Below, in pieces: positions 1-64,000 of a DNA stretch of 64,000 bases. The DNA comes from an uncultured Desulfuromonadales bacterium (GTDB taxonomy: Bacteria > Desulfobacterota > Desulfuromonadia > Geobacterales > CAIOGM01). The position numbers and the translations under genes are program-made. The stretch spans positions 1-64,000 of the forward strand of contig CAIYUY010000026.1 in the NCBI GenBank assembly GCA_903929485.1, given 5' to 3'. Position 1 is the stretch's first letter. Each line of letters begins with the position of its first letter. The notes under the pieces were generated by a model. It searched no databases. It had not been told where the DNA came from and saw nothing but the letters and a program-made list of their open reading frames with translations.

Positions 1-1
1 A

Positions 2-133
2 TACGTTCTACGTTCTACGTTCTACGTTCTACGTTCTACGTTCTACGTTCTACGTTCTACGTTCTACGTTCTACGTTCTACGTTCTACGTTCTACGTTCT
101 ACGTTCTACGTTCTACGTTCTACGTTCTACGTT
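2..133. repeat. Tandem heptanucleotide array (TACGTTC), 18 full units plus a partial unit; may extend left of the window
   Basis: Direct reading: uninterrupted tacgttc units from base 2 to 127, then tacgtt followed by gaaagg. Confidence 0.97.
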
Positions 134-147
134 GAAAGGCCAGTGCA

Positions 148-513
148 TCAGCCTTTTCTGTCGGTACTCCTGAGAAATCGGATAAAGCCGTTCAAAAGGT
201 TTATCAGTTTTGTACAGCGCCCAGATATGCACGTGAAGGTATCGCCATCAAAATAGCCGAGATCCATACCGGCATATGCATGACTCTTGACCTCGGACAC
301 CGATCCTCGCGCAATTACGAGAAACTGCACGAACTCCTTGTTGCTGGCCCGGTCAAACCCCTCAGCAATATTCGCCATTACTGATATCGCAGCCCTTTGT
401 ATCTGATCCCTGAAGCCAAAGTCTCGGCAGTTCTGAAGGGGGAGATAAACATCACGCACGAGCAGTCGTGCTTCCTTCCATGATTCAATGTCCTCAAACC
501 TCTCTATTTTCAA
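148..513 (-). CDS. Four-helix-bundle protein, S23 / 23S rRNA intervening-sequence family (about 121 aa)
   Basis: ORF 148..681 contains the family pattern 'KIERFEDIESWKEARLLVRDVY...FGFRDQIQRAAISVMANIAEGFDRASNKEFVQFLVIARGSVSEV'; likely TTG start at 513 with GGCGGAG upstream. Confidence 0.85.
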   Translation of the reverse strand: MKIERFEDIESWKEARLLVRDVYLPLQNCRDFGFRDQIQRAAISVMANIAEGFDRASNKEFVQFLVIARGSVSEVKSHAYAGMDLGYFDGDTFTCISGRCTKLINLLNGFIRFLRSTDRKG

Positions 514-529
514 AGCTCCGCCTCGTCTC

Positions 530-563
530 TTCAACGTAGAACATAGAACATAGAACGTAGAAC
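530..563. repeat. Short inverted heptamer array (GTAGAAC/ATAGAAC), complementary to bases 103-136
   Basis: ttcaacgtagaacatagaacatagaacgtagaac; reverse complement matches bases 103-136 except at two positions. Confidence 0.93.
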
Positions 564-568
564 AGCCT

Positions 569-1516
569 CTAACTCCGGAGAGCGTCCAGTATCCCCGCCG
601 CCAAGAGCGGCAGCATGATCTCGTGGTGACCGGTAAGGGCATACCCCCGGCTCTTCCCGGCGGTGGGACGCTGGACCACATTCTGCAATGGGCGATAATG
701 CTGCTGCATATCCATATTCACGGTGGTGAAATGATCCACCTGGTGTCCCAGGTTCTGGGCAATGGAGAGGGCCTTGAGAAAGACCTCGGGGAGAAGCACC
801 GCGCTCCCGATGTTGAAGTAGACTCCGCCGTCCCCCAGGGTGGCCACGATCCCTGCCAGCAGACGAAAGTCTCGAAAGCTCGCCTCGCCGATGGCCGCCC
901 CGTCGGCGGTGGGGTGCTGATGGATGATGTCGGTCCCCACCGCCACATGGACGGTGACCGGTATCCCCCGGTTAACACAGGTAGCAATGAGGCTCTGCTC
1001 CCGATGGGGATTACCGTTGGCGATGATGAACCGCCCCACCGCCTCGCCCAACCCGAGTCCGGCTGCCACCCCTTCACGAATGGCCCGGTTGAGATCGCGC
1101 CCGGTCTCCTCGGCCATGCCGAAATTTCCGGCATGAAGCACCGCCCCCACATCCTCGCTGGTGGCGCCGATGAGGGACAGTTCGTAGTCGTGGACGATGC
1201 CGGCGCCGTTGAGGGCCACCGCCGTGACCATATGGGCGTCAATGAGCGATTTCAGCACCGGCTGAAGGCCGCATTTGATGACGTGAGCTCCCATGGCCAT
1301 CACCACAGGCTTCCCCTTTTCCCGGGCCGCCACCACGGCGGCGATAACCCGCCGCAAGGTTCGCCCCCCCAGCTGATCGGGAAGCGACGCAAGGAGCTGT
1401 GCAACGGTCATTCCAGGACGGGTCGGAGAAGCGAAATCCGGCCCCAGTGACACCTTGTTCTTCCGCGCAGCAAGGGGATAGGTGGTCACCCCGGCAAGAT
1501 CAATCCGTTCAGTCAT
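569..1516 (-). CDS. Deoxyhypusine synthase-like family protein (function uncertain)
   Basis: 315-aa ORF; motifs AMGAHVIKCGL, NIGSAVLLPEVFLKAL resemble DHS-like bacterial proteins. Confidence 0.55.
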   Translation of the reverse strand: MTERIDLAGVTTYPLAARKNKVSLGPDFASPTRPGMTVAQLLASLPDQLGGRTLRRVIAAVVAAREKGKPVVMAMGAHVIKCGLQPVLKSLIDAHMVTAVALNGAGIVHDYELSLIGATSEDVGAVLHAGNFGMAEETGRDLNRAIREGVAAGLGLGEAVGRFIIANGNPHREQSLIATCVNRGIPVTVHVAVGTDIIHQHPTADGAAIGEASFRDFRLLAGIVATLGDGGVYFNIGSAVLLPEVFLKALSIAQNLGHQVDHFTTVNMDMQQHYRPLQNVVQRPTAGKSRGYALTGHHEIMLPLLAAGILDALRS

Positions 1517-1532
1517 AACCTCATCCTCATAC

Positions 1533-1566
1533 TCTTAACCTGTTTATCCTGTACATCCTGTTAAAG
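1533..1566. repeat. Short-period dispersed-type repeat (CTTAACCTGTTTATCCTGTACATCCTGTTAAAGG)
   Basis: Three CCTGT units with TTAAC/GTTAA ends, intergenic. Confidence 0.5.
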
Positions 1567-1616
1567 GCCTTTCTCCGTATCCTCTATGACCCCGTGGTGA
1601 AATGATTCACGCTGTT

Positions 1617-2624
1617 CTAGGGTCCATCGCGCTTCTCAAAAAAACCCGTGACAGCTTCATATACCTCATCAACGGCAATTTTTTCCATGCACTCCAGATA
1701 GCGGGGATTGGCGCAGTTCCGGCTGCGACAGGGAACGCACGCCACCGTAGCCGACTGAATCACCCGATCACCCTCCCCCACCGGTCCCGTTCGGACCGGA
1801 TCCGCCGCACCAAATAACGCCACGACCCTGGTTCCCACCGCCGAGGCAAGATGCATGGGTCCGGTATCGCCGCTCACAAGAAGGTCACACCTTTTCAAGA
1901 TCGAACCAAGTTCGGAAAGAGTCGTCTTACCGGTGAGAAGGAGCAAGCGGGAACGGCTGAAAGCTGCTATTTTTTCGGCGAGAGGAAGATCCTCCTTCCC
2001 TCCGATGACCATGACGTTGATCCCCGACTCTTCGGCAAGCCTGTCCGCCAGCTGAGCGAATTGTCGAGGATCCCAACGATTTACCGGATGACTCGCTCCG
2101 GGATTAAGGGCGACAACCTTCTTATGAGTCAGGTCATTCTCCCGGAATAATCTCTCAGCCGATAGTTCCGCCTGGGGGGAGGTAAAAAATTCCAGACCGA
2201 GATCGTCGCTTGAGATTCCCAAGGGGGCCAGTGTCTTCAGATGATCAGCCACGGCATGAATAACCGTTTTTCGACTCTTATGATAAATCAGCACCCTACA
2301 AGGAAACGCTGCCGACACGAGTATCCAGTTTTTGACGTTACTCCGCTGAAAATTGAGAACCAGGTCATAGCCCCCACCCCGGATCCTTCGCCAGAGGCGA
2401 CTAAGTCCGGCAACTGAGCGATGTTCTCCCTTCCGGTCAAAGAGTATCGTCTCCGCCACATGGGGATGATGACGAAAGAGTTCCGCCGTGACCCTGGAGC
2501 CAACGAGCATGGTGATCCGGGCATGGGGATACTGCCGCGTTAATTCCCGAATAACCGGTTCCATCTGCAGCAGGTCGCCGATGGCCCCCGGTTTTATGAT
2601 AAGGATTGAATGGTAGATCGGCAT
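1617..2624 (-). CDS. Glycosyltransferase family 9 (heptosyltransferase-like)
   Basis: IIKPGAIGDLLQMEPVIREL..., VSGDTGPMHLASAVGTRVVALFGAADP. Confidence 0.85.
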   Translation of the reverse strand: MPIYHSILIIKPGAIGDLLQMEPVIRELTRQYPHARITMLVGSRVTAELFRHHPHVAETILFDRKGEHRSVAGLSRLWRRIRGGGYDLVLNFQRSNVKNWILVSAAFPCRVLIYHKSRKTVIHAVADHLKTLAPLGISSDDLGLEFFTSPQAELSAERLFRENDLTHKKVVALNPGASHPVNRWDPRQFAQLADRLAEESGINVMVIGGKEDLPLAEKIAAFSRSRLLLLTGKTTLSELGSILKRCDLLVSGDTGPMHLASAVGTRVVALFGAADPVRTGPVGEGDRVIQSATVACVPCRSRNCANPRYLECMEKIAVDEVYEAVTGFFEKRDGP

Positions 2625-2690
2625 GGCGATTCCTTTATCCGTTGGCGCCACTTTGCAGAGAATAACATACTTATGATCTTGAACTGAAAT

Positions 2691-3782
2691 TCAAAAGCGG
2701 TACGAACTGAAAACTATTTCCGACGCCTTCCAACTCCAGTGAGAATCATCCGGGTAGAAGATATCTTTTTCACCTCGATCAACCGCCGGCTTGAGAATCT
2801 CCTTGGTATCGATAAAATGGTACCGTTTCGGCAACTTCCGGAGTTTCTCGAAAAACGTGCTCCGAGGAAAACTATTATGGGCGATGTAATCGCTGTAGAG
2901 ATCATATTTGTCCACACAGGGCATGAAATGAAGGGTTATTCCCTTCCGAGCAAGTATATCGGAGATAATATTGAGGTTATCGTTGAGTATTTTCATTTTT
3001 TCGTCCGTTGAATACGAAATAGCCTTCAAATCGTTACGATAAAAAAGAAGGATATCCGAATTTTCAACGGAAAACAGTTCTCTCGTAAGCTTCGCCTGAT
3101 ACGTATTGCTCCAGATCGCGCAGGGAGAAAAATTATAGAGTAAACGGTATTTCAAATAGTTAACATTTCCTAAGTTGACGAACCCGATCTTGGGCTGAAA
3201 ATAGTCATACGAGCTGCGGCGATAGGTCAGGAGCTCCGCCATAGGGATGTTTTTAGAGAAGTCCATGGGAGCGCCGAAACGCTCCACGGCTAATTTCTCC
3301 GATGACGAGAAGAGGAGGTGGCGCGGTTTAACCCTGTCCAGATATCCGTTATTGCAGAGTACTACCAGTGCCTCCAGGAGTCCCAGCGACGCGAAGGGCC
3401 TCACATTGAGAACCGTGGCCCTGTTGACGGTGGCGATGTAGTCCTGATAGTAACGGTTTTTCCCCCCACCCCCCAGGTTGGAAAAAGAATCGCCCAAAGT
3501 CAGCACGTCAACCGGCCGGTCATGGCGAAAATTTTCCTGTTCCAGGTGACGCAGCGGGAGGTCATCATGGTTGTGCCGGTACATTTTTGAGCCGGGGATG
3601 TACCCCAGGCGCGAGAGATCGCCGCCATCGGAGTTGCCGGCGAGAAACGCTTCAGTCACGTTCTTCCAGATCAGGTAATTGCCCGTGACAAAAAAAATCA
3701 TCACCGTCAGGAACGGGAGCAGCCATGGGCCATAAGCCCCTTTGAGCAGTTTCACCGGGCTATCCCCCTGCGTTGCCGACAT
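2691..3782 (-). CDS. SGNH/DHHW (AlgX/AlgJ-like) putative polysaccharide acyltransferase-associated protein
   Basis: N-terminal TM, VLTLGDSFSNLG, YPDDSHWSWKA; adjacent to MBOAT gene. Confidence 0.6.
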   Translation of the reverse strand: MSATQGDSPVKLLKGAYGPWLLPFLTVMIFFVTGNYLIWKNVTEAFLAGNSDGGDLSRLGYIPGSKMYRHNHDDLPLRHLEQENFRHDRPVDVLTLGDSFSNLGGGGKNRYYQDYIATVNRATVLNVRPFASLGLLEALVVLCNNGYLDRVKPRHLLFSSSEKLAVERFGAPMDFSKNIPMAELLTYRRSSYDYFQPKIGFVNLGNVNYLKYRLLYNFSPCAIWSNTYQAKLTRELFSVENSDILLFYRNDLKAISYSTDEKMKILNDNLNIISDILARKGITLHFMPCVDKYDLYSDYIAHNSFPRSTFFEKLRKLPKRYHFIDTKEILKPAVDRGEKDIFYPDDSHWSWKASEIVFSSYRF

Positions 3783-3860
3783 GGCGCCGGAGTTCCGCCG
3801 GCGTTGCCCACGCAGCACGTGGTTTGAAATGTGACGAAGTCCATGGTGGTAGTGACGGTC

Positions 3861-5339
3861 CTAGAAGCGGAAGTAAAGGAATTCGCTGACACGGCTCATC
3901 CCCATGATTGACCAGCAGGCGGTAATGATCAACAGCAAAAAAGTTTTCCAGTTTGGCTTGGCGGCTGCGACGATTTCATTGCTATTGCGGCAGAAGAAGA
4001 CGATGACCAAACCGATGATGACCATGATGTAGGTCCAGTCGTTCCCACCGATGCCGTCAAGCCAGTCTCCGAAAGTGACCCCCACGATCCCGAGCTTGGC
4101 AATGACGGTATTCTTCGCCAGAGAGTGATGCAACATGACCCCATTCCCCCCGCTCAACCCCTTGAGCAGCCGAAAAGCAGCCGGGAGAGTTTTTGCCCTG
4201 AACAACAGAAAGGAGATATTGACGAAGGTGAAAGTGATGAAACCGGCCAGAAGGCGAGGCATCTTGATCTTCCGCTTCCGCCAGGCATGATTAATCATGA
4301 GGGCAAGACCATGCATGATCCCCCAGAGAATGAACGTCCACCCGGCCCCGTGCCAGAAACCCGAAATCAACATGGCCGTAACTATCGCAAACATCGATTT
4401 CCGGAAGGTGACCGTGTCAAAGGCGCGCACAATGGGAGCATAGAGATAACTGTTGATGAACTGCGCAAGGGTCATATGCCATCTTTTCCAGAAATCGATG
4501 ACACTGGTCGCCTTATAGGGACTGTTGAAATTCAGGGGAAGGGAGATATTGAACATCCAACCGATCCCAACGGCCATGTCACTGTAGCCGCTGAAGTCGA
4601 AATAAAGTTGCAACGTGTAGGAGAGAGTCGTCAGCAGCGCCTCAAAAAAATGCAAAGGCGCCGTGCCGTCAAAGCCGGCAACCGCCCACTGGGAAAATTC
4701 ATCCGCCAAGATCACTTTTTTAAAGAGTCCGAGAAAAAAAAGGGCAAGCCCGAGATAGAGATTCCGGGAATTGAGCACCTTGTTTCTCACCCGCTGGAAC
4801 TGAGGCATCATCTCCTTGTGGTGCAGGATGGGCCCCGCAAGGAGGTGCGGGAAAAAAGTCACGAACAGCGCATAGTTGAGAAGGTTCCTCTCTTCAACCA
4901 AACCTTCATAGGAATCCACAAGGAAGGCGATCTGGGTAATGGTAAAAAAGCTGATCCCCAACGGCAGCACAATATTCAAGAGCTGAAATTTTGTATGGAA
5001 CAACCCATTGACGTTATGAATAAAGAAATCCATATACTTAAAGTAGCCGAGAAACAACATGTTGGCCATTAACCCGACCACCATGATCCCCTTCCTGGAG
5101 ACAAACTGTTTTCTCCGGGCATCATAATCCATAAGGAGGCCGCCCATCGTATAGTTAAAGAGAATCGACGACAGGATCAGCGGCAAATAGGCAATGTTCC
5201 ACCAACTGTAAAAAAAGAGCGAGGCGAAGAGGAGCCAGGCGCCGGAAGCCAGGGTCAGGCGCATCCGGTTTAACAGGAAATAGACCGTCAGAGAGATCGG
5301 CAGAAAAACGAAGAGAAATTCGTATGAATTAAATAGCAT
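3861..5339 (-). CDS. MBOAT family O-acyltransferase (AlgI/DltB-like)
   Basis: MLFNSYEFLFVFLPISLTVYF..., YFDFSGYSDMAVGIGWMFNI, LISGFWHGAGWTFILWG. Confidence 0.9.
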   Translation of the reverse strand: MLFNSYEFLFVFLPISLTVYFLLNRMRLTLASGAWLLFASLFFYSWWNIAYLPLILSSILFNYTMGGLLMDYDARRKQFVSRKGIMVVGLMANMLFLGYFKYMDFFIHNVNGLFHTKFQLLNIVLPLGISFFTITQIAFLVDSYEGLVEERNLLNYALFVTFFPHLLAGPILHHKEMMPQFQRVRNKVLNSRNLYLGLALFFLGLFKKVILADEFSQWAVAGFDGTAPLHFFEALLTTLSYTLQLYFDFSGYSDMAVGIGWMFNISLPLNFNSPYKATSVIDFWKRWHMTLAQFINSYLYAPIVRAFDTVTFRKSMFAIVTAMLISGFWHGAGWTFILWGIMHGLALMINHAWRKRKIKMPRLLAGFITFTFVNISFLLFRAKTLPAAFRLLKGLSGGNGVMLHHSLAKNTVIAKLGIVGVTFGDWLDGIGGNDWTYIMVIIGLVIVFFCRNSNEIVAAAKPNWKTFLLLIITACWSIMGMSRVSEFLYFRF

Positions 5340-5375
5340 GATTTGACGGCGACTCTCTTTTCGTAGTAATTCGGG

Positions 5376-5612
5376 TTATTTGGCGATCTTGGCGTTGATC
5401 AGATCCAGCATGGCGCCCACATTTTGGAGTAGCCGCAGTTCACCCAGGGGAAACCTGATCTTGAACTGTTTTTCAATGGCCATCACGAGATTCATATGCG
5501 TCAGGGAATCCCACTCCTCGATGTCGTTAGCCGTGGTGGCGCGGGTAATGGTCAGGGAATCGTCATCGAATACCATCCTGAATAGTTCGTTCAAGGCTTC
5601 CATGGCAATCAT
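5376..5612 (-). CDS. Acyl carrier protein
   Basis: 78 aa, EEWDSLTHMNLVMAIEKQF phosphopantetheine site. Confidence 0.9.
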   Translation of the reverse strand: MIAMEALNELFRMVFDDDSLTITRATTANDIEEWDSLTHMNLVMAIEKQFKIRFPLGELRLLQNVGAMLDLINAKIAK

Positions 5613-7243
5613 TACTGTTCCTCCAGGGTTGAAATATCACCGATATCGGCGCCGAGATAGGTCGCCTTGAGGACCCGCCGCATGATCTTGCCGCTCTTGT
5701 TCTTGGGTATCCGCTCCAGCACCCTGATCTCCTGGGGAGTGGCGATGGAGGAGACCTTGTTGGAGATATGGAGACGGATCTTCAGTTCCAGAGCCGTCGT
5801 ATACTCCACCCCCTGATGGAGGGAGATGAAAGCCACCACCTTCTCGTAGAGAAGTTCATCCGGCGCGCCGATGACCCCTGATTCGGCGATCTCGGGGATC
5901 TCCAGGAGGGCGCTCTCCACTTCGAAGGGGCTGATAAGGTGCCCGGCGGTATTAATGACGTCATCGCTACGCCCCATGAACCAGTAGTGACCATCCGAGT
6001 CACGTCGGGCGGTGTCGCCGGTATAATACCACCCATCCCGGAACTTGCTTTCATAGGCGCTCTCGTTGTTCAGATAGGTGGCGAACATGGAAGGCCACCC
6101 CACCTTGACGCAGAGATTCCCCTGCTCCCCGTCGGGGATAGCCCCGCCGTCATCACCCAGGATCGCCGGCTGGATACCGGGGATGGGGGTTCCCATGGAA
6201 CCGGGTCGAAGCTCAACCCCCGGTCGGTTGCAGATCATGATCGCCCCGGTCTCCGTCTGAAACCAGGTGTCGTAGATATCATGGTTGAGCAGCCGCCGGG
6301 ACCAATGGATCACCTCGGGATTAAGCGGCTCTCCAACGCTGTAGATGTGACGCAACCGGGAAAGATCGAAGCCGCCATAAAGTTCGTCCGACTCCCGCAT
6401 GAGCATCCGAAGGGCCGTGGGCGCCGAATACCAGATCGTAATCCCTTCCCGCTCCAGCAAGGCAAACCATGCGGCGGCGTCGTAGTTGCCGGCGTAGTGA
6501 ATCTGCGTGACCCCCAGGCTCCAGGGACCGATGATCCCGTAGGAAGTTCCGGTGACCCATCCCTGATCGGCGGTGCACCAGAACAGGTCGTCATCCTTCA
6601 GATCCAGGACATGGGCCGCCGTATAACTCTGGGAGAGGACCGCCCGGTGATGGTGGAGCACCCCCTTGGGTTTGCCGGTGGAACCGGAGGTATAGTGAAG
6701 CACCGACGGAGTTTCCGGTCCGGTGTGGGCCACCTGAAAGAAGTCGGACGCCTCATCCATGAGCCTCTGATAACTCAGGACACCATTTCCCAAATGTTCA
6801 TCGCTGTCCACCAGGATGATGTACTCCAAATTGGGGAGGCGATCCCTGATCCGGAGGAGCTTTTTCAGAAAATGCTTTTTGGTGAGTATCCCCCTGGCCC
6901 GGGAGTCCCCCAATCGGTCCAGGAGCGCCTCCTCCCCGAAATTGGCAAAGAGAGTCCCGCAGACGACCCGGGCCTTGAGGGCGCCGAGAAAAGCGAAGAA
7001 CTGCTCCGTGGCCTTGGGGAGAAAGGTGAAAAAAATCTCCTCCGGCTGGAACCCCAGCCCCCCGAGGACGTTGGCGAACCGGTTTGATTGTCGGTCAAGT
7101 TCGCTGAAGGTAAAATCGGTTCGCTCCAGCGCCGCCGATATCCAGCGGAGAGCGACCTTGTCGCCCCGCCCGGCCTCGCACTGGGCAGTGGTGCAGATAT
7201 GGCCGATGTTGAACTGGTCGCCTGATTTTTCAAGAGTCACCAT
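5612..7243 (-). CDS. Acyl-CoA synthetase / AMP-dependent ligase (acetyl-CoA synthetase-like)
   Basis: LHYTSGSTGKPKGVLHHHRA, GWYYTGDTARRDSDGHYWFMGRSDDVI, PKNKSGKIMRRVLKA. Confidence 0.9.
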   Translation of the reverse strand: MVTLEKSGDQFNIGHICTTAQCEAGRGDKVALRWISAALERTDFTFSELDRQSNRFANVLGGLGFQPEEIFFTFLPKATEQFFAFLGALKARVVCGTLFANFGEEALLDRLGDSRARGILTKKHFLKKLLRIRDRLPNLEYIILVDSDEHLGNGVLSYQRLMDEASDFFQVAHTGPETPSVLHYTSGSTGKPKGVLHHHRAVLSQSYTAAHVLDLKDDDLFWCTADQGWVTGTSYGIIGPWSLGVTQIHYAGNYDAAAWFALLEREGITIWYSAPTALRMLMRESDELYGGFDLSRLRHIYSVGEPLNPEVIHWSRRLLNHDIYDTWFQTETGAIMICNRPGVELRPGSMGTPIPGIQPAILGDDGGAIPDGEQGNLCVKVGWPSMFATYLNNESAYESKFRDGWYYTGDTARRDSDGHYWFMGRSDDVINTAGHLISPFEVESALLEIPEIAESGVIGAPDELLYEKVVAFISLHQGVEYTTALELKIRLHISNKVSSIATPQEIRVLERIPKNKSGKIMRRVLKATYLGADIGDISTLEEQ

Positions 7244-8330
7244 GCATCCTCCGAAATAAAGTCACATAATCGCTACCCATCCGCTCCAGGGAAAACCGTC
7301 TTTCAACAAGATTGCGCCCCTCGCGCCCCATATCCATCCGTTTCTGATCATTTTCAAGTAATCCGATAATGGCCGCGGCAAACTCTTCCGGACCGCCTGT
7401 TACCACGACGGCGGTGGAGGTTCCGCCGAATATATCAAGCTGACCTCCCTCATCGTAACAAACCACCGGTGTCCCGGCGGAGAGACTCTCCAAATGAACC
7501 AGCCCGAACCCCTCGTTACGAAAAGTGCTCACCGAAAGATCTAAATCAAAATAGATGTCGGAAAGCTTTTCGTGGGGCACTTTTCCCGTGAAGATCACAT
7601 CATCGGCGATATTAAGAAAATAAATTTTTTCCCGTATCGGCCCGGTCAACCCTGAATCGGAATCGTCTCCCACAAGAGCCAGCTTCAACGCGGGAAACTT
7701 CCTTTTCACCAAGGGAATGACCTCCAGCAGTTCCAGTTGATTCTTGAAGAAAGCACCGACCATGCCGATGAGCGGAAACCCCTCTCCTTGAAAAAAACGT
7801 CGTTTTCTCCGAGGAGAAAACTTTTCCGGTGCGAGTTCGTCGGTGGAATCAATTCCGTTATGAAGAATGCTCATTCGTTGGGCAGCCAGATGATTGCCGG
7901 CGCGTAACGCTTTTTGCACATATGATGAAACACAAACCACGGCATCCGCAAAACAAAGAAAAGGCAACCGGCGAGAAGTCGCGGTGTGGAAACAAACGAC
8001 CAGTTTTCCCAGCTTCTTGAATGGTGAGGCAAGTTTCCAGGCCAGGACCAGCGCCGGCAAATCATGCTCCCGGGCGACAAGCAGTATATCAAAACTTTCA
8101 CGTCTGATAACCATCGCCATGGAAACAAGCATACGGAGTATGCCGGTCATACTTCTTTCAAAAGAATACACGGGGTACCCCAGCGACCTGAAGACCTCCT
8201 CGGAAGGCGAACCGCTGCGGCACAGAAAAGAGGGGCGACATCCCATCTTTGCGATCCGAGCTGACAGCTCTTTCAGGTGTTCCTGACCACCACCCCACCC
8301 CTTGTCATTATTTACAAGCAGAACTTTCAT
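7230..8330 (-). CDS. Glycosyltransferase family 4
   Basis: MKVLLVNNDKGWGGGQEHL..., VSTFRNEGFGLVHLESLSAGTPVVCYDEGG. Confidence 0.85.
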   Translation of the reverse strand: MKVLLVNNDKGWGGGQEHLKELSARIAKMGCRPSFLCRSGSPSEEVFRSLGYPVYSFERSMTGILRMLVSMAMVIRRESFDILLVAREHDLPALVLAWKLASPFKKLGKLVVCFHTATSRRLPFLCFADAVVCVSSYVQKALRAGNHLAAQRMSILHNGIDSTDELAPEKFSPRRKRRFFQGEGFPLIGMVGAFFKNQLELLEVIPLVKRKFPALKLALVGDDSDSGLTGPIREKIYFLNIADDVIFTGKVPHEKLSDIYFDLDLSVSTFRNEGFGLVHLESLSAGTPVVCYDEGGQLDIFGGTSTAVVVTGGPEEFAAAIIGLLENDQKRMDMGREGRNLVERRFSLERMGSDYVTLFRRMHGDS

Positions 8331-8331
8331 G

Positions 8332-9336
8332 TCACTTCCCGCGGGGCGGGCCCGACAAACCGATCGTCATCAGTACGTCTCTGTCCCGAACCTTGAACAA
8401 TTTCTTTCTTTTCGTTCGTAACTCCATGATTCTCGGCAGATAGGCCATTGCCGAAAAAAAACCGAGGAACTTGTATTTACGAAAGGCGACCAGATCGTAT
8501 AATAGCGAAAACGGCAAAAAGAGAAAATAACGCGTGATCATGGATACATCGGTGATATTGAGCCAGAGAAACAGGGTGCGGTTACGGTCGCCGATAAACT
8601 TTATCTTTCGCTTCTTGTGGAGGCTCCCGATGGTGGAACTCGTTTCATGATACACAATCGTCCCCGGTTCCATGAGACACTTCCATCCGGCCTTCCACGC
8701 ACGGTAGGAAAGATCCAGATCCTCCACGTAAAACGGGTGATAAATCGGATCAAACCCGCCGAGGAGGATGAGCTTCTCTCGGTCATAAAAGCTCGCGCCG
8801 CCCGAGGCAAAAAAGAGGGGGATCTCTCCCTGTAAGTCACCCAAATCCGAAGGCTGGAGATGGAGAGCGTTGAACCAGCAGATGCCCGGCTTCAGACGGG
8901 TAATCGCCTGACTTTTCCCATGACGCTGGTCCACCATATTCGGTGTGACGCTGAAGACCAAAGGGTCGTGAAACCAGTTCAAGGCCTTGGCAAGCAAATC
9001 AACCGTAACCGTAACGTCATTGTTCAAGGCCAGGACAATTTCGTGACGGGAAGCGAAAATTCCCTTGTTCACACTCTTCGCAAACCCAAGATTGCTTGCA
9101 TTGACAATCACGGTAACGTTCGGAAAATGCTCCCTGAGAAAGACGGGAGTATCGTCATTTCCCGCATCATCCACAACAATTATTTCCACGGATGCGGCAT
9201 GACCAGCCAATGCCGCCAACAGCGGCGGGAGATTCTTCGCCAGGAGACTTAGCCCATTATACGTCGGTATTACCACGGAAACGGACTTGGCAAGCATGAC
9301 ACCCCCCTGACATGAGCGTCCCGATCCGGAACTCAT
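8332..9336 (-). CDS. Glycosyltransferase family 2
   Basis: VSVVIPTYNGLSLLAKNLPPLL, LALNNDV, FASGGASFYDREKLILLGGFD. Confidence 0.88.
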   Translation of the reverse strand: MSSGSGRSCQGGVMLAKSVSVVIPTYNGLSLLAKNLPPLLAALAGHAASVEIIVVDDAGNDDTPVFLREHFPNVTVIVNASNLGFAKSVNKGIFASRHEIVLALNNDVTVTVDLLAKALNWFHDPLVFSVTPNMVDQRHGKSQAITRLKPGICWFNALHLQPSDLGDLQGEIPLFFASGGASFYDREKLILLGGFDPIYHPFYVEDLDLSYRAWKAGWKCLMEPGTIVYHETSSTIGSLHKKRKIKFIGDRNRTLFLWLNITDVSMITRYFLFLPFSLLYDLVAFRKYKFLGFFSAMAYLPRIMELRTKRKKLFKVRDRDVLMTIGLSGPPRGK

Positions 9337-10982
9337 TTTTTGCCCAACGACGCAAGAAAAGACTTGACGAGAAAACGGGGAAACTCTCCCAGGTAAGCCT
9401 TGAGGGGGAGGAGCTTCCGCCCATCCACCTTCCGGAGCCCCTGGAGCAACAATTGGCCGCGTTCGGCAAAGGGTAACAAGCGCGCATGCTTGCCGATGGA
9501 AACATCGACACTGTACCCTGCCTCCGTAAGATCATTGAATCCCGCCAGAAAAGTATCGTTTGCGTCCGTTTTCCCGCACAGCTTCAAGGGGCGGTTGACA
9601 CGGTGACTTTTGGGCAACGCCGCCATCACCCCCCGCAGATAAACATCCCATCCGGGAACCAGGTGGCTCCCTCTGATTCGCTCCCGACACTCTCTCCCTT
9701 TATCATGGCGAAACTTCTCATCCTCAATCATTTTACCCAGCAGCGTAAGGTACTCATCACGAGAGCCGACGTGTGTCTGCGACGGTCCGAGAGTGAGATC
9801 CAAGTCCGTATAAATGGGAGCATCCGGGTTTCTCAGACCGATAACCGGCAAACCGCGCAGTCCCACATCCAGCATGGAGGTGAGAGACGCGAAGGGAAAT
9901 GAGTCCAGATAAATATCGGCGCAATCGTGAAAGATCCGCAGGTCATTCTGTCGACCAAGAACTCGAATCCTCCCCTCAACTCGCCTGGAAGCTTCCAGCC
10001 ACCGACCTTGTGCCTTCGGTCCAACTACCAGCAAAATAGCCTGTTTATGGCGGGCGACAACCTCCGTAACCGTAGCAATGAAATCATAACCGCCAAATGC
10101 CGTATACTTATACGATGAGGCGATCGTCAAGAGGATCACCGAATCACGGTCAATATGCAATTTTTCCCTGGCAAGAGAATCAGGCGTCCGATTCGGTGGT
10201 TCAATTAAAGGAATCGGCAAAATTTTTGAGATACGAGCACCACGACGTGCTCGTGAAACGGCCTGTCCGGAGAGACGCAGATCTGCGAAAACATCAGCCA
10301 CGGTAGACCCTAATCCGAAGACATGATCGGCATGATTGACCAACAGCACCGGCGGGCCACCATCAATTCCAAATGACACGGTGGGCAGAGCATCCGATGG
10401 ATGCGTATGGAGAAAGACAATATCGGCCCAGTTATATCGGAACTGTCTCAGTATCCGTGCACGTTTCAGCAGATTTGTGGTTATAAGGGGTAAAAATTTA
10501 TACCAGCCCCCACTTGATGTCACTGCCGAGCTCAACCAAGGGGGGAGAGGCGACTCCTGTTCGGTACCGACAATACTGTGAACATAACGATCAGTCGTGT
10601 TATTGATGAGCCGTTCTATAAGCCTCGTATGGCCACCGGTTGCATAGGCTTTTGTGATGACATGAAGAATACGCGTCTTGGAGTGATCACCGTCAAAAAC
10701 AGGGATTTTCAAGTCGGGCAAACATAGAGATCCGGTTATTTCCGGAGAGGTTGCCACCCGCAACAGGAGCGACTCAAGAAACGGAGAAACATAAAAACCG
10801 GGATGACGATGCCAGGCGAAATCAGCGGCTATCTGCGCCCAAACGACCGCGGAACGAAGATCCCCCGCCTGCTCCGCATCTCCCGCCCGCGACGCGAGAG
10901 CATTGAAACGATCAGCGGCCCACGCCAGATGCTCCACCAAGCGATCATGGTCAGAAGATGAATCGGTTGAGAGCGACACCAA
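9333..10982 (-). CDS. Glycosyltransferase-like protein (GT4-type fold suspected)
   Basis: 549-aa ORF; ILHVITKAYATGGHTRLIERLI; YLDSFPFASLTSMLDVGLRGLPVIGL. Confidence 0.6.
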   Translation of the reverse strand: MVSLSTDSSSDHDRLVEHLAWAADRFNALASRAGDAEQAGDLRSAVVWAQIAADFAWHRHPGFYVSPFLESLLLRVATSPEITGSLCLPDLKIPVFDGDHSKTRILHVITKAYATGGHTRLIERLINNTTDRYVHSIVGTEQESPLPPWLSSAVTSSGGWYKFLPLITTNLLKRARILRQFRYNWADIVFLHTHPSDALPTVSFGIDGGPPVLLVNHADHVFGLGSTVADVFADLRLSGQAVSRARRGARISKILPIPLIEPPNRTPDSLAREKLHIDRDSVILLTIASSYKYTAFGGYDFIATVTEVVARHKQAILLVVGPKAQGRWLEASRRVEGRIRVLGRQNDLRIFHDCADIYLDSFPFASLTSMLDVGLRGLPVIGLRNPDAPIYTDLDLTLGPSQTHVGSRDEYLTLLGKMIEDEKFRHDKGRECRERIRGSHLVPGWDVYLRGVMAALPKSHRVNRPLKLCGKTDANDTFLAGFNDLTEAGYSVDVSIGKHARLLPFAERGQLLLQGLRKVDGRKLLPLKAYLGEFPRFLVKSFLASLGKK

Positions 10983-10997
10983 AACTCCTTTCAGTCA

Positions 10998-12122
10998 TCA
11001 TTCACCGGATACGATAGTTCCAGCGCAAAAAGAAGCCACCGCCACCGCAACAGCATCGACATCGCGCTCTTGCAGGTGAGGCCCCATGGGGAGACTGAGC
11101 ACCGTTTCGGCCATGAATTCCGCTATGGGTAGATCCCCATGGGGAGCAGCAACGTCTGCGTATGCCTCCGAGAGATGGGGCGGAATCGGATAGTGAATCA
11201 AGCTGCTCATCCCCTGTTCCCCAAGATAAGCAACCAACTCGTTCCTTTGGCTATGCCCAATGACGAAAAGATGCCAGGCATGATCGGTTCCCGCCGCCAC
11301 TGAAGGAAGGCGCAACCCCTTAATATGCTTCAACTTGAGAAGATAACGCCGGGCGACAGTGCTCCGTCTGGCATTCCACTCATCAAGTTTCCTCAGCTTG
11401 ACCCTCAAAAAAGCAGCTTGCAGTTCATCCAGTCGTGAATTAAATCCCCTGACTTCATTATGATATTTCAGACGGGAGCCGTAGTTCCTCAGTAAACGGA
11501 TCCTCTCCGCGACAGTGTCATCGTCGGTTACCACTGCGCCGCCGTCTCCCAAGGCGCCGAGGTTTTTCCCGGGATAGAAACTGAAACCCGCGGCAGCGCC
11601 CAATCCCCCGGCTTTTTTACCTTTATAGCCGGCGCCGTGAGCCTGAGCCGCATCCTCAATGACTCTCAGCCCATGACGGTGAGCAACGTCGTTGATGGGG
11701 TCCATATCGGCAGCCTGACCGTAAAGGTGGACGGCAATGATAGCCTTGGTTCGGGAAGTTATCGCCCCCTCAAGTCGAACCGGATCAATGGTGTAAGTCG
11801 CCTCGTCGGGTTCCACCGGAACCGGTGTCGCCCCGGCATGAGTGACGGCCAACCAGGTCGCGATATAGGTATTGGACGGGACGATAACTTCGTCACCCGG
11901 TCCGATCCCATATCCCCTGAGGATCAGGTGGAGAGCGTCAAGTCCGTTACCGACGCCGATGCAGTGGCGAACCCCGCAGTAGGCGGCAAACTCCTCCTCA
12001 AAGGCGGCGACCTCCTTCCCGAGAATATACCACCCCGAAGCCATCACCCGGTGATAAGCCTCGTCGAGCTCGTCTCTCAGTTCCGCATAGGGGGAGGCAA
12101 GATCAAGAAAAGGTACACTCAC
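10998..12122 (-). CDS. DegT/DnrJ/EryC1/StrS aminotransferase (FdtB/QdtB-like)
   Basis: [72 protein letters not shown]. Confidence 0.92.
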
Positions 12123-12541
12123 GGTTCTCTCCCGCTTCTGACAGCCTGTTGGAATTCATCATAGTCGCGAAAATAGTCAGCCTCTTCGTAGTGGGCCGAA
12201 GCAAGAACCAGACAGATCCCGCCGGAAGAAAAGTTGAACAATTCGCCCCAGATCATATTGGTTACATGCAGCCCGTAATAGGGACGGTTGAGGGTGACTA
12301 CCCGCCGGTTGTACCCGTCATCCATCAAAAAATCAAAACTGCCGCTGGCGGCAACGATGAACTGATGAAGTTGCCGGTGGGCATGCCCGCCACGGGCTAT
12401 CCCCCCAGGGATGTCATACAGGTAGAAGACTCGTTCTATTTCAAAGGGAAGACTCTTTCCGCCGTATACGGGAGTGAGATTACCGCTGGCGCTTGCTATC
12501 CGTGGCAGTTCCATGAGAGAACAATCAAACACATTGGACAT
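12119..12541 (-). CDS. Sugar 3,4-ketoisomerase, FdtA/QdtA/WxcM-like cupin (copy 1)
   Basis: [58 protein letters not shown]. Confidence 0.88.
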
Positions 12542-12969
12542 TACAACCCCCGCTCGACAGTAAACTCGTCATAACCGCGAAGGTAATCCGACTCTCCATA
12601 CTCTTCCGAGGCAAGAACGAGGCAGAGAGAATTAGTGGAAAAATTTACCAGCGCACGCCAATGGAGCGACGGCAGGTAAAGCCCATAGTAGGAACGATTG
12701 AGATGGTGACAGATTACACTGCTCCCGTTATCGACTTCCACGTCAAAGCTTCCCGAAACAGCGATAATGATCTCACGATTCCGGCGGTAGGCGTGCCCAC
12801 CCCGCATCTCCCCACCCGGAACATCATAAATCCAGTAGGCGCGCCGGATGTCGAAAGGAACATGACGCCCCCCTTCCACAAAAGTCAAGTTGCCACGCGG
12901 ATCCAATATTTTAGGAAGTTCAACAATCTTGCACTCTTCAATCCACATGAGCAATCCCCGTTCCGTCAT
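12541..12969 (-). CDS. Sugar 3,4-ketoisomerase, FdtA/QdtA/WxcM-like cupin (copy 2)
   Basis: KILDPRGNLTFVEGGRHVPFDIRRAYWIYDVPGGEMRGGHAYRRNREIIIAVSGSFDV. Confidence 0.88.
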   Translation of the reverse strand: MTERGLLMWIEECKIVELPKILDPRGNLTFVEGGRHVPFDIRRAYWIYDVPGGEMRGGHAYRRNREIIIAVSGSFDVEVDNGSSVICHHLNRSYYGLYLPSLHWRALVNFSTNSLCLVLASEEYGESDYLRGYDEFTVERGL

Positions 12970-13490
12970 GCAGGCAAATACTTTGAATACTTTGACCTGA
13001 TCTTCTCATAGGTTATTTTGCTGTACGTGTAGTGGCATTCCAGTTCATTTTCGCGCAGACGTTGTGCCCCCATCCGTTCGTGAAAAGCTCTAACCTTGAC
13101 ATTATCCGAGCGGACATCGAAATGTGAACGTGAAAATCCAAGTTGATAAAAAGCTAATTCGTAGACCAGCAGCGCAGACTCTATCCCTGCGGAAGGAGGA
13201 CTGCCGTTTTTGATAAGCCAACTTCCCCAGCAGAATGAGTCTCCCTGAAAATCATAGAGTCGGACGGTGCCACAGCTCTCGCCGTCCAACGATGTTATGA
13301 TAAAATAATATTCATCTCCAGCCAATTCTCTCAGTTTGTAGCTTCGCACCCATTCTATCTGCTTATCCGGATCAGCCTCAACATTGCTGAGAAATTTATT
13401 TTTTGTTTCATCTACTCGTAAAGACAAAATAAATGCACTATCTATTTCCTCAACGACTCTTAAAATAATCTTTCTACCGTTCAGCCTCAT
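12966..13490 (-). CDS. GNAT family N-acetyltransferase
   Basis: ILRVVEEIDSAFILSLR..., ESALLVYELAFYQLGFSRSHFDVRSDNVKVRAFHERMGAQ. Confidence 0.8.
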   Translation of the reverse strand: MRLNGRKIILRVVEEIDSAFILSLRVDETKNKFLSNVEADPDKQIEWVRSYKLRELAGDEYYFIITSLDGESCGTVRLYDFQGDSFCWGSWLIKNGSPPSAGIESALLVYELAFYQLGFSRSHFDVRSDNVKVRAFHERMGAQRLRENELECHYTYSKITYEKIRSKYSKYLPA

Positions 13491-13522
13491 GTAACATCCT
13501 TTCTTTATGCTGTTTCAACCAA

Positions 13523-14320
13523 TCAACGGACATCTTCCATCCGCTCCGCCCTACCCAGACCGTTTTGCAGTTCATAAAGTTTCATGTACTTGACAAAGGT
13601 GCCGTACCCGCCCATGACCGCAATAACAAAACCGCGCCTTCCTTCGAGGAAGCCCAACCTGATGAAATAGCGATAGAGAAACGTATAGAGCGGACGAAGG
13701 GTCGCATGATACCATTTGGCCCGTCTACCCAGTTTAAAATATTCCTCCGCCGAAATAGTGGAGTAGAGTACTGTCCGGGAAGCATAGGTGTCAAGGCTCC
13801 AGTTCTGAAAGTGCAGGATATCCCCTGCCAGACGTTTGGTCCTGCCGGTGGTCATGAACTTGTCGTGAGGATTGATCCCCCTGCACTCCCCATGACGCCG
13901 ATCAAAGAGACGAGGGCAATAATCCGGGTAAAATGAGGCATGCCGTATCCACCGGTCCCAGAAGGAGGTGAGTCGCCGGAATTCGAAACAGGAGAAGGTG
14001 GTGAGATCGGAAGAGGTCAACGCCAGGATGTTCTCCCGCATGGCGTCGCTGACTCTTTCGTCGGCATCGATCTTCAGTAACCAGTTGTTGCGCGCCAGCT
14101 TCATGGCCTGATTTTTTTGCTCCCGGAAACCCTGAAAATCATTTTGAGAGAAAGAAACATTGGCATAACCGCGGCAGATGTCCGGGGTTCCATCGGTACT
14201 GAAATCATCCACCACAACGACTTCATCGGCCCACCGGAGTGACTCCAGGCAGGCGCCTATCTTGAGTGCATTGTTTTTGGTGATAACGAAGGCGGATATA
14301 CCGTGAGCGCTGCGGGTCAT
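13523..14320 (-). CDS. Glycosyltransferase family 2 (WaaE/KdtX-like)
   Basis: ISAFVITKNNALKIGACLESLRWADEVVVVDDFSTDGTPDICRGY; start chosen at MTRSAHG with AGGAG upstream. Confidence 0.88.
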   Translation of the reverse strand: MTRSAHGISAFVITKNNALKIGACLESLRWADEVVVVDDFSTDGTPDICRGYANVSFSQNDFQGFREQKNQAMKLARNNWLLKIDADERVSDAMRENILALTSSDLTTFSCFEFRRLTSFWDRWIRHASFYPDYCPRLFDRRHGECRGINPHDKFMTTGRTKRLAGDILHFQNWSLDTYASRTVLYSTISAEEYFKLGRRAKWYHATLRPLYTFLYRYFIRLGFLEGRRGFVIAVMGGYGTFVKYMKLYELQNGLGRAERMEDVR

Positions 14321-14397
14321 GTCATGTTCTCCTCTTTCGGCGGTGATAGGGCGGACAACGACCGATGGCTCCGGTCGCCCTGCGCGTACGACCGAAA

Positions 14398-15474
14398 TCA
14401 GCACGGATCCACATTCAGTAGTTGTTCCGTTTCCTCAAGCAGCCGATCAATGGTAATGGCCTCCAGGCACTCCGGTTTTCCCCGTCCCGAAGGGAGACAT
14501 TCGGTGAAAAATTTCTGTTTGCAGGGGCTGCAAGGAAGATCACTATGGATGACCCGGCAATTGGTGCTCCAGGGGCCGAACTTCACCGGCGACTGGGGAC
14601 CGAACAGGGCGACCAGCGGCACCTTGAGCGAGGCGCCCAGGTGCATGATGCCGCTGTCATTGCAGATGAGAAGAGTGCATCGAGTCAATAACGCCATGGT
14701 CTGACGCAAGGAGGTGGTCCCGATGGCCATGATCGGCGGGGGGGTGATCCTTTCCCGCAGATACTCCCCCAGCACCCTGTCCCTTCCGCCGCCCACAAGA
14801 AGAATTCTGCAACCGTACCGTTCCTGAAGACGATTGGCCACCGTCACGAACCCATCCTCATGCCAGGCGCGGATCTGATTGGAGGCAAAGGGATGAATCG
14901 CAATGACTCTTTCACCCGGAGCAACGCCGGCCCCGGAAAAAAAATCCTCCGAAAACTGCTGTTCCCCGGCCGAAAGCCATGCTTCCAGATAGTCGTCAAT
15001 GACGGGAATACCGTCAACCCGCAACACATCCAGGAAATTTTGAACTTCATGCTGCTCATGCAGATAGGGGGTCTTCCGAGTCAGAAGGAAACTTCGCCCT
15101 TCCGTGGCAAACCCTACCCGCTCCCTTGCCCCGGAAAGAAAGGCGATGATGGCGCTGGAAAAAGAGCGTTTGAGGACGTAGGCCTTGTCAAAACGCCGGC
15201 GACGAAGATCTCTGATAAAACCCAGCTTGTCGCCAAGAGTCCGGTGCGTCCCCCAACTGTCGGCGTACGTGGTGACCGGATCCCAATGGATAAACTCGTC
15301 CACATAGGGAATCCCGGCTACCACATCGGTGGAACCGGGTGTAACCAGCCAGACAATCCAGGCATCCGGTTCAGCGCGTCTCAAGTTCCGGAAAAAAGGG
15401 ACGGTCAATATGGTGTCACCGAGAAAACGATACCGAAGAACAAGAATTTTTTTCTGCCCGGGTTTTGCCGACAT
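14398..15474 (-). CDS. Glycosyltransferase family 9 / ADP-heptose:LPS heptosyltransferase-like
   Basis: KKILVLRYRFLGDTILTVPFFRNLR, ICNDSGIMHLGASLKVPLVALFGPQSPVKFGPW. Confidence 0.85.
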   Translation of the reverse strand: MSAKPGQKKILVLRYRFLGDTILTVPFFRNLRRAEPDAWIVWLVTPGSTDVVAGIPYVDEFIHWDPVTTYADSWGTHRTLGDKLGFIRDLRRRRFDKAYVLKRSFSSAIIAFLSGARERVGFATEGRSFLLTRKTPYLHEQHEVQNFLDVLRVDGIPVIDDYLEAWLSAGEQQFSEDFFSGAGVAPGERVIAIHPFASNQIRAWHEDGFVTVANRLQERYGCRILLVGGGRDRVLGEYLRERITPPPIMAIGTTSLRQTMALLTRCTLLICNDSGIMHLGASLKVPLVALFGPQSPVKFGPWSTNCRVIHSDLPCSPCKQKFFTECLPSGRGKPECLEAITIDRLLEETEQLLNVDPC

Positions 15475-15558
15475 GGGTATGACCTGCATGCGAAAGCTGT
15501 GTAGTTACAACCTACGGATATGAATTAGCGGCTCAGCCCGCGCCGAACCGATGATACG

Positions 15559-16623
15559 TCAAACGTTGCCCAGCAACGAACGGTAAAACGCATTAAGCGC
15601 CTCGGCCTCTCCCTTTATGGAAAAGTGCGCCTCGGCGCGAGCCCGCGCGGCTTTACCCATCTTATCCAAACATTGCCGATCCGCCAGAAGCTCGGCCAAC
15701 GCCGTCGTGAGCGCCCCGGTATCGCCACACGGAACCAATCTGCCGTCGATACCATCGCGCAGCAGCAGCTCGAAAGCTCCGGTGCGGGTGGCCACCACGG
15801 CGGCGCCGCTGGCCATGGCCTCCAGACAGGTCAAACCGAATCCCTCATTATGAGGCACGGCCGCCACCAGCGACAGCCGGCGAAACCATCCGGGGAGTTC
15901 GGTAAAGGGAAGCTTCCCCAGCCAGCAGAACCTCCCCTCCAGACCACGATCCCGGATATATCTTTTCAGCTTTTTCTCGAAAGGTGCAAAGGGTGCGGTA
16001 GTCTCGCCGATGATCACCGCGGTGGCTTCCGGCGCCTCCGGCAAAATTTCGCAGAGAGCCTCGACGAATTCGCGCAACCCTTTCTGAGGCCGCACGCGTC
16101 CCAGAATACCGATGCCGAAGGTTCCCGGCAGACCGGAACTCTGCCAGGCAGCGGCGCGGTCCGTCTCCGGGCGATAGATCTCCAAATTCACGCCATGAGG
16201 AATGATCACCGCCGGAGGCCGCTCCAGATAAGAAGCGGCGCGAGGTGAAGTGGAAAGCAAAAAATCCATCCGGCGGTAAAGGTAACGGGTCCAACGGCTA
16301 TGGTGACGCTGGGCAGTGGAGGTAAAGAGGAGCCGCAAACGGCGCCGTAACAGTCGCTTGAGGACGAGCCCCGCCAGCATCTCCATGTTGCGACGCGCAT
16401 GAAAGATCCGCGGTTCCCCGTTGGGAAGCGGGTGAGCCGTAAGGCGAAACAGTTCGCGCCAACCAAGACGCGTCAGGTTCACCGGCAACGGGTAGCCGAC
16501 AGTGGCGATACCCAGCGTACGGCCCTGTAACGGCGCCACCGCGGCCACCGTGGCCGTGATCCCCGAGAAACGGCGGTTTAAATTGGGGAGGATGACCTGA
16601 ATATCGCCGGTCCCCTCACTCAC
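15559..16623 (-). CDS. Glycosyltransferase family 4
   Basis: GILGRVRPQKGLREFVEAL, VPHNEGFGLTCLEAMASGAAVVATRTGAFELL. Confidence 0.87.
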   Translation of the reverse strand: MSEGTGDIQVILPNLNRRFSGITATVAAVAPLQGRTLGIATVGYPLPVNLTRLGWRELFRLTAHPLPNGEPRIFHARRNMEMLAGLVLKRLLRRRLRLLFTSTAQRHHSRWTRYLYRRMDFLLSTSPRAASYLERPPAVIIPHGVNLEIYRPETDRAAAWQSSGLPGTFGIGILGRVRPQKGLREFVEALCEILPEAPEATAVIIGETTAPFAPFEKKLKRYIRDRGLEGRFCWLGKLPFTELPGWFRRLSLVAAVPHNEGFGLTCLEAMASGAAVVATRTGAFELLLRDGIDGRLVPCGDTGALTTALAELLADRQCLDKMGKAARARAEAHFSIKGEAEALNAFYRSLLGNV

Positions 16624-17713
16624 CTGTTTGCACCTTACGCGCCGTCACTTCGTCCACCATTGACATCAGCAGCGTCGAATTTTCCAATACAATCTCCAAC
16701 TTCGCCACCCATACCCTCCCCAGTTGCCTCCGGCGCGGCTCCAGCTTCACCGCATCCTTCCCCGTGGTAACGAGACAGGTCGCCCCGGTGCTCCTGAAGA
16801 TCCGCACTATTCCGGCGATTGTCCGGTCATCATAGAGGGCATGATCCGGCAGGGAGAGAATGCCTGCCAGATTCAGCCCGGCTTCGGTAAGCGCGGAAAA
16901 AAACCGTTCCGGTTGAGCGATGCCGGCAAAGGCCATTACCCGCTCCCCATACAGGGTTGAAAACGAGAGACATGGGCCGCCGTCAAGAGGAACAACCCCG
17001 CTGAGCTTATGCATGGCGGAGAGCACCGGAATCCCCGCGGGGCCGACATCGGAAACTGCTCCCCCAGCTTCACACCGGGTCAAGACGATGAGATCAGCCC
17101 GTCCCATTGCCGATAGTGGCTCACGCAGCGGGCCGGCAGGCAGGGTCCAGCCATTTCCCAAGGGGCTCCTGCAATCCAGGAGCAGAATATTAAGCTCCCT
17201 TTGCACTCTCAGGTGCTGGAACCCGTCATCCAGGAGAAAACAGTCCGGATGAAGTTCCCGCTGGGCAAGAAGCCCCGCCATATGACGGTCTCTCCCCACC
17301 ACCACCATGAGCCCAGGCAACTCCCGGGCCAGAAGGTACGGCTCATCCCCCGCCTCCGCCGCCGTCATGAAGATACTCTTCCCGTCGGAAACGATGGAAG
17401 ACGACCCTGAATAACTGCCGCCGTAGCCGCGGGAGAGGAGCACTACCCGTACCCCCCGTGAGAGAAGATAACGGGCGATGAGTTCGGCCATGGGTGTCTT
17501 CCCTGTCCCCCCCACGGCAAGATTTCCCACCGAAATCACCGGATAGTTCAAGCGCCGGGAGCGGAGAAGACCGGATGCGTAACCCCAGCTCCGGAGCCGG
17601 AGAAGGAGCGCATAGGGGAGAGAGAGTCCTTTCAGAAACAGCAGCAACAGAGATCCCACAACTCCTCGCCGCTCACCGGAAACCACCCCGCGCCAGAATT
17701 CTTCACCTTTCAC
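16616..17713 (-). CDS. lpxK: Tetraacyldisaccharide 4'-kinase
   Basis: PVISVGNLAVGGTGKTPMAELIARYL, VLLSRGYGG, DDGFQHLRVQRELNILLLD; GTG start overlaps waaA end. Confidence 0.93.
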   Translation of the reverse strand: MKGEEFWRGVVSGERRGVVGSLLLLFLKGLSLPYALLLRLRSWGYASGLLRSRRLNYPVISVGNLAVGGTGKTPMAELIARYLLSRGVRVVLLSRGYGGSYSGSSSIVSDGKSIFMTAAEAGDEPYLLARELPGLMVVVGRDRHMAGLLAQRELHPDCFLLDDGFQHLRVQRELNILLLDCRSPLGNGWTLPAGPLREPLSAMGRADLIVLTRCEAGGAVSDVGPAGIPVLSAMHKLSGVVPLDGGPCLSFSTLYGERVMAFAGIAQPERFFSALTEAGLNLAGILSLPDHALYDDRTIAGIVRIFRSTGATCLVTTGKDAVKLEPRRRQLGRVWVAKLEIVLENSTLLMSMVDEVTARKVQTGE

Positions 17714-19032
17714 GTGACTTCACCCGGGGCGCGGCATGCCGCGCCCCTACGGAAAACCCGTTCAATCACTTGCATGTGCCGGTCCGTTGAGCCCCCCAGA
17801 CGCGCCATGAGTTCAAGTCCGTTATGCCCCAGACGGCTGCGCCGATCATCGTCCGCAAGGAGTGTCGTGAAGAGAGTGAGCAGCTCGCCGCCGTCGGCAA
17901 CCTGAATCCCGGCCTCCGCTTCCAAAACCAGGGCCGTGATCTCCCGAAAATTCGACATGTGCGGTCCGAACAGCACCGGGACACCCAGAGAAGCCGGCTC
18001 CAGGAGATTGTGACCGCCGGTAGGAACCAAACTCCCCCCCACAAAGACAAGATCCGCCAGGGAATAGAAGTTCATCAATTCTCCCACCCGATCCACCAGA
18101 AGGGCCTCTCCCGGTGCAAGGAGTGTCTGCCGCTCTTCCAGAGTGGAACGGAGAGTCCCCCGAAAACCGCTCTTCCGGAGGAGCTCCGCCACCTCAGCCG
18201 AGCGTTCGGGGTGGCGGGGAACCAGCACCGGGATGACCTTGTTACCGCTGTCAAGGAGCACCCGGCAGGCGGCGATGACCGACTCGTCCTCCCCCTGATG
18301 GGTACTTCCGGCCACGACGACAAAGACGTCGGAAGGAATGAGGTAACGCTCCCGGAGAGCGTCCCTCTCCACCGGCGTGAGTGGCGCCACCATCAGATCA
18401 TACTTGAGATTATTGGCGACAACTACACGCTCCGCGGGTGCGCCGATGGAGATAATCCGGCGGCTGTCCTCGGCGCTCTGCATGCAGAGTACGGTAAACT
18501 TTTCCAGCACCGGCCGGAAAAACCAAGACAATTTCAGATACCGGCCAAGGGATCGATCGGAGATTCTCCCATTCACCAGCACTGACGGTATCCCCTGCCG
18601 CCGGAGCTCATCCATGAAGTTGGGCCAAATTTCCGTCTCCACCACCACCACAAGTTCCGGCTTGATTTTACGGAGTGACCGGGCAACGGCAAAACGGTAA
18701 TCAAAGGGAAAGTAGATGCAAAGATCCGGCTCGGAGAGCTTCCGGGCCACCTCCCTGCCGGTTTCAGTGACGTTGGAGATCACCAGCTTTTTTTCCGGAT
18801 AGCGTTTTTTCAACGCGATCAAGAGCGGCCGCGCCGCCATGGTCTCTCCCACCGACACCCCATGAACCCAGATTGTTCCCTGCCTCTCCACCTTGGCCGT
18901 TTCCGCAGCGGGAATAAACCCGAACCGCTCGGCAAAAGCGGGCCGTCTCCCCCGGCTCAGCGAGCGGTAAAGGTGATAGCAGACAACCCCGGGAAACGCC
19001 AGGAGAAGAACGAATGAATAGATCAAGGACAA
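17710..19032 (-). CDS. waaA: 3-deoxy-D-manno-octulosonic acid transferase
   Basis: GTIWVHGVSVGETMAARPLLIALKKRYP, LVPTGGHNLLEPASLGVPVLFGPHMSNF. Confidence 0.93.
   Translation of the reverse strand: MSLIYSFVLLLAFPGVVCYHLYRSLSRGRRPAFAERFGFIPAAETAKVERQGTIWVHGVSVGETMAARPLLIALKKRYPEKKLVISNVTETGREVARKLSEPDLCIYFPFDYRFAVARSLRKIKPELVVVVETEIWPNFMDELRRQGIPSVLVNGRISDRSLGRYLKLSWFFRPVLEKFTVLCMQSAEDSRRIISIGAPAERVVVANNLKYDLMVAPLTPVERDALRERYLIPSDVFVVVAGSTHQGEDESVIAACRVLLDSGNKVIPVLVPRHPERSAEVAELLRKSGFRGTLRSTLEERQTLLAPGEALLVDRVGELMNFYSLADLVFVGGSLVPTGGHNLLEPASLGVPVLFGPHMSNFREITALVLEAEAGIQVADGGELLTLFTTLLADDDRRSRLGHNGLELMARLGGSTDRHMQVIERVFRRGAACRAPGEVT
17726..17747. repeat. 22-bp perfect palindrome GGGGCGCGGCATGCCGCGCCCC (dispersed-palindrome type) inside the 3' end of waaA
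   Basis: Direct reading; followed by TAC as in the GTAGGGGCG... palindromes elsewhere. Confidence 0.85.
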
Positions 19033-19040
19033 ACCTTTTT

Positions 19041-19069
19041 ACCGCAAAGACGCAAAGGACGCAAAGAAA
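19041..19069. repeat. Short-period repeat ACCGCAAAGACGCAAAGGACGCAAAGAAA
   Basis: Three CGCAAAG units, intergenic. Confidence 0.7.
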
Positions 19070-19124
19070 CCCGGAGTAGAACTTAGGTAATTCACGACAA
19101 AGACGATCTGATGTTTCCGAAAGA

Positions 19125-19195
19125 TGTCATTCTGAGCGATAGCGAAGAATCTGCTTCTGTTTAAAAGCAGATCCTTCGCATTGCTCAGGATGACA
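19125..19195. repeat. Imperfect long palindrome (TGTCATTCTGAGCG...CAGGATGACA), REP/MITE-like
   Basis: Arms TGTCATTCTGAGCGATAGCGAAGAATCTGCTT / AAGCAGATCCTTCGCATTGCTCAGGATGACA around ctgtttaa. Confidence 0.85.
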
Positions 19196-19229
19196 GACGG
19201 TTCGTATATTTTTTATTGTGAATCAACTT

Positions 19230-19254
19230 AGAGCATAGAACGTAGAACGGCTCT
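19230..19254. repeat. Minimal heptamer element AGAGC-ATAGAACGTAGAAC-GGCTCT downstream of msbA
   Basis: Shares ATAGAAC/GTAGAAC units with 530-563 and 29565-29595. Confidence 0.7.
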
Positions 19255-20981
19255 TACGCATCCTTGAACTGCATCTCGCAGAGCCTCCGGTACAGCCCCC
19301 CCTGAGCCAGCAGTCCGGTGTGAGTTCCCTGTTCCACAATTCTGCCGCCATCCAGCACCAGAATTTTATGAGCATGGAGAATAGTGGAAAGACGGTGGGC
19401 AATGACGAAGGTGGTCCGGTTGGTCATCAGGTTGTTCAGCGCCTTTTGCACCGTCTGCTCGCTCTCGGTGTCCAGGGCGCTGGTGGCCTCGTCCAGGATC
19501 AGAATCGGCGCATCCTTTAAAATGGCCCGGGCGATACAAACCCTCTGTCTCTGCCCGCCTGATAGCCTCACCCCACGGTCACCGATATTCGTGGCGTAGC
19601 CTTCCGGCAGGGTTGCGATAAACTCGTGGGCATAAGCGGCTCGAGCCGCGTCCTCCACCTCGCCGTCCGTTGCGCGGAAATTTCCATAGCGGATATTGTT
19701 GGCGATGGTGTCGTTGAAAAGCGTTATTTCCTGATCCACCAAGGCGATCTGCCTGACCAGATCCTCCATCCGGATGTTGCGAACATCCACCCCGTCGACG
19801 CGGATAACGCCGTCGGCCACATCATAGAACCGGCTGAGAAGCGAGACAAGGGTGCTCTTGCCGCTTCCCGATGGCCCCACCAACGCCACGATCTCTCCGG
19901 ACTTCGCCGCCAGGGAGATGGAGTTAAGAACCGGCTCATCATCATAGGCGAAGGAAACTCCGCAAAACTCCACGTCCCCCCGGGACCGCGGCAGGGGAAT
20001 CGCATCCGGGGCGTCCATAAGCTCGGGCTTTTCATCAATGATCTCAAAAATCCTGGCAGCGGCGCCGGAAGAGGTCTGGAGCGTATTGTAATAGTTATTG
20101 AGGCTCTTCACCGGTTTGTAAACAAGCGCCATGGCGGTGAGGAAGGAGAAGAACTCGGCGGCGGTGGTCGTCCCGTCCAGCACCATCTTCCCCCCCACCC
20201 AGATCACGGCTGAAATTCCCAGGGAGGTTATGAGTTCCGTAATCGGCGCCGATAGGGCGGCATACTTGATCCCCCTCCGGACAAAATGGTAGTAACCGCC
20301 CGTTGCAGCAGTGAATCTCCCGGTCTCCCAGCTCTCCAGGCCAAAAGATTTGACGACCTTTATTCCCGAAAAAGTTTCCTGAAGAATCGCAGCCACATCC
20401 CCCATCTTCTCCTGGCTTTCGGTGGAGAGGCGCTTGATCCGCTTGCCGAGCTTCTGCGCGAAAAATACGGAAACCGGTATGACGACGAAGGTAATCAGAG
20501 CCAGACGCCAGTTGCGATAAAAGATCACCGCAAGGAGGGAAACGGCGGAAAAACCGTCCCGACAAACCCCGGTAACCACGTTGGCGATCCCTCCCTGCAT
20601 CACCGCCACATCGCTAAGAATACGGGACATGAGCCCGCCGGTCGTCTGAGAGTGATAGAAGCGGAGCCCCAGCCGCATGCAGTTCCGGTACACATCGTTA
20701 CGGATATCCTGGACTGCCAGCTCCCCGGCGGTACGGATAAAATAATCATTGAGAAACCGGCAGATCGCCCGGACGCAAAAGATGAGAAAAACCGTCAGGG
20801 GAAGCAGGGTAAAGATGGTGAGGTCCTTGGTGGAAAAGATCTTCTTGAGAAGAGGTTCCACCAGATAGGCAAAGGCTCCATCCATGCTTCCCACGATAAT
20901 AGACGCCACCGTGGAGATAGCGATCCGCCACCAGTAGGGGCTGCTGTACTGGATAATCCTGCCAAACGTGGATTTAGTCAT
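19254..20981 (-). CDS. msbA: Lipid A export ABC transporter, ATP-binding/permease
   Basis: ABC TM + NBD: ALVGPSGSGKSTLVSLLSRFYD, RLSGGQRQRVCIARAILKDAPILILDEATSALD; start at MTKSTFGR. Confidence 0.92.
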   Translation of the reverse strand: MTKSTFGRIIQYSSPYWWRIAISTVASIIVGSMDGAFAYLVEPLLKKIFSTKDLTIFTLLPLTVFLIFCVRAICRFLNDYFIRTAGELAVQDIRNDVYRNCMRLGLRFYHSQTTGGLMSRILSDVAVMQGGIANVVTGVCRDGFSAVSLLAVIFYRNWRLALITFVVIPVSVFFAQKLGKRIKRLSTESQEKMGDVAAILQETFSGIKVVKSFGLESWETGRFTAATGGYYHFVRRGIKYAALSAPITELITSLGISAVIWVGGKMVLDGTTTAAEFFSFLTAMALVYKPVKSLNNYYNTLQTSSGAAARIFEIIDEKPELMDAPDAIPLPRSRGDVEFCGVSFAYDDEPVLNSISLAAKSGEIVALVGPSGSGKSTLVSLLSRFYDVADGVIRVDGVDVRNIRMEDLVRQIALVDQEITLFNDTIANNIRYGNFRATDGEVEDAARAAYAHEFIATLPEGYATNIGDRGVRLSGGQRQRVCIARAILKDAPILILDEATSALDTESEQTVQKALNNLMTNRTTFVIAHRLSTILHAHKILVLDGGRIVEQGTHTGLLAQGGLYRRLCEMQFKDA

Positions 20982-22131
20982 GCCGCGCCCGCCTTTCCAG
21001 CATGTTGACAGCCACCTCGGCCAACCGGGCCGAACAGCCGCCGTTCCCCAGTTTCGCTCTGACACCGGCAAGCTTTTCGCGAATTGCCACGCGATACGCC
21101 CCGTCATGGAGAATACGGCCGATTTCGGCGGCAATAGCCGCGGGTGTCGCCTCGTCCTGAATCAATTCCTTCACCACTCGCTCACCCGCCACGATATTAC
21201 AGATGCCGGCATGTTCAATCTTCACCAGTCGTCTGCCGATGGCATAGGTCACCGGGGAGACCCGGTAGATGATCACCATGGGGACAGTCATGAGCGCCAG
21301 CTCCAGCGTCACCGTGCCGGAGACGCTGATGACTGCGTCGCAGAGCTGCATGACATCGTAGGTTAGTCCCTGGATAATGGTGACATCCAGACCGGAGGAG
21401 CGGATAAGCGGAGCCAGCTCTTCCCGTTTGAAGCTGGGCGCCAGGGGGAGGACGAACTGAAGATCGGGATACTGCTCCCTGAGGAGCAAAGCGGAGTCGA
21501 TGATGACGGAGAAAAGGTTCTTCAGCTCACTCCTGCGGCTCCCCGGAAAAAGCCCAACGACACGACGGGAAGTATCCAGCCCGAAACGGCTAAAAGCTTC
21601 GTCCCTTGCCAGGGTCGGCCGCACGATATCCAGGAGCGGGTGCCCCACAAAGGTCACCGGCACCCCTACCCGCTGGTAGAGGGGGACCTCGAAGGGGAAG
21701 AGAACCGCCATATGATCCACGATCCGCGCCATCTTCTTAACCCGGCCGGGACGCCAAGCCCAGACCTGGGGACTGATATAAAAGAGGACCCTGATACCGA
21801 CTTTTCTGGCCGCCGCCGCCAGGAGCTGATTAAACTCCTGATAGTCGATGAGAATCAGGAGCTCGGGACGGCGGATCTTGAACTGTTTTTTAAGCAGTAG
21901 ATAAGCACGCCGGATGGTTCCGGCATGGGCAAGGATCTCCACCAAACCGAACACCGCCATATCGTCGGCGTCGACCAGGGTTTCAACCCCCTCCCCCCGC
22001 ATAAGATCGCCTCCCATGCCGAAAAATTCGGCGGAAGGAAGTCGACGACGAATCTCCGCGGTGAGCCAGGCGCCGTACTTATCTCCGGACGCCTCGCCGG
22101 CAATGATCATGATCCGCGAATTCTGCGTCAT
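20974..22131 (-). CDS. lpxB: Lipid-A-disaccharide synthase
   Basis: IMIIAGEASGDKYGAWL, FYISPQVWAWRPGRVKKMAR, VFPFEVPLYQ-type region, FVGHPLLD. Confidence 0.94.
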   Translation of the reverse strand: MTQNSRIMIIAGEASGDKYGAWLTAEIRRRLPSAEFFGMGGDLMRGEGVETLVDADDMAVFGLVEILAHAGTIRRAYLLLKKQFKIRRPELLILIDYQEFNQLLAAAARKVGIRVLFYISPQVWAWRPGRVKKMARIVDHMAVLFPFEVPLYQRVGVPVTFVGHPLLDIVRPTLARDEAFSRFGLDTSRRVVGLFPGSRRSELKNLFSVIIDSALLLREQYPDLQFVLPLAPSFKREELAPLIRSSGLDVTIIQGLTYDVMQLCDAVISVSGTVTLELALMTVPMVIIYRVSPVTYAIGRRLVKIEHAGICNIVAGERVVKELIQDEATPAAIAAEIGRILHDGAYRVAIREKLAGVRAKLGNGGCSARLAEVAVNMLERRARHD

Positions 22132-22168
22132 GGGAGAAACTCCAGGCGGCATGCCGCGCCCGATACAC

Positions 22169-22311
22169 GTAGGGGCGACGCATGCGTCGCCCGATATGTC
22201 GCCCGATATGTCGCCCGATATGTCGTCCGATATGTCGTCCGATATGTCGTCCGATATGTCGTCCGATATGTCGTCCGATACACGTAGGGGCGACGCATGC
22301 GTCGCCCCTAC
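22169..22311. repeat. 12-bp tandem array (GATATGTCGYCC x7, 22193-22276) bracketed by palindromes GTAGGGGCGACGCATGCGTCGCCC(CTAC)
   Basis: Units 1-2 end GCCC, units 3-7 end GTCC; flanks 22169-22192 (truncated) and 22284-22311 (complete 28 bp). Confidence 0.95.
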
Positions 22312-22346
22312 CCCCGCATTGGGTGAAGAGTAACTGACTCGGGGAG

Positions 22347-23123
22347 TCAGCGGCAGATTCCCCGCTGGGCGCTCTCGATGAACCGGATGAACCTGACCAC
22401 TTCGGGAAGTTGCAGAACCTCGGACTTCATCCGCTCCACCGCTTCCTTCAGCTTCAGCTCCGAGGTGAGCAACCGGTAGGCTTTTTTGAGTTCGCTGATC
22501 GTTTCGTCAGCGGCGCCACGCCGTTTAAGGCCGATGAGATTGAGCCCCCGAAGGGCGGCATCCCGCTTCTCTTCGGTGGCGGCGATGGTATAGGGAGGGA
22601 CATCACGCCCCACCATGGTCCCGCCGCCGATCATGGCATGACAACCGATACGGGAAAACTGATGGATAGCACAGAGCCCACCGATGATGGCGTACTCCTC
22701 TACCGATACATGGCCGGCCAGGGTGGCGCAGTTGGCCATGACTACCCCATTGCTCACGTGGCAGTCATGGGCCACATGGGAATATGCCATGAAAAGGTTA
22801 TCATCACCCACCGTGGTCTCTCCACCGCCGGTTACGGTTCCCAGATGCAGGGTGGCGAATTCACGGATAGTGTTCCTATTTCCGATCCTGAGCCGGGTCT
22901 CTTCACCTCTGTACTTCAGATCCTGGGGAATGGCTCCCACTGAGGCCATCTGAAAAATCCGGTTATCTTCACCAATCTCCGTCCACCCCTCCACCACCGC
23001 GTGGGGGCCGACAGTGGTCCCGCGGCCGATCCTCACATGGGGGCCGATAACGGCATAGGGACCGATCTCCAGTTCTTCGGCCAGTTCCGCGCCGGGATAG
23101 ATGACTGCTGTCGGATGTATCAT
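22347..23123 (-). CDS. lpxA: UDP-N-acetylglucosamine acyltransferase
   Basis: MIHPTAVIYPGAELAEELEIGPYAVIGPHVRIG, hexapeptide repeats. Confidence 0.95.
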   Translation of the reverse strand: MIHPTAVIYPGAELAEELEIGPYAVIGPHVRIGRGTTVGPHAVVEGWTEIGEDNRIFQMASVGAIPQDLKYRGEETRLRIGNRNTIREFATLHLGTVTGGGETTVGDDNLFMAYSHVAHDCHVSNGVVMANCATLAGHVSVEEYAIIGGLCAIHQFSRIGCHAMIGGGTMVGRDVPPYTIAATEEKRDAALRGLNLIGLKRRGAADETISELKKAYRLLTSELKLKEAVERMKSEVLQLPEVVRFIRFIESAQRGICR

Positions 23124-23132
23124 GTTTTCTCC

Positions 23133-23597
23133 TTACTGCCTGTCCATGGCCGCGAAGGTCGCCTTCAGATCCGCCTCTGCCGCCGTCTTGCCATCCACCG
23201 TAGCCTTGCCGTGGAAACACCAGATCCCCCGCTTGCAGGCGGTGGCGGTCATCTCTATGAGAAGCTGGTCTCCCGGACGAACCGGCTTGCGGAACTTGGC
23301 GTTATCGATGGTGGCAAAGTAGCAGACCTTCTTCTTGACCTCGTCGCTGGAGGCCAGATAGGCGAGGATTCCCCCAACCTGAGCCATTCCCTCTATAATA
23401 AGTACTCCGGGCATGATGGGGTGTCCGGGAAAGTGCCCCTGGAAAAAAGGCTCGTTAATGGTCACGTTCTTGAGCCCCACGATCCTGACCCCCGGTTCGT
23501 ACTCCACCACTCGATCCACGAGCAGAAAAGGGTAACGGTGCGGCAGGATACTCATAACCTGGCCGATATCCATGATGGTCTCTAGTTTGTTTTCCAT
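23133..23597 (-). CDS. fabZ: 3-hydroxyacyl-ACP dehydratase FabZ
   Basis: [46 protein letters not shown]. Confidence 0.96.
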
Positions 23598-23598
23598 A

Positions 23599-24654
23599 TC
23601 AATCCTCCTTTGACGCCGGAAGCAGTGCTTCCAGCTCCTTGAACCGTTTTTCCAACGCCATGATCTTCCTGCGCATCTCCGGAATCTTGGGGGCGATCAT
23701 GGCAGCCTTGAGCCACTGTTTGTGCGGCATGGCGGGATACCCCGAATAGACCTGTCCGGCGGGGATGTCGCCATGGATGCCCGACTTGGCCCCCACCATG
23801 ACTCGATCTCCGATCTCCAGGTGTCCGGCCACCCCCACCTGACCGCCAAGAGTCACATATTCCCCCAGCCTGGTGCTGCCGGAGACCCCCACCTGGGAGA
23901 CGATAACAGTATGGGCGCCGATAATGCAGTTGTGTGCAATCTGAACCAGATTATCGATTTTAGCCCCTCGCTTGATCAGCGTAACTCCCAGAGCCGCCCG
24001 ATCAATGGTGGTATTAGCCCCGATCTCCACATCATCCTCAATGACAACAATCCCCACTTGGGGGATTTTAAAGTGATCGGCGCCGTCCAGGGCGTACCCA
24101 AAACCGTCGCTCCCCACCACGGTGCCGTTGTGAATGGTGACCCCACTGCCGATACGGCATCTTTCCCGAACGCTCACATTGGCATGAAGCACCGTATCGG
24201 AACCAACCTCCGCCCCTTCATAGAGAGCCACTCCCGGAAAGAGAACCACCCGGTCTCCCAGCTTCACTCCATCCCCCACATAAGCGCCGGGATAAACGGT
24301 TACATCCGTCCCCAGTGACACCCTCTCACCCAAAAAAGCCCCCGGCATGATCCCCTTGACCTGGAGAGGATGAACATGAAACAGGGTGACCAGTTTGGCG
24401 AAGCCAAGATACGGATTGGCCAGATAGATGACGTTTCTGCCATGGCTCTCCCCACCCGGAGGGAGAATCACTGCTCCCGCCTGAGTGGTCGCCACCTTGG
24501 CGGCATATTTGTGATTGGCAAGGAAGGAAATATGACATCCCCGCGCATCGTCCAGCCCTGCAACCCCGGTGAGAGTCACCGAACCGTCACCACCAAGTTT
24601 TCCGCCAAGATACTCCGCAAGCTCACTGAGAGTTTTTTCCACGTGACACCTCAT
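23599..24654 (-). CDS. lpxD: UDP-3-O-acylglucosamine N-acyltransferase
   Basis: [47 protein letters not shown]. Confidence 0.95.
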
Positions 24655-24666
24655 TGATCCAACGAG

Positions 24667-25194
24667 CTACTTCTTTCTCGAGCCATTGAACTGCTTCACC
24701 AGGATCTCGGTGAGATCGATCTTCTCATCAAAGAAGATGATGCCGTCACTCCCTGTGCGGGCAAAGATCAGGGTGAAGCCGTTCTTGCGACCATACTCCT
24801 GAACCACTTTTTCAAAAGACTCCAGGATTTTCTTGGTCAGTTCCTCGTCTTTTCCCTGAAGTTCATCCTGGGCGTCTTTGGTGAACCGCTGAAAGTCCTT
24901 GAGCTTGGCGGAATACTCCTTCTCCTTTTCCCCCTTTTTACTCTCCGACAGAATCACCCCCTGACGCTCCAGGTCGTCCTTAAGCTTTTTCAGCTCTTCC
25001 TGCTTGGTATTGATCTCATCCTGATACCTCTTGACCTTCCCGGAAAGCTGCTCCTTGGCCTCTTTGCCGGCTTCGGAAAGATTCAGGGACTTCTGGACAT
25101 CCACATAGCCGAACTTCGTCTCGGCAAAGCAGATTCCGGCGGCAGTTGTCAGGGTCAAAAGGACGGTCATGCAACTGGTGACGATTCGCTTCAT
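24667..25194 (-). CDS. OmpH/Skp family periplasmic chaperone
   Basis: Signal peptide, KFGYVDVQKSLNLSEAGKEAKEQL, coiled-coil. Confidence 0.88.
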   Translation of the reverse strand: MKRIVTSCMTVLLTLTTAAGICFAETKFGYVDVQKSLNLSEAGKEAKEQLSGKVKRYQDEINTKQEELKKLKDDLERQGVILSESKKGEKEKEYSAKLKDFQRFTKDAQDELQGKDEELTKKILESFEKVVQEYGRKNGFTLIFARTGSDGIIFFDEKIDLTEILVKQFNGSRKK

Positions 25195-25232
25195 GATTCT
25201 CTTTCTCCTTAGTGTAATATAAATAGTGACGG

Positions 25233-27593
25233 TTAAAAAAAACCGCCCATGGAAAATTCCAGTTTACCGCTTGCCTTGTCAATCCCGGTGCGAGGGTTGA
25301 GGGGGATACCGTATTCCAGTCGGAGCGGTCCCATGGGAGACAACCAGCGGACCCCCCCACCATAACTTGTGAGAAACCGGGAAAAGAATTGCTGATCACG
25401 GCCATCGGGAGTCTGACCCCAGGCATACCCCGCATCGTAGAAAACAACTCCCTTGAGCCCGGCGTCCTTGACCAAGGGGAAAACGGTTTCCAGGTTGAAG
25501 ACCCCCTCCTTGACGCCGCCAAGGTAGTTGGTGCCGGTTTGGCCGTAAACACCGGTAATCGGGTCGATCTGTCCCAACGGTGTGGTGGGGGAGACGGAAC
25601 GTGTATCATAGCCGCGCACGGTATTGATTCCCCCCACGAAGAACCGATCCTGCTGATAGATTTCCCGTCCCAGGCTCTGCATGTAACCGAGAATCCCTCT
25701 TGCCGAGCCGACAACGTTCCAAAAAAGCGGTTGATAATATTTTGCCTCACCGGTGTAGCGAAGATACCTGGTTGTCCCCCCAAGCCCGGCAAATTCCGCG
25801 GACAATGATGAGGTCAACCCTTTGGTGGGGTCGGGACGATAGTCGGTGACATTGAGAGTAATGCTTCCCATGACGGAACTGGTGGTCGCGTTGGGGACGA
25901 GCTGTCCCGATGTCACAAGGGTCTGATCGACGATACCGTAGATCTCGGTTTTGACCAGTTTGTACAGCCAGTAGCTGCTCAGGTCATCCGTGATGGCATA
26001 ACCACCCTTGATATCGCCGCCGGTATCTCTCTGGCTGTAATTGGTCCAGTCTCTCTGGGTACGATAGATATCCCCTCCCAGAGTCCAGCGGGTGTCCAGG
26101 AAAAATGGATCGGTAACACCGATGTTGTAAGTCTGGGAACGCCCCCCCAAAGAAGCGGCAAGGTTGGCCTTGAGCCCCAGTCCCAGGAAGTTGGACTGAG
26201 AAACAGACCCCTGGCCGACTATCCCGTCCACCGAACTATAACCGGCGCCGAAACTAAAGGTTCCGGTAGGTTTTTCCTTAACCTCAACGTTAATGTTCAT
26301 CTTCTTCTCGTCACTTCCAGCCACCGTGGCGAGGTTGGCCTCCTCGAAGAAACCGAGATTCATCAGGTTCTGCTTGCTCCTCTTGAGACCGGCGCCACTG
26401 GAAAGCTCTCCTTCGGCCAGACGCATCTCGCGACGAATAACCTTGTCACGAGTCTTGCCGTTCCCGGAGATAGTAATCCGGTCGATGTAGATCTTTTCTC
26501 CCTTTTCCATGTCAAAGGTAAGGTCGATGCTCTTTTCCGTGGCATTCATCTTGGTCAGAGGGGTGATATTGGCAAAGGCATACCCCTTGTCACCGAAGGA
26601 ATCGGTAAGGGTGAAGACATCGGCCCGGAGCTTACTCCGACTAAAGATCTCACCGGGGACGGTCTGGAGCTTTCCCTTAATTGCGGGAAGATCATCGGGC
26701 ATGTCACCCTTGAAGTTCACACTCCCGGCGCGATACTGATCCCCCTCGGTGATGCCGATGGCCACCACGAGTCCGCTCTTGTCATCCAGGAGCCTGACTT
26801 TCGGTTCTCCCACCTTCACATTGGCATAACCGTTGTTCATGTAAAGGTCGGCGATAAGGTTACCGTCATTTTTCAGAAGCTCTTCTTTATAGGTTCCGGC
26901 TCCGGTAAGCCAGGAGAGAAACCATTTTTCCTTGGTCTCCATGACCTTCTTGAGCTGCTTCACCGTATAGGCCGCGGCTCCGGTGAAGGAGATATCCGTG
27001 ATATAAACTTTATCCCCTTCATTAATTGTGAACAGGAGCTTCACGTCCGCCGGAGCCGGTTGCGTCATGACGGTAGCCACCTCGGCCAGATAATAACCGT
27101 CATCGGCATAGAGCTTCTTGATCTTCTTGATGCTGAGAGCCACGTCACGGGGGGTATACACCACTCCGCTCTTGACGGCAAGAACCTCCCTGATTTTCTC
27201 GGTTGAGAGTTCCTTGTTTCCCTTGAACTCTATCTCCCGGACGTAGGGCTTTTCCTGAACGTTGAAAAGGAGCCTGACCCCATCCGGAACACGCTCCGTG
27301 GCTGCGTTAACATCCTGGAAGAATCCCAGACGATAGATGGCGCGTACGTCGGCGTCGATGCGTGCGAGATCCACCGTGTCACCTTTTTTCGTAGTGACCA
27401 CATTGAGAACCGCCGCGGGTTCCACCCTGGCGGCGCCGAGCACGATCACTTCCGTGACCGTAGACTCCCCCCCGGCAAATGCCGCCGACGGGCCGATGAG
27501 AAGAGAGAGGAGCACCAGCAGGGTAACTCCACCGTTCAGAACCTGTATGAATCTCACTGCGACCTCACATACACGCTGTAGGTAAAACGACAT
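25233..27593 (-). CDS. bamA: Outer membrane protein assembly factor BamA
   Basis: POTRA repeats, FFVGGINTVRGYDTRSVSP, LGPLRLEYG-type C-terminal barrel ending in F. Confidence 0.94.
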   Translation of the reverse strand: MSFYLQRVCEVAVRFIQVLNGGVTLLVLLSLLIGPSAAFAGGESTVTEVIVLGAARVEPAAVLNVVTTKKGDTVDLARIDADVRAIYRLGFFQDVNAATERVPDGVRLLFNVQEKPYVREIEFKGNKELSTEKIREVLAVKSGVVYTPRDVALSIKKIKKLYADDGYYLAEVATVMTQPAPADVKLLFTINEGDKVYITDISFTGAAAYTVKQLKKVMETKEKWFLSWLTGAGTYKEELLKNDGNLIADLYMNNGYANVKVGEPKVRLLDDKSGLVVAIGITEGDQYRAGSVNFKGDMPDDLPAIKGKLQTVPGEIFSRSKLRADVFTLTDSFGDKGYAFANITPLTKMNATEKSIDLTFDMEKGEKIYIDRITISGNGKTRDKVIRREMRLAEGELSSGAGLKRSKQNLMNLGFFEEANLATVAGSDEKKMNINVEVKEKPTGTFSFGAGYSSVDGIVGQGSVSQSNFLGLGLKANLAASLGGRSQTYNIGVTDPFFLDTRWTLGGDIYRTQRDWTNYSQRDTGGDIKGGYAITDDLSSYWLYKLVKTEIYGIVDQTLVTSGQLVPNATTSSVMGSITLNVTDYRPDPTKGLTSSLSAEFAGLGGTTRYLRYTGEAKYYQPLFWNVVGSARGILGYMQSLGREIYQQDRFFVGGINTVRGYDTRSVSPTTPLGQIDPITGVYGQTGTNYLGGVKEGVFNLETVFPLVKDAGLKGVVFYDAGYAWGQTPDGRDQQFFSRFLTSYGGGVRWLSPMGPLRLEYGIPLNPRTGIDKASGKLEFSMGGFF

Positions 27594-28264
27594 CAGGATA
27601 CCCGCCCATCTTCCAGCTGAATGATCTTCCCCATGCCGGCGGCAAACCGCTCATTGTGCGTAACAATAATGAGAGTCAGACCAAGCTCGTCATGGAGTTG
27701 ACGGAGGAGATCATGAACCTCGTCGCTGCTTCTTCGGTCAAGATTGCCCGTGGGCTCATCGGCCAAAAGAAGCGCCGGGGAAAGAAAGAGCGCCCGGGCA
27801 ATGGCCACCCGTTGCTGCTCGCCGCCGGAAAGCTCCGTCGGTCGGTGGGTCAGGCGGTGCCCCAACCCAACTTTCCTGAGGAGCTCTTCCGCCATCGGCT
27901 CCAGCTCCCGCCGCTTCCGCCGGTTGATGAGCCCCGGCATCATAACGTTCTCCAGGGCGGTAAACTCCGGGAGGAGGTGATGAAACTGAAAAACGAAACC
28001 GATGGTCCGATTCCTGAAGGTTGCCAGGGCTGCTTCCCCCCTGGAAAATATTTCCTCATCCCGGAAGAGAAGCGTCCCCCCCGTGGGAAGATCCAGAGTC
28101 CCCATGATATGGAGGAGTGTCGTCTTCCCCGCCCCTGAGCTCCCCACCAAGGCGATGGTCTCCCCGGCGGCCACATTCATGGTGATCCCCTTGAGAACCT
28201 CCACCCTCCCCTGGCCGGCGCCATAGGATTTCCGGACGTCCCGGAGTTCCAGAAGGTTACTCAT
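27593..28264 (-). CDS. lolD: Lipoprotein-releasing ABC transporter ATP-binding protein LolD
   Basis: [58 protein letters not shown]. Confidence 0.9.
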
Positions 28265-29516
28265 AACGAAGCGCCTGTGCCGGCGGTAATCGGGAAGCCT
28301 GCCACGAAGGATACAGGGTCGCCAGAAAGGAGATAAGAATCGCCGTGATGGAGATAAGCGCCACATCTCCCGCTATCACCCGCGACGGGAAATGGTCAAG
28401 ATAATAGACATCCTTACTGAAAAACTGAAGGCCGGTGATGGTCTGGATGATGTTCACGATACTCTCCAGGTTCAGGGCAATGACCAGTCCCCCCAGAACA
28501 CCGAAGAACGTGCCGATGACGCCGACCACAACCCCTTCCAGCACAAAAATCTTCATGATGGATAACCCCGTCCCCCCCATGGACTTAAGGATGGCGATAT
28601 CCTTGCTCTTCTCCATCACCACCATAAAAAGGGTGGAGGCGATGCCGAAGGCCGCCACCAGGACGATGAGGGTCAGAATGATGAACATGACCATCTTCTC
28701 CGTCTTGAGGGCAAAGAGGATGTTCTTATTCATCTGCATCCAGTCCCGGGCATAATAAGGGTATCCCAGGGTCCGGTTAATCTCCTTGGAAATCAGCCCG
28801 GTCCCATAGACATCCGCAACCCTGAGTTGTATTCCGGTGACCGCGTCTCCCAGGGAAAGGAACGCCTGCGCTTCCCTTATCCCCACATAGGCCAGCGTCG
28901 AATCATATTCGAACATCCCCGTGTTGAAGAGACCCACCACCCGAAACGGTTTCATCTTGGGGATCATTCCCAGGGGGGTCAGGGTACCCAAGGGGGAGAT
29001 AACACTCACCTTATCTCCCACGGTCAGGTTCAGGTTCTTCGCCAGCTCCCTGCCGATGATGATACCCGGTTCGGCCCCCTTCACCGGTCCCGACGATTCC
29101 AGTCCCGCCAAGGTTCCTTCCACCAGGGATTTCTGAAAGTTTGTCACCTTGGCGTCGCTTTTGGGGTCCATCCCCCGCAAGACTACCCCGGAGACGTTTT
29201 TGCCGCTGGAAAGCATGACCTGGCTGTAGATGAACGGAGTCGCCGCCGTCACGCCGGGGATTCCACGCAACCGCGCCATGACTCCGGGATAATCTTCCAT
29301 GGTCCCGCTGCTCTTCAGAACGACGATATGAGCATTGGTTCCCAGAATCTTCTCCTTCAGATCCTCCTCGAACCCGGTCATCACCGCAAGAACGATGATA
29401 AGGGCCATGACCCCCAACGCCACACCCGAGGTGGAGATAAAGGTAATGATGGAGATAAAGGCGGATCTTTTCTTGGCCCGCAAGTAGCGCAAGGCGACGA
29501 ACAGCTCGTAGGTCAT
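28257..29516 (-). CDS. Lipoprotein-releasing ABC transporter permease (LolC/LolE)
   Basis: [47 protein letters not shown]. Confidence 0.92.
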
Positions 29517-29529
29517 ATGTTTATAAACT

Positions 29530-29595
29530 GTTCTAGGTTCTAGGTTCTAGGTTCTAGGTTATGAAACGTAGAACGCAGAACGTAGAACATAGAAC
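29530..29595. repeat. Inverted heptamer arrays (GTTCTAG)4 / (GTAGAAC-type)4 with a very short spacer and no gene inside
   Basis: gttctaggttctaggttctaggttctaggtt-atga-aacgtagaacgcagaacgtagaacatagaac. Confidence 0.9.
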
Positions 29596-29601
29596 CGTTC
29601 C

Positions 29602-31080
29602 TTACCTCGTTTCCTTCCTGAGCTGCGGGAAGAGGATGACGTCGCGAATGGAGGGAGAATTGGTGAAAAGCATGACCAAACGGTCAATGCCGATCCCCTC
29701 GCCGGCGGTGGGGGGCATGCCATACTCCAACGCCCGGATATAATCCTCATCCATGTAGTGAGCTTCTTCATCCCCCTTTTCTTTCAGGGAAACCTGGGCG
29801 AGAAACCGCTCCTTCTGGTCAACCGGGTCGTTCAGCTCCGAAAAGGCGTTGGCCAGTTCACGCCCAGCGATGTACAGCTCGAACCGGTCCACGATCTCCG
29901 GGTCGTCGTCGTTTTTCCGCGACAGGGGAGAGACCTCGGTGGGATAGGCGGTGATGAAGGTGGGCTGAATCAGCTTCGTCTCCGCCACCTCCTCGAAGAT
30001 CTCCATGAGCAGCCTGCCGTAGCTGATCTTTTCGGGGAGTTCCAGGCCGATCTTTTGGGCGTAGGCATATGCCAGATCCCGATCCTCCAGGCTTTTGCGA
30101 TCGATGGCGCCATACTCAACCACCGCTTCCTTCACGGTGAGCCGTTTCCAGGGGCGCTGAAAACTTATGTTCTCACCCTGACAGGTGAAATCCAGGCTCC
30201 CCAGGAGTTCCTGGGCCACATGACAAAGGAGCTCCTCCGTATACGTTATGAGATCTTCATAAGTGGCATAAGCCCGGTAGAACTCCATCATGGTGAATTC
30301 GGGATTATGCCGAATGGAGATCCCTTCATTCCGGAAGTTACGATTGATCTCGAAGACCCGCTCGAACCCACCCACCACCAGCCGCTTGAGATACAATTCA
30401 GGGGCGATGCGCAGGTAAAGGTCCATGTCCAGGGCGTTGTGATGGGTGACGAAGGGGCGGGCAGTGGCGCCGCCGGGGATCTGCTGCATCATGGGGGTCT
30501 CGACTTCCAAAAAGTCGTTTTTCACCATGAAGTCACGGATAAGGGTGATGATCCGGGAACGCTTCAAAAAGACGTCGCGGGATTCCGGGTTGACGATGAG
30601 ATCAACATATCGCTGGCGGTAGCGGGTCTCCACGTCGGTAAGCCCATGAAATTTTTCGGGAAGGGGCTGAAAGGACTTGGTCAGGAGCCGGATGGTCGTC
30701 ACATGAAGGGACAGTTCACCGGTCTTGGTCCGAAAAGGCCACCCCTGGGCGCCGACAATATCCCCCAGGTCGAAGGTCTCGAAGCAGGCAAAGACCTCTT
30801 CTCCCACCACGTCCTTCTTCACGTACAGCTGTATCCGCCCCTTGCGATCCTGAAGCTGAATGAAGGCGGCCTTGCCGAAGGAGCGGCGAGCCATGATCCT
30901 GCCGGCAACCACGAAGGTCTCGGCATTTTCCGGTATGTCAGCACTCTCGCCATAGGCGGCCGCAAGATCCGCGGATGTCTGTCGGGGGGTAAAATCATTG
31001 GGATAGGGGTTAATCCCTTCTTCCCACATTTTGTTCACCTTACGGCGGCGTTGCAACGTCAGTTCATGTAGTTCTTCCAT
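29602..31080 (-). CDS. lysS: Lysyl-tRNA synthetase (class II)
   Basis: [71 protein letters not shown]. Confidence 0.96.
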
Positions 31081-31167
31081 GCGAGGATCGGACCTTTCAT
31101 GCTTAAATTCAGTAATCGTAGAAAATAGCCTGTTCCCCGGAGGCAGTCAAGGGAAAAGGGGCGGGCT

Positions 31168-32415
31168 TTAAGGGAACCCAAAGATCACCGTCGGGACAAG
31201 AACATCGGTGGTGGAATTCACCCCCACCTGTCCGTAGGCGTTGTGTCCCCATGACCATCCCCTGGCGCCGGAAAAGGCAAGGGAGTGGTGGCCGATGGCA
31301 AGTATTCTGTCAATGGCGGCAAGACCCGGCACCTGTACCGCCAGATGGCTGTCGATCATGGTCCCCTGCCCCAGCTGTCCATAACCGTTATACCCCCAGG
31401 CCCAGAGGGTGCCGTCGCTCTTCAGCGCCAGGGAATGATCAAGCCCGGCGGCAATGGCGATCACCCCGCTCAAGGGGGTATTGTTTGCATCGATAACCAC
31501 CTTTACCGGCGCCGACGACGAGACAACGGCATTGTTACCTAACTGACCGTAGTTGTCATATCCCCAGGCAGCCACCGTCCCGTCGTTCAAGAGTGCGAGG
31601 CTGTGACTTCCACCGGCGGCGATGGCTTTCACGCTACCCAGTAAACGTATCCCGCTATTGAGCAGACCGACAACTTGAGCCGGCACCTGGGTAGCGATAT
31701 TGACGGTTGTATCAGTAGGGAGACCGTCTCCAAGCTGCCCGCCATAACTGTTGCCCCAGGCCCAGACAGAGCCGTTGACGTCCAGGGCAAGGCTGAAAAC
31801 ACCGCCGGCGGCAATGGCGGAGGCGGTGAAACCACCACTACCGGGAGCTGCCTGTACGATCATGGCATACGTGTTGTAACCGGGTGTTAACGGGTCGGGG
31901 TTATACCCCAATTGACCCCAGGTATTGGCCCCCCAGGCCCAGACACTCCCCGTGGCGTCCAGGGCCAGGCTATGATTCCCCCCCGCGGCCACGGCAGTCA
32001 CATTGGAGAGATGGGTATGGGCGCTGGTTTTGTTGCTGAAAACCTTTACCGGCTGATAGGTGGCCGTTACCGTTCCGCTACCCAGTTGACCGTAGCCGTT
32101 ATTTCCCCAGCTCCAGACACCTCCCAGATTGTCGAGGGCCAGCGAGTCTGTTCCCCCGGTCACGACATCTTTCACCTTGGGGAGACCGGCAATGGGTACC
32201 GGTATCAGGCTGTTGGCGTTAGTGCCGTTTCCCAGCTGGCCATACCCGTTATTCCCCCATCCCATGGCGGTGTGGTTGCGAAAGGCGATAGTTTGGATAT
32301 AGCCGGTTGTCACCAGTTGCGATGAAATCGGCCAGGTGGATGAGGAGTTGCTCCCGCAAGCCGTCAGTGTTCCCAGGAGTGCGGCTCCCGTCAGGGCATA
32401 TCGTAAGATTTTCAT
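31168..32415 (-). CDS. RCC1-repeat (beta-propeller) lipoprotein-like secreted protein
   Basis: Repeated 'AAGGxHSLALxxDGTVWAWGxNxYGQLG'; N-terminal signal with LLGTLTACGS lipobox-like. Confidence 0.9.
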   Translation of the reverse strand: MKILRYALTGAALLGTLTACGSNSSSTWPISSQLVTTGYIQTIAFRNHTAMGWGNNGYGQLGNGTNANSLIPVPIAGLPKVKDVVTGGTDSLALDNLGGVWSWGNNGYGQLGSGTVTATYQPVKVFSNKTSAHTHLSNVTAVAAGGNHSLALDATGSVWAWGANTWGQLGYNPDPLTPGYNTYAMIVQAAPGSGGFTASAIAAGGVFSLALDVNGSVWAWGNSYGGQLGDGLPTDTTVNIATQVPAQVVGLLNSGIRLLGSVKAIAAGGSHSLALLNDGTVAAWGYDNYGQLGNNAVVSSSAPVKVVIDANNTPLSGVIAIAAGLDHSLALKSDGTLWAWGYNGYGQLGQGTMIDSHLAVQVPGLAAIDRILAIGHHSLAFSGARGWSWGHNAYGQVGVNSTTDVLVPTVIFGFP

Positions 32416-32504
32416 GGTTTAAGTGCTCCGTTTCAGTGGGGTAATCCCGTCAGGGAATCAGGAGTTAACTATACTAACAGGGAAATGTCAAGGACAGTTA
32501 GGCA

Positions 32505-32544
32505 TGTGCACGGGTTCATGGTGCGCACCGAAACCCGTGCGCAC
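32505..32544. other. Hairpin TGTGCACGGGTT...AACCCGTGCGCAC
   Basis: Inverted repeat with internal palindrome GGTGCGCACC, downstream of the decayed TPR gene. Confidence 0.45.
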
Positions 32545-32571
32545 CCTTCGGAGTCCAAGACCGTTGCATAT

Positions 32572-33327
32572 CTACCGGGAGTCCTCTAACAGCCGGGATA
32601 ATTCTCTATAATATTCAATGGTCTTAGTGACATGCGGCATTTCTTCACCATCCCGGAGATTCAAGAAAATCTCTCTGTTGATGTCGGCCGGTTCGTAATC
32701 CGGGTCAATTTCCAAGGCTCTGTTGAATGCGGAGAGCGCCTCCTGTTTTCTCCCAAGGTATGCGTGGCATAAACCGAGATTACCATATGATTGGGTATGA
32801 ATTTTATTCGATTCACAAACTTTCAGGAATCCCGTAATCGCCTCTTCATACTCACGGTTCTGCATTTTTGAAAATGCGACTTCAAAACGGTTCATTTCTT
32901 TAAGGTATTGATCCGGAGTCAAGCCGGTGCCGTGAAAGATTGACGTACCCATGTGAGTTAAAAAGTCACGAGCAGATTTCACAAAATCATCTTTTTGATC
33001 ACCAAATTACACAACCTTTATGAAACATTTTATTGAATTACCCACGTCTAGCAAGTTTTAACAAGAACTAGCCTTATTGTGCCATGCTTCAGCGAAGTAT
33101 GGAAAAAGATCAAGACATTTATCAAAATGTACAATTGATAATTTGTAGTCGCCTTTTATAGCCAGTAACGATCCCATGCCGAACTGGACGATGAACCCCT
33201 AATCTCTTGTCATGGCGCAACAGCGAGGACAAACAAGAGCGTTATTGTTGAGTTTGCAGAGACGTTTGCCTTTTACGGTCAGGCAAACCGAACACTTTGG
33301 TTTTATAGATATGAGTTCTCCTGAATT
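32572..33327 (-). pseudogene. Decayed zinc-ribbon + TPR protein gene; intact 3' part is ORF 32572..32982
   Basis: One continuous reading frame CSVCLTVKGKRLCKLNNNALVCPRCCAMTRD*GFIVQFGMGSLLAIKGDYKLSIVHFDKCLDLFPYFAEAWHNKASSC*NLLDVGNSIKCFIKVV*FGDQKDDFVKSARDFLTHMG...; stops at 33199-33201, 33058-33060, 33007-33009. Confidence 0.75.
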
Positions 33328-33334
33328 CTACTCA

Positions 33335-34981
33335 TCAGAGCGCCCCCAGAACCTTCAGCAGATGGGGCACCATCTGCTTCTTGCGAGACATGACCCCCAG
33401 CAGTTCATAAAGGTGTGGTTCGATCTGGGGATACCCCATGACATGGGCCAGCTCGTTTTTTCCCTCCACCAGGAGGAGGGTCGTCTCGCTGTAGATATCG
33501 GTCACCATGAGCCCCGCCATGGCCAAACGCTCCTCCTCCTTCACCCGTTTCAGCGCCTCCCGCAAACTATCCCTGATCTCGTAAAATTCATCGAAGCCGA
33601 CCACCTCCACCTGCCCGAGACCGAAAAGTGTCTCCCCGGCGGTAAACTGCTTGAAATCGGCGCGTATGGCGACTTCCAGCGATTCATAGGCGGAAAAGCC
33701 GCTGCAGGAGGAAAATATCTCCCGGCCGAACCGGGCATGATCCAGTCCGGACCGCTCCTCCAGCCAGAGCGCCAGTTCCCGATCACGACGGGTGGTGGTG
33801 GGGGATTTGAGAATTACCGTATCGGTAACAATCCCCGCAAGAAGAAGCGCCGCGATGGAAGGCTCCGGATCGATCCCCCGCTCCCGATAGAGGGAAGCCA
33901 CGATGGTGCAGGTGCTCCCCACCGGAGCCGCCATGAAGGTGATCGGCTGGTTCGTGGGGGAATTCCCCAGCTTGTGATGATCGATGACCTCCAGGATCTC
34001 CACCGCCTCGGCCCCCGGCACCGCCTGGGCCAGTTCGTTGTGATCCACCAGGATCAGGGCGTAGGGGAGCGGCGCCAGGAGCGAAGACTTGGTGGCGACC
34101 CCGGCCACGGTGCCGTCCTCCTCCAGGACGATCACCGCCGGCTCTCCCGAATGGAGAAGCTTCAGCCGCAAATGCTCCAGCGGCTCGGCTATCCCCACCT
34201 GCTCATACCGCGCTTCCACGAATTCCGTCAGCGGCGTGGAAAGCCGGGTCAGGGAAGCGGCGGTCGCCGTATCGTGAGGGGTGGAAAGAATCGTGACCCC
34301 GTTTGCACGGGCCAGCTCCCGCAGGTCGTCGTCTATATGCGGTCCCCCGGTCACCACCAGGAGCCTCACCCCCATCTGAATGGCCGTCTGCTGAATGGAG
34401 CGGCGATCCCCGGTCATGACCAGCAGGGACGCCGGGTCATACCCCTCGATCCGGCTGGTGAACGACTCCTCCCGCATGGCGCCGATAAAGAGATGGAGGT
34501 GTTCGATGGTGTCTCGGGACTCACCGGTAATGAAGGTCGCCCCCAGACAGGTCGCCAGGGAGCGGAGGGAGGTATCCACCCCACGCATCCGGTCCGTGCC
34601 GGCCAGCAGGTATTTTTCCGACAATCGCAGGAGCGTGACGATCCCCAGAGGGGCATTCCCCACGTCCACCACGGGTAGTACCCGGACGTTATGGCGATGG
34701 AACAGTTCCAGCGCCTCCTTCAGGGAAAGGGTCGCCGCCGCGGTAACCGGCTGCCGCTTGATGACGTCCCGGACCTTGGGGTGCACATCGGCAAGGTAGA
34801 GGGGAGGAGCGATCCCCAGCCGTTCCAGGATGGAGCGGGTCTGCGGGTTGGGATTTCCCGCCATGGCGGCGCGGACTTTTGAGTACCCCAGTTTCTTTTT
34901 CAACTCCGCATAGGCAATGGCCGACGCAATGGAATCGGTATCCGGGTTCCGGTGGCCGATGACGTAGATCTGTTTGCTCAA
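33335..34981 (-). CDS. Manganese-dependent inorganic pyrophosphatase with CBS/DRTGG insert (DHH family)
   Basis: YVIGHRNPDTDSIASAIAYAELKK, LVDHNELAQAVPG, VIDHHKLGN; TTG start with GGGAG upstream. Confidence 0.9.
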   Translation of the reverse strand: MSKQIYVIGHRNPDTDSIASAIAYAELKKKLGYSKVRAAMAGNPNPQTRSILERLGIAPPLYLADVHPKVRDVIKRQPVTAAATLSLKEALELFHRHNVRVLPVVDVGNAPLGIVTLLRLSEKYLLAGTDRMRGVDTSLRSLATCLGATFITGESRDTIEHLHLFIGAMREESFTSRIEGYDPASLLVMTGDRRSIQQTAIQMGVRLLVVTGGPHIDDDLRELARANGVTILSTPHDTATAASLTRLSTPLTEFVEARYEQVGIAEPLEHLRLKLLHSGEPAVIVLEEDGTVAGVATKSSLLAPLPYALILVDHNELAQAVPGAEAVEILEVIDHHKLGNSPTNQPITFMAAPVGSTCTIVASLYRERGIDPEPSIAALLLAGIVTDTVILKSPTTTRRDRELALWLEERSGLDHARFGREIFSSCSGFSAYESLEVAIRADFKQFTAGETLFGLGQVEVVGFDEFYEIRDSLREALKRVKEEERLAMAGLMVTDIYSETTLLLVEGKNELAHVMGYPQIEPHLYELLGVMSRKKQMVPHLLKVLGAL

Positions 34982-35021
34982 GGTGTTCTCCCAAAAAAGC
35001 GTATTCAGTGAAATCAGTGGA

Positions 35022-35903
35022 TCAGTACAGCTCCTCCCCGTACTCCGGCACCTGGTCAAGAAACCCCGGTATCCGCTCTCCCTGCGCCATGGCCGCATCC
35101 ACATCGGCAATGAGTCGCTCCCGGTCCTTGGGGTAACTCCCCGCCAGATTAAGGAAGTTGGAGACGTGGTTGGAACGGAGGATGGTCCGGGAAGGATTGA
35201 GCCCTGTTACAATCTCGCGTACCTCCTGCAACAGCTCCCGGTGGCTGCACTGCTCAATCCCCCGGATGAAGTCGTCGTTGTGACGCCGGAACAGGGTGAG
35301 GAGGGAAAAATATTCGGGATTCACCACGTTAACCCAGGAGGCGGTGGCGCGGGCATGCTCAAGGCTCCTCCCCTTCCCCGCCAGCCCCAGGATGGCGGTC
35401 ACCGAGAGCTTCATCCCCGCCCCCCTGGCCTTAAGACCCAGCTCCGCCATGGCGCCGCCATCAAAACCTTTGCCAATGGCGAGCAATGTCGTATCGTCCC
35501 CGGATTCCAGCCCCAGATAGAGCATCCGGAGCTGCTTCTCCCGGAGCAGCGCCAGCTCCGCAAGACTCTTGCCGGCCAGACTCCGGGGCGAGGCATAGGA
35601 ACCGATCCGAGTCAATGCAGGGAAGGTAGCAGCCAAGGTGTCAAGAATGGTGCGAAGCCCCTGAAAGGGATAGACCAGGGCATCGCCGTCAGCAAGAAAA
35701 ACCCGATGGATACCATCACGATGGCGCTCCGGTATGGCGGCAATTTCCGTCAACACCTCACCCACCGGCTTCAACCGGAACTGCTTTCCCTTGTACATTC
35801 CGCAGAAGGTGCAGCGATTCTGTGAACAGCCGATGGTGATCTGAAAGATAAGGGATCGGGCCTCCGATGGCGGGCGAAAGAGCGGCTCCTCATACTGGGG
35901 CAT
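35022..35903 (-). CDS. Radical SAM protein
   Basis: FQITIGCSQNRCTFCGMYKGKQF (CxxxCxxC-type cluster motif). Confidence 0.88.
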   Translation of the reverse strand: MPQYEEPLFRPPSEARSLIFQITIGCSQNRCTFCGMYKGKQFRLKPVGEVLTEIAAIPERHRDGIHRVFLADGDALVYPFQGLRTILDTLAATFPALTRIGSYASPRSLAGKSLAELALLREKQLRMLYLGLESGDDTTLLAIGKGFDGGAMAELGLKARGAGMKLSVTAILGLAGKGRSLEHARATASWVNVVNPEYFSLLTLFRRHNDDFIRGIEQCSHRELLQEVREIVTGLNPSRTILRSNHVSNFLNLAGSYPKDRERLIADVDAAMAQGERIPGFLDQVPEYGEELY

Positions 35904-36029
35904 GGGACGAAAACCTCTTTGTCTTTTTCGGTAGAGGCAAAAAACCGCTCTCACCGTAAGCGGATTACGAAGAGAACGGTTTTGATTTTCAACTGAGCTC
36001 GTAGAATCAGTTCTGATGCTTGTCCGGGT

Positions 36030-37250
36030 TTATCCCAGTGGTTCCAGAGCCGCAAGAGAGATGACCAACCGGAACTCCCGTTGTTCCTCGCCCACGGTGA
36101 CCGTAACCGGAATCGTTAACGCCCCATCTTCCAGTTGTCCTCCCCCGCTGATCCCAAGCCGGATCTCACCGGCGCCGCCGGCAAGTGGTGGCGCGGAAAA
36201 CGCCGTCTCATCTTCCCCTACCTCTACCTCTTCCTCTTCCTTTTCCTCTTCCTTTTCCTCTTCCTCTTCCTCTTCCTCGGGAAACGACAACGGACTCTCT
36301 TCCAACGGCTCAAACTCCCTCTCCGACGGTTCCGCCGCGAAATCCTCCCCTTCCTCTATCTCAGGTTTATCCTCCGGCTGAAAGGGGGAATCCGACGTCT
36401 CATCGGACAGATCAAACTCCATCTCCTCAAGTAACGCCGCCTCCTCAGCCTCAGCCTCGGCCCAAGCCTTAGCAGCGGCAGCTTCAGCCTCGGCTTCCGC
36501 CCGAGCTTCGGCCTCCGCCGTTGCTTTTCTCTCAGCCTCGACCTGTCTCTCAGCCTTGGCTTGAGCTTCGTCCGCCGCCTGTGCCTGTGCCTCAGCCTCA
36601 ACATTAGCCTGCTTCTCCGCCTCAGCCGCAAGTAATGCTTCCGCCTCGGCCTCGGCAACCTCAACCTCCACCCTATCCTTGATGTTCGCCAGAATCATCT
36701 TGGTGAGACAGGAAAGGGGGGCGTGCACCCCCTCGCCGCGAGACGATACCGTGGGAAACCCCGGGACGTTATCACGATTGAGAGTCCGTTGCAGCTCTTC
36801 CAGGGGGACGGCCTCCGGGAGATCGCGCCGGTTATACTGAACCACGAAGGGGATATAGTCGGAACCGGCCCCCTCCAAGGCAAGGAGCCCCTGCAGTTCG
36901 CTCAACATGTCCAGGTTCTCCTGCTGCCGATCCGGATCGGAATCGGCCACAAAGACCACACCGTCGACTCCTTTGAGCGCGACCTTCCAGGTGGACGGCA
37001 TGTGCACCTTGCCCGGAACCGTATACAGGTGAAACCTGACACTGTACCCTTCCAACTGATTAAAAGCAGGGCAGAAGTTAAAGAAGAGCATCCGGTTTCC
37101 CTGCACCGTCAGCGCCTTGAGGCTGCTCCGGATATCGGGATCCAGACTTCGGCAGATATAGGCGAGTGAAGTCTGCTTGCCGCTACCTTCGGGGCCAATG
37201 TAGACTATCTTCGCATTCACTTCTCTCAGGAGATGATTGAGCAGAGCCAT
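36030..37250 (-). CDS. MglA-like small GTPase domain fused to long Ala/Glu-rich low-complexity region and C-terminal domain
   Basis: MALLNHLLREVNAKIVYIGPEGSGKQTSLAYI..., VPGKVHMPSTWKVALKGVDGVVFVADS, PFVVQYNRRDLPEA; then AEAEAEALLAAEAEKQ...EEEEEEEEKEEEKEEEE. Confidence 0.82.
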   Translation of the reverse strand: MALLNHLLREVNAKIVYIGPEGSGKQTSLAYICRSLDPDIRSSLKALTVQGNRMLFFNFCPAFNQLEGYSVRFHLYTVPGKVHMPSTWKVALKGVDGVVFVADSDPDRQQENLDMLSELQGLLALEGAGSDYIPFVVQYNRRDLPEAVPLEELQRTLNRDNVPGFPTVSSRGEGVHAPLSCLTKMILANIKDRVEVEVAEAEAEALLAAEAEKQANVEAEAQAQAADEAQAKAERQVEAERKATAEAEARAEAEAEAAAAKAWAEAEAEEAALLEEMEFDLSDETSDSPFQPEDKPEIEEGEDFAAEPSEREFEPLEESPLSFPEEEEEEEEKEEEKEEEEVEVGEDETAFSAPPLAGGAGEIRLGISGGGQLEDGALTIPVTVTVGEEQREFRLVISLAALEPLG

Positions 37251-37284
37251 GAGTTTTTCCTTTCCGGATACGACTACGTCAATT

Positions 37285-38373
37285 TCAGCGGCGCCCGACA
37301 ACGGTACAGGAAACCCCGTTGCTCTTCAGCCGCTCAACCAGAGCAGCCGCGGCATCTTTCGTGGGGAAGGAGCCGGCGGTAAGCTGCCTGCTCGCCAACG
37401 GAACGAGAACCTGCGTCAACCGGGCGGAAATCCCCCAGGTGGAAAGCCGCTCCAGTTCCCTATTCCCCCCCTCTTCTTCATGGTACGAGCCGGCAATCAA
37501 TTCGTAGACCCCGCCATGGGGGAGAATAAAGGCGTCAGGCGCCTCCTCCAACATTTTCTTCCTCTCGGCGGCGGCCAGATCGGCATCTTTATACTCAGCA
37601 ACGAGCAATCGATACATGCGCGTGGAGCGCTTGGGGCCGCGGGAGGTCACCGGCTCCAAACCGGCCTTTTTCAGGAGAAGACGCGCCGGGATCAGTTCAC
37701 GGTCCGTGATAAAGGGACCACACCGGACGGCAAACCGCTCCTTATCGGTGACGGCCGCAAGAGGCGGGCTGTCAGCCGGCTTCGGAGGAGGGACGGCTTG
37801 CTGCTGTTTAGCGACGGCCGCTACCACCCGGGGTGGACTCTTAACCGGAGAGCCGGCCGCCGGAACCGGGGGGAGTGACGGCGCCGCCACGGGACGCGGC
37901 AGTGTCACCAGCCGGCGCGGCGGCTCGGGCGGAACTTTTTTAACCACCGCCGTGACCGCCTGGGGAGGCGGAGGAGGAGAAACCTTATGCTCCGCCACGA
38001 CGGGAGTAGTGACCGGCGTTCCGACCATGGCGACCGCTTTCGTTTCCTTGACCGGTTTTGCCGGTATCGCCTGATCACCCCTGGGGGACGGCTCGACAGG
38101 CTTCACTGCCGATCGCGCCGTGGTAACGGCGGTGAGCGCCGGTCGGACAGAGGCCGAGCTCCCCTTGCGGGGAAGCGCTTTGCGCACCGACGCCTTCACC
38201 TCCTTGCGCGGCTCCCCATGACTCAGGATCAAGTCGGTAAAATAATAGAGATAGCCAAAGAGCCCCAGAACAGCCAAGAGCACCACGAGGAGCATCCGTC
38301 GCCACCCCGCGAGAAACCCTTCCTGCGAACGCCTCTCCAGCCCCTCCTTTTCCAGTTGCCTCAGAGTTTTCAT
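37285..38373 (-). CDS. SPOR-like domain membrane protein with Pro/Lys/Val-rich linker
   Basis: N-terminal TM (LLVVLLAVLGLFGYLYYF), SPOR-like repeats RLLVAEYKDADLAAAERKKMLEEAP. Confidence 0.6.
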   Translation of the reverse strand: MKTLRQLEKEGLERRSQEGFLAGWRRMLLVVLLAVLGLFGYLYYFTDLILSHGEPRKEVKASVRKALPRKGSSASVRPALTAVTTARSAVKPVEPSPRGDQAIPAKPVKETKAVAMVGTPVTTPVVAEHKVSPPPPPQAVTAVVKKVPPEPPRRLVTLPRPVAAPSLPPVPAAGSPVKSPPRVVAAVAKQQQAVPPPKPADSPPLAAVTDKERFAVRCGPFITDRELIPARLLLKKAGLEPVTSRGPKRSTRMYRLLVAEYKDADLAAAERKKMLEEAPDAFILPHGGVYELIAGSYHEEEGGNRELERLSTWGISARLTQVLVPLASRQLTAGSFPTKDAAAALVERLKSNGVSCTVVGRR

Positions 38374-38474
38374 AACATCATTCCCCGTTTCCCACCTGCC
38401 GGTTATCACTCCTATTCCCCACCCCTGCTCTGCCGCACTACGGAGCCACGAGGGGAGGACTCTCCCTGCTATCC

Positions 38475-40565
38475 CTACCCCTTTGCCACCTTCTCGGCGG
38501 CAGCCTGGGCGATGACCTTCTGCGCCATGTGACTCGGCACCTCTTCATAATGGGAGAACTCCATGCTGAACAGACCGCGATCGCTCGTCATGGACTTGAG
38601 ATCGTTGGAATACGCCAGCACCTCGGACATGGGAACCACAGCCCGAATAATCTGGGAGTTGGCTTTAGGCTCCACCCCCACGACCTTCCCCCGCCGCGAG
38701 TTGAGGTCACCGATGACATCCCCCATGGTATCATCGGGAACGGTGATCTTCATATTCATGATCGGCTCAAGAAGAACCGGCTTGCAGAGTTCCATCCCCT
38801 TTTTGAAAGCCATGGAACCGGCCACCTTGAAGGCCATTTCCGAGGAGTCCACCGTGTGGAAGGAGCCGTAAACCAGCGCGGCTTTGAAATCCACCACCGG
38901 ATACCCTGCCAGATACCCCTCTTGAGAGGCATCATGTATCCCCTTATCCACTGCGGGGATATACTGCCGGGGGATGATGCCGCCGACAATCTTGTCCTCA
39001 AAAACATACCCCTCGCCCCGACCGGCAGGGGACATCTCAAGCCAGCAGTCACCGAACTGACCCTTGCCACCGGACTGTTTCTTGTACTTCCCCTGAACCT
39101 TGGCGCTACCGCGAATGGTCTCAAGGTAGGGAACTTTCGGACTCTTGAGCAGCACCTCAACCCCGAACTTCCGTTTCAGCTTCTCGACAATGACCTCCAG
39201 GTGAACCTGCCCCATGCCGGAAATAATCATCTCCTTGGTCTGGCTGTCACGATGGGATTCCAGCGTCGGCTCCTCCTCGATCATCCGATGAAGGGCGTTA
39301 TGAATCTTGTCCTCATCGGCCTTGGTCTTGGGCTCGATGGCGTAGGAGATTACCGGGATGAGCTGTTTTGCAGGCTCGTAGACAATGGGGTTCCCTTCGT
39401 CACAGAGGGTATCGCCGGTAACAGTCTCCTTGAGCTTGGCCACCGCCACAATGTCACCAGCCACGGCTTGTTTAATCGGCTTCTGCTTCTTACCCTCCAG
39501 CTCAAAAATCTGGCCGATCCGCTCCTGGGTTTCCTTGGATGAGTTGTAAACCATGGAGTCGGAATTAAGAACCCCCGAGTAAACTCGGAATATGGTGATC
39601 TTACCGGTGTAGGGATCGGAGGTGGTCTTGAAGACCAGGGCTGAGAAAGGTTCGGATTCAGCGGGGGCCCGCTCTATAAGCTCTCCACTTTTGGGGTTTG
39701 TCCCCACCGCCCCGGTCCGGTCCTGGGGGGAGGGGAGATAAGCGCAGATAGCGTCAAGTAGCTGAGCGGCGCCGATGTTCCGGGTGGCTGAACCGCAGAG
39801 CACCACGGTAAAGGTGCTCCGCATGGTCCCCACGCGAAGCCCGTCAAGAATCTCCTCTTCGGTCAATTCCCCGGTTTCCAGGAATTTCTCGGTAAGGGCA
39901 TCGTAGGCCTCGGCCACGGTCTCCACCATCATCTCCCGGAGTCGCCGGGCCTCACCCAGATGTTCTTCCGGGATCTCTTCTTCAGTGAAGGCGCCGGAAT
40001 GGTTATTGACATAACGGAGGGCTTTCATCCGGACCAGATCGATGACCCCCTGAAAGCTCTCCTCTATGCCCAACGGCATCTGAACAGCCACTCCACGCGC
40101 TCCCAGCGCCCGTTCCATGTCGTCGATAGCCCTCAGAAAGTTGGCCCGCTCCCGATCCAACTTGTTAACAAAGGCGATGCGAGGAATCTCGAACTCATTG
40201 ACCCACTTCCAGATCTCTTCGGTCTGGGCCTTCACCCCCGAGATGGCTGAGAGGATGATCACCGCACCGTCCAGCGCCCGCAGGCAGGCGCGACTGTCGG
40301 CGATGAAATTGCCGTAACCGGGGGTGTCCACGATATGAAGAGAGTGATCGTTCCACTGACAGTGATCCAGGGCCGACGTGATGGAAATCTTCCTTTTTAT
40401 CTCTTCGGGCTCGAAGTCCATGGCGGAGGTGCCGTCATCCACGCGCCCCAGTCGGTCGATCATACCGGTGGTAAAGAGGATGGCTTCCGTCAGCGATGTC
40501 TTGCCCGCCCCGCCATGGGCTACGATGCCGAGGTTTCTGATCTTTGCCGTCTCATACGTGCCCAT
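38475..40565 (-). CDS. Elongation factor G-like GTPase (EF-G2 type)
   Basis: IRNLGIVAHGGAGKTSLTEAILFTTG, HIVDTPGYGNF, VNKLDRERANF. Confidence 0.9.
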   Translation of the reverse strand: MGTYETAKIRNLGIVAHGGAGKTSLTEAILFTTGMIDRLGRVDDGTSAMDFEPEEIKRKISITSALDHCQWNDHSLHIVDTPGYGNFIADSRACLRALDGAVIILSAISGVKAQTEEIWKWVNEFEIPRIAFVNKLDRERANFLRAIDDMERALGARGVAVQMPLGIEESFQGVIDLVRMKALRYVNNHSGAFTEEEIPEEHLGEARRLREMMVETVAEAYDALTEKFLETGELTEEEILDGLRVGTMRSTFTVVLCGSATRNIGAAQLLDAICAYLPSPQDRTGAVGTNPKSGELIERAPAESEPFSALVFKTTSDPYTGKITIFRVYSGVLNSDSMVYNSSKETQERIGQIFELEGKKQKPIKQAVAGDIVAVAKLKETVTGDTLCDEGNPIVYEPAKQLIPVISYAIEPKTKADEDKIHNALHRMIEEEPTLESHRDSQTKEMIISGMGQVHLEVIVEKLKRKFGVEVLLKSPKVPYLETIRGSAKVQGKYKKQSGGKGQFGDCWLEMSPAGRGEGYVFEDKIVGGIIPRQYIPAVDKGIHDASQEGYLAGYPVVDFKAALVYGSFHTVDSSEMAFKVAGSMAFKKGMELCKPVLLEPIMNMKITVPDDTMGDVIGDLNSRRGKVVGVEPKANSQIIRAVVPMSEVLAYSNDLKSMTSDRGLFSMEFSHYEEVPSHMAQKVIAQAAAEKVAKG

Positions 40566-40576
40566 GTAAACCCCCT

Positions 40577-41344
40577 TTATTCCTTATTCCGTTCGTAGAG
40601 AATCCGGAGCCCTTCCAGTGTCAGGTGCTCCTCCACAGCTTCGATGGTTTTCGATTCGGGAGCGATGAGGGCCGCCAGACCGCCGGTGGCTATGACCGTG
40701 GGGCTCTCCTTCCCTTCGGCTTTCATCCGGGTTACGATCCCGTCCACGAGCCCCACATAGCCGAAGACAATGCCGGCCTGCATGGAGTTAACCGTGTTTC
40801 TGGCGATGACATGAGGAGGCTTGACCACCTCCACCCGGGGGAGTTTGCTCGCCTTTTGAAAGAGAGCCTCCATGGAGATGGCCAGGCCGGGGGCGATAGC
40901 CCCGCCGCAGTACTCCCCTTTTTTGTTCACGTAATCGAAGGTGGTGGCAGTGCCGAAGTCCACGATGATGAGAGCACTCCGGTATTTCTCATAACCCGCC
41001 ACGGCGTTGACGATCCGGTCCGCCCCCACCTCGCGGGGATTGTCATACTGGATCACCATCCCGGTCTTGAAGCCGGGGCCGACTACATATGGCTTCAGGC
41101 TGAAAAACTGACGGGCCAACCGCTCCAGCACCCCGGTCATGGTGGGAACCACCGAAGAGATAATGATATCGGTAATATCGGTAAAACGACGCCCCGAGAG
41201 CCCAAAGAGAGCATTGACCAGGATTCCGTATTCGTCCGGTGTCTTCCCCTTGTCCGTGGCAATCCGCCACTCCCGCTCCAGACGCTCTCCGTCATAGATT
41301 CCCAAAACTATATTGGTGTTGCCCACATCGATGACCAAAAGCAT
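40577..41344 (-). CDS. coaX: Type III pantothenate kinase
   Basis: [50 protein letters not shown]. Confidence 0.95.
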
Positions 41345-41362
41345 ACAGCCCCTTATCCGGGT

Positions 41363-42382
41363 TTAGCCGCAGAGCGAGACGTCACCGGTGTAAAGCGACT
41401 CCACCCGACCGTCGTCCCTCCGGAGAAGGAGCGCCCCGTTCTCGTCGATCCCCACCGCCACCCCTTCCCGAGAAGGGGCGCCGCCGTCATCCACCCGTAC
41501 CCGGCGCTGGATAACACCACACAGAGAGATCCACTCTTCCCTGATGGCGCCATAGCCGCCGTTCAGATATTGATGGTAGAGTCCGTCAAGTTCTTCCAGC
41601 AACCGCCGGGTGAAACAGATCCGGTCGATCGGTTCACCACCTTCCAGGAGGAGAGAGCCGGCGGGATGACGCAGCTCCGGAGGGAACTGTTCCAAAGTCA
41701 TATTCAGATTAACTCCGAAACCGAGAACCACGGTGGTAACCCTGTCCGTTTCTGCAGTCATTTCATTAAGTAACCCTGCCACCTTCCTCCCGTTGACGAG
41801 AATATCATTGGGCCATTTGATGACGGGGGTGAGCGGAGTGCAGGAACTGATGGTGCGCGCCACCGCCACCACGGAGAGAAAAGTGAGCTGGGGAGCATCC
41901 AGGGGGGTGATGGGAGGACGGAGCAGCACCGAACCATAGAGATTGACTCCCGGAGGCGAGGCCCAAACCCTCCCAAGCCGCCCCTTCCCCTGAAACTGGG
42001 ATTCGGCCAACACCACCGTCCCCTCCCGAGCCCCCTCTTCACCCAGTCGGGCAATGGCGGTATTGGTGGAACCGGTTTCCGTATAGGTAATAAGAGTCTT
42101 GCCCAACCTCCCCGTCTTCATTCCCGCGGCAATAGCGGCAGGATGGAGAAAATCGGGAAGTCCGGCCAGACGATACCCCCGGGAAGGGACCGACTCAAAA
42201 ACGAAACCATGTTCCCGCAACGCCTCGATTCGTTTCCAGACGGTGGTGCGGGAGACCTGGGCGGCGGTGCTGAGATCCTCGCCGGAGAGAAACCGTGCTC
42301 CACAATTTAAAAACGACTCCAGCAGGAGCCGGTCAATGTCGCCGGCATGGGATTCAATCCGCTGTCCGGCCACACCTTTCAC
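41363..42382 (-). CDS. birA: Biotin-[acetyl-CoA-carboxylase] ligase / BirA with HTH
   Basis: N-terminal HTH, TETGSTNTAIARLGEEGAREGTVVLAESQFQGKGRLGRVWASPPG, IKWPNDILVNGRKVAG. Confidence 0.94.
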   Translation of the reverse strand: MKGVAGQRIESHAGDIDRLLLESFLNCGARFLSGEDLSTAAQVSRTTVWKRIEALREHGFVFESVPSRGYRLAGLPDFLHPAAIAAGMKTGRLGKTLITYTETGSTNTAIARLGEEGAREGTVVLAESQFQGKGRLGRVWASPPGVNLYGSVLLRPPITPLDAPQLTFLSVVAVARTISSCTPLTPVIKWPNDILVNGRKVAGLLNEMTAETDRVTTVVLGFGVNLNMTLEQFPPELRHPAGSLLLEGGEPIDRICFTRRLLEELDGLYHQYLNGGYGAIREEWISLCGVIQRRVRVDDGGAPSREGVAVGIDENGALLLRRDDGRVESLYTGDVSLCG

Positions 42383-43209
42383 GCTCCACCCAGGAGCAGG
42401 GAGATATCCACGGCGCGGGCCGAGTGAGTCAGAGCTCCCACGGAGATCAGGTCCACTCCGGTTTCGGCAATACCTCTCACGGTATCCAGATTGACACCGC
42501 CGGAAGCCTCCACCAATGATCTACCGGCAATGAGCGCCACTGCTTCCGCCATGGCCAAAAGATCCATATTATCCAGCATGATGATATCAGCGCCGCAGGC
42601 AACCGCCTCGGCAACCTGGAGCAGGTTTTCCGTCTCCACTTCGATCTTCATGGTATGGGGAATTGCGGCGCGAGAACGAGTCACCGCGGCGGTGATCCCG
42701 CCGGCGGCGGTGATATGGTTCTCCTTGATCAACACAGCGTCATAGAGTCCGGCTCGGTGGTTACCGCCCCCTCCCACCGTCACTGCATATTTTTCCAATA
42801 CCCGGAGGCCCGGGGTGGTTTTTCTGGTATCAACAATCCTCGCCTTCGTCCCCGCCACCGCAGCCAGATAGCGCGACGTGATCGTTGCTATACCGCACAT
42901 CCTCTGAAGCAGATTAAGAGCGACCCGCTCACCCTGCAAAATAACAGCGTCCATGCCCTCAATTTCGGCGATAACGTCGCCCGGCGAACAGCGGTCACCA
43001 TCCTTGAAACGGGAAGAGTAAGTGGTTGCCGGGTCCAGCATGGTGAAGACACGGGCCGCCACCTCACATCCCGCAAGGATGAACTCTTCCTTGGCGATGA
43101 GACGCGCCTGAGCCTGACGCGGCAAAGGGATCACCGACCGGGTCGTGACGTCTCCGGTGTGAATATCTTCCCGGAGGGCATTTCTGATAATTGAATCAAT
43201 GAGATCCAT
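42379..43209 (-). CDS. nadC: Nicotinate-nucleotide pyrophosphorylase
   Basis: ALREDIHTGDVTTRSVIP, RIVDTRKTTPGLRVLEKYAVTVGGGGNHRAGLYDAVLIKENH. Confidence 0.96.
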   Translation of the reverse strand: MDLIDSIIRNALREDIHTGDVTTRSVIPLPRQAQARLIAKEEFILAGCEVAARVFTMLDPATTYSSRFKDGDRCSPGDVIAEIEGMDAVILQGERVALNLLQRMCGIATITSRYLAAVAGTKARIVDTRKTTPGLRVLEKYAVTVGGGGNHRAGLYDAVLIKENHITAAGGITAAVTRSRAAIPHTMKIEVETENLLQVAEAVACGADIIMLDNMDLLAMAEAVALIAGRSLVEASGGVNLDTVRGIAETGVDLISVGALTHSARAVDISLLLGGA

Positions 43210-43293
43210 GAACATCTCCAAGGCCGGAATGTTTGCTCTTTATATCACAGGTTACCGGGTGCCGCAACCGAGAAACAGGGATCGAGACTCTGC

Positions 43294-43322
43294 GTTCTAC
43301 GTTCTAGGTTCTACGTTCGAAC
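43294..43322. repeat. Heptamer element GTTCTACGTTCTAGGTTCTACGTTCGAAC
   Basis: Direct reading; contains both the GTTCTAC and GTTCTAG unit variants. Confidence 0.85.
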
Positions 43323-43337
43323 TTTTCAACGAAACAA

Positions 43338-43366
43338 TTGACGTTCGGTTGTTTGCCCTATAAAAT
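43338..43366 (+). promoter_or_regulatory. Putative sigma70 promoter (TTGACG - 17 bp - TAAAAT)
   Basis: Upstream of the only long + strand gene in this part, with AAAGGAG ribosome-binding site before its ATG. Confidence 0.55.
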
Positions 43367-43399
43367 GGCAATGATCAACCACCACAAAGGAGTTCAACA

Positions 43400-44284
43400 A
43401 TGAAAATGAAAGCAGTCCGCACCACCTTCATCGCCTTACTGTTTGGCGCATTTACCCTTGGCGCCGCCACCGCCTTCGCCGGTGATCTCCCCGAAGTAAG
43501 GAAAGCCGGAGTGCTACGCCATATCGGCGTTCCCTATGCCAACTTCGTCAGCGGTTCCGGGGACGGCATGGATGTTGAGATCATCAAACTCTTCGCCAAA
43601 CAACTGGGGGTCAAGTACGAGTTTATCCCGAGCAACTTCGGAACCGTCGTGGAAGACCTCATCGGCAAGAAGGTAAAAGTCGTGGGAAATGAGATAGAGT
43701 TCGGCGACACCGTTCCGGTCAAGGGAGATCTCATTGCCAACGGCTTTACCGTCCTCCCCTGGCGACAAAAAATCATGGATTTTTCCTCCCCCACCTTTCC
43801 CAATCAGATTTGGCTCGTCGCCCGTGCCGATTCCCCGTTAAAACCAATCAAGTCGAAGAATCTGCAAAAGGATATCGACCGGACCCGCTCCCTCCTGAAG
43901 AATAAAAAAGTTCTCGCCATTCCCAAGACCTGTCTCGATCCCGTCATCAACAAACTTGAGGACACAGGCGCTGAAGTAGTTATCCACGAAGGGAATCTCA
44001 ACGAAGTAGTTCCGGCGCTGGTAAACAAGAAGGCGGAACTGACCATCCTGGATGTTCCCGACGCCCTTGTTGGTCTGGAAAAGTGGCCAGGCAAGATCAA
44101 GATCATCGGCCCTACCTCGGGAAAACAGACCATGGCCGTCGCCTTCCCCAAGGAATCTCCGCTGTTACGGGACGCTTTCAATGAATTTTTGAAGAAGATC
44201 AGAAAGGACGGCGCCTATGACCGGATACTCAAGAAGTACTACCCCACCGTAGGTTACTATTTCCCTGAATTTTTCAAAAAATAA
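43400..44284 (+). CDS. Periplasmic substrate-binding protein (family 3, amino-acid-type)
   Basis: Signal peptide, LPEVRKAGVLRHIGVPYANFV, LIANGFTVLPWRQKIMDFSSPTF. Confidence 0.85.
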   Translation: MKMKAVRTTFIALLFGAFTLGAATAFAGDLPEVRKAGVLRHIGVPYANFVSGSGDGMDVEIIKLFAKQLGVKYEFIPSNFGTVVEDLIGKKVKVVGNEIEFGDTVPVKGDLIANGFTVLPWRQKIMDFSSPTFPNQIWLVARADSPLKPIKSKNLQKDIDRTRSLLKNKKVLAIPKTCLDPVINKLEDTGAEVVIHEGNLNEVVPALVNKKAELTILDVPDALVGLEKWPGKIKIIGPTSGKQTMAVAFPKESPLLRDAFNEFLKKIRKDGAYDRILKKYYPTVGYYFPEFFKK

Positions 44285-44290
44285 ATCCGG

Positions 44291-44320
44291 TGTAGGGGCG
44301 ACGCATGCGTCGCCCCTACA
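44291..44320. repeat. 30-bp perfect palindrome TGTAGGGGCGACGCATGCGTCGCCCCTACA between convergent genes
   Basis: Direct reading; same core as 22284-22311. Confidence 0.96.
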
Positions 44321-44322
44321 AG

Positions 44323-45060
44323 TTAATAATACACCTCAACCAAGCAGAGCCCCTGAGGTGGCGCCGTGGCGCCTGAAAGCGACCGGTCCCCCTGGGCCAG
44401 AAGCCCGGCGACACTCCCCCTATCCATCCTTCCCCGCCCCACCGCCACCAGCGTCCCCACCATGATCCGGACCATGTTCCGCAAGAAACCGGTTCCCCGG
44501 ACGTCGATCTCGATGAACCCGCCCGGAGTGGCGGTAATATCCAGGCCGGTGATGGTCCGCACCGTGGTCTTGGCCGCGCAGTTGGCCGCCTGAAAAGCAC
44601 GAAAATCGTGCTCGCCGATGAAGAAGCAAGCCGCCTCCCTCATGGCGAAAAGGTCCAGCTCTTCCTTGATAAGCCAGGAGGTAAATCTGCTGAGCGGGGC
44701 GCGGGTGGGACTGTTCAGGATGGTGTAGCGGTAGAGTTTACCCCGGGCGTCGGCACGGGGATTGAAAAGGGCGGGGACTTCCTGGGCCGATTGGATGGCC
44801 ATATCGGAGGGGATCAGGTTATTGAGACCATGGCTGTAAGCAGCCGGCGGCAGCTCCCTGGACGTGGTGAAGACCGCCACCATCCCCTTGGCATGTACCC
44901 CGGCATCGGTCCGTCCCGAGGAGCGAAGCCGCACCGGCTCCCCCAGCAGCTTCAAAAGCCCACCTTCCAGGACCTCCTGCACCGTCAAGCCGTTGGGTTG
45001 AAACTGCCAGCCGCAGTAGTTGGTGCCATCGTATTCGATGATCAGCTTGATGGAGTGCAT
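44323..45060 (-). CDS. truA: tRNA pseudouridine(38-40) synthase
   Basis: IKLIIEYDGTNYCGWQFQPNGLTVQEVLEGGL, SSGRTDAGVHAKGMVAVF. Confidence 0.95.
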   Translation of the reverse strand: MHSIKLIIEYDGTNYCGWQFQPNGLTVQEVLEGGLLKLLGEPVRLRSSGRTDAGVHAKGMVAVFTTSRELPPAAYSHGLNNLIPSDMAIQSAQEVPALFNPRADARGKLYRYTILNSPTRAPLSRFTSWLIKEELDLFAMREAACFFIGEHDFRAFQAANCAAKTTVRTITGLDITATPGGFIEIDVRGTGFLRNMVRIMVGTLVAVGRGRMDRGSVAGLLAQGDRSLSGATAPPQGLCLVEVYY

Positions 45061-45070
45061 GCAGAAAGAC

Positions 45071-45463
45071 TCAGCAGCCGCAGCCGCAGTTGTGGCAGAC
45101 CTTCCGGTTATGGTCCTCGGGGGGGACGGTCTCCGGCGCGAAGGCGATCCGGTTCACCCCTCGCCGTATGTCCTCCGCCAGATTCAGGTTGGGACTCTTG
45201 CCGATGACATGACCGAGACAGATGTTGGCGAAACCGTCGGAAAGTGAGTTGATCCTCACCGCATTAAGGAGATCCCCGTAACTGTTTATGTCGATGGTGA
45301 ATTCCGGGTTATCCGCCAGGGAAAGAAAAACGTCGCACCGGGCAAGCTCTTCGGTCATTTCGCTGAAGAACTTCCGGTACGCCGGAGAATCCAACTCCAC
45401 CCGCCAGTCGGGACGAAGATGGTTCCGTTTGTAGAAGGTGAGGATTATCTGCTTGCCCGCCAT
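45071..45463 (-). CDS. Conserved hypothetical protein with Cys-rich C-terminus (CHNCGCGC)
   Basis: 130-aa ORF with upstream neighbours in the same orientation; C-terminal VCHNCGCGC. Confidence 0.65.
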   Translation of the reverse strand: MAGKQIILTFYKRNHLRPDWRVELDSPAYRKFFSEMTEELARCDVFLSLADNPEFTIDINSYGDLLNAVRINSLSDGFANICLGHVIGKSPNLNLAEDIRRGVNRIAFAPETVPPEDHNRKVCHNCGCGC

Positions 45464-45479
45464 GGCTCTCTCCCCATAA

Positions 45480-45866
45480 TCACGGCTCCGCCGCCGCCTT
45501 TTTGCTAAGGGAATTGAAGATCATCTCCAAAACCACCTTCTGTTTGGCCTCGTACTTGTTAAGGACCGCCAGACAGGTTCCCATGGGAAACTGCTCGTGC
45601 AGATAGTCGGCATCCCGACCGGAGAGGATGACGATCCGGTTCTTGTCGATACCGCACTCCCGGGCATACTGGAAGAGCTTCATTCCGTCCAGATTGGGCA
45701 TCTCCAAATCAATGAGGAGGAGGGAAATGGCGCCACGAAGCGCTCCCAGTGCCTTGATGGGATTGGTACAGGTCTCCACGTCCAGGAGTGGATAGTACTC
45801 ATGGATGTAGCCGCGAAGGATACCGAGAAAAACCTCATCATCATCGACAATCAGGATCTTGTCCAT
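45480..45866 (-). CDS. Response regulator receiver protein
   Basis: MDKILIVDDDEVFLGILRGYI, LLLIDLEMPNLDG. Confidence 0.88.
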   Translation of the reverse strand: MDKILIVDDDEVFLGILRGYIHEYYPLLDVETCTNPIKALGALRGAISLLLIDLEMPNLDGMKLFQYARECGIDKNRIVILSGRDADYLHEQFPMGTCLAVLNKYEAKQKVVLEMIFNSLSKKAAAEP

Positions 45867-45902
45867 CACTACCTCGTCAAGCAAGGAAAAAACCGCGTTA
45901 GT

Positions 45903-46730
45903 TCAGGAGCCCTTGATCCCCTTGGTGGTCGTATAGATGAAATTGCGCACAATCGGATTGGCGCTGTTCTTCAATTCGGCTGGGGTGCCGACTTCCACAA
46001 TCCGGCCGTCATGAATCATGGCGATCCGGTCGGAGAGATACAGCGCGAAGTTCAGGTCGTGGGTCACGATGACCGTGGTATTTTTGGATATCCGACGCAA
46101 AGCGATGATGGTGTTGGCCAGTTCATCGGCGTTAACCGGATCAAGCTCCGCTGTCGGTTCATCATAGAGGATCAGGTCGGGATTCATGGCCAGGGATCGG
46201 GCAATGGCCACCCGTTTTTTCATACCGCCGGAAAGTTCCGAGCTCTTCAGCCCTTCCTTCCCTTCCAGTCCCACCAAAGCCAGCTTTTGGGCGACTATCC
46301 GCCTGATCTCCTCTTCCCGGCAGATCCGCTTGTCCCGGAGCCAGAGCCCCACATTCTCTCCCACGGTGAGGGAGTTGAACAGGGCAGACGACTGAAAGAC
46401 CATGCTGCAACGGAACCACTCCGCATGGGCCACCGCTCCGTCCGCGTCAAACAGAGGTCGGTCGTCCACATAAATCTGTCCGCTGTCGGGAGCATCCAGC
46501 CTGACTATGAGCTTCAGCAGGACACTCTTCCCGGTCCCCGAGGGGCCGATGATGGAAAACGTCTCCCCGGCGCGAATTTCCAGATTGAGCTCCTTCAGGA
46601 CATGATTCGACCCGAACTGCTTGTTCAGCGATTGTATCCTGATGCCGACGCCACGGGTTTCCGTGAGATTAACAGCAGGCACAGTCGTACCGGGAGCTTT
46701 ACTTCCCTTATGGAACAGCCGAAACGACAT
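45903..46730 (-). CDS. ABC transporter ATP-binding protein (MlaF-like)
   Basis: SIIGPSGTGKSVLLKLIVRLDAPDSG, ELSGGMKKRVAIARSLAMNPDLILYDEPTAELDPV. Confidence 0.88.
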   Translation of the reverse strand: MSFRLFHKGSKAPGTTVPAVNLTETRGVGIRIQSLNKQFGSNHVLKELNLEIRAGETFSIIGPSGTGKSVLLKLIVRLDAPDSGQIYVDDRPLFDADGAVAHAEWFRCSMVFQSSALFNSLTVGENVGLWLRDKRICREEEIRRIVAQKLALVGLEGKEGLKSSELSGGMKKRVAIARSLAMNPDLILYDEPTAELDPVNADELANTIIALRRISKNTTVIVTHDLNFALYLSDRIAMIHDGRIVEVGTPAELKNSANPIVRNFIYTTTKGIKGS

Positions 46731-46775
46731 TCATTCTCCTCCAGGAGAGCAGCAAACGCCGGAGATACGGCGCCG

Positions 46776-46874
46776 TCACTTCTTTTTTCTCATGTCGCTG
46801 GCCGCGACACAACCAAAGACCACAAACATGATGAAGACGGCAAAAATCCAGTCGGCGGGAGAGAATCCAAACAT
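46776..46874 (-). CDS. Putative 32-aa single-TM microprotein (not in the ORF track)
   Basis: MFGFSPADWIFAVFIMFVVFGCVAASDMRKKK*; AAAGGTGG ribosome-binding site upstream of ATG. Confidence 0.6.
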   Translation of the reverse strand: MFGFSPADWIFAVFIMFVVFGCVAASDMRKKK

Positions 46875-46897
46875 AGGTAATCCACCTTTATTAAACC

Positions 46898-47956
46898 CTA
46901 AAGATACTCCTTGAGACCGCGCATTTCCAGTTCCGCCACGATCCCCTTGACCTCCTGCGCCCGGTCACGGGGACAGACCAGCAGAGCGTCGGAGGTCTCC
47001 ACAACGATAAGATCCTTCACCCCCAGGAGAGCCACCAGCTTGCCGCCGCCATAGGCGAGACACCCCTGAGCATCGGTGGCAACCATCCCGGAGGCATTGA
47101 TGAATATATTGCCGTTGCCGTCCCCCTCAAGCACCTCGGGGAGCGCGCTCCAGCTCCCCACGTCGCTCCAGCCGAAGGAGGCCGGAATCATGGACACCCG
47201 AGCCGACTTCTCCATGACCCCCACGTCGATGGATTCACCCTTCACCCCGGAGTAGAATACCTCCAACGTCTCTTGGGTCACCCGACCGTCCTGAACGTCC
47301 ATGGCGGCAAGAGCGCCATGGAGTTCGGGCATATGCCGGCTCAGTTCGTCCAGAATGACATCGGCTCGCCAGAGGAACATCCCGCTATTCCAGTAAAAAT
47401 TACCGGCGGCCATGAACTGTTCGGCCCGCTTGACGTCGGGCTTTTCCACGAATCGCGAGACGGGAAAAGGCCCGGGACCGGCTGAACCGACAGGAACCTG
47501 GATATAGCCGAACCCCGTTTCGGGTCGGGTGGGGACGAGACCGAGAGTCACAAGCTTCCCCTCACCTGCCGTAACCGCGCCGCGCCGGAGGAGTGCGCAG
47601 AATTCCTCTTGGTCGGGGATGACATGATCCGCCGGGAGGACAGCCAGAACCGTGTCCGGAGAGAGGGCCAACCGGGCCGCCAGCCCCACCGCCGGGGCGG
47701 TATTGCGCCCCACCGGCTCGGCAATGACTTCCACGGGAACTTGAGTTATGTAGGCCAGCTGGGCGGCGCTCTCCTCGGCCTGCAGCCGGTTGGTGAGGAC
47801 CAGTATCCGCTCCGGAGCAAGGGGGAGCACACGCTCCACGGTCCGCTGAAGCATGGACTTCCCCCCCAGCACCGACATGAGCTGTTTGGGATGACGGAGC
47901 CTGGAAAGCGGCCAGAACCGGGTGCCGGAGCCGCCGGCAAGGATGACGATAATCAT
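46898..47956 (-). CDS. manC: Mannose-1-phosphate guanylyltransferase
   Basis: VILAGGSGTRFWPLSRLRHPKQLMSVLGGKSMLQRTVER, SFGWSDVGSWSALPE. Confidence 0.9.
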   Translation of the reverse strand: MIIVILAGGSGTRFWPLSRLRHPKQLMSVLGGKSMLQRTVERVLPLAPERILVLTNRLQAEESAAQLAYITQVPVEVIAEPVGRNTAPAVGLAARLALSPDTVLAVLPADHVIPDQEEFCALLRRGAVTAGEGKLVTLGLVPTRPETGFGYIQVPVGSAGPGPFPVSRFVEKPDVKRAEQFMAAGNFYWNSGMFLWRADVILDELSRHMPELHGALAAMDVQDGRVTQETLEVFYSGVKGESIDVGVMEKSARVSMIPASFGWSDVGSWSALPEVLEGDGNGNIFINASGMVATDAQGCLAYGGGKLVALLGVKDLIVVETSDALLVCPRDRAQEVKGIVAELEMRGLKEYL

Positions 47957-47973
47957 GGCAATATCCCTCTCAC

Positions 47974-48693
47974 CTACGCGTACTTTATCAACTCCACCAT
48001 CTCCCGCACCGCCCGTTCCAATCCCACCAGCACGGCCCGGGAGATGATGGCATGGCCGATATTATACTCCTCGATGCCGCCGATGGCCGCCACCTTCTTA
48101 ATGTTGGTGTACGTCAGCCCGTGGCCGGCGTTCACCCCCATCCCCAGTTTCTTGGCCAGCCTCACGGCATTACCGATTTTCAGCAGTTCCTGCTCCTGCT
48201 CCTGCAACCCACGGGCTTCGGCAAAAGCACCGGTGTGGATTTCGATACAGTTGGCGTCGGCCTTGTTGGCCGCCTTAATCTGGTCCGGATCCGGATCCAG
48301 AAAAAGACTGACGATGATCCCGCCATCCTGTAGGCGATCAACCGCATCGGTGATGACATCCAGATTGAACCGAACGTCCAGCCCCCCTTCGGTGGTCAAT
48401 TCCTGGCGTTTTTCCGGAACCAGCGTGCAGATCTCCGGCTTGATTTCCAGGGCTATCCTGATCATCTCATCGGTGGCGGCCATCTCCAGGTTGAGTTTTG
48501 TTTTCACCGTCTGGCGGAGCAGGCGCAGATCCCGATCCTGTATGTGCCTCCGATCCTCGCGAAGGTGAATGGTGATGCCGTCAGCCCCCCCCAGTTCAGC
48601 CAATACCGCCGCCGCCACAGGGTCGGGCTCCGCTCCCCCCCGGGCCTGCCGGAGTGTGGCCACATGGTCGATGTTCACCCCCAGATTAGCCAT
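47974..48693 (-). CDS. pdxJ: Pyridoxine 5'-phosphate synthase
   Basis: [46 protein letters not shown]. Confidence 0.97.
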
Positions 48694-50054
48694 CAGTGAC
48701 CTCTCTCGCCCAGATGCCGATCAACCAGATCGATGATCTCCCGGGCCCAGGTTGTGATCTCTTGTGTATCCTTCCCTTCAATCATGACCCGCAGGAGCGG
48801 CTCGGTTCCGGAGTAGCGGATAAGAATCCGTCCCTCATCGCCCAAAAGAGCTTCCACCTCGCGAACCCGTTGCTCGATCTCCGGTATGGACATGATATCC
48901 CTTCGCTCGGAAACCCGAACATTGAGAAGCACCTGGGGGAGCGCCACCATGCATTTGGCCAATTGGGAAAGGGGCTTGCCGCTGCGACGCATGACCGCCA
49001 GGAGCTGCAGGGCCGATAGGGTCCCGTCACCGGTAGTGTTGTGGTCCAAAAAGATCATATGTCCCGACTGCTCTCCGCCAAGATTATATCCTCCCCTGCG
49101 CATTTCCTCCACCACGTAACGGTCCCCCACCGCAGTCTTGATGACGCAGCCGCCGGCGTTGCGCAGGGCAATGTCCAACCCCATGTTGCTCATGACCGTC
49201 GCCACCAGGGTATTTTTATTAAGCTGATTATACTTGAGCATGTCAAGTGCGCAGATGGCCATGATGTGATCACCATCCACCTCTTTACCGAATTCATCGC
49301 AGACGATGACGCGGTCGGCATCACCATCCAGGGCAATGCCGATATCGGCCCGCAGTTCCCGCACCTTGTCCCGGACAACCTGGGGATAAAGCGAACCGCA
49401 GCCGGCGTTGATGTTGGTGCCGTCCGGTTCTACCCCCACGGCGATGACCTCCGCCCCCAGTTCCCGCAACACCGCCGGGGCCACCTTGTAGGCGGCGCCG
49501 TTGGCGCAGTCCACCACGATCCGGAGCCCGGTCAGGTCGAACTCCTTGGGAAAGGTGCTTTTAAGAAAGACGATATAACGCCCCTTGGCGTCATCGATGC
49601 GGGCGGCGCGCCCAACCTCGGTGGCGATGGGGCGGAGGGAATCGATCCGCCCCGATTCGATGAGCTCCTCGATCTTCATCTCCACGTCGTCGGGAAGCTT
49701 GAAACCATCATTGAAAAAAAACTTGATGCCATTATCCTGAAAGGGATTATGGGAGGCGGAGATTACCACCCCGGCATCGGCCCGCATGGAGGCGGTGATG
49801 TAGGCGATCCCCGGCGTGGGTAGCGGCCCCACGAGAAGCACGTCAACCCCCATGGAACAGATTCCGGCGGAGAGGGCATTTTCGATCATATAGCCGGAGA
49901 GTCGAGTATCCTTGCCGATGACTATCCGGTGCCGACGAGTGCTCCCCTTGAAAACATAAGCCGCGGCTCTGCCAATCTGCATGGCCATCTCGGTGGTCAT
50001 GGGATGCACGTTGGCGACACCGCGCACGCCATCAGTACCGAACAGTTTTTTCAT
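48693..50054 (-). CDS. glmM: Phosphoglucosamine mutase
   Basis: [52 protein letters not shown]. Confidence 0.97.
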
Positions 50055-50151
50055 AACATCGATCTCCCGTTAGATTAATCCGTTCCTCAAGTTAACTCTG
50101 AGTAAATGCGTGTAATACGACTTTTTTCCGCTCTGATTACTTTCACCGGGA

Positions 50152-50529
50152 TTACCGCTCCGACTTGGACAACCGGACCTCCATCCTGGCGGGATAAATC
50201 CTCACAACCTTAAGATCCTTCGGTAAGGCGAGTCGCTGCTCAACGCCGGGAAACAGCGTAACCCCTTCGCCTGCTCCGGAAAGATCGAGATCAATGACCA
50301 GATCATCCGACCTTAGCAGGGCGACGATCAACCGCGGGCCGGAAATAACAACCTGCACGAAAGGGGGTACGCCCGATGGGGTCATCCCCGCTGCTCCGTT
50401 GACCACCCTCACCGGCACGGAAATCGTCCGCTGGAGTGGACGCTCCCAGGTGGCAAAGAGCCAGAATATCAAAGCGAGAAGCACCGAAAGGAGCTTGACG
50501 GCGGGGGAGGTGGCGGTACGCTCAGACAT
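50152..50529 (-). CDS. YbbR/CdaR-like protein
   Basis: N-terminal TM LLSVLLALIFWLFATWE, next to diadenylate cyclase. Confidence 0.8.
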   Translation of the reverse strand: MSERTATSPAVKLLSVLLALIFWLFATWERPLQRTISVPVRVVNGAAGMTPSGVPPFVQVVISGPRLIVALLRSDDLVIDLDLSGAGEGVTLFPGVEQRLALPKDLKVVRIYPARMEVRLSKSER

Positions 50530-51298
50530 GGCCGCCTCGCTCCGGAGACGGTCCCAGGGAACGGACCAGAAACTTCCTTAACTCCCCCAGGTCGATGTCA
50601 CCGGTAATCCTCCCCCCAACCGCCAGCGAAATCGTGCCGGTCTCCTCGGAAACCACCACCACCAGAGCGTCCACCAACTCGGTAAGGCCGATAGCCGCCC
50701 GATGTCGGGTTCCCAGGTTTTTGCTGACCCCGGGATTCCTTGTCAGGGGGAGAAAACAGCCCGCCAGCGTAAGCTTTCCCCTCTTGATAATAACGGCGCC
50801 GTCATGAATGGGAGAATACGGCAGAAAAATGGAGGTCAATAGTTCACTGGTGACCTTGGCGTCGATCTCTGTTCCGACCTCGATGAATGGATCGAGCCCC
50901 ATCTGCCGCTCCAGGACAATGAGAGAGCCGATGTTGCGAGCAGCCAGGGATGTGGCCGCGGCGATGACGGCATCCACGACTTCGGCGACATCACTGCTCT
51001 GCTGCGGCGTTGAGGCAAGCACCCTCCCATAGGTGAGGATCGCCCGACGGATATCGGTATGGAAGATAACTACTACAATGACAACCCCGGAACCAAGAAG
51101 AGAGTTCAGAAGCCACTGCAGGGTAGAGAGACCGGATAGACGGGAGATGACGGCAAGGAGGAAAACGGCATTCAACGCAAGCAGGAGGCGCAGGGCCAAG
51201 GGGCTTCTCAGGAGGGAACTAGCCCGGTGGATGAACAGTGCGACCAGTACGATATCAAGCAGGTCAATCAACCGGAAGGTATCCAGAATCGCGCCCAT
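50522..51298 (-). CDS. cdaA: Diadenylate cyclase CdaA (DAC domain)
   Basis: SIFLPYSPIHDGAVIIKRGKLTLAGCFLPLTRNPGVSKNLGTRHRAAIGLTE. Confidence 0.95.
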   Translation of the reverse strand: MGAILDTFRLIDLLDIVLVALFIHRASSLLRSPLALRLLLALNAVFLLAVISRLSGLSTLQWLLNSLLGSGVVIVVVIFHTDIRRAILTYGRVLASTPQQSSDVAEVVDAVIAAATSLAARNIGSLIVLERQMGLDPFIEVGTEIDAKVTSELLTSIFLPYSPIHDGAVIIKRGKLTLAGCFLPLTRNPGVSKNLGTRHRAAIGLTELVDALVVVVSEETGTISLAVGGRITGDIDLGELRKFLVRSLGPSPERGGHV

Positions 51299-51352
51299 CC
51301 CTCCCCCTGTTTGCTATGACATGACGATCCCTCCCGAACGGCATCCGGCGGG

Positions 51353-52204
51353 TCAGCCGGCAATCTCCCACGCCATATCAGCGACATCACGCATGGCGGC
51401 TACGTCATGAACACGAAGCACCCTGGCGCCGTTGGCGACAGCCAGAGCAATTGTGGCGGCAGTCGTGAAGAGCCTGCTCCCCACGGTCCGACCGGCCGCC
51501 GTAGCGGTGAGCCCTTTGCGGGAACTACCAATCAGGAGCGGTCTCCCCAGACCAAGGAGTTCATGCAGGCGACGGAGCAGTTCCAGGTTCCCCGCACGCT
51601 CCTTGCCGAAACCGATTCCCGGATCCAGCACGATCTGCTCCGCGGTGATTCCCGCGCGAAGTGCCTGCTTTAGCGACGAGGCAAGCCCGGAACAGACCTC
51701 GGTCACCAGCGCACCATAGAAGGTATCATGCTGCATGGTCGCGGGACGCCCCCGGGTATGCATGAGTACCAGACCGGCGTTAAAATCAGACACAACTCCA
51801 GCCATCTCACCATCAAAGACAAGGCCGCTTATATCATTAATGATCTCGACGCCGGCGGCAAGGGCGCGGGCCGCGACTCCGGATTTGGTGGTATCAAGGG
51901 AAAGAGGGATGTTCAGAAGAGGCATAAGTCGTTCAACCACCGGCATGACCCGGCGGAGTTCCTCATCCTCCGAAACGCCCACTGAACCGGGCCTGGTGCT
52001 CTCCCCTCCCAGATCGATAATATCGGCCCCGGCTTCCACCATGGAGAGGGCATGGGAAACGGCCTGCCCCGGCTCCATCCGGAGAGCCCCGTCGGAGAAG
52101 GAGTCGGGAGTCACATTAAGTATCCCCATGATCAGGGGCCTCCCCGACAAATCCAGGGTCCGTCGGCTCGTCCGCCAGAGGTGGGAAGATGACGCCGCCT
52201 CCAT
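51353..52204 (-). CDS. folP: Dihydropteroate synthase
   Basis: PLIMGILNVTPDSFSDGA, DIIDLGGESTRPGS, LDPGIGFGK. Confidence 0.96.
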   Translation of the reverse strand: MEAASSSHLWRTSRRTLDLSGRPLIMGILNVTPDSFSDGALRMEPGQAVSHALSMVEAGADIIDLGGESTRPGSVGVSEDEELRRVMPVVERLMPLLNIPLSLDTTKSGVAARALAAGVEIINDISGLVFDGEMAGVVSDFNAGLVLMHTRGRPATMQHDTFYGALVTEVCSGLASSLKQALRAGITAEQIVLDPGIGFGKERAGNLELLRRLHELLGLGRPLLIGSSRKGLTATAAGRTVGSRLFTTAATIALAVANGARVLRVHDVAAMRDVADMAWEIAG

Positions 52205-52207
52205 AAC

Positions 52208-54034
52208 TTATACCGGTTCAACTCCATCAATCATCATGGCCTCGGACTTGACCCCGGCAATGAGAACATCAACCTCGGCGCCGGTCATGGTCTCCTTCTC
52301 CATGAGCACCTTCGACAGTCGGTGGAGGCTGTCGATATTGTCGCTGAGAAGCTGGAATGCCTGGCGGTAATTCTCTTCCACGATCTGCCGGATCTCGCTA
52401 TCGATCTCCACCGCGGTAGCTTCGCTGTAGTTCTTGGAAGAAGCGATGTCTCGTCCCAAAAAGATCTGCTCGTCTTTCTTGCCGAAAGTTACCGGCCCCA
52501 TCTTGGTGCTCATCCCCCATTCGCAAACCATCTTGCGAGCCATATCCGTGGCCCGTTCGATGTCGTTGCCGGCGCCGGTTGTCATGGTATGAAAGATCAG
52601 CTCTTCGGCGGCCCGCCCACCCATAAGAACTGCAATCCTGTTCATGAGGGACTCACGGCAGTAACTATGTTTATCCTCGATGGGGAGTTGCATGGTGACC
52701 CCCAGGGCTCTCCCCCGTGGGATAATGGAAACCTTGTGAACCGGATCGGTGCCGGGGATGAACTTGGCCACGAGAGTATGGCCGGCCTCGTGATAGGCGG
52801 TGTTATTTTTTTCTTCCTCGGAGATCACCATGCTCCGGCGCTCGACCCCCATGAGAACTTTATCCTTGGCGTTATCAATATCCACCATATCGATGACGCT
52901 CTTATCCTTGCGGGCAGCCAGAAGCGCCGCCTCATTCACCACATTGGCCAGGTCGGCCCCGGAGAAACCGGGGGTCCCCCGGGCGATAACCTCCAGATCC
53001 ACATCCTCGGCCAACGGAGTCTTCTTACTGTGAACCTTGAGGATCGCCGCCCGTCCCTTCACATCGGGACGAGGAACCACCACCTGCCGGTCAAAACGAC
53101 CGGGGCGCAGGAGCGCCGGGTCGAGAACATCGGGACGGTTGGTGGCGGCGATGAGGATAACCCCTTCATTGGACTCGAAGCCGTCCATCTCCACCAGGAG
53201 CTGGTTGAGAGTCTGTTCCCGTTCATCATGCCCCCCACCGAGACCCGCACCCCGATGACGCCCCACCGCATCGATTTCATCGATAAAGATGATACAGGGA
53301 GCATTTTTCTTCCCTTGAACAAAAAGGTCACGCACCCGGCTGGCGCCGACACCAACAAACATCTCCACGAAATCCGAACCGGATATGGAGAAAAAAGGAA
53401 CTCCGGCCTCTCCGGCGACGGCCCTGGCCAGCAGAGTCTTACCGGTCCCCGGAGGGCCCATGAGAAGCACCCCCTTGGGTATCCTGCCTCCAAGTTTTGT
53501 AAACTTTTTCGGTTCCTTGAGGAATTGAATGATCTCCTCAAGCTCTTCCTTGGCCTCTTCGATCCCGGCCACATCCTCAAAGGTGATCTTCCCTTGAGCC
53601 TCGGTGAGAAGCTTGGCGCGGCTTTTGCCGAAGGACATGGCTTTGCCGCCGCCGGCCTGCATCTGCCGCATGAAAAAGATCCAGACCCCCACCAGAAGGA
53701 TCAGTGGAAACCAGGAGATGAAGATAGAGAACCAGGAGACATGCTCTTCTTCGGGTCGCGCCGAGATGGAGACTTTTTTATCCTGAAGCTTCTGAACGAT
53801 GTTGGTGTCGGCAGGCTTGTAGCTCCGGAAATCCTTGCCGTCACTGTACTTGCCGATAATGTCGCTTCCCTGGATGATCACCGAGGAGACTTTACCCGCA
53901 TCCACCGCGATGATGAAATCGCTGTAGTTCACCTTTTCCTGGGTAGGATGAGGTTTGTTGAAGAGGTTGAAAAGGAGGATCATCATCAGACTGATGACAA
54001 GCCAGAGCGCCAGGTTTTTGTAAAATTGATTCAA
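52208..54034 (-). CDS. ftsH: ATP-dependent zinc metalloprotease FtsH
   Basis: [62 protein letters not shown]. Confidence 0.98.
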
Positions 54035-54155
54035 AATAAACCCCCGTAAAGGAAAGGCCAGGCCGACAGAGCGGCCCGGTTCAGGGAACTTGGGTAAACC
54101 GAGTAATAATTACCATAGGCGGTATTGTTTGACAAGTAAATTGGCCGGCTATTTG

Positions 54156-55508
54156 TCAAATGCTCTTGGTTCCCTCTCCGGCAGGTGGCGCCGGGGGGTC
54201 AGGCAAAAATGTTTCCTCCCGGCTAAAGGCTCGAGTAAGCTCCCGGAGCAGCGCCATGAGTTCCTGCTTGGAATAGCCGCGACTGGTAACCGCCATATCC
54301 ACGTTGTTTCCCCCGAGCCGGGTAATCCGTATTTTAAAGTTATCATTCCTCAGGCATACTTCCAGGAGGTTGTCCGGGTGTGAATACAGGTCATAGCGAT
54401 CGATTTTGCCGTCACTGAGCACCCAGCGGTCACTTCGCCTCATGACATAAAACTTCCGGGACCAGGGGAAATTGCGTCCCCAAAGTGATCGCCCCACCTG
54501 CCGCAATGCCTGCACCACCATGAGAGAGAGGGATCGGTACCGCTTGGCATACTTGCGAGAAGAGTCGTCCTGAAAAATCATCTGAAGAGAAGTTATGATC
54601 CGGCGAGCACCCCTGAAAAAACCATAGGAAAGGAGGACCATGAGAAATAGTATTCCCAAAAAACGGGCGCCTTTACTCAAGGTCAGACGCTCGGTTCCGT
54701 CCGTCACCTTGGAGGTAGAAGACGCCGCTTCCACCCCCTTCTGATATTCCTGGGGATGACGTTCAAAATAGCCGCCGGCGGCAATACTCAGGGCTTTTTT
54801 CTGCAATTTTCCGGAACGCATGATATCAGCGGCGAAATAATCCATCCGGAGGGCATTGGTCTGACTCAGGAGTTGGTAGGCATCATTAATAATGGAGCTT
54901 TCCACCGAATCGCCCGTTACCCTTTTATACCCGGCAATGGAGAGAATCTTCTCCGCGTCAACCCTCATGGCCGGGATGGTGACCGCGGTAAATCTCGATC
55001 GGGACGGGTTGGCGCAGTCGATGATGGCGGTAACGGAATTTGTCCCGAACGTGATGATTATCTCGGTCGGGTGGAGCAGGTACGTCGCCGAAACCTCCCC
55101 CAGCTCGGTGATACTCTCCACATTCATGGTGTTGTTGAACGTAGCCGCTAAATTCTGCTGAAAGAGAAGCTTCCCCTTGTTGCCGTCATAGGTCGAACCG
55201 GGATACACCTCACCCAATTTCATGAGAAAATAGGCCTGTACCTTCGCCGGGTTGTCGGGGATACGGGATTTAGCCTCCACATTGGTTTTTTGCAGGAACT
55301 CAATAAGCCCGCGCGCCTTGTTCACTCGCGCCTCGAATGCCTGAACCGTTCGTTGAAAACCGTCCCCCGATCCCTCGGAATGTTCGGAATCCGCCATGGC
55401 GGACTGGTTCTGTTCGGGAGAGGAATTGAGGGAAACAGGCGCTCCGAAGGCCAAAGAGGCGGTTGCCAGCAGTATGACTGCAAAGAGACGACAGGATAAA
55501 GAAGGCAT
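54156..55508 (-). CDS. Hypothetical membrane protein with signal peptide
   Basis: 450-aa ORF, N-terminal signal, one internal TM (FLGILFLMVLLSYGFF). Confidence 0.6.
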   Translation of the reverse strand: MPSLSCRLFAVILLATASLAFGAPVSLNSSPEQNQSAMADSEHSEGSGDGFQRTVQAFEARVNKARGLIEFLQKTNVEAKSRIPDNPAKVQAYFLMKLGEVYPGSTYDGNKGKLLFQQNLAATFNNTMNVESITELGEVSATYLLHPTEIIITFGTNSVTAIIDCANPSRSRFTAVTIPAMRVDAEKILSIAGYKRVTGDSVESSIINDAYQLLSQTNALRMDYFAADIMRSGKLQKKALSIAAGGYFERHPQEYQKGVEAASSTSKVTDGTERLTLSKGARFLGILFLMVLLSYGFFRGARRIITSLQMIFQDDSSRKYAKRYRSLSLMVVQALRQVGRSLWGRNFPWSRKFYVMRRSDRWVLSDGKIDRYDLYSHPDNLLEVCLRNDNFKIRITRLGGNNVDMAVTSRGYSKQELMALLRELTRAFSREETFLPDPPAPPAGEGTKSI

Positions 55509-55682
55509 GAGAACTCGCTTTCAGGAAAAATCTCGAGGATAAGCCGCCAAAACGGCGCCGTCAAGAGAGTCCCCTTTTTATATTTTTCCGGGTATACTAG
55601 CACGAAACAATCACTATTGTTACCGATCTTTCACCATAACCAGCGAAGAACTCACAACGAAACCGCCCCGGAGCGCATCAGT

Positions 55683-56615
55683 ATGGGAATATCCCGTTAC
55701 TCTTCCATCGTTACCATGCCGGAAGCGAAACAGCCGTATCCATCTCTCATGGATTTTCTCTGCGCCCGGTTTCCCTCCATTCCCCGCCGGATCTGGGAGC
55801 AACGCATTATCCAAGGGAAGCTGCTTGACGAGGCGAACCACCCCCTCCAGCCGGACTCCGGTTATGCGCCGGGGAGGCGGATCCGGTATTTCCGGGAGGT
55901 AGCCCAAGAATCGGAGATCCCCTTCACCGAAACCATACTTTTCCAGGATGAAGAGCTCCTGGTCGCCTGCAAGCCACCGTTTCTTCCCGTTATTCCGGGC
56001 GGAAGGTATGTCAACGAGTGTCTGCTGAATCGGTTGCGCATCCGGACGGGCAACGACGATCTGACGCCTCTCCACAGAATCGATAGGGAAACTGCCGGAA
56101 TCGTCCTCTTTTCCGTCAATCGACGCAACCGGAACGACTACAGTGAGCTCTTCCGGAAGGGCGAAGTGGATAAGACATACCAGGCGCTATCCCATGCCGT
56201 CCCTCCTCTCGGTAGAACCAGGTGGGAACCGGAGGACAGGATCGTACAGGGGGAGCCCTGGTTCAGGATGAAAAGCGCTCCCGGAGCAACCAATGCCCGT
56301 TCAATAATCACCCTGGAGGAGGTGCGGGGGGGAGTTGCCCGCTTTGAGCTCCACCCGCTCACCGGCAAGACCCACCAACTCCGCCTTCATCTCAGCGGTC
56401 TGGGGTTCGGGATAGCCAACGACAGGCTGTATCCGGAACTGCGGCCTGAATCATCCGATGATTATCACCACCCGCTTCAGCTTCTCGCCAAGAAAATCAG
56501 CTTCCGGGATCCCGTTACCGGCAAACAAAGAGAGTTCATCTCACCGCGGGTACTTGATTGGAACTCTCTTCGTTTCAGAACTCGGCGTGACGCGGAGTCC
56601 GGGGAAAAGGGATGA
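55683..56615 (+). CDS. RluA-family pseudouridine synthase (start uncertain)
   Basis: LTPLHRIDRETAGIVLFSVNRRNRNDYSELFRKGEVDKTYQAL, HPLTGKTHQLRLHLSGLG. Confidence 0.88.
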   Translation: MGISRYSSIVTMPEAKQPYPSLMDFLCARFPSIPRRIWEQRIIQGKLLDEANHPLQPDSGYAPGRRIRYFREVAQESEIPFTETILFQDEELLVACKPPFLPVIPGGRYVNECLLNRLRIRTGNDDLTPLHRIDRETAGIVLFSVNRRNRNDYSELFRKGEVDKTYQALSHAVPPLGRTRWEPEDRIVQGEPWFRMKSAPGATNARSIITLEEVRGGVARFELHPLTGKTHQLRLHLSGLGFGIANDRLYPELRPESSDDYHHPLQLLAKKISFRDPVTGKQREFISPRVLDWNSLRFRTRRDAESGEKG

Positions 56616-57948
56616 CGTCACGAATGTTCTCCATCCCGGTGAGGTACATGATGAGCCGTTCAAAACCGAGACCGAACCCCGCATGGGGGCAGGAGCCCCA
56701 CCTGCGGGAATCCAGATACCACCAAAGCCCTTCCTCGGAAATTCCCATCTCGGCCATCCGTTGCCGCAGAAGGTCCGACCTCTCCTCCCGCTGACTGCCT
56801 CCGATAATCTCCCCCACCTTGGGGACAAGGAGATCCATCGCCGCGACGGTCCGGCCATCATCATTGCCCCGCATGTAAAACGCCTTGATCTCCCTGGGGT
56901 AGTTGATGACAAAGAGCGGACCGTCGGCCACCTGTTCCGTAAGGTAGCGTTCGTGTTCGGTCTGGAGATCGACTCCCCACGCCACCGGATAGACGAAGGG
57001 AACCTTCGCCCTCCGGAGTTGGACGATGGCCTCACCGTACTCCATGACCTGAAACGTACTGTCGGCAACCTTTCGGATCCGCTGGATGAGACCGGTATCC
57101 ATATGGGAATTAAAAAACTCCATGTCCTCCCCACACTCATCCAGCACCCGGCGGCAGAGGTAACGGAAAAACTCCTCGGCAAGAGCGGCATCGGCGGCCA
57201 GATCGGCGAAGGCCATCTCCGGCTCGATCATCCAGAACTCGGCGGCGTGACGGGAGGTGTTGGAATTTTCAGCCCGGAAGGTCGGACCGAAGGTATAGAT
57301 ATCGCTAAAGGCCAGGGCAAAGAGTTCCCCTTCAAGCTGGCCGCTCACCGTGAGCCCGGTGGAGCGGCTGAAGAAATCCGCGGAGAAATCAACCTCCCCC
57401 TTGATCCGCGGCGGAGCAGCCAAATCCAGGGTGGTGACGCGGAACAGTTCTCCGGCCCCTTCGCAGTCATTAGCGGTGATGATGGGAGTATGGACACAGA
57501 GAAAGTCCCGCTCGGCAAAGAACTGATGAATCGCTTGGGCGAGGAACGAACGAACCCTGAAGAGCGCCCCAAAGGTATTGGTCCGTGGCCGTAGATGGGC
57601 GATGGTCCGGAGATACTCGAAACTGTGGCGCTTCTTCTGCAGAGGATAATCCAAAGCGGCGTCCTGGTAGATCGTCACTGACGCGGCTGCAAGCTCAAAC
57701 CGCTGTCCGGTTGCGGGGGACTCCACCAGTGTCCCGGCTACCGCAAGGGAACTCCCGGTTCCCAGTCGGACGATCTGCGGGAAAGAGGGGAGGAGAGAAT
57801 CCACCACAATCTGAATACCTCCGAGACAAGAGCCATCATTGAGAACGATGAACGCCACCCCCTTGCCGGCCCGCACCGAACGGACCCAACCGGAAACAGC
57901 ATACTCTTCCCCTCCCCTCCCCTGCGCCAGAATCTGTTTGATTCTCAT
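56575..57948 (-). CDS. asnS: Asparaginyl-tRNA synthetase
   Basis: VSGWVRSVRAGKGVAFIVLNDGSCLGGIQIVVD, TFGPTFRAENSNTSRHAAEFWMIEPEMAFADL, GFGLGFERLIMYLTGMENIRDVIPFPR. Confidence 0.95.
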   Translation of the reverse strand: MRIKQILAQGRGGEEYAVSGWVRSVRAGKGVAFIVLNDGSCLGGIQIVVDSLLPSFPQIVRLGTGSSLAVAGTLVESPATGQRFELAAASVTIYQDAALDYPLQKKRHSFEYLRTIAHLRPRTNTFGALFRVRSFLAQAIHQFFAERDFLCVHTPIITANDCEGAGELFRVTTLDLAAPPRIKGEVDFSADFFSRSTGLTVSGQLEGELFALAFSDIYTFGPTFRAENSNTSRHAAEFWMIEPEMAFADLAADAALAEEFFRYLCRRVLDECGEDMEFFNSHMDTGLIQRIRKVADSTFQVMEYGEAIVQLRRAKVPFVYPVAWGVDLQTEHERYLTEQVADGPLFVINYPREIKAFYMRGNDDGRTVAAMDLLVPKVGEIIGGSQREERSDLLRQRMAEMGISEEGLWWYLDSRRWGSCPHAGFGLGFERLIMYLTGMENIRDVIPFPRTPRHAEF

Positions 57949-58032
57949 TCGACCCGTCATTAACCACCCCCGGATATAGGACTACGTTCATGACCAAAAA
58001 CCGACAACCGGTCATCATTTCAGCAAAAATAA

Positions 58033-58449
58033 TTATTTTTCAAAATTTTGCGCAGAGATAAACGCGGCGAAATTTCTGTCTTCAAGACGGATATGTTGTA
58101 TGAACCAGCGGATCAACAGCCGCTTGGTGGCCATGATATGCGATGGACTTACCTCCCCCAACGCTACGATCTCTTTGTCCAGCAGCGACAGATCCCTTAT
58201 GAATTTGCGGTGTAATTCCCTGTGGCGGCCGAAATCAGGATACAGAGCGCCTGCCATGTAATCCTCTTCATCATGAAAATGCACCTGCGTGTACTGCTTA
58301 AGATAGTCCAACAGACACTCAAGATCCTGGGTGGCCGCGCCGTGATCGCACGCTTCGAAAAAATTGTCAAATTTTACGAATATTTGCTTGTGTTGTTCGT
58401 CCACGACTTCTATCCCTGTGAACAAACTGGTCTGCCACGTTATGGACAC
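58033..58449 (-). CDS. Bacteriohemerythrin
   Basis: ITWQTSLFTGIEVVDEQHKQIFVKFDNFFEA, VHFHDEEDYM. Confidence 0.92.
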   Translation of the reverse strand: MSITWQTSLFTGIEVVDEQHKQIFVKFDNFFEACDHGAATQDLECLLDYLKQYTQVHFHDEEDYMAGALYPDFGRHRELHRKFIRDLSLLDKEIVALGEVSPSHIMATKRLLIRWFIQHIRLEDRNFAAFISAQNFEK

Positions 58450-58604
58450 AATTTACCCCCAAAAAAAAGTATCGACTATCATCATGTTTTTTGCCTGGAG
58501 AATACACCGATAATCACTCATAAATCAACACGGTTAGCCATGTTATCCGTTGAGGGTTCATCAAATAAAACCGCCGGGAACGTCAGCCGACATATCCGGA
58601 GAAA

Positions 58605-58634
58605 AGAAAAAAGCCCCTGATTTCTCGGAGGCTT
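58605..58634 (-). terminator. Putative Rho-independent terminator
   Basis: On the minus strand AGCCTC-CGAGAAATCA-GGGGCT followed by TTTTTC. Confidence 0.45.
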
Positions 58635-58668
58635 AAGACATAACCGCTCGGCGGTGGTGCAGGGAAAA

Positions 58669-58923
58669 TCAATCGCCGCTGAAACTGCCCGGAGTAAAAA
58701 GGAACGTATACCCGGCGAGAACAAACATGGCGCAGAGAAAAAGGTAAAAGAGCGCGGTGAATATCTTTTGTTTATCACGAGTCATCCGGACGAATCTCTT
58801 CATCCCTTCCGAGCGATGTTTTTTTATGCGGCGGCGCTCGCTCTTTACTTCATCCGGTCTCGTATCCTGTCCGTTCATGACCATTATCGTTCCCTGAAAA
58901 AAGTAAATTGCCCGGCGGACCAT
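58669..58923 (-). CDS. Small hypothetical protein with C-terminal TM
   Basis: 84 aa; ALFYLFLCAMFVLAGYTFLF. Confidence 0.4.
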   Translation of the reverse strand: MVRRAIYFFQGTIMVMNGQDTRPDEVKSERRRIKKHRSEGMKRFVRMTRDKQKIFTALFYLFLCAMFVLAGYTFLFTPGSFSGD

Positions 58924-59076
58924 GCCGGTATCATGCAGCAGTTTGCCGCCTTGCGGGTATCGGCGTCACGGCTTCGAACAAAACTTTCGTACGCTGGAAA
59001 AGTAGCGTCACGGGGGTCCGTTTGTCAAGCAATAATGCAGTCTGCTGATGAGAAAATCATATCTTATGAGTCAGGC

Positions 59077-59167
59077 AAGGATGGAACGAATGCATGACCT
59101 AGCATCGTTGCCGTGTCAATTTTAAGGATGGAACGAATGCATGACCTAGCATCGTTGCCGTGTCAAT
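59077..59167. repeat. 47-bp period tandem duplication (44-bp identical core, two copies)
   Basis: aaggatggaacgaatgcatgacctagcatcgttgccgtgtcaat at 59077-59120 and 59124-59167. Confidence 0.95.
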
Positions 59168-59742
59168 ATTACGGATCGAAAAGAGCGCACCAGTAAAGGG
59201 ACGACGAACATCATCCCCAGAACCACCAGCATGGTGCTGTTCGGATCTCGAAAGTACGAGTTCAGGCGCAACGTCGCCAGTGCGATGACAGCAAAATAAA
59301 GCATGTCTCCGGCCAGGGCAAAGGCCCAGCCGGCGATGAATCCGTGGCCCGCGGCCAGCGCCGTGGCCCGCCCCGTCATCGGGTCCACGCCAAAGGCAAT
59401 CATGACCAGCGTAAGGGGTCCCGCGCCGGTACCGCCGAAATGCGACACGCTGCGAGCCGTTACCCCCTTTAAGGCAATTGTGAGACGAGCGAGAAAGGGG
59501 ACACTCCCCCCCAACGCCGCCAGAAACCTAAGGATCGGTTCAAAGGCGAGGGCCAGGACAAGATCGGAGACCAAATAGAGACCGCCGATGACCGGCCATG
59601 TCAACCCTTGGGCGCGAGCAAGCAAAACACCGGCGGGAATTCCGCCCCCCACGGGAAGCAGGAAGAGCTTCAACACGGGAATCAATGAGGGTGATGACTG
59701 GAGCAAGCGGGGAAGTTGCGTGGAAAGCGAAAAAACAGCCAT
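59146..59742 (-). CDS. Hypothetical multi-pass membrane protein (start could also be 59793)
   Basis: Several hydrophobic segments: ITLALKG..., GHGFIAGWAFALAGDMLYFAVIALATL. Confidence 0.55.
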   Translation of the reverse strand: MAVFSLSTQLPRLLQSSPSLIPVLKLFLLPVGGGIPAGVLLARAQGLTWPVIGGLYLVSDLVLALAFEPILRFLAALGGSVPFLARLTIALKGVTARSVSHFGGTGAGPLTLVMIAFGVDPMTGRATALAAGHGFIAGWAFALAGDMLYFAVIALATLRLNSYFRDPNSTMLVVLGMMFVVPLLVRSFRSVILTRQRC

Positions 59743-59887
59743 GGGACTCCGTGTGCCGAGAGGATCTAAAGGTCGGCAGTTTCGGCACAGCATACTTGAT
59801 TCCTTCCCCCCTTGACAGGATAATTGGTGCGGTGTCCCGTAAATCATCAAAAAAACCAGCCGCACTGCAAACTGTAAGTCGTATGTT

Positions 59888-61531
59888 TTACCTTCTGAGT
59901 TCCTTTACTTTCCGCGCCGCATATTCACGGGATCCCGGAAGATACTCATCGTCAGCAGTACTAAGGGCAAATTCATAATCCTTCAAGGCATCCTGATACC
60001 TCCCCATGTTTTCGTAGGTGGTGCCACGATTAATTCGGGCCTCGCCGTCCGCGGGATTACGCCTCAACGCTTCGGTCAAGAGCTGAGCCGCACTCTCGAA
60101 GTTTCCTGATTGCAGCCGTATGTATCCCAGCAGGGTGTGGACCGATGGCAATGAATCGTCCAAGGCCAACGCGCGTTCAAGATACTTCTCCGCGCGTTGG
60201 GGGTCCGCCATATCAGGCGGGATGAGGTAGGCGGCGCCCAGATAATAGTAGCCGTAAGCGTTATCAGGATACAGATCGGTCATCTTCGTAAACAGGGCTC
60301 TCTCGTCCTTCCAGTCACAATTTCGCTTCAGAGTCATACCTGCCGACAGTATGAGTATGAGCACTGCGCCGACTGCAACGGCGGAACCAACCATTCTGCT
60401 CCGGGAGCGGATCACTTTATCAAACTGGCCGGCAACCGCTATCCATATCCCTATGGCAGGCAGGTAGAGGTAACGATCCGCCATGACTATGTTGGAGAAA
60501 TAGACCACGCCGCTTATGGGCAGCCAGAAGGCGACGCCCCAGATGAGACCGAAACGCTCGGCCCGGTTTTCCCGACGCAGGACAATCCATGCCGCGACCG
60601 CGACAATGCAGCCCCAGGTAATCGCCAACAGTACCCCCCTCAAGGGAAGATCTCCCGGCATGGCGTACCGTGGCGAGAGGGATGCCGGCCAGATGATCGT
60701 CAGCAGATACTTGGGTAAGATAAACAGATTATTTTGCATCCGTTCGCCGAAGTTCGGGATACTGTACAGCGTGGCCAGCTTCTGCATGCCGAAGCCCGGT
60801 ATGATACTTTTCTGAATACCGGCGGCGGAAAGCGTCTGCCATCGCATGACAAGGTATACTCCGGCTGCCGGCAGGTAAGGGGCCATCCTCACCGCGGCCT
60901 TTGTCCGTGCCTCAACCCCTCCTTTCCAGGAATTTCGCAGCTCCAGCCCCAGAAGAACAGGCAGGAGCATCAGCGCCATCTCCTTGGAAAAGAGAGCAGC
61001 AAGGAAAAGGAGCGCGCCGGCAATACAGAGGATAAAACGGTTAGTGATGATGCTTCGCTGATGCAGCAGAAATGCCGCAAGCACGAAAAAGCATGCCAGC
61101 ATGGTATTACGTCCGCCGGAGAGATAATTAACGCTCTCGGCATTTATGGGATGAACCGCAAAGAGGGCGCCGGCAAGAAGCGCCGCTCTCCGTCCCTTCA
61201 AAACAGATAAACCGAGCAGGTAAACAAGAAACACATTCGCGGCATGCAGAATGACATTGCATCCGTGCATGAACAACGGATCGAAGCCATGCGCTTTTTT
61301 CTCAACGAAAAAGGTCATATAGGTAAGAGGGCGGTAAAAAGGAAGAAGCTGGGTGGGATCCGTGTCGATTGCCCGAAAAAGAGAAAGAATGCCGTCGTGA
61401 AATGCCCGGTTCTTGAGGATGATGTAGGAATCGTCCTGGACAAAGCCGTTTACCAGAGTGTTTGCATAGACCATCAGCGCAAGCGCGGAAAGAGCCAAGC
61501 CGATGATCCACTCCTTGTAATTTTTCTCCAT
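59888..61531 (-). CDS. Multi-pass membrane protein with C-terminal TPRs (TMTC/PMT-like glycosyltransferase-type)
   Basis: YANTLVNGFVQDDSYIILKN..., AVHPINAESVNYLSGGRNTMLACFF, then TPR tail YYYLGAAYL...EYAARKVKELRR. Confidence 0.75.
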   Translation of the reverse strand: MEKNYKEWIIGLALSALALMVYANTLVNGFVQDDSYIILKNRAFHDGILSLFRAIDTDPTQLLPFYRPLTYMTFFVEKKAHGFDPLFMHGCNVILHAANVFLVYLLGLSVLKGRRAALLAGALFAVHPINAESVNYLSGGRNTMLACFFVLAAFLLHQRSIITNRFILCIAGALLFLAALFSKEMALMLLPVLLGLELRNSWKGGVEARTKAAVRMAPYLPAAGVYLVMRWQTLSAAGIQKSIIPGFGMQKLATLYSIPNFGERMQNNLFILPKYLLTIIWPASLSPRYAMPGDLPLRGVLLAITWGCIVAVAAWIVLRRENRAERFGLIWGVAFWLPISGVVYFSNIVMADRYLYLPAIGIWIAVAGQFDKVIRSRSRMVGSAVAVGAVLILILSAGMTLKRNCDWKDERALFTKMTDLYPDNAYGYYYLGAAYLIPPDMADPQRAEKYLERALALDDSLPSVHTLLGYIRLQSGNFESAAQLLTEALRRNPADGEARINRGTTYENMGRYQDALKDYEFALSTADDEYLPGSREYAARKVKELRR

Positions 61532-61729
61532 GCGACGCCGCTCCTGAATACTTATAATTTCCCCATCGACATATTTTTTCCAAAATAGTCATGCAGTTCA
61601 TCACTTCCCTTGTCTACCATGACAAAGACGTTTTGTCACGCTTCCCGCTGCTCTGCCCCGAAATTTCTTTACAATACGGCTTAATTCGACTATTATTCAT
61701 CGATTAATCTCCAGCAAGACAAGGCGGAC

Positions 61730-63538
61730 ATGGCGGTATCGCACATTCAGAGCATTCGTAATTTCTCCATCATCGCTCATATCGACCATGGCAAGTCCAC
61801 CCTGGCGGACCGACTCATGGAGTACACCGGCGCCGTCTCCGACCGGGAAAGCAAAGACCAGTTTCTCGACAAGATGGATCTTGAACGGGAACGGGGAATC
61901 ACCATCAAGGCCCAGACGGTCAGGCTGAACTATCTGGCCGACAACGGCCACACCTATATTCTCAACCTCATCGACACCCCCGGCCATGTGGACTTCACCT
62001 ACGAGGTCTCCCGGTCGCTCTCCGCCTGTGAAGGGGGTCTTTTGGTGGTGGATGCATCTCAAGGGGTGGAGGCCCAGACCCTGGCCAACGTCTATCTGGC
62101 TCTGGACATAAACCTTGAAGTTTTCCCGGTCCTCAACAAGATCGACCTCCCCGCCGCCGAACCGGAGCGAGTCCGGCAAGAGATCGAAGAGATCATCGGC
62201 ATCGACGCCCACGACGCGGTCCTGGCCTCGGCCAAGAGCGGGATCGGCATCAGGGAGATCCTGGAGCAGATTGTCAGGAAGATTCCCCACCCCGTGGGAG
62301 ACCCGGCCAAACCGCTGAAGGCGCTCCTCTTCGACTCGTGGTATGACCAGTACCAAGGGGTCGTTATCCTGGTCCGAATCATCGACGGAGTCCTGAAAAA
62401 AGGGGACAAGATTCTCCTCATGTCCAACAAGAAGAGCTATGAGGCGCTAAAGGTGGGGGTCTTTGCCCCGGTCATGGTGGAGCGTCCCGAACTCTCCGCC
62501 GGTGAAGTCGGCTTCGTCATCGCCGGGATCAAGGATGTGGCGGACGCCAAGATCGGCGACACCGTCACCCTCTACCATAAACCGTGCCCGGCAGCGCTGG
62601 AAGGTTTCAAGGAAGTAAAGCCCATGGTCTTCTCCGGGCTCTACCCCATCGACACGGCCCAGTACGAACAACTCCGCGACGCACTGGCCAAACTAAAGCT
62701 CAACGACTACTCCTTCTCCTACGAACCGGAAACCTCCCTGGCTCTGGGGTTCGGCTTCCGCTGCGGTTTTCTGGGACTCCTTCACATGGAGATCATCCAG
62801 GAACGGTTGGAGCGTGAGTTCAATCTGGATCTCATCACCACCGCCCCCACGGTTGTCTACAGGGTTCACAAGACCAGCGGCGAGCTTTTTACCATCGAGA
62901 GCGCCACCCAGCTTCCCTCACCGGGGGTCATCGACTTTGTGGAGGAGCCTTTCATCCTCGCCTCCATTCATGTCCCCAACGAGTTCGTGGGAGGGGTCCT
63001 GGCCCTCTGCGAGGAAAAACGGGGATCCCAACGGGAGATCAAGTACCTTACCCCCGCCCGGGTCATGGTCGTCTATGAACTCCCCCTCAACGAGGTGGTG
63101 CTGGATTTTTACGACCGGCTGAAGTCACTCACCAAGGGGTATGCCTCGCTGGATTACGACCACCTGGACTACCGCCGCAGTGACCTGATCCGACTGGACA
63201 TCCTCATCAACGGCGAGAGCGTGGACGCGCTTTCCCTCATCATCCACCGGGACAAAGCTTACTACCGGGGGCGGGAACTGGCTGCAAAGATGAAGGAACT
63301 AATCCCCCGCCAGATGTTTGAGGTGGCCATCCAGGCGGCCATCGGCGCCAAGGTCATCGCCCGGGAGACGGTAAAGGCGCTCCGAAAGGACGTCCTTGCC
63401 AAGTGCTACGGCGGCGACATCTCCCGAAAACGAAAACTTTTGGAAAAGCAGAAGGAAGGAAAAAAACGGATGAAGAACGTAGGGAACGTGGAACTGCCGC
63501 AGGAGGCGTTCCTGGCGATTCTCAAAGTGGAAGATTAA
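61730..63538 (+). CDS. lepA: Elongation factor 4 (LepA)
   Basis: [50 protein letters not shown]-terminal [26 protein letters not shown]. Confidence 0.98.
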
Positions 63539-63543
63539 GAAAC

Positions 63544-63614
63544 AGGTTGAGACTGAGGTCGAGATAACCTCAGCCTCAACCTAGGCGTCAACCTCAACCT
63601 CGACCTCAACCTAA
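63544..63614. repeat. GAGGTT/AACCTC-type repeat region with near-perfect 16-bp inverted repeat (63544-63559 / 63567-63582)
   Basis: aggttgagactgaggt-cgagata-acctcagcctcaacct then tcaacctcaacctcgacctcaacct. Confidence 0.9.
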
Positions 63615-63625
63615 GGATTTGCTTT

Positions 63626-64000
63626 ATGGCAGCAGAGAAAGTGACGACTGCGGGGATCCCCGCCACCCCCAACCAGCCCAAGAAAAAACATATCGCCCGG
63701 GAATACGCCGAGTCGATCATCGTGGCCGTTATCCTGGCGCTCATCATTCGGACCCTGGTAGTCCAGGCTTTCAAGATCCCGTCCGGTTCCATGGAAGATA
63801 CGCTTGCCATCGGCGATCATATCCTCGTGAACAAATTCATCTACGGGATGAAAATCCCCTTTGTGGATTCGAAATTTTTCAAAATTCGCGATCCGCGACG
63901 GGGAGACGTCATCGTCTTTGAATACCCTGAAGATGCCAGCAAAGACTTCATAAAACGGGTAATCGGGACTCCTGGCGACACCGTGGAGGTAAAGGAGAAG
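63626..64000 (+). CDS. lepB: Signal peptidase I, truncated by window end
   Basis: EYAESIIVAVILALIIRTLVVQAFKIPSGSMEDTLAIGDHILVNKFIYG...RRGDVIVFEYPED. Confidence 0.95.
   Translation, partial: MAAEKVTTAGIPATPNQPKKKHIAREYAESIIVAVILALIIRTLVVQAFKIPSGSMEDTLAIGDHILVNKFIYGMKIPFVDSKFFKIRDPRRGDVIVFEYPEDASKDFIKRVIGTPGDTVEVKEK

Follow-up and report, generated by a model that had tools for sequence, protein, structure and literature searches.

This work indicates that the 66 bases between lysS and a lolC-like permease gene (29530-29595), in the stretch of 64,000 nucleotides analysed here (the window), probably constitute a cargo-less, non-autonomous repeat copy, served by a lineage-specific four-helix-bundle (4HB) protein that recognizes its heptamer in a manner resembling that of RAYT with REPINs. 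In the autonomous form, a 4HB gene (PF05635/S23p) would occupy the loop between arms of about four tandem heptamers each around a GTT...AAC core. PF05635/S23p is the protein family of the 23S-rRNA intervening sequences (IVSs), and we know of no function for it. The proposal is built on direct observations of the anatomy of the element, its potential to form a hairpin, the family-wide association of 4HB genes with facing heptamers, the co-variation of heptamer and 4HB lineage, the agreement of dispersed arrays with the resident 4HB genes, and the occupancy of orthologous sites with replacement of the units.

The earlier note on this DNA had described four GTTCTAG units facing four GTAGAAC-type units across a few bases, with six of the seven positions pairing in each unit, and both descriptions are borne out (Table 1). 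On the plus strand the second-arm units (29568-29595) read GTAGAAC, GCAGAAC, GTAGAAC and ATAGAAC, and the predicted RNA stem extends over 28-31 bp with one mismatch per heptamer. The fold predicted for the lysS-lolC transcript strand reaches -33.4 kcal/mol versus -12.5 +/- 2.5 for shuffles (z -8.25), and a stable hairpin is predicted on either strand of the element. The site does lie, as had been said, within a run of same-strand genes, both neighbours being encoded on the minus strand, and among named organisms the closest relatives of lolC belong to Geobacteraceae. The likeness to the layout around the 4HB gene, without cargo, was also rightly seen, as the arms match the 4HB-flanking arrays and a short core takes the place filled by the 4HB gene in full elements. 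What had been called a possible empty site is not a vacant target, however, since the element is cargo-less and the vacant state is a 0-9 bp gene junction in other species. A known RNA family was ruled out for the element, as no Rfam match was found anywhere in the window.

Table 1. Heptamer arrays of the window with the genes and junctions beside them
Feature	Positions	Strand	Details
Left array of cargo-bearing element	5..133	+	18 x GTTCTAC + GTT; reaches contig start
4HB domain, cargo of full-length element	187..495	-	PF05635, TIGR02436; GTTCTAC-heptamer element
Right array of cargo-bearing element	533..563	-	AAC + 4 facing heptamers
Short array, kdtA-msbA gap	19229..19250	-	GTTCTA type; other heptamer types in same gap of three congeners
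fabZ-lpxA junction (Site B)	23124..23132		TAAGGAGAAAACATG; without element; facing heptamer pairs exactly here in three congeners
lolC-like (LolC/MacB-FtsX-type) permease gene, downstream neighbour	28257..29516	-	Pfam PF12704/PF02687
First arm	29530..29557	+	4 tandem GTTCTAG heptamers
Core/loop	29558..29567		GTT-ATGA-AAC = GTTATGAAAC; partial fifth unit each side
Second arm	29568..29595	-	4 heptamers facing first arm; minus-strand reading GTTCTAT GTTCTAC GTTCTGC GTTCTAC
lysS, upstream neighbour	29602..31080	-	Pfam PF00152/PF01336; part of same-strand gene run
Single array, nadC to solute-binding protein gene	43291..43319	+	GTTCTAC GTTCTAG GTTCTAC

The window starts at a contig end of a draft genome of 369 contigs, and the 4HB at its beginning is likely the cognate protein of the GTTCTAC heptamer type. 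Within the window a 14-mer occurs 27 times at up to two mismatches, versus 0.18 expected, and a three-unit pattern has 309 matches in the 5.36-Mb genome versus 0 for a reversed-pattern control. About 14 short, tight facing pairs were found genome-wide, and the arrays range from 3 to over 20 units, with the triplet after GTTC mostly TAC, TAG or TAT.

Repeats of other kinds were also observed in the window. The kdtA-msbA gap holds a dispersed repeat (19126-19231, CATTCTGAGCGATAGCGAAGAATCT...) whose second half is inverted and which has many congener copies. A tandem ACCGCAAAGACGCAAAGGACGCAAAG of period 8-9 (19035-19072), multicopy in the congener G003 too, may represent a comparable family built on a different period. 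In the gap separating lpxA from the next gene, a 12-bp repeat GTCGTCCGATAT is present in eight tandem copies (22186-22280), flanked on both sides by an inverted GATACACGTAGGGGCGACGCATGCGTCGCCC motif, and a short palindromic repeat GGTTCATGGTGCGCACC...GTGCGCACCC (32505-32550) has copies elsewhere in congeners at 87-94% identity.

The facing layout is widespread among 4HB genes. In a set of 110 PF05635 loci with intact flanks, drawn from the best-scoring matches in Desulfobacterota, heptamers face each other within 400 bp of the gene at 67, versus 1 of 1000 random positions, and the period is specifically seven, as 68 of the 110 loci score at period 7 versus 0-4 at periods 5, 6, 8, 9 and 10. A strict facing pair is absent at about 40% of these genes, and at two loci (L195, L207) the arrays on the two sides of the 4HB gene have the same orientation. 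Facing heptamers were also found at 11 of 15 plasmid 4HBs, nearly all cyanobacterial, and at 13 of 23 4HBs on viral contigs. Several plasmid 4HB genes are placed between genes of a single operon, and three on cyanobacterial plasmids (L310, L313, L315) are inserted between cas genes (cas6-cas4, cas10-cmr3).

The heptamer proved specific to the 4HB lineage. Between different families, 4HB protein identity correlated with heptamer similarity at a Mantel r of 0.247, the maximum of 2000 permutations being 0.115, and addition of the cyanobacterial and viral loci gave 0.217 (permutation maximum 0.097). Pairs of 4HBs of at least 60% identity share 5.5 of 7 heptamer positions versus about 3.6 in less related pairs. 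In these comparisons the heptamers could rotate freely, so that more matches are expected by chance, to the same extent for all pairs. GTCAGRA-type heptamers are common to two cyanobacterial 4HBs (L316, L317) and the Desulfobacterota 4HBs with which these show 75-81% identity. The right arrays are 77% alike in related 4HB pairs versus 52% in unrelated ones, whereas the DNA between gene and array (47% versus 43%) and that beyond the array (45% versus 42%) hardly differs (n = 58, the pairs being mutually non-independent). Because the flanking DNA has diverged as co-inheritance alone would allow, it is the array, and not its surroundings, that is maintained with the protein.

The same correspondence is seen inside genomes. 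Six PF05635 genes over the cut-off reside in this genome, all flanked on either side by heptamer arrays (four under the strict criterion and two, with interrupted or distant arrays, by eye), and each has a different heptamer: GAGCGGC, GGGGACT, GATGAAG, GTTCTAC, GTTGAAT and GTGAAGG. Among the non-GTTCTA arrays in about 260 kb of the genome, mostly contigs picked for GTTCTA pairs (the other counts for this genome being pattern searches), 20 of 37 match one of the other five resident types at six or more of seven positions, a rule that places GTGAATG-like arrays with the GTGAAGG 4HB; random five-type sets match 8.5 +/- 2.4 and 0 of 2000 as many. For several orphan types (GTTCRAG, GGGACCG), none of the six resident 4HBs is an exact cognate. 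Among 28 relatives of the order, GTTCNNN arrays occur in all 7 genomes with a GTTC-clade 4HB versus 8 of 21 others (Fisher p 0.007, Mann-Whitney p 7e-5), and GTCAG arrays in 5 of 8 genomes with a GTCAG-clade 4HB versus 20 of 140 without (p 0.004), p-values that are optimistic because the compared genomes are related and the statistics ignore phylogeny. The GTTCNNN arrays of those 8 genomes without the clade speak against strict coupling, and strict GTCAG arrays are missing in 3 of the 8 genomes with the GTCAG clade. The variable triplet follows the 4HB flank in G016, where all arrays are GTTCGAG as is the flank; it is mostly GAT or GAG in G024 and mostly AAG or AAC in G007.

We propose that each 4HB lineage would be tied to one heptamer type, which it would recognize as DNA or as an RNA hairpin, and that this recognition would maintain and spread its own arrays and the cargo-less copies, as RAYT does REPINs. 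That related 4HB versions keep the same heptamer suggests, on comparison of sequences, that the protein reads the repeat, and 4HB is probably a nucleic-acid-binding protein. We infer that it binds its own heptamer array and that the 4HB system drives the spread of arrays, with a chemistry that is likewise putative. The cutting and joining would have to be done by a host or other enzyme, because 4HB has, to our knowledge, no catalytic or enzymatic activity, and transcript processing may be of the RNase III type, by analogy with the rRNA IVSs.

The strongest competing explanation, which we nevertheless regard as unlikely, is that IVS-like hairpin insertions are spread by an unrelated enzyme, and that the 4HB gene is a passenger tolerated in the loop and co-inherited, inactive on the arrays. 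The absence of a known enzymatic activity would fit such a passenger, as would the fact that cargo-less copies far outnumber 4HB-carrying ones. The S23p of Coxiella, moreover, is apparently not produced in vivo, and the ORF encoding it is in decay (PMC4990558). A passenger, however, would hardly keep the arrays of related 4HBs alike while the DNA on either side diverged to background, nor give six heptamer types to the six 4HBs of one genome and agreement between these and the dispersed arrays.

Orthologous gaps reveal how the arrays change. At the lysS-lolC gap, 3-4 congeners share the two-armed design with different heptamers (GTTCAAG/GTTCAGG in G001 and G002, GGGACCG/GGGATTG in G003), and in more distantly related Geobacteraceae the arms are of the GGGACC or the GTGAAAA type. 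The earlier note had named an identical sequence at this locus, with no variation and no homologous sites elsewhere, as evidence that would speak against its view; this is not what was found, because the site of the relatives holds other heptamers and the genome has hundreds of matching units. On the lolC tree, 61 of 82 rows are without an element at the gap and the occupied rows are clustered; a single event at the site was rejected, as there are 13 changes over five states and a GGGA-type genome is nested within the GTTC group. Heptamers also differ among congeners in the kdtA-msbA gap and in the 43.3-kb gap between nadC and the solute-binding protein gene (other types in G002 and G003). Because the type changes fall within strongly supported clades, the units change either by in-place replacement or by repeated insertion into the same small gap; neither an insertion nor an excision nor a duplicated target was observed, the flanks of Site B being too diverged for a duplication to be read. 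Some 4.9 kb downstream of the lolC start, another gap, probably ompH-lpxD, likewise holds heptamer types that differ among Geobacteraceae, with arrays at 8.84-9.16 kb in seven loci (L054, L055, L063, L075, L080, L098, L123) and none in this window.

These sites also bear on the idea that the host selects the element as an RNA hairpin, that is, a processing or stabilising stem in the lysS-lol-bam-lpx run, such as an RNase III site or an attenuator. The stable fold predicted on both strands, the clustering of occupied relatives on the lolC tree and the likeness of the arms at the site, 0.73 within species versus 0.56 between species, are in its favour. Yet most lolC relatives do without the element, Site B lacks one here but has one in congeners, and hundreds of matching units stand beside unrelated genes. 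This genome also has two clear mixed-type facing pairs with a GTGAA-type arm against a GTTC-type or GGGACC arm (L188:11384-11467, L190:13975-14036), which are unable to pair because their two arms are of different heptamer types; further such pairs were noticed by eye (L186:14956-15026, L189:5769-5820). Strict conservation of pairing between the arms was rejected on this ground, the likeness of arms within species notwithstanding, and the mixed-type pairs are likewise the reason why selection on the hairpin alone was not taken as the explanation; we hold selection of the hairpin by the host to be quite improbable.

The mixed-type pairs hint at change arm by arm. A more specific version of the 4HB proposal, which we find possible and hold with low confidence, is a new kind of repeat-protein system in which small non-enzymatic 4HB oligomers each specify one heptamer and arrays at fixed sites take on, one arm at a time, the type of the resident 4HB, which would account for an occupied site with GTGAAAA, GGGACCG and GTTCTAG types as well as for the mixed-type pairs. 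The only solved 4HB relative found by sequence, XCC0516 of Xanthomonas campestris (2GSC), is a toroidal homopentamer (PMC4990558).

That the arrays are plain heptanucleotide microsatellites, produced by polymerase slippage with the arms homogenised by quasi-palindrome template switching, is very improbable. The unit number is indeed variable, and heptameric repeats are over-represented in many bacteria (PMC4692102), but slippage would lead one to expect neither the facing layout around 4HB genes, nor the arm-core-arm plan at orthologous sites, nor heptamers that follow the 4HB lineage from one phylum to another. That the elements are true REPINs, mobilised by a Y1/RAYT transposase, is scarcely credible and was rejected, for although the genome has five Y1_Tnp (PF01797) matches, no GTTC-type array stands at the four of these loci that were examined, where a single short array of an unrelated type was seen, and the units are not palindromic REPs and their arrays are attached to 4HB genes.

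The heptamer arrays and the S23p/IVS system are each known separately, and no report of their pairing as protein and repeat was found in the open-access literature searched, the heptamers of the Coxiella IVS being the nearest exception, nor any of a GTTCTAG-type heptamer. Piecemeal reports of such arrays from Geobacter, Xanthomonas, cyanobacteria and Beggiatoa go back years and name no agent. The present evidence ties them to the 4HB family, in which a protein lineage is accompanied across phyla by a seven-base word that it seems to dictate. The pairing offers a direct test of S23p function and a possible origin for the rRNA intervening sequences, and the hundreds of natural protein-heptamer pairs perhaps amount to a readable recognition code.

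REPIN/RAYT systems consist of short inverted paired repeats dispersed between genes and a single-copy gene flanked by the repeat, in lineage-specific types. The heptamer elements resemble them as inverted pairs in intergenic gaps, with many dispersed copies, a repeat-flanked gene and lineage-specific types. They differ in that their arms are tandem heptamers, with no palindromic unit within an arm, whereas REPIN arms are palindromic REPs; in that the linked gene encodes a small 4HB protein and not a Y1 transposase, no RAYT flanked by the repeat having been found at the four Y1_Tnp loci; and in that several gene-repeat pairs coexist in this one genome. The suggestion of the earlier note that the element is a basic REPIN-like unit is thus right as an analogy, because the element is one of many such units, and wrong if a REPIN proper is meant.

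With the 23S rRNA IVSs the elements share a long stem of terminal inverted repeats whose loop contains a PF05635 ORF, as in the other copy of the window, or a short ORF-less stem, as in the lysS-lolC copy; the latter, like the other elements examined, is located between protein genes and not in rRNA, and the array units number hundreds per genome. The Coxiella 23S IVS has a 28-bp stem with tandem GACAGAT heptamers beside the S23p ORF and is excised by RNase III (PMC4990558), because of which the rRNA IVSs are, by analogy, likely relatives of the heptamer elements. Published heptamer arrays include GGGACCG x4 at 49 sites of Geobacter metallireducens, read as regulatory (PMC2700814), GGGAATC arrays of mostly 4 units with 70-75 convergent pairs in Xanthomonas, and arrays in Nostoc too (PMC4692102), and TAACTGA arrays in Beggiatoaceae (PMC4679880). 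Related species mostly have them in the gap between the same two genes, and regulatory or G-quadruplex roles were proposed for them or the function was left open (PMC2700814, PMC4692102, PMC4679880, as far as accessible). The arrays described here share with those of Geobacter, Xanthomonas and Beggiatoaceae, and with heptameric SSRs in general, the tandem 7-nt units, mostly about four, dispersed and often in convergent pairs, and differ in their cognate 4HB gene, which the accessible parts of those papers do not link to the repeats. The heptamer element behaves like a REPIN yet is not one, and resembles an IVS yet stands outside rRNA.
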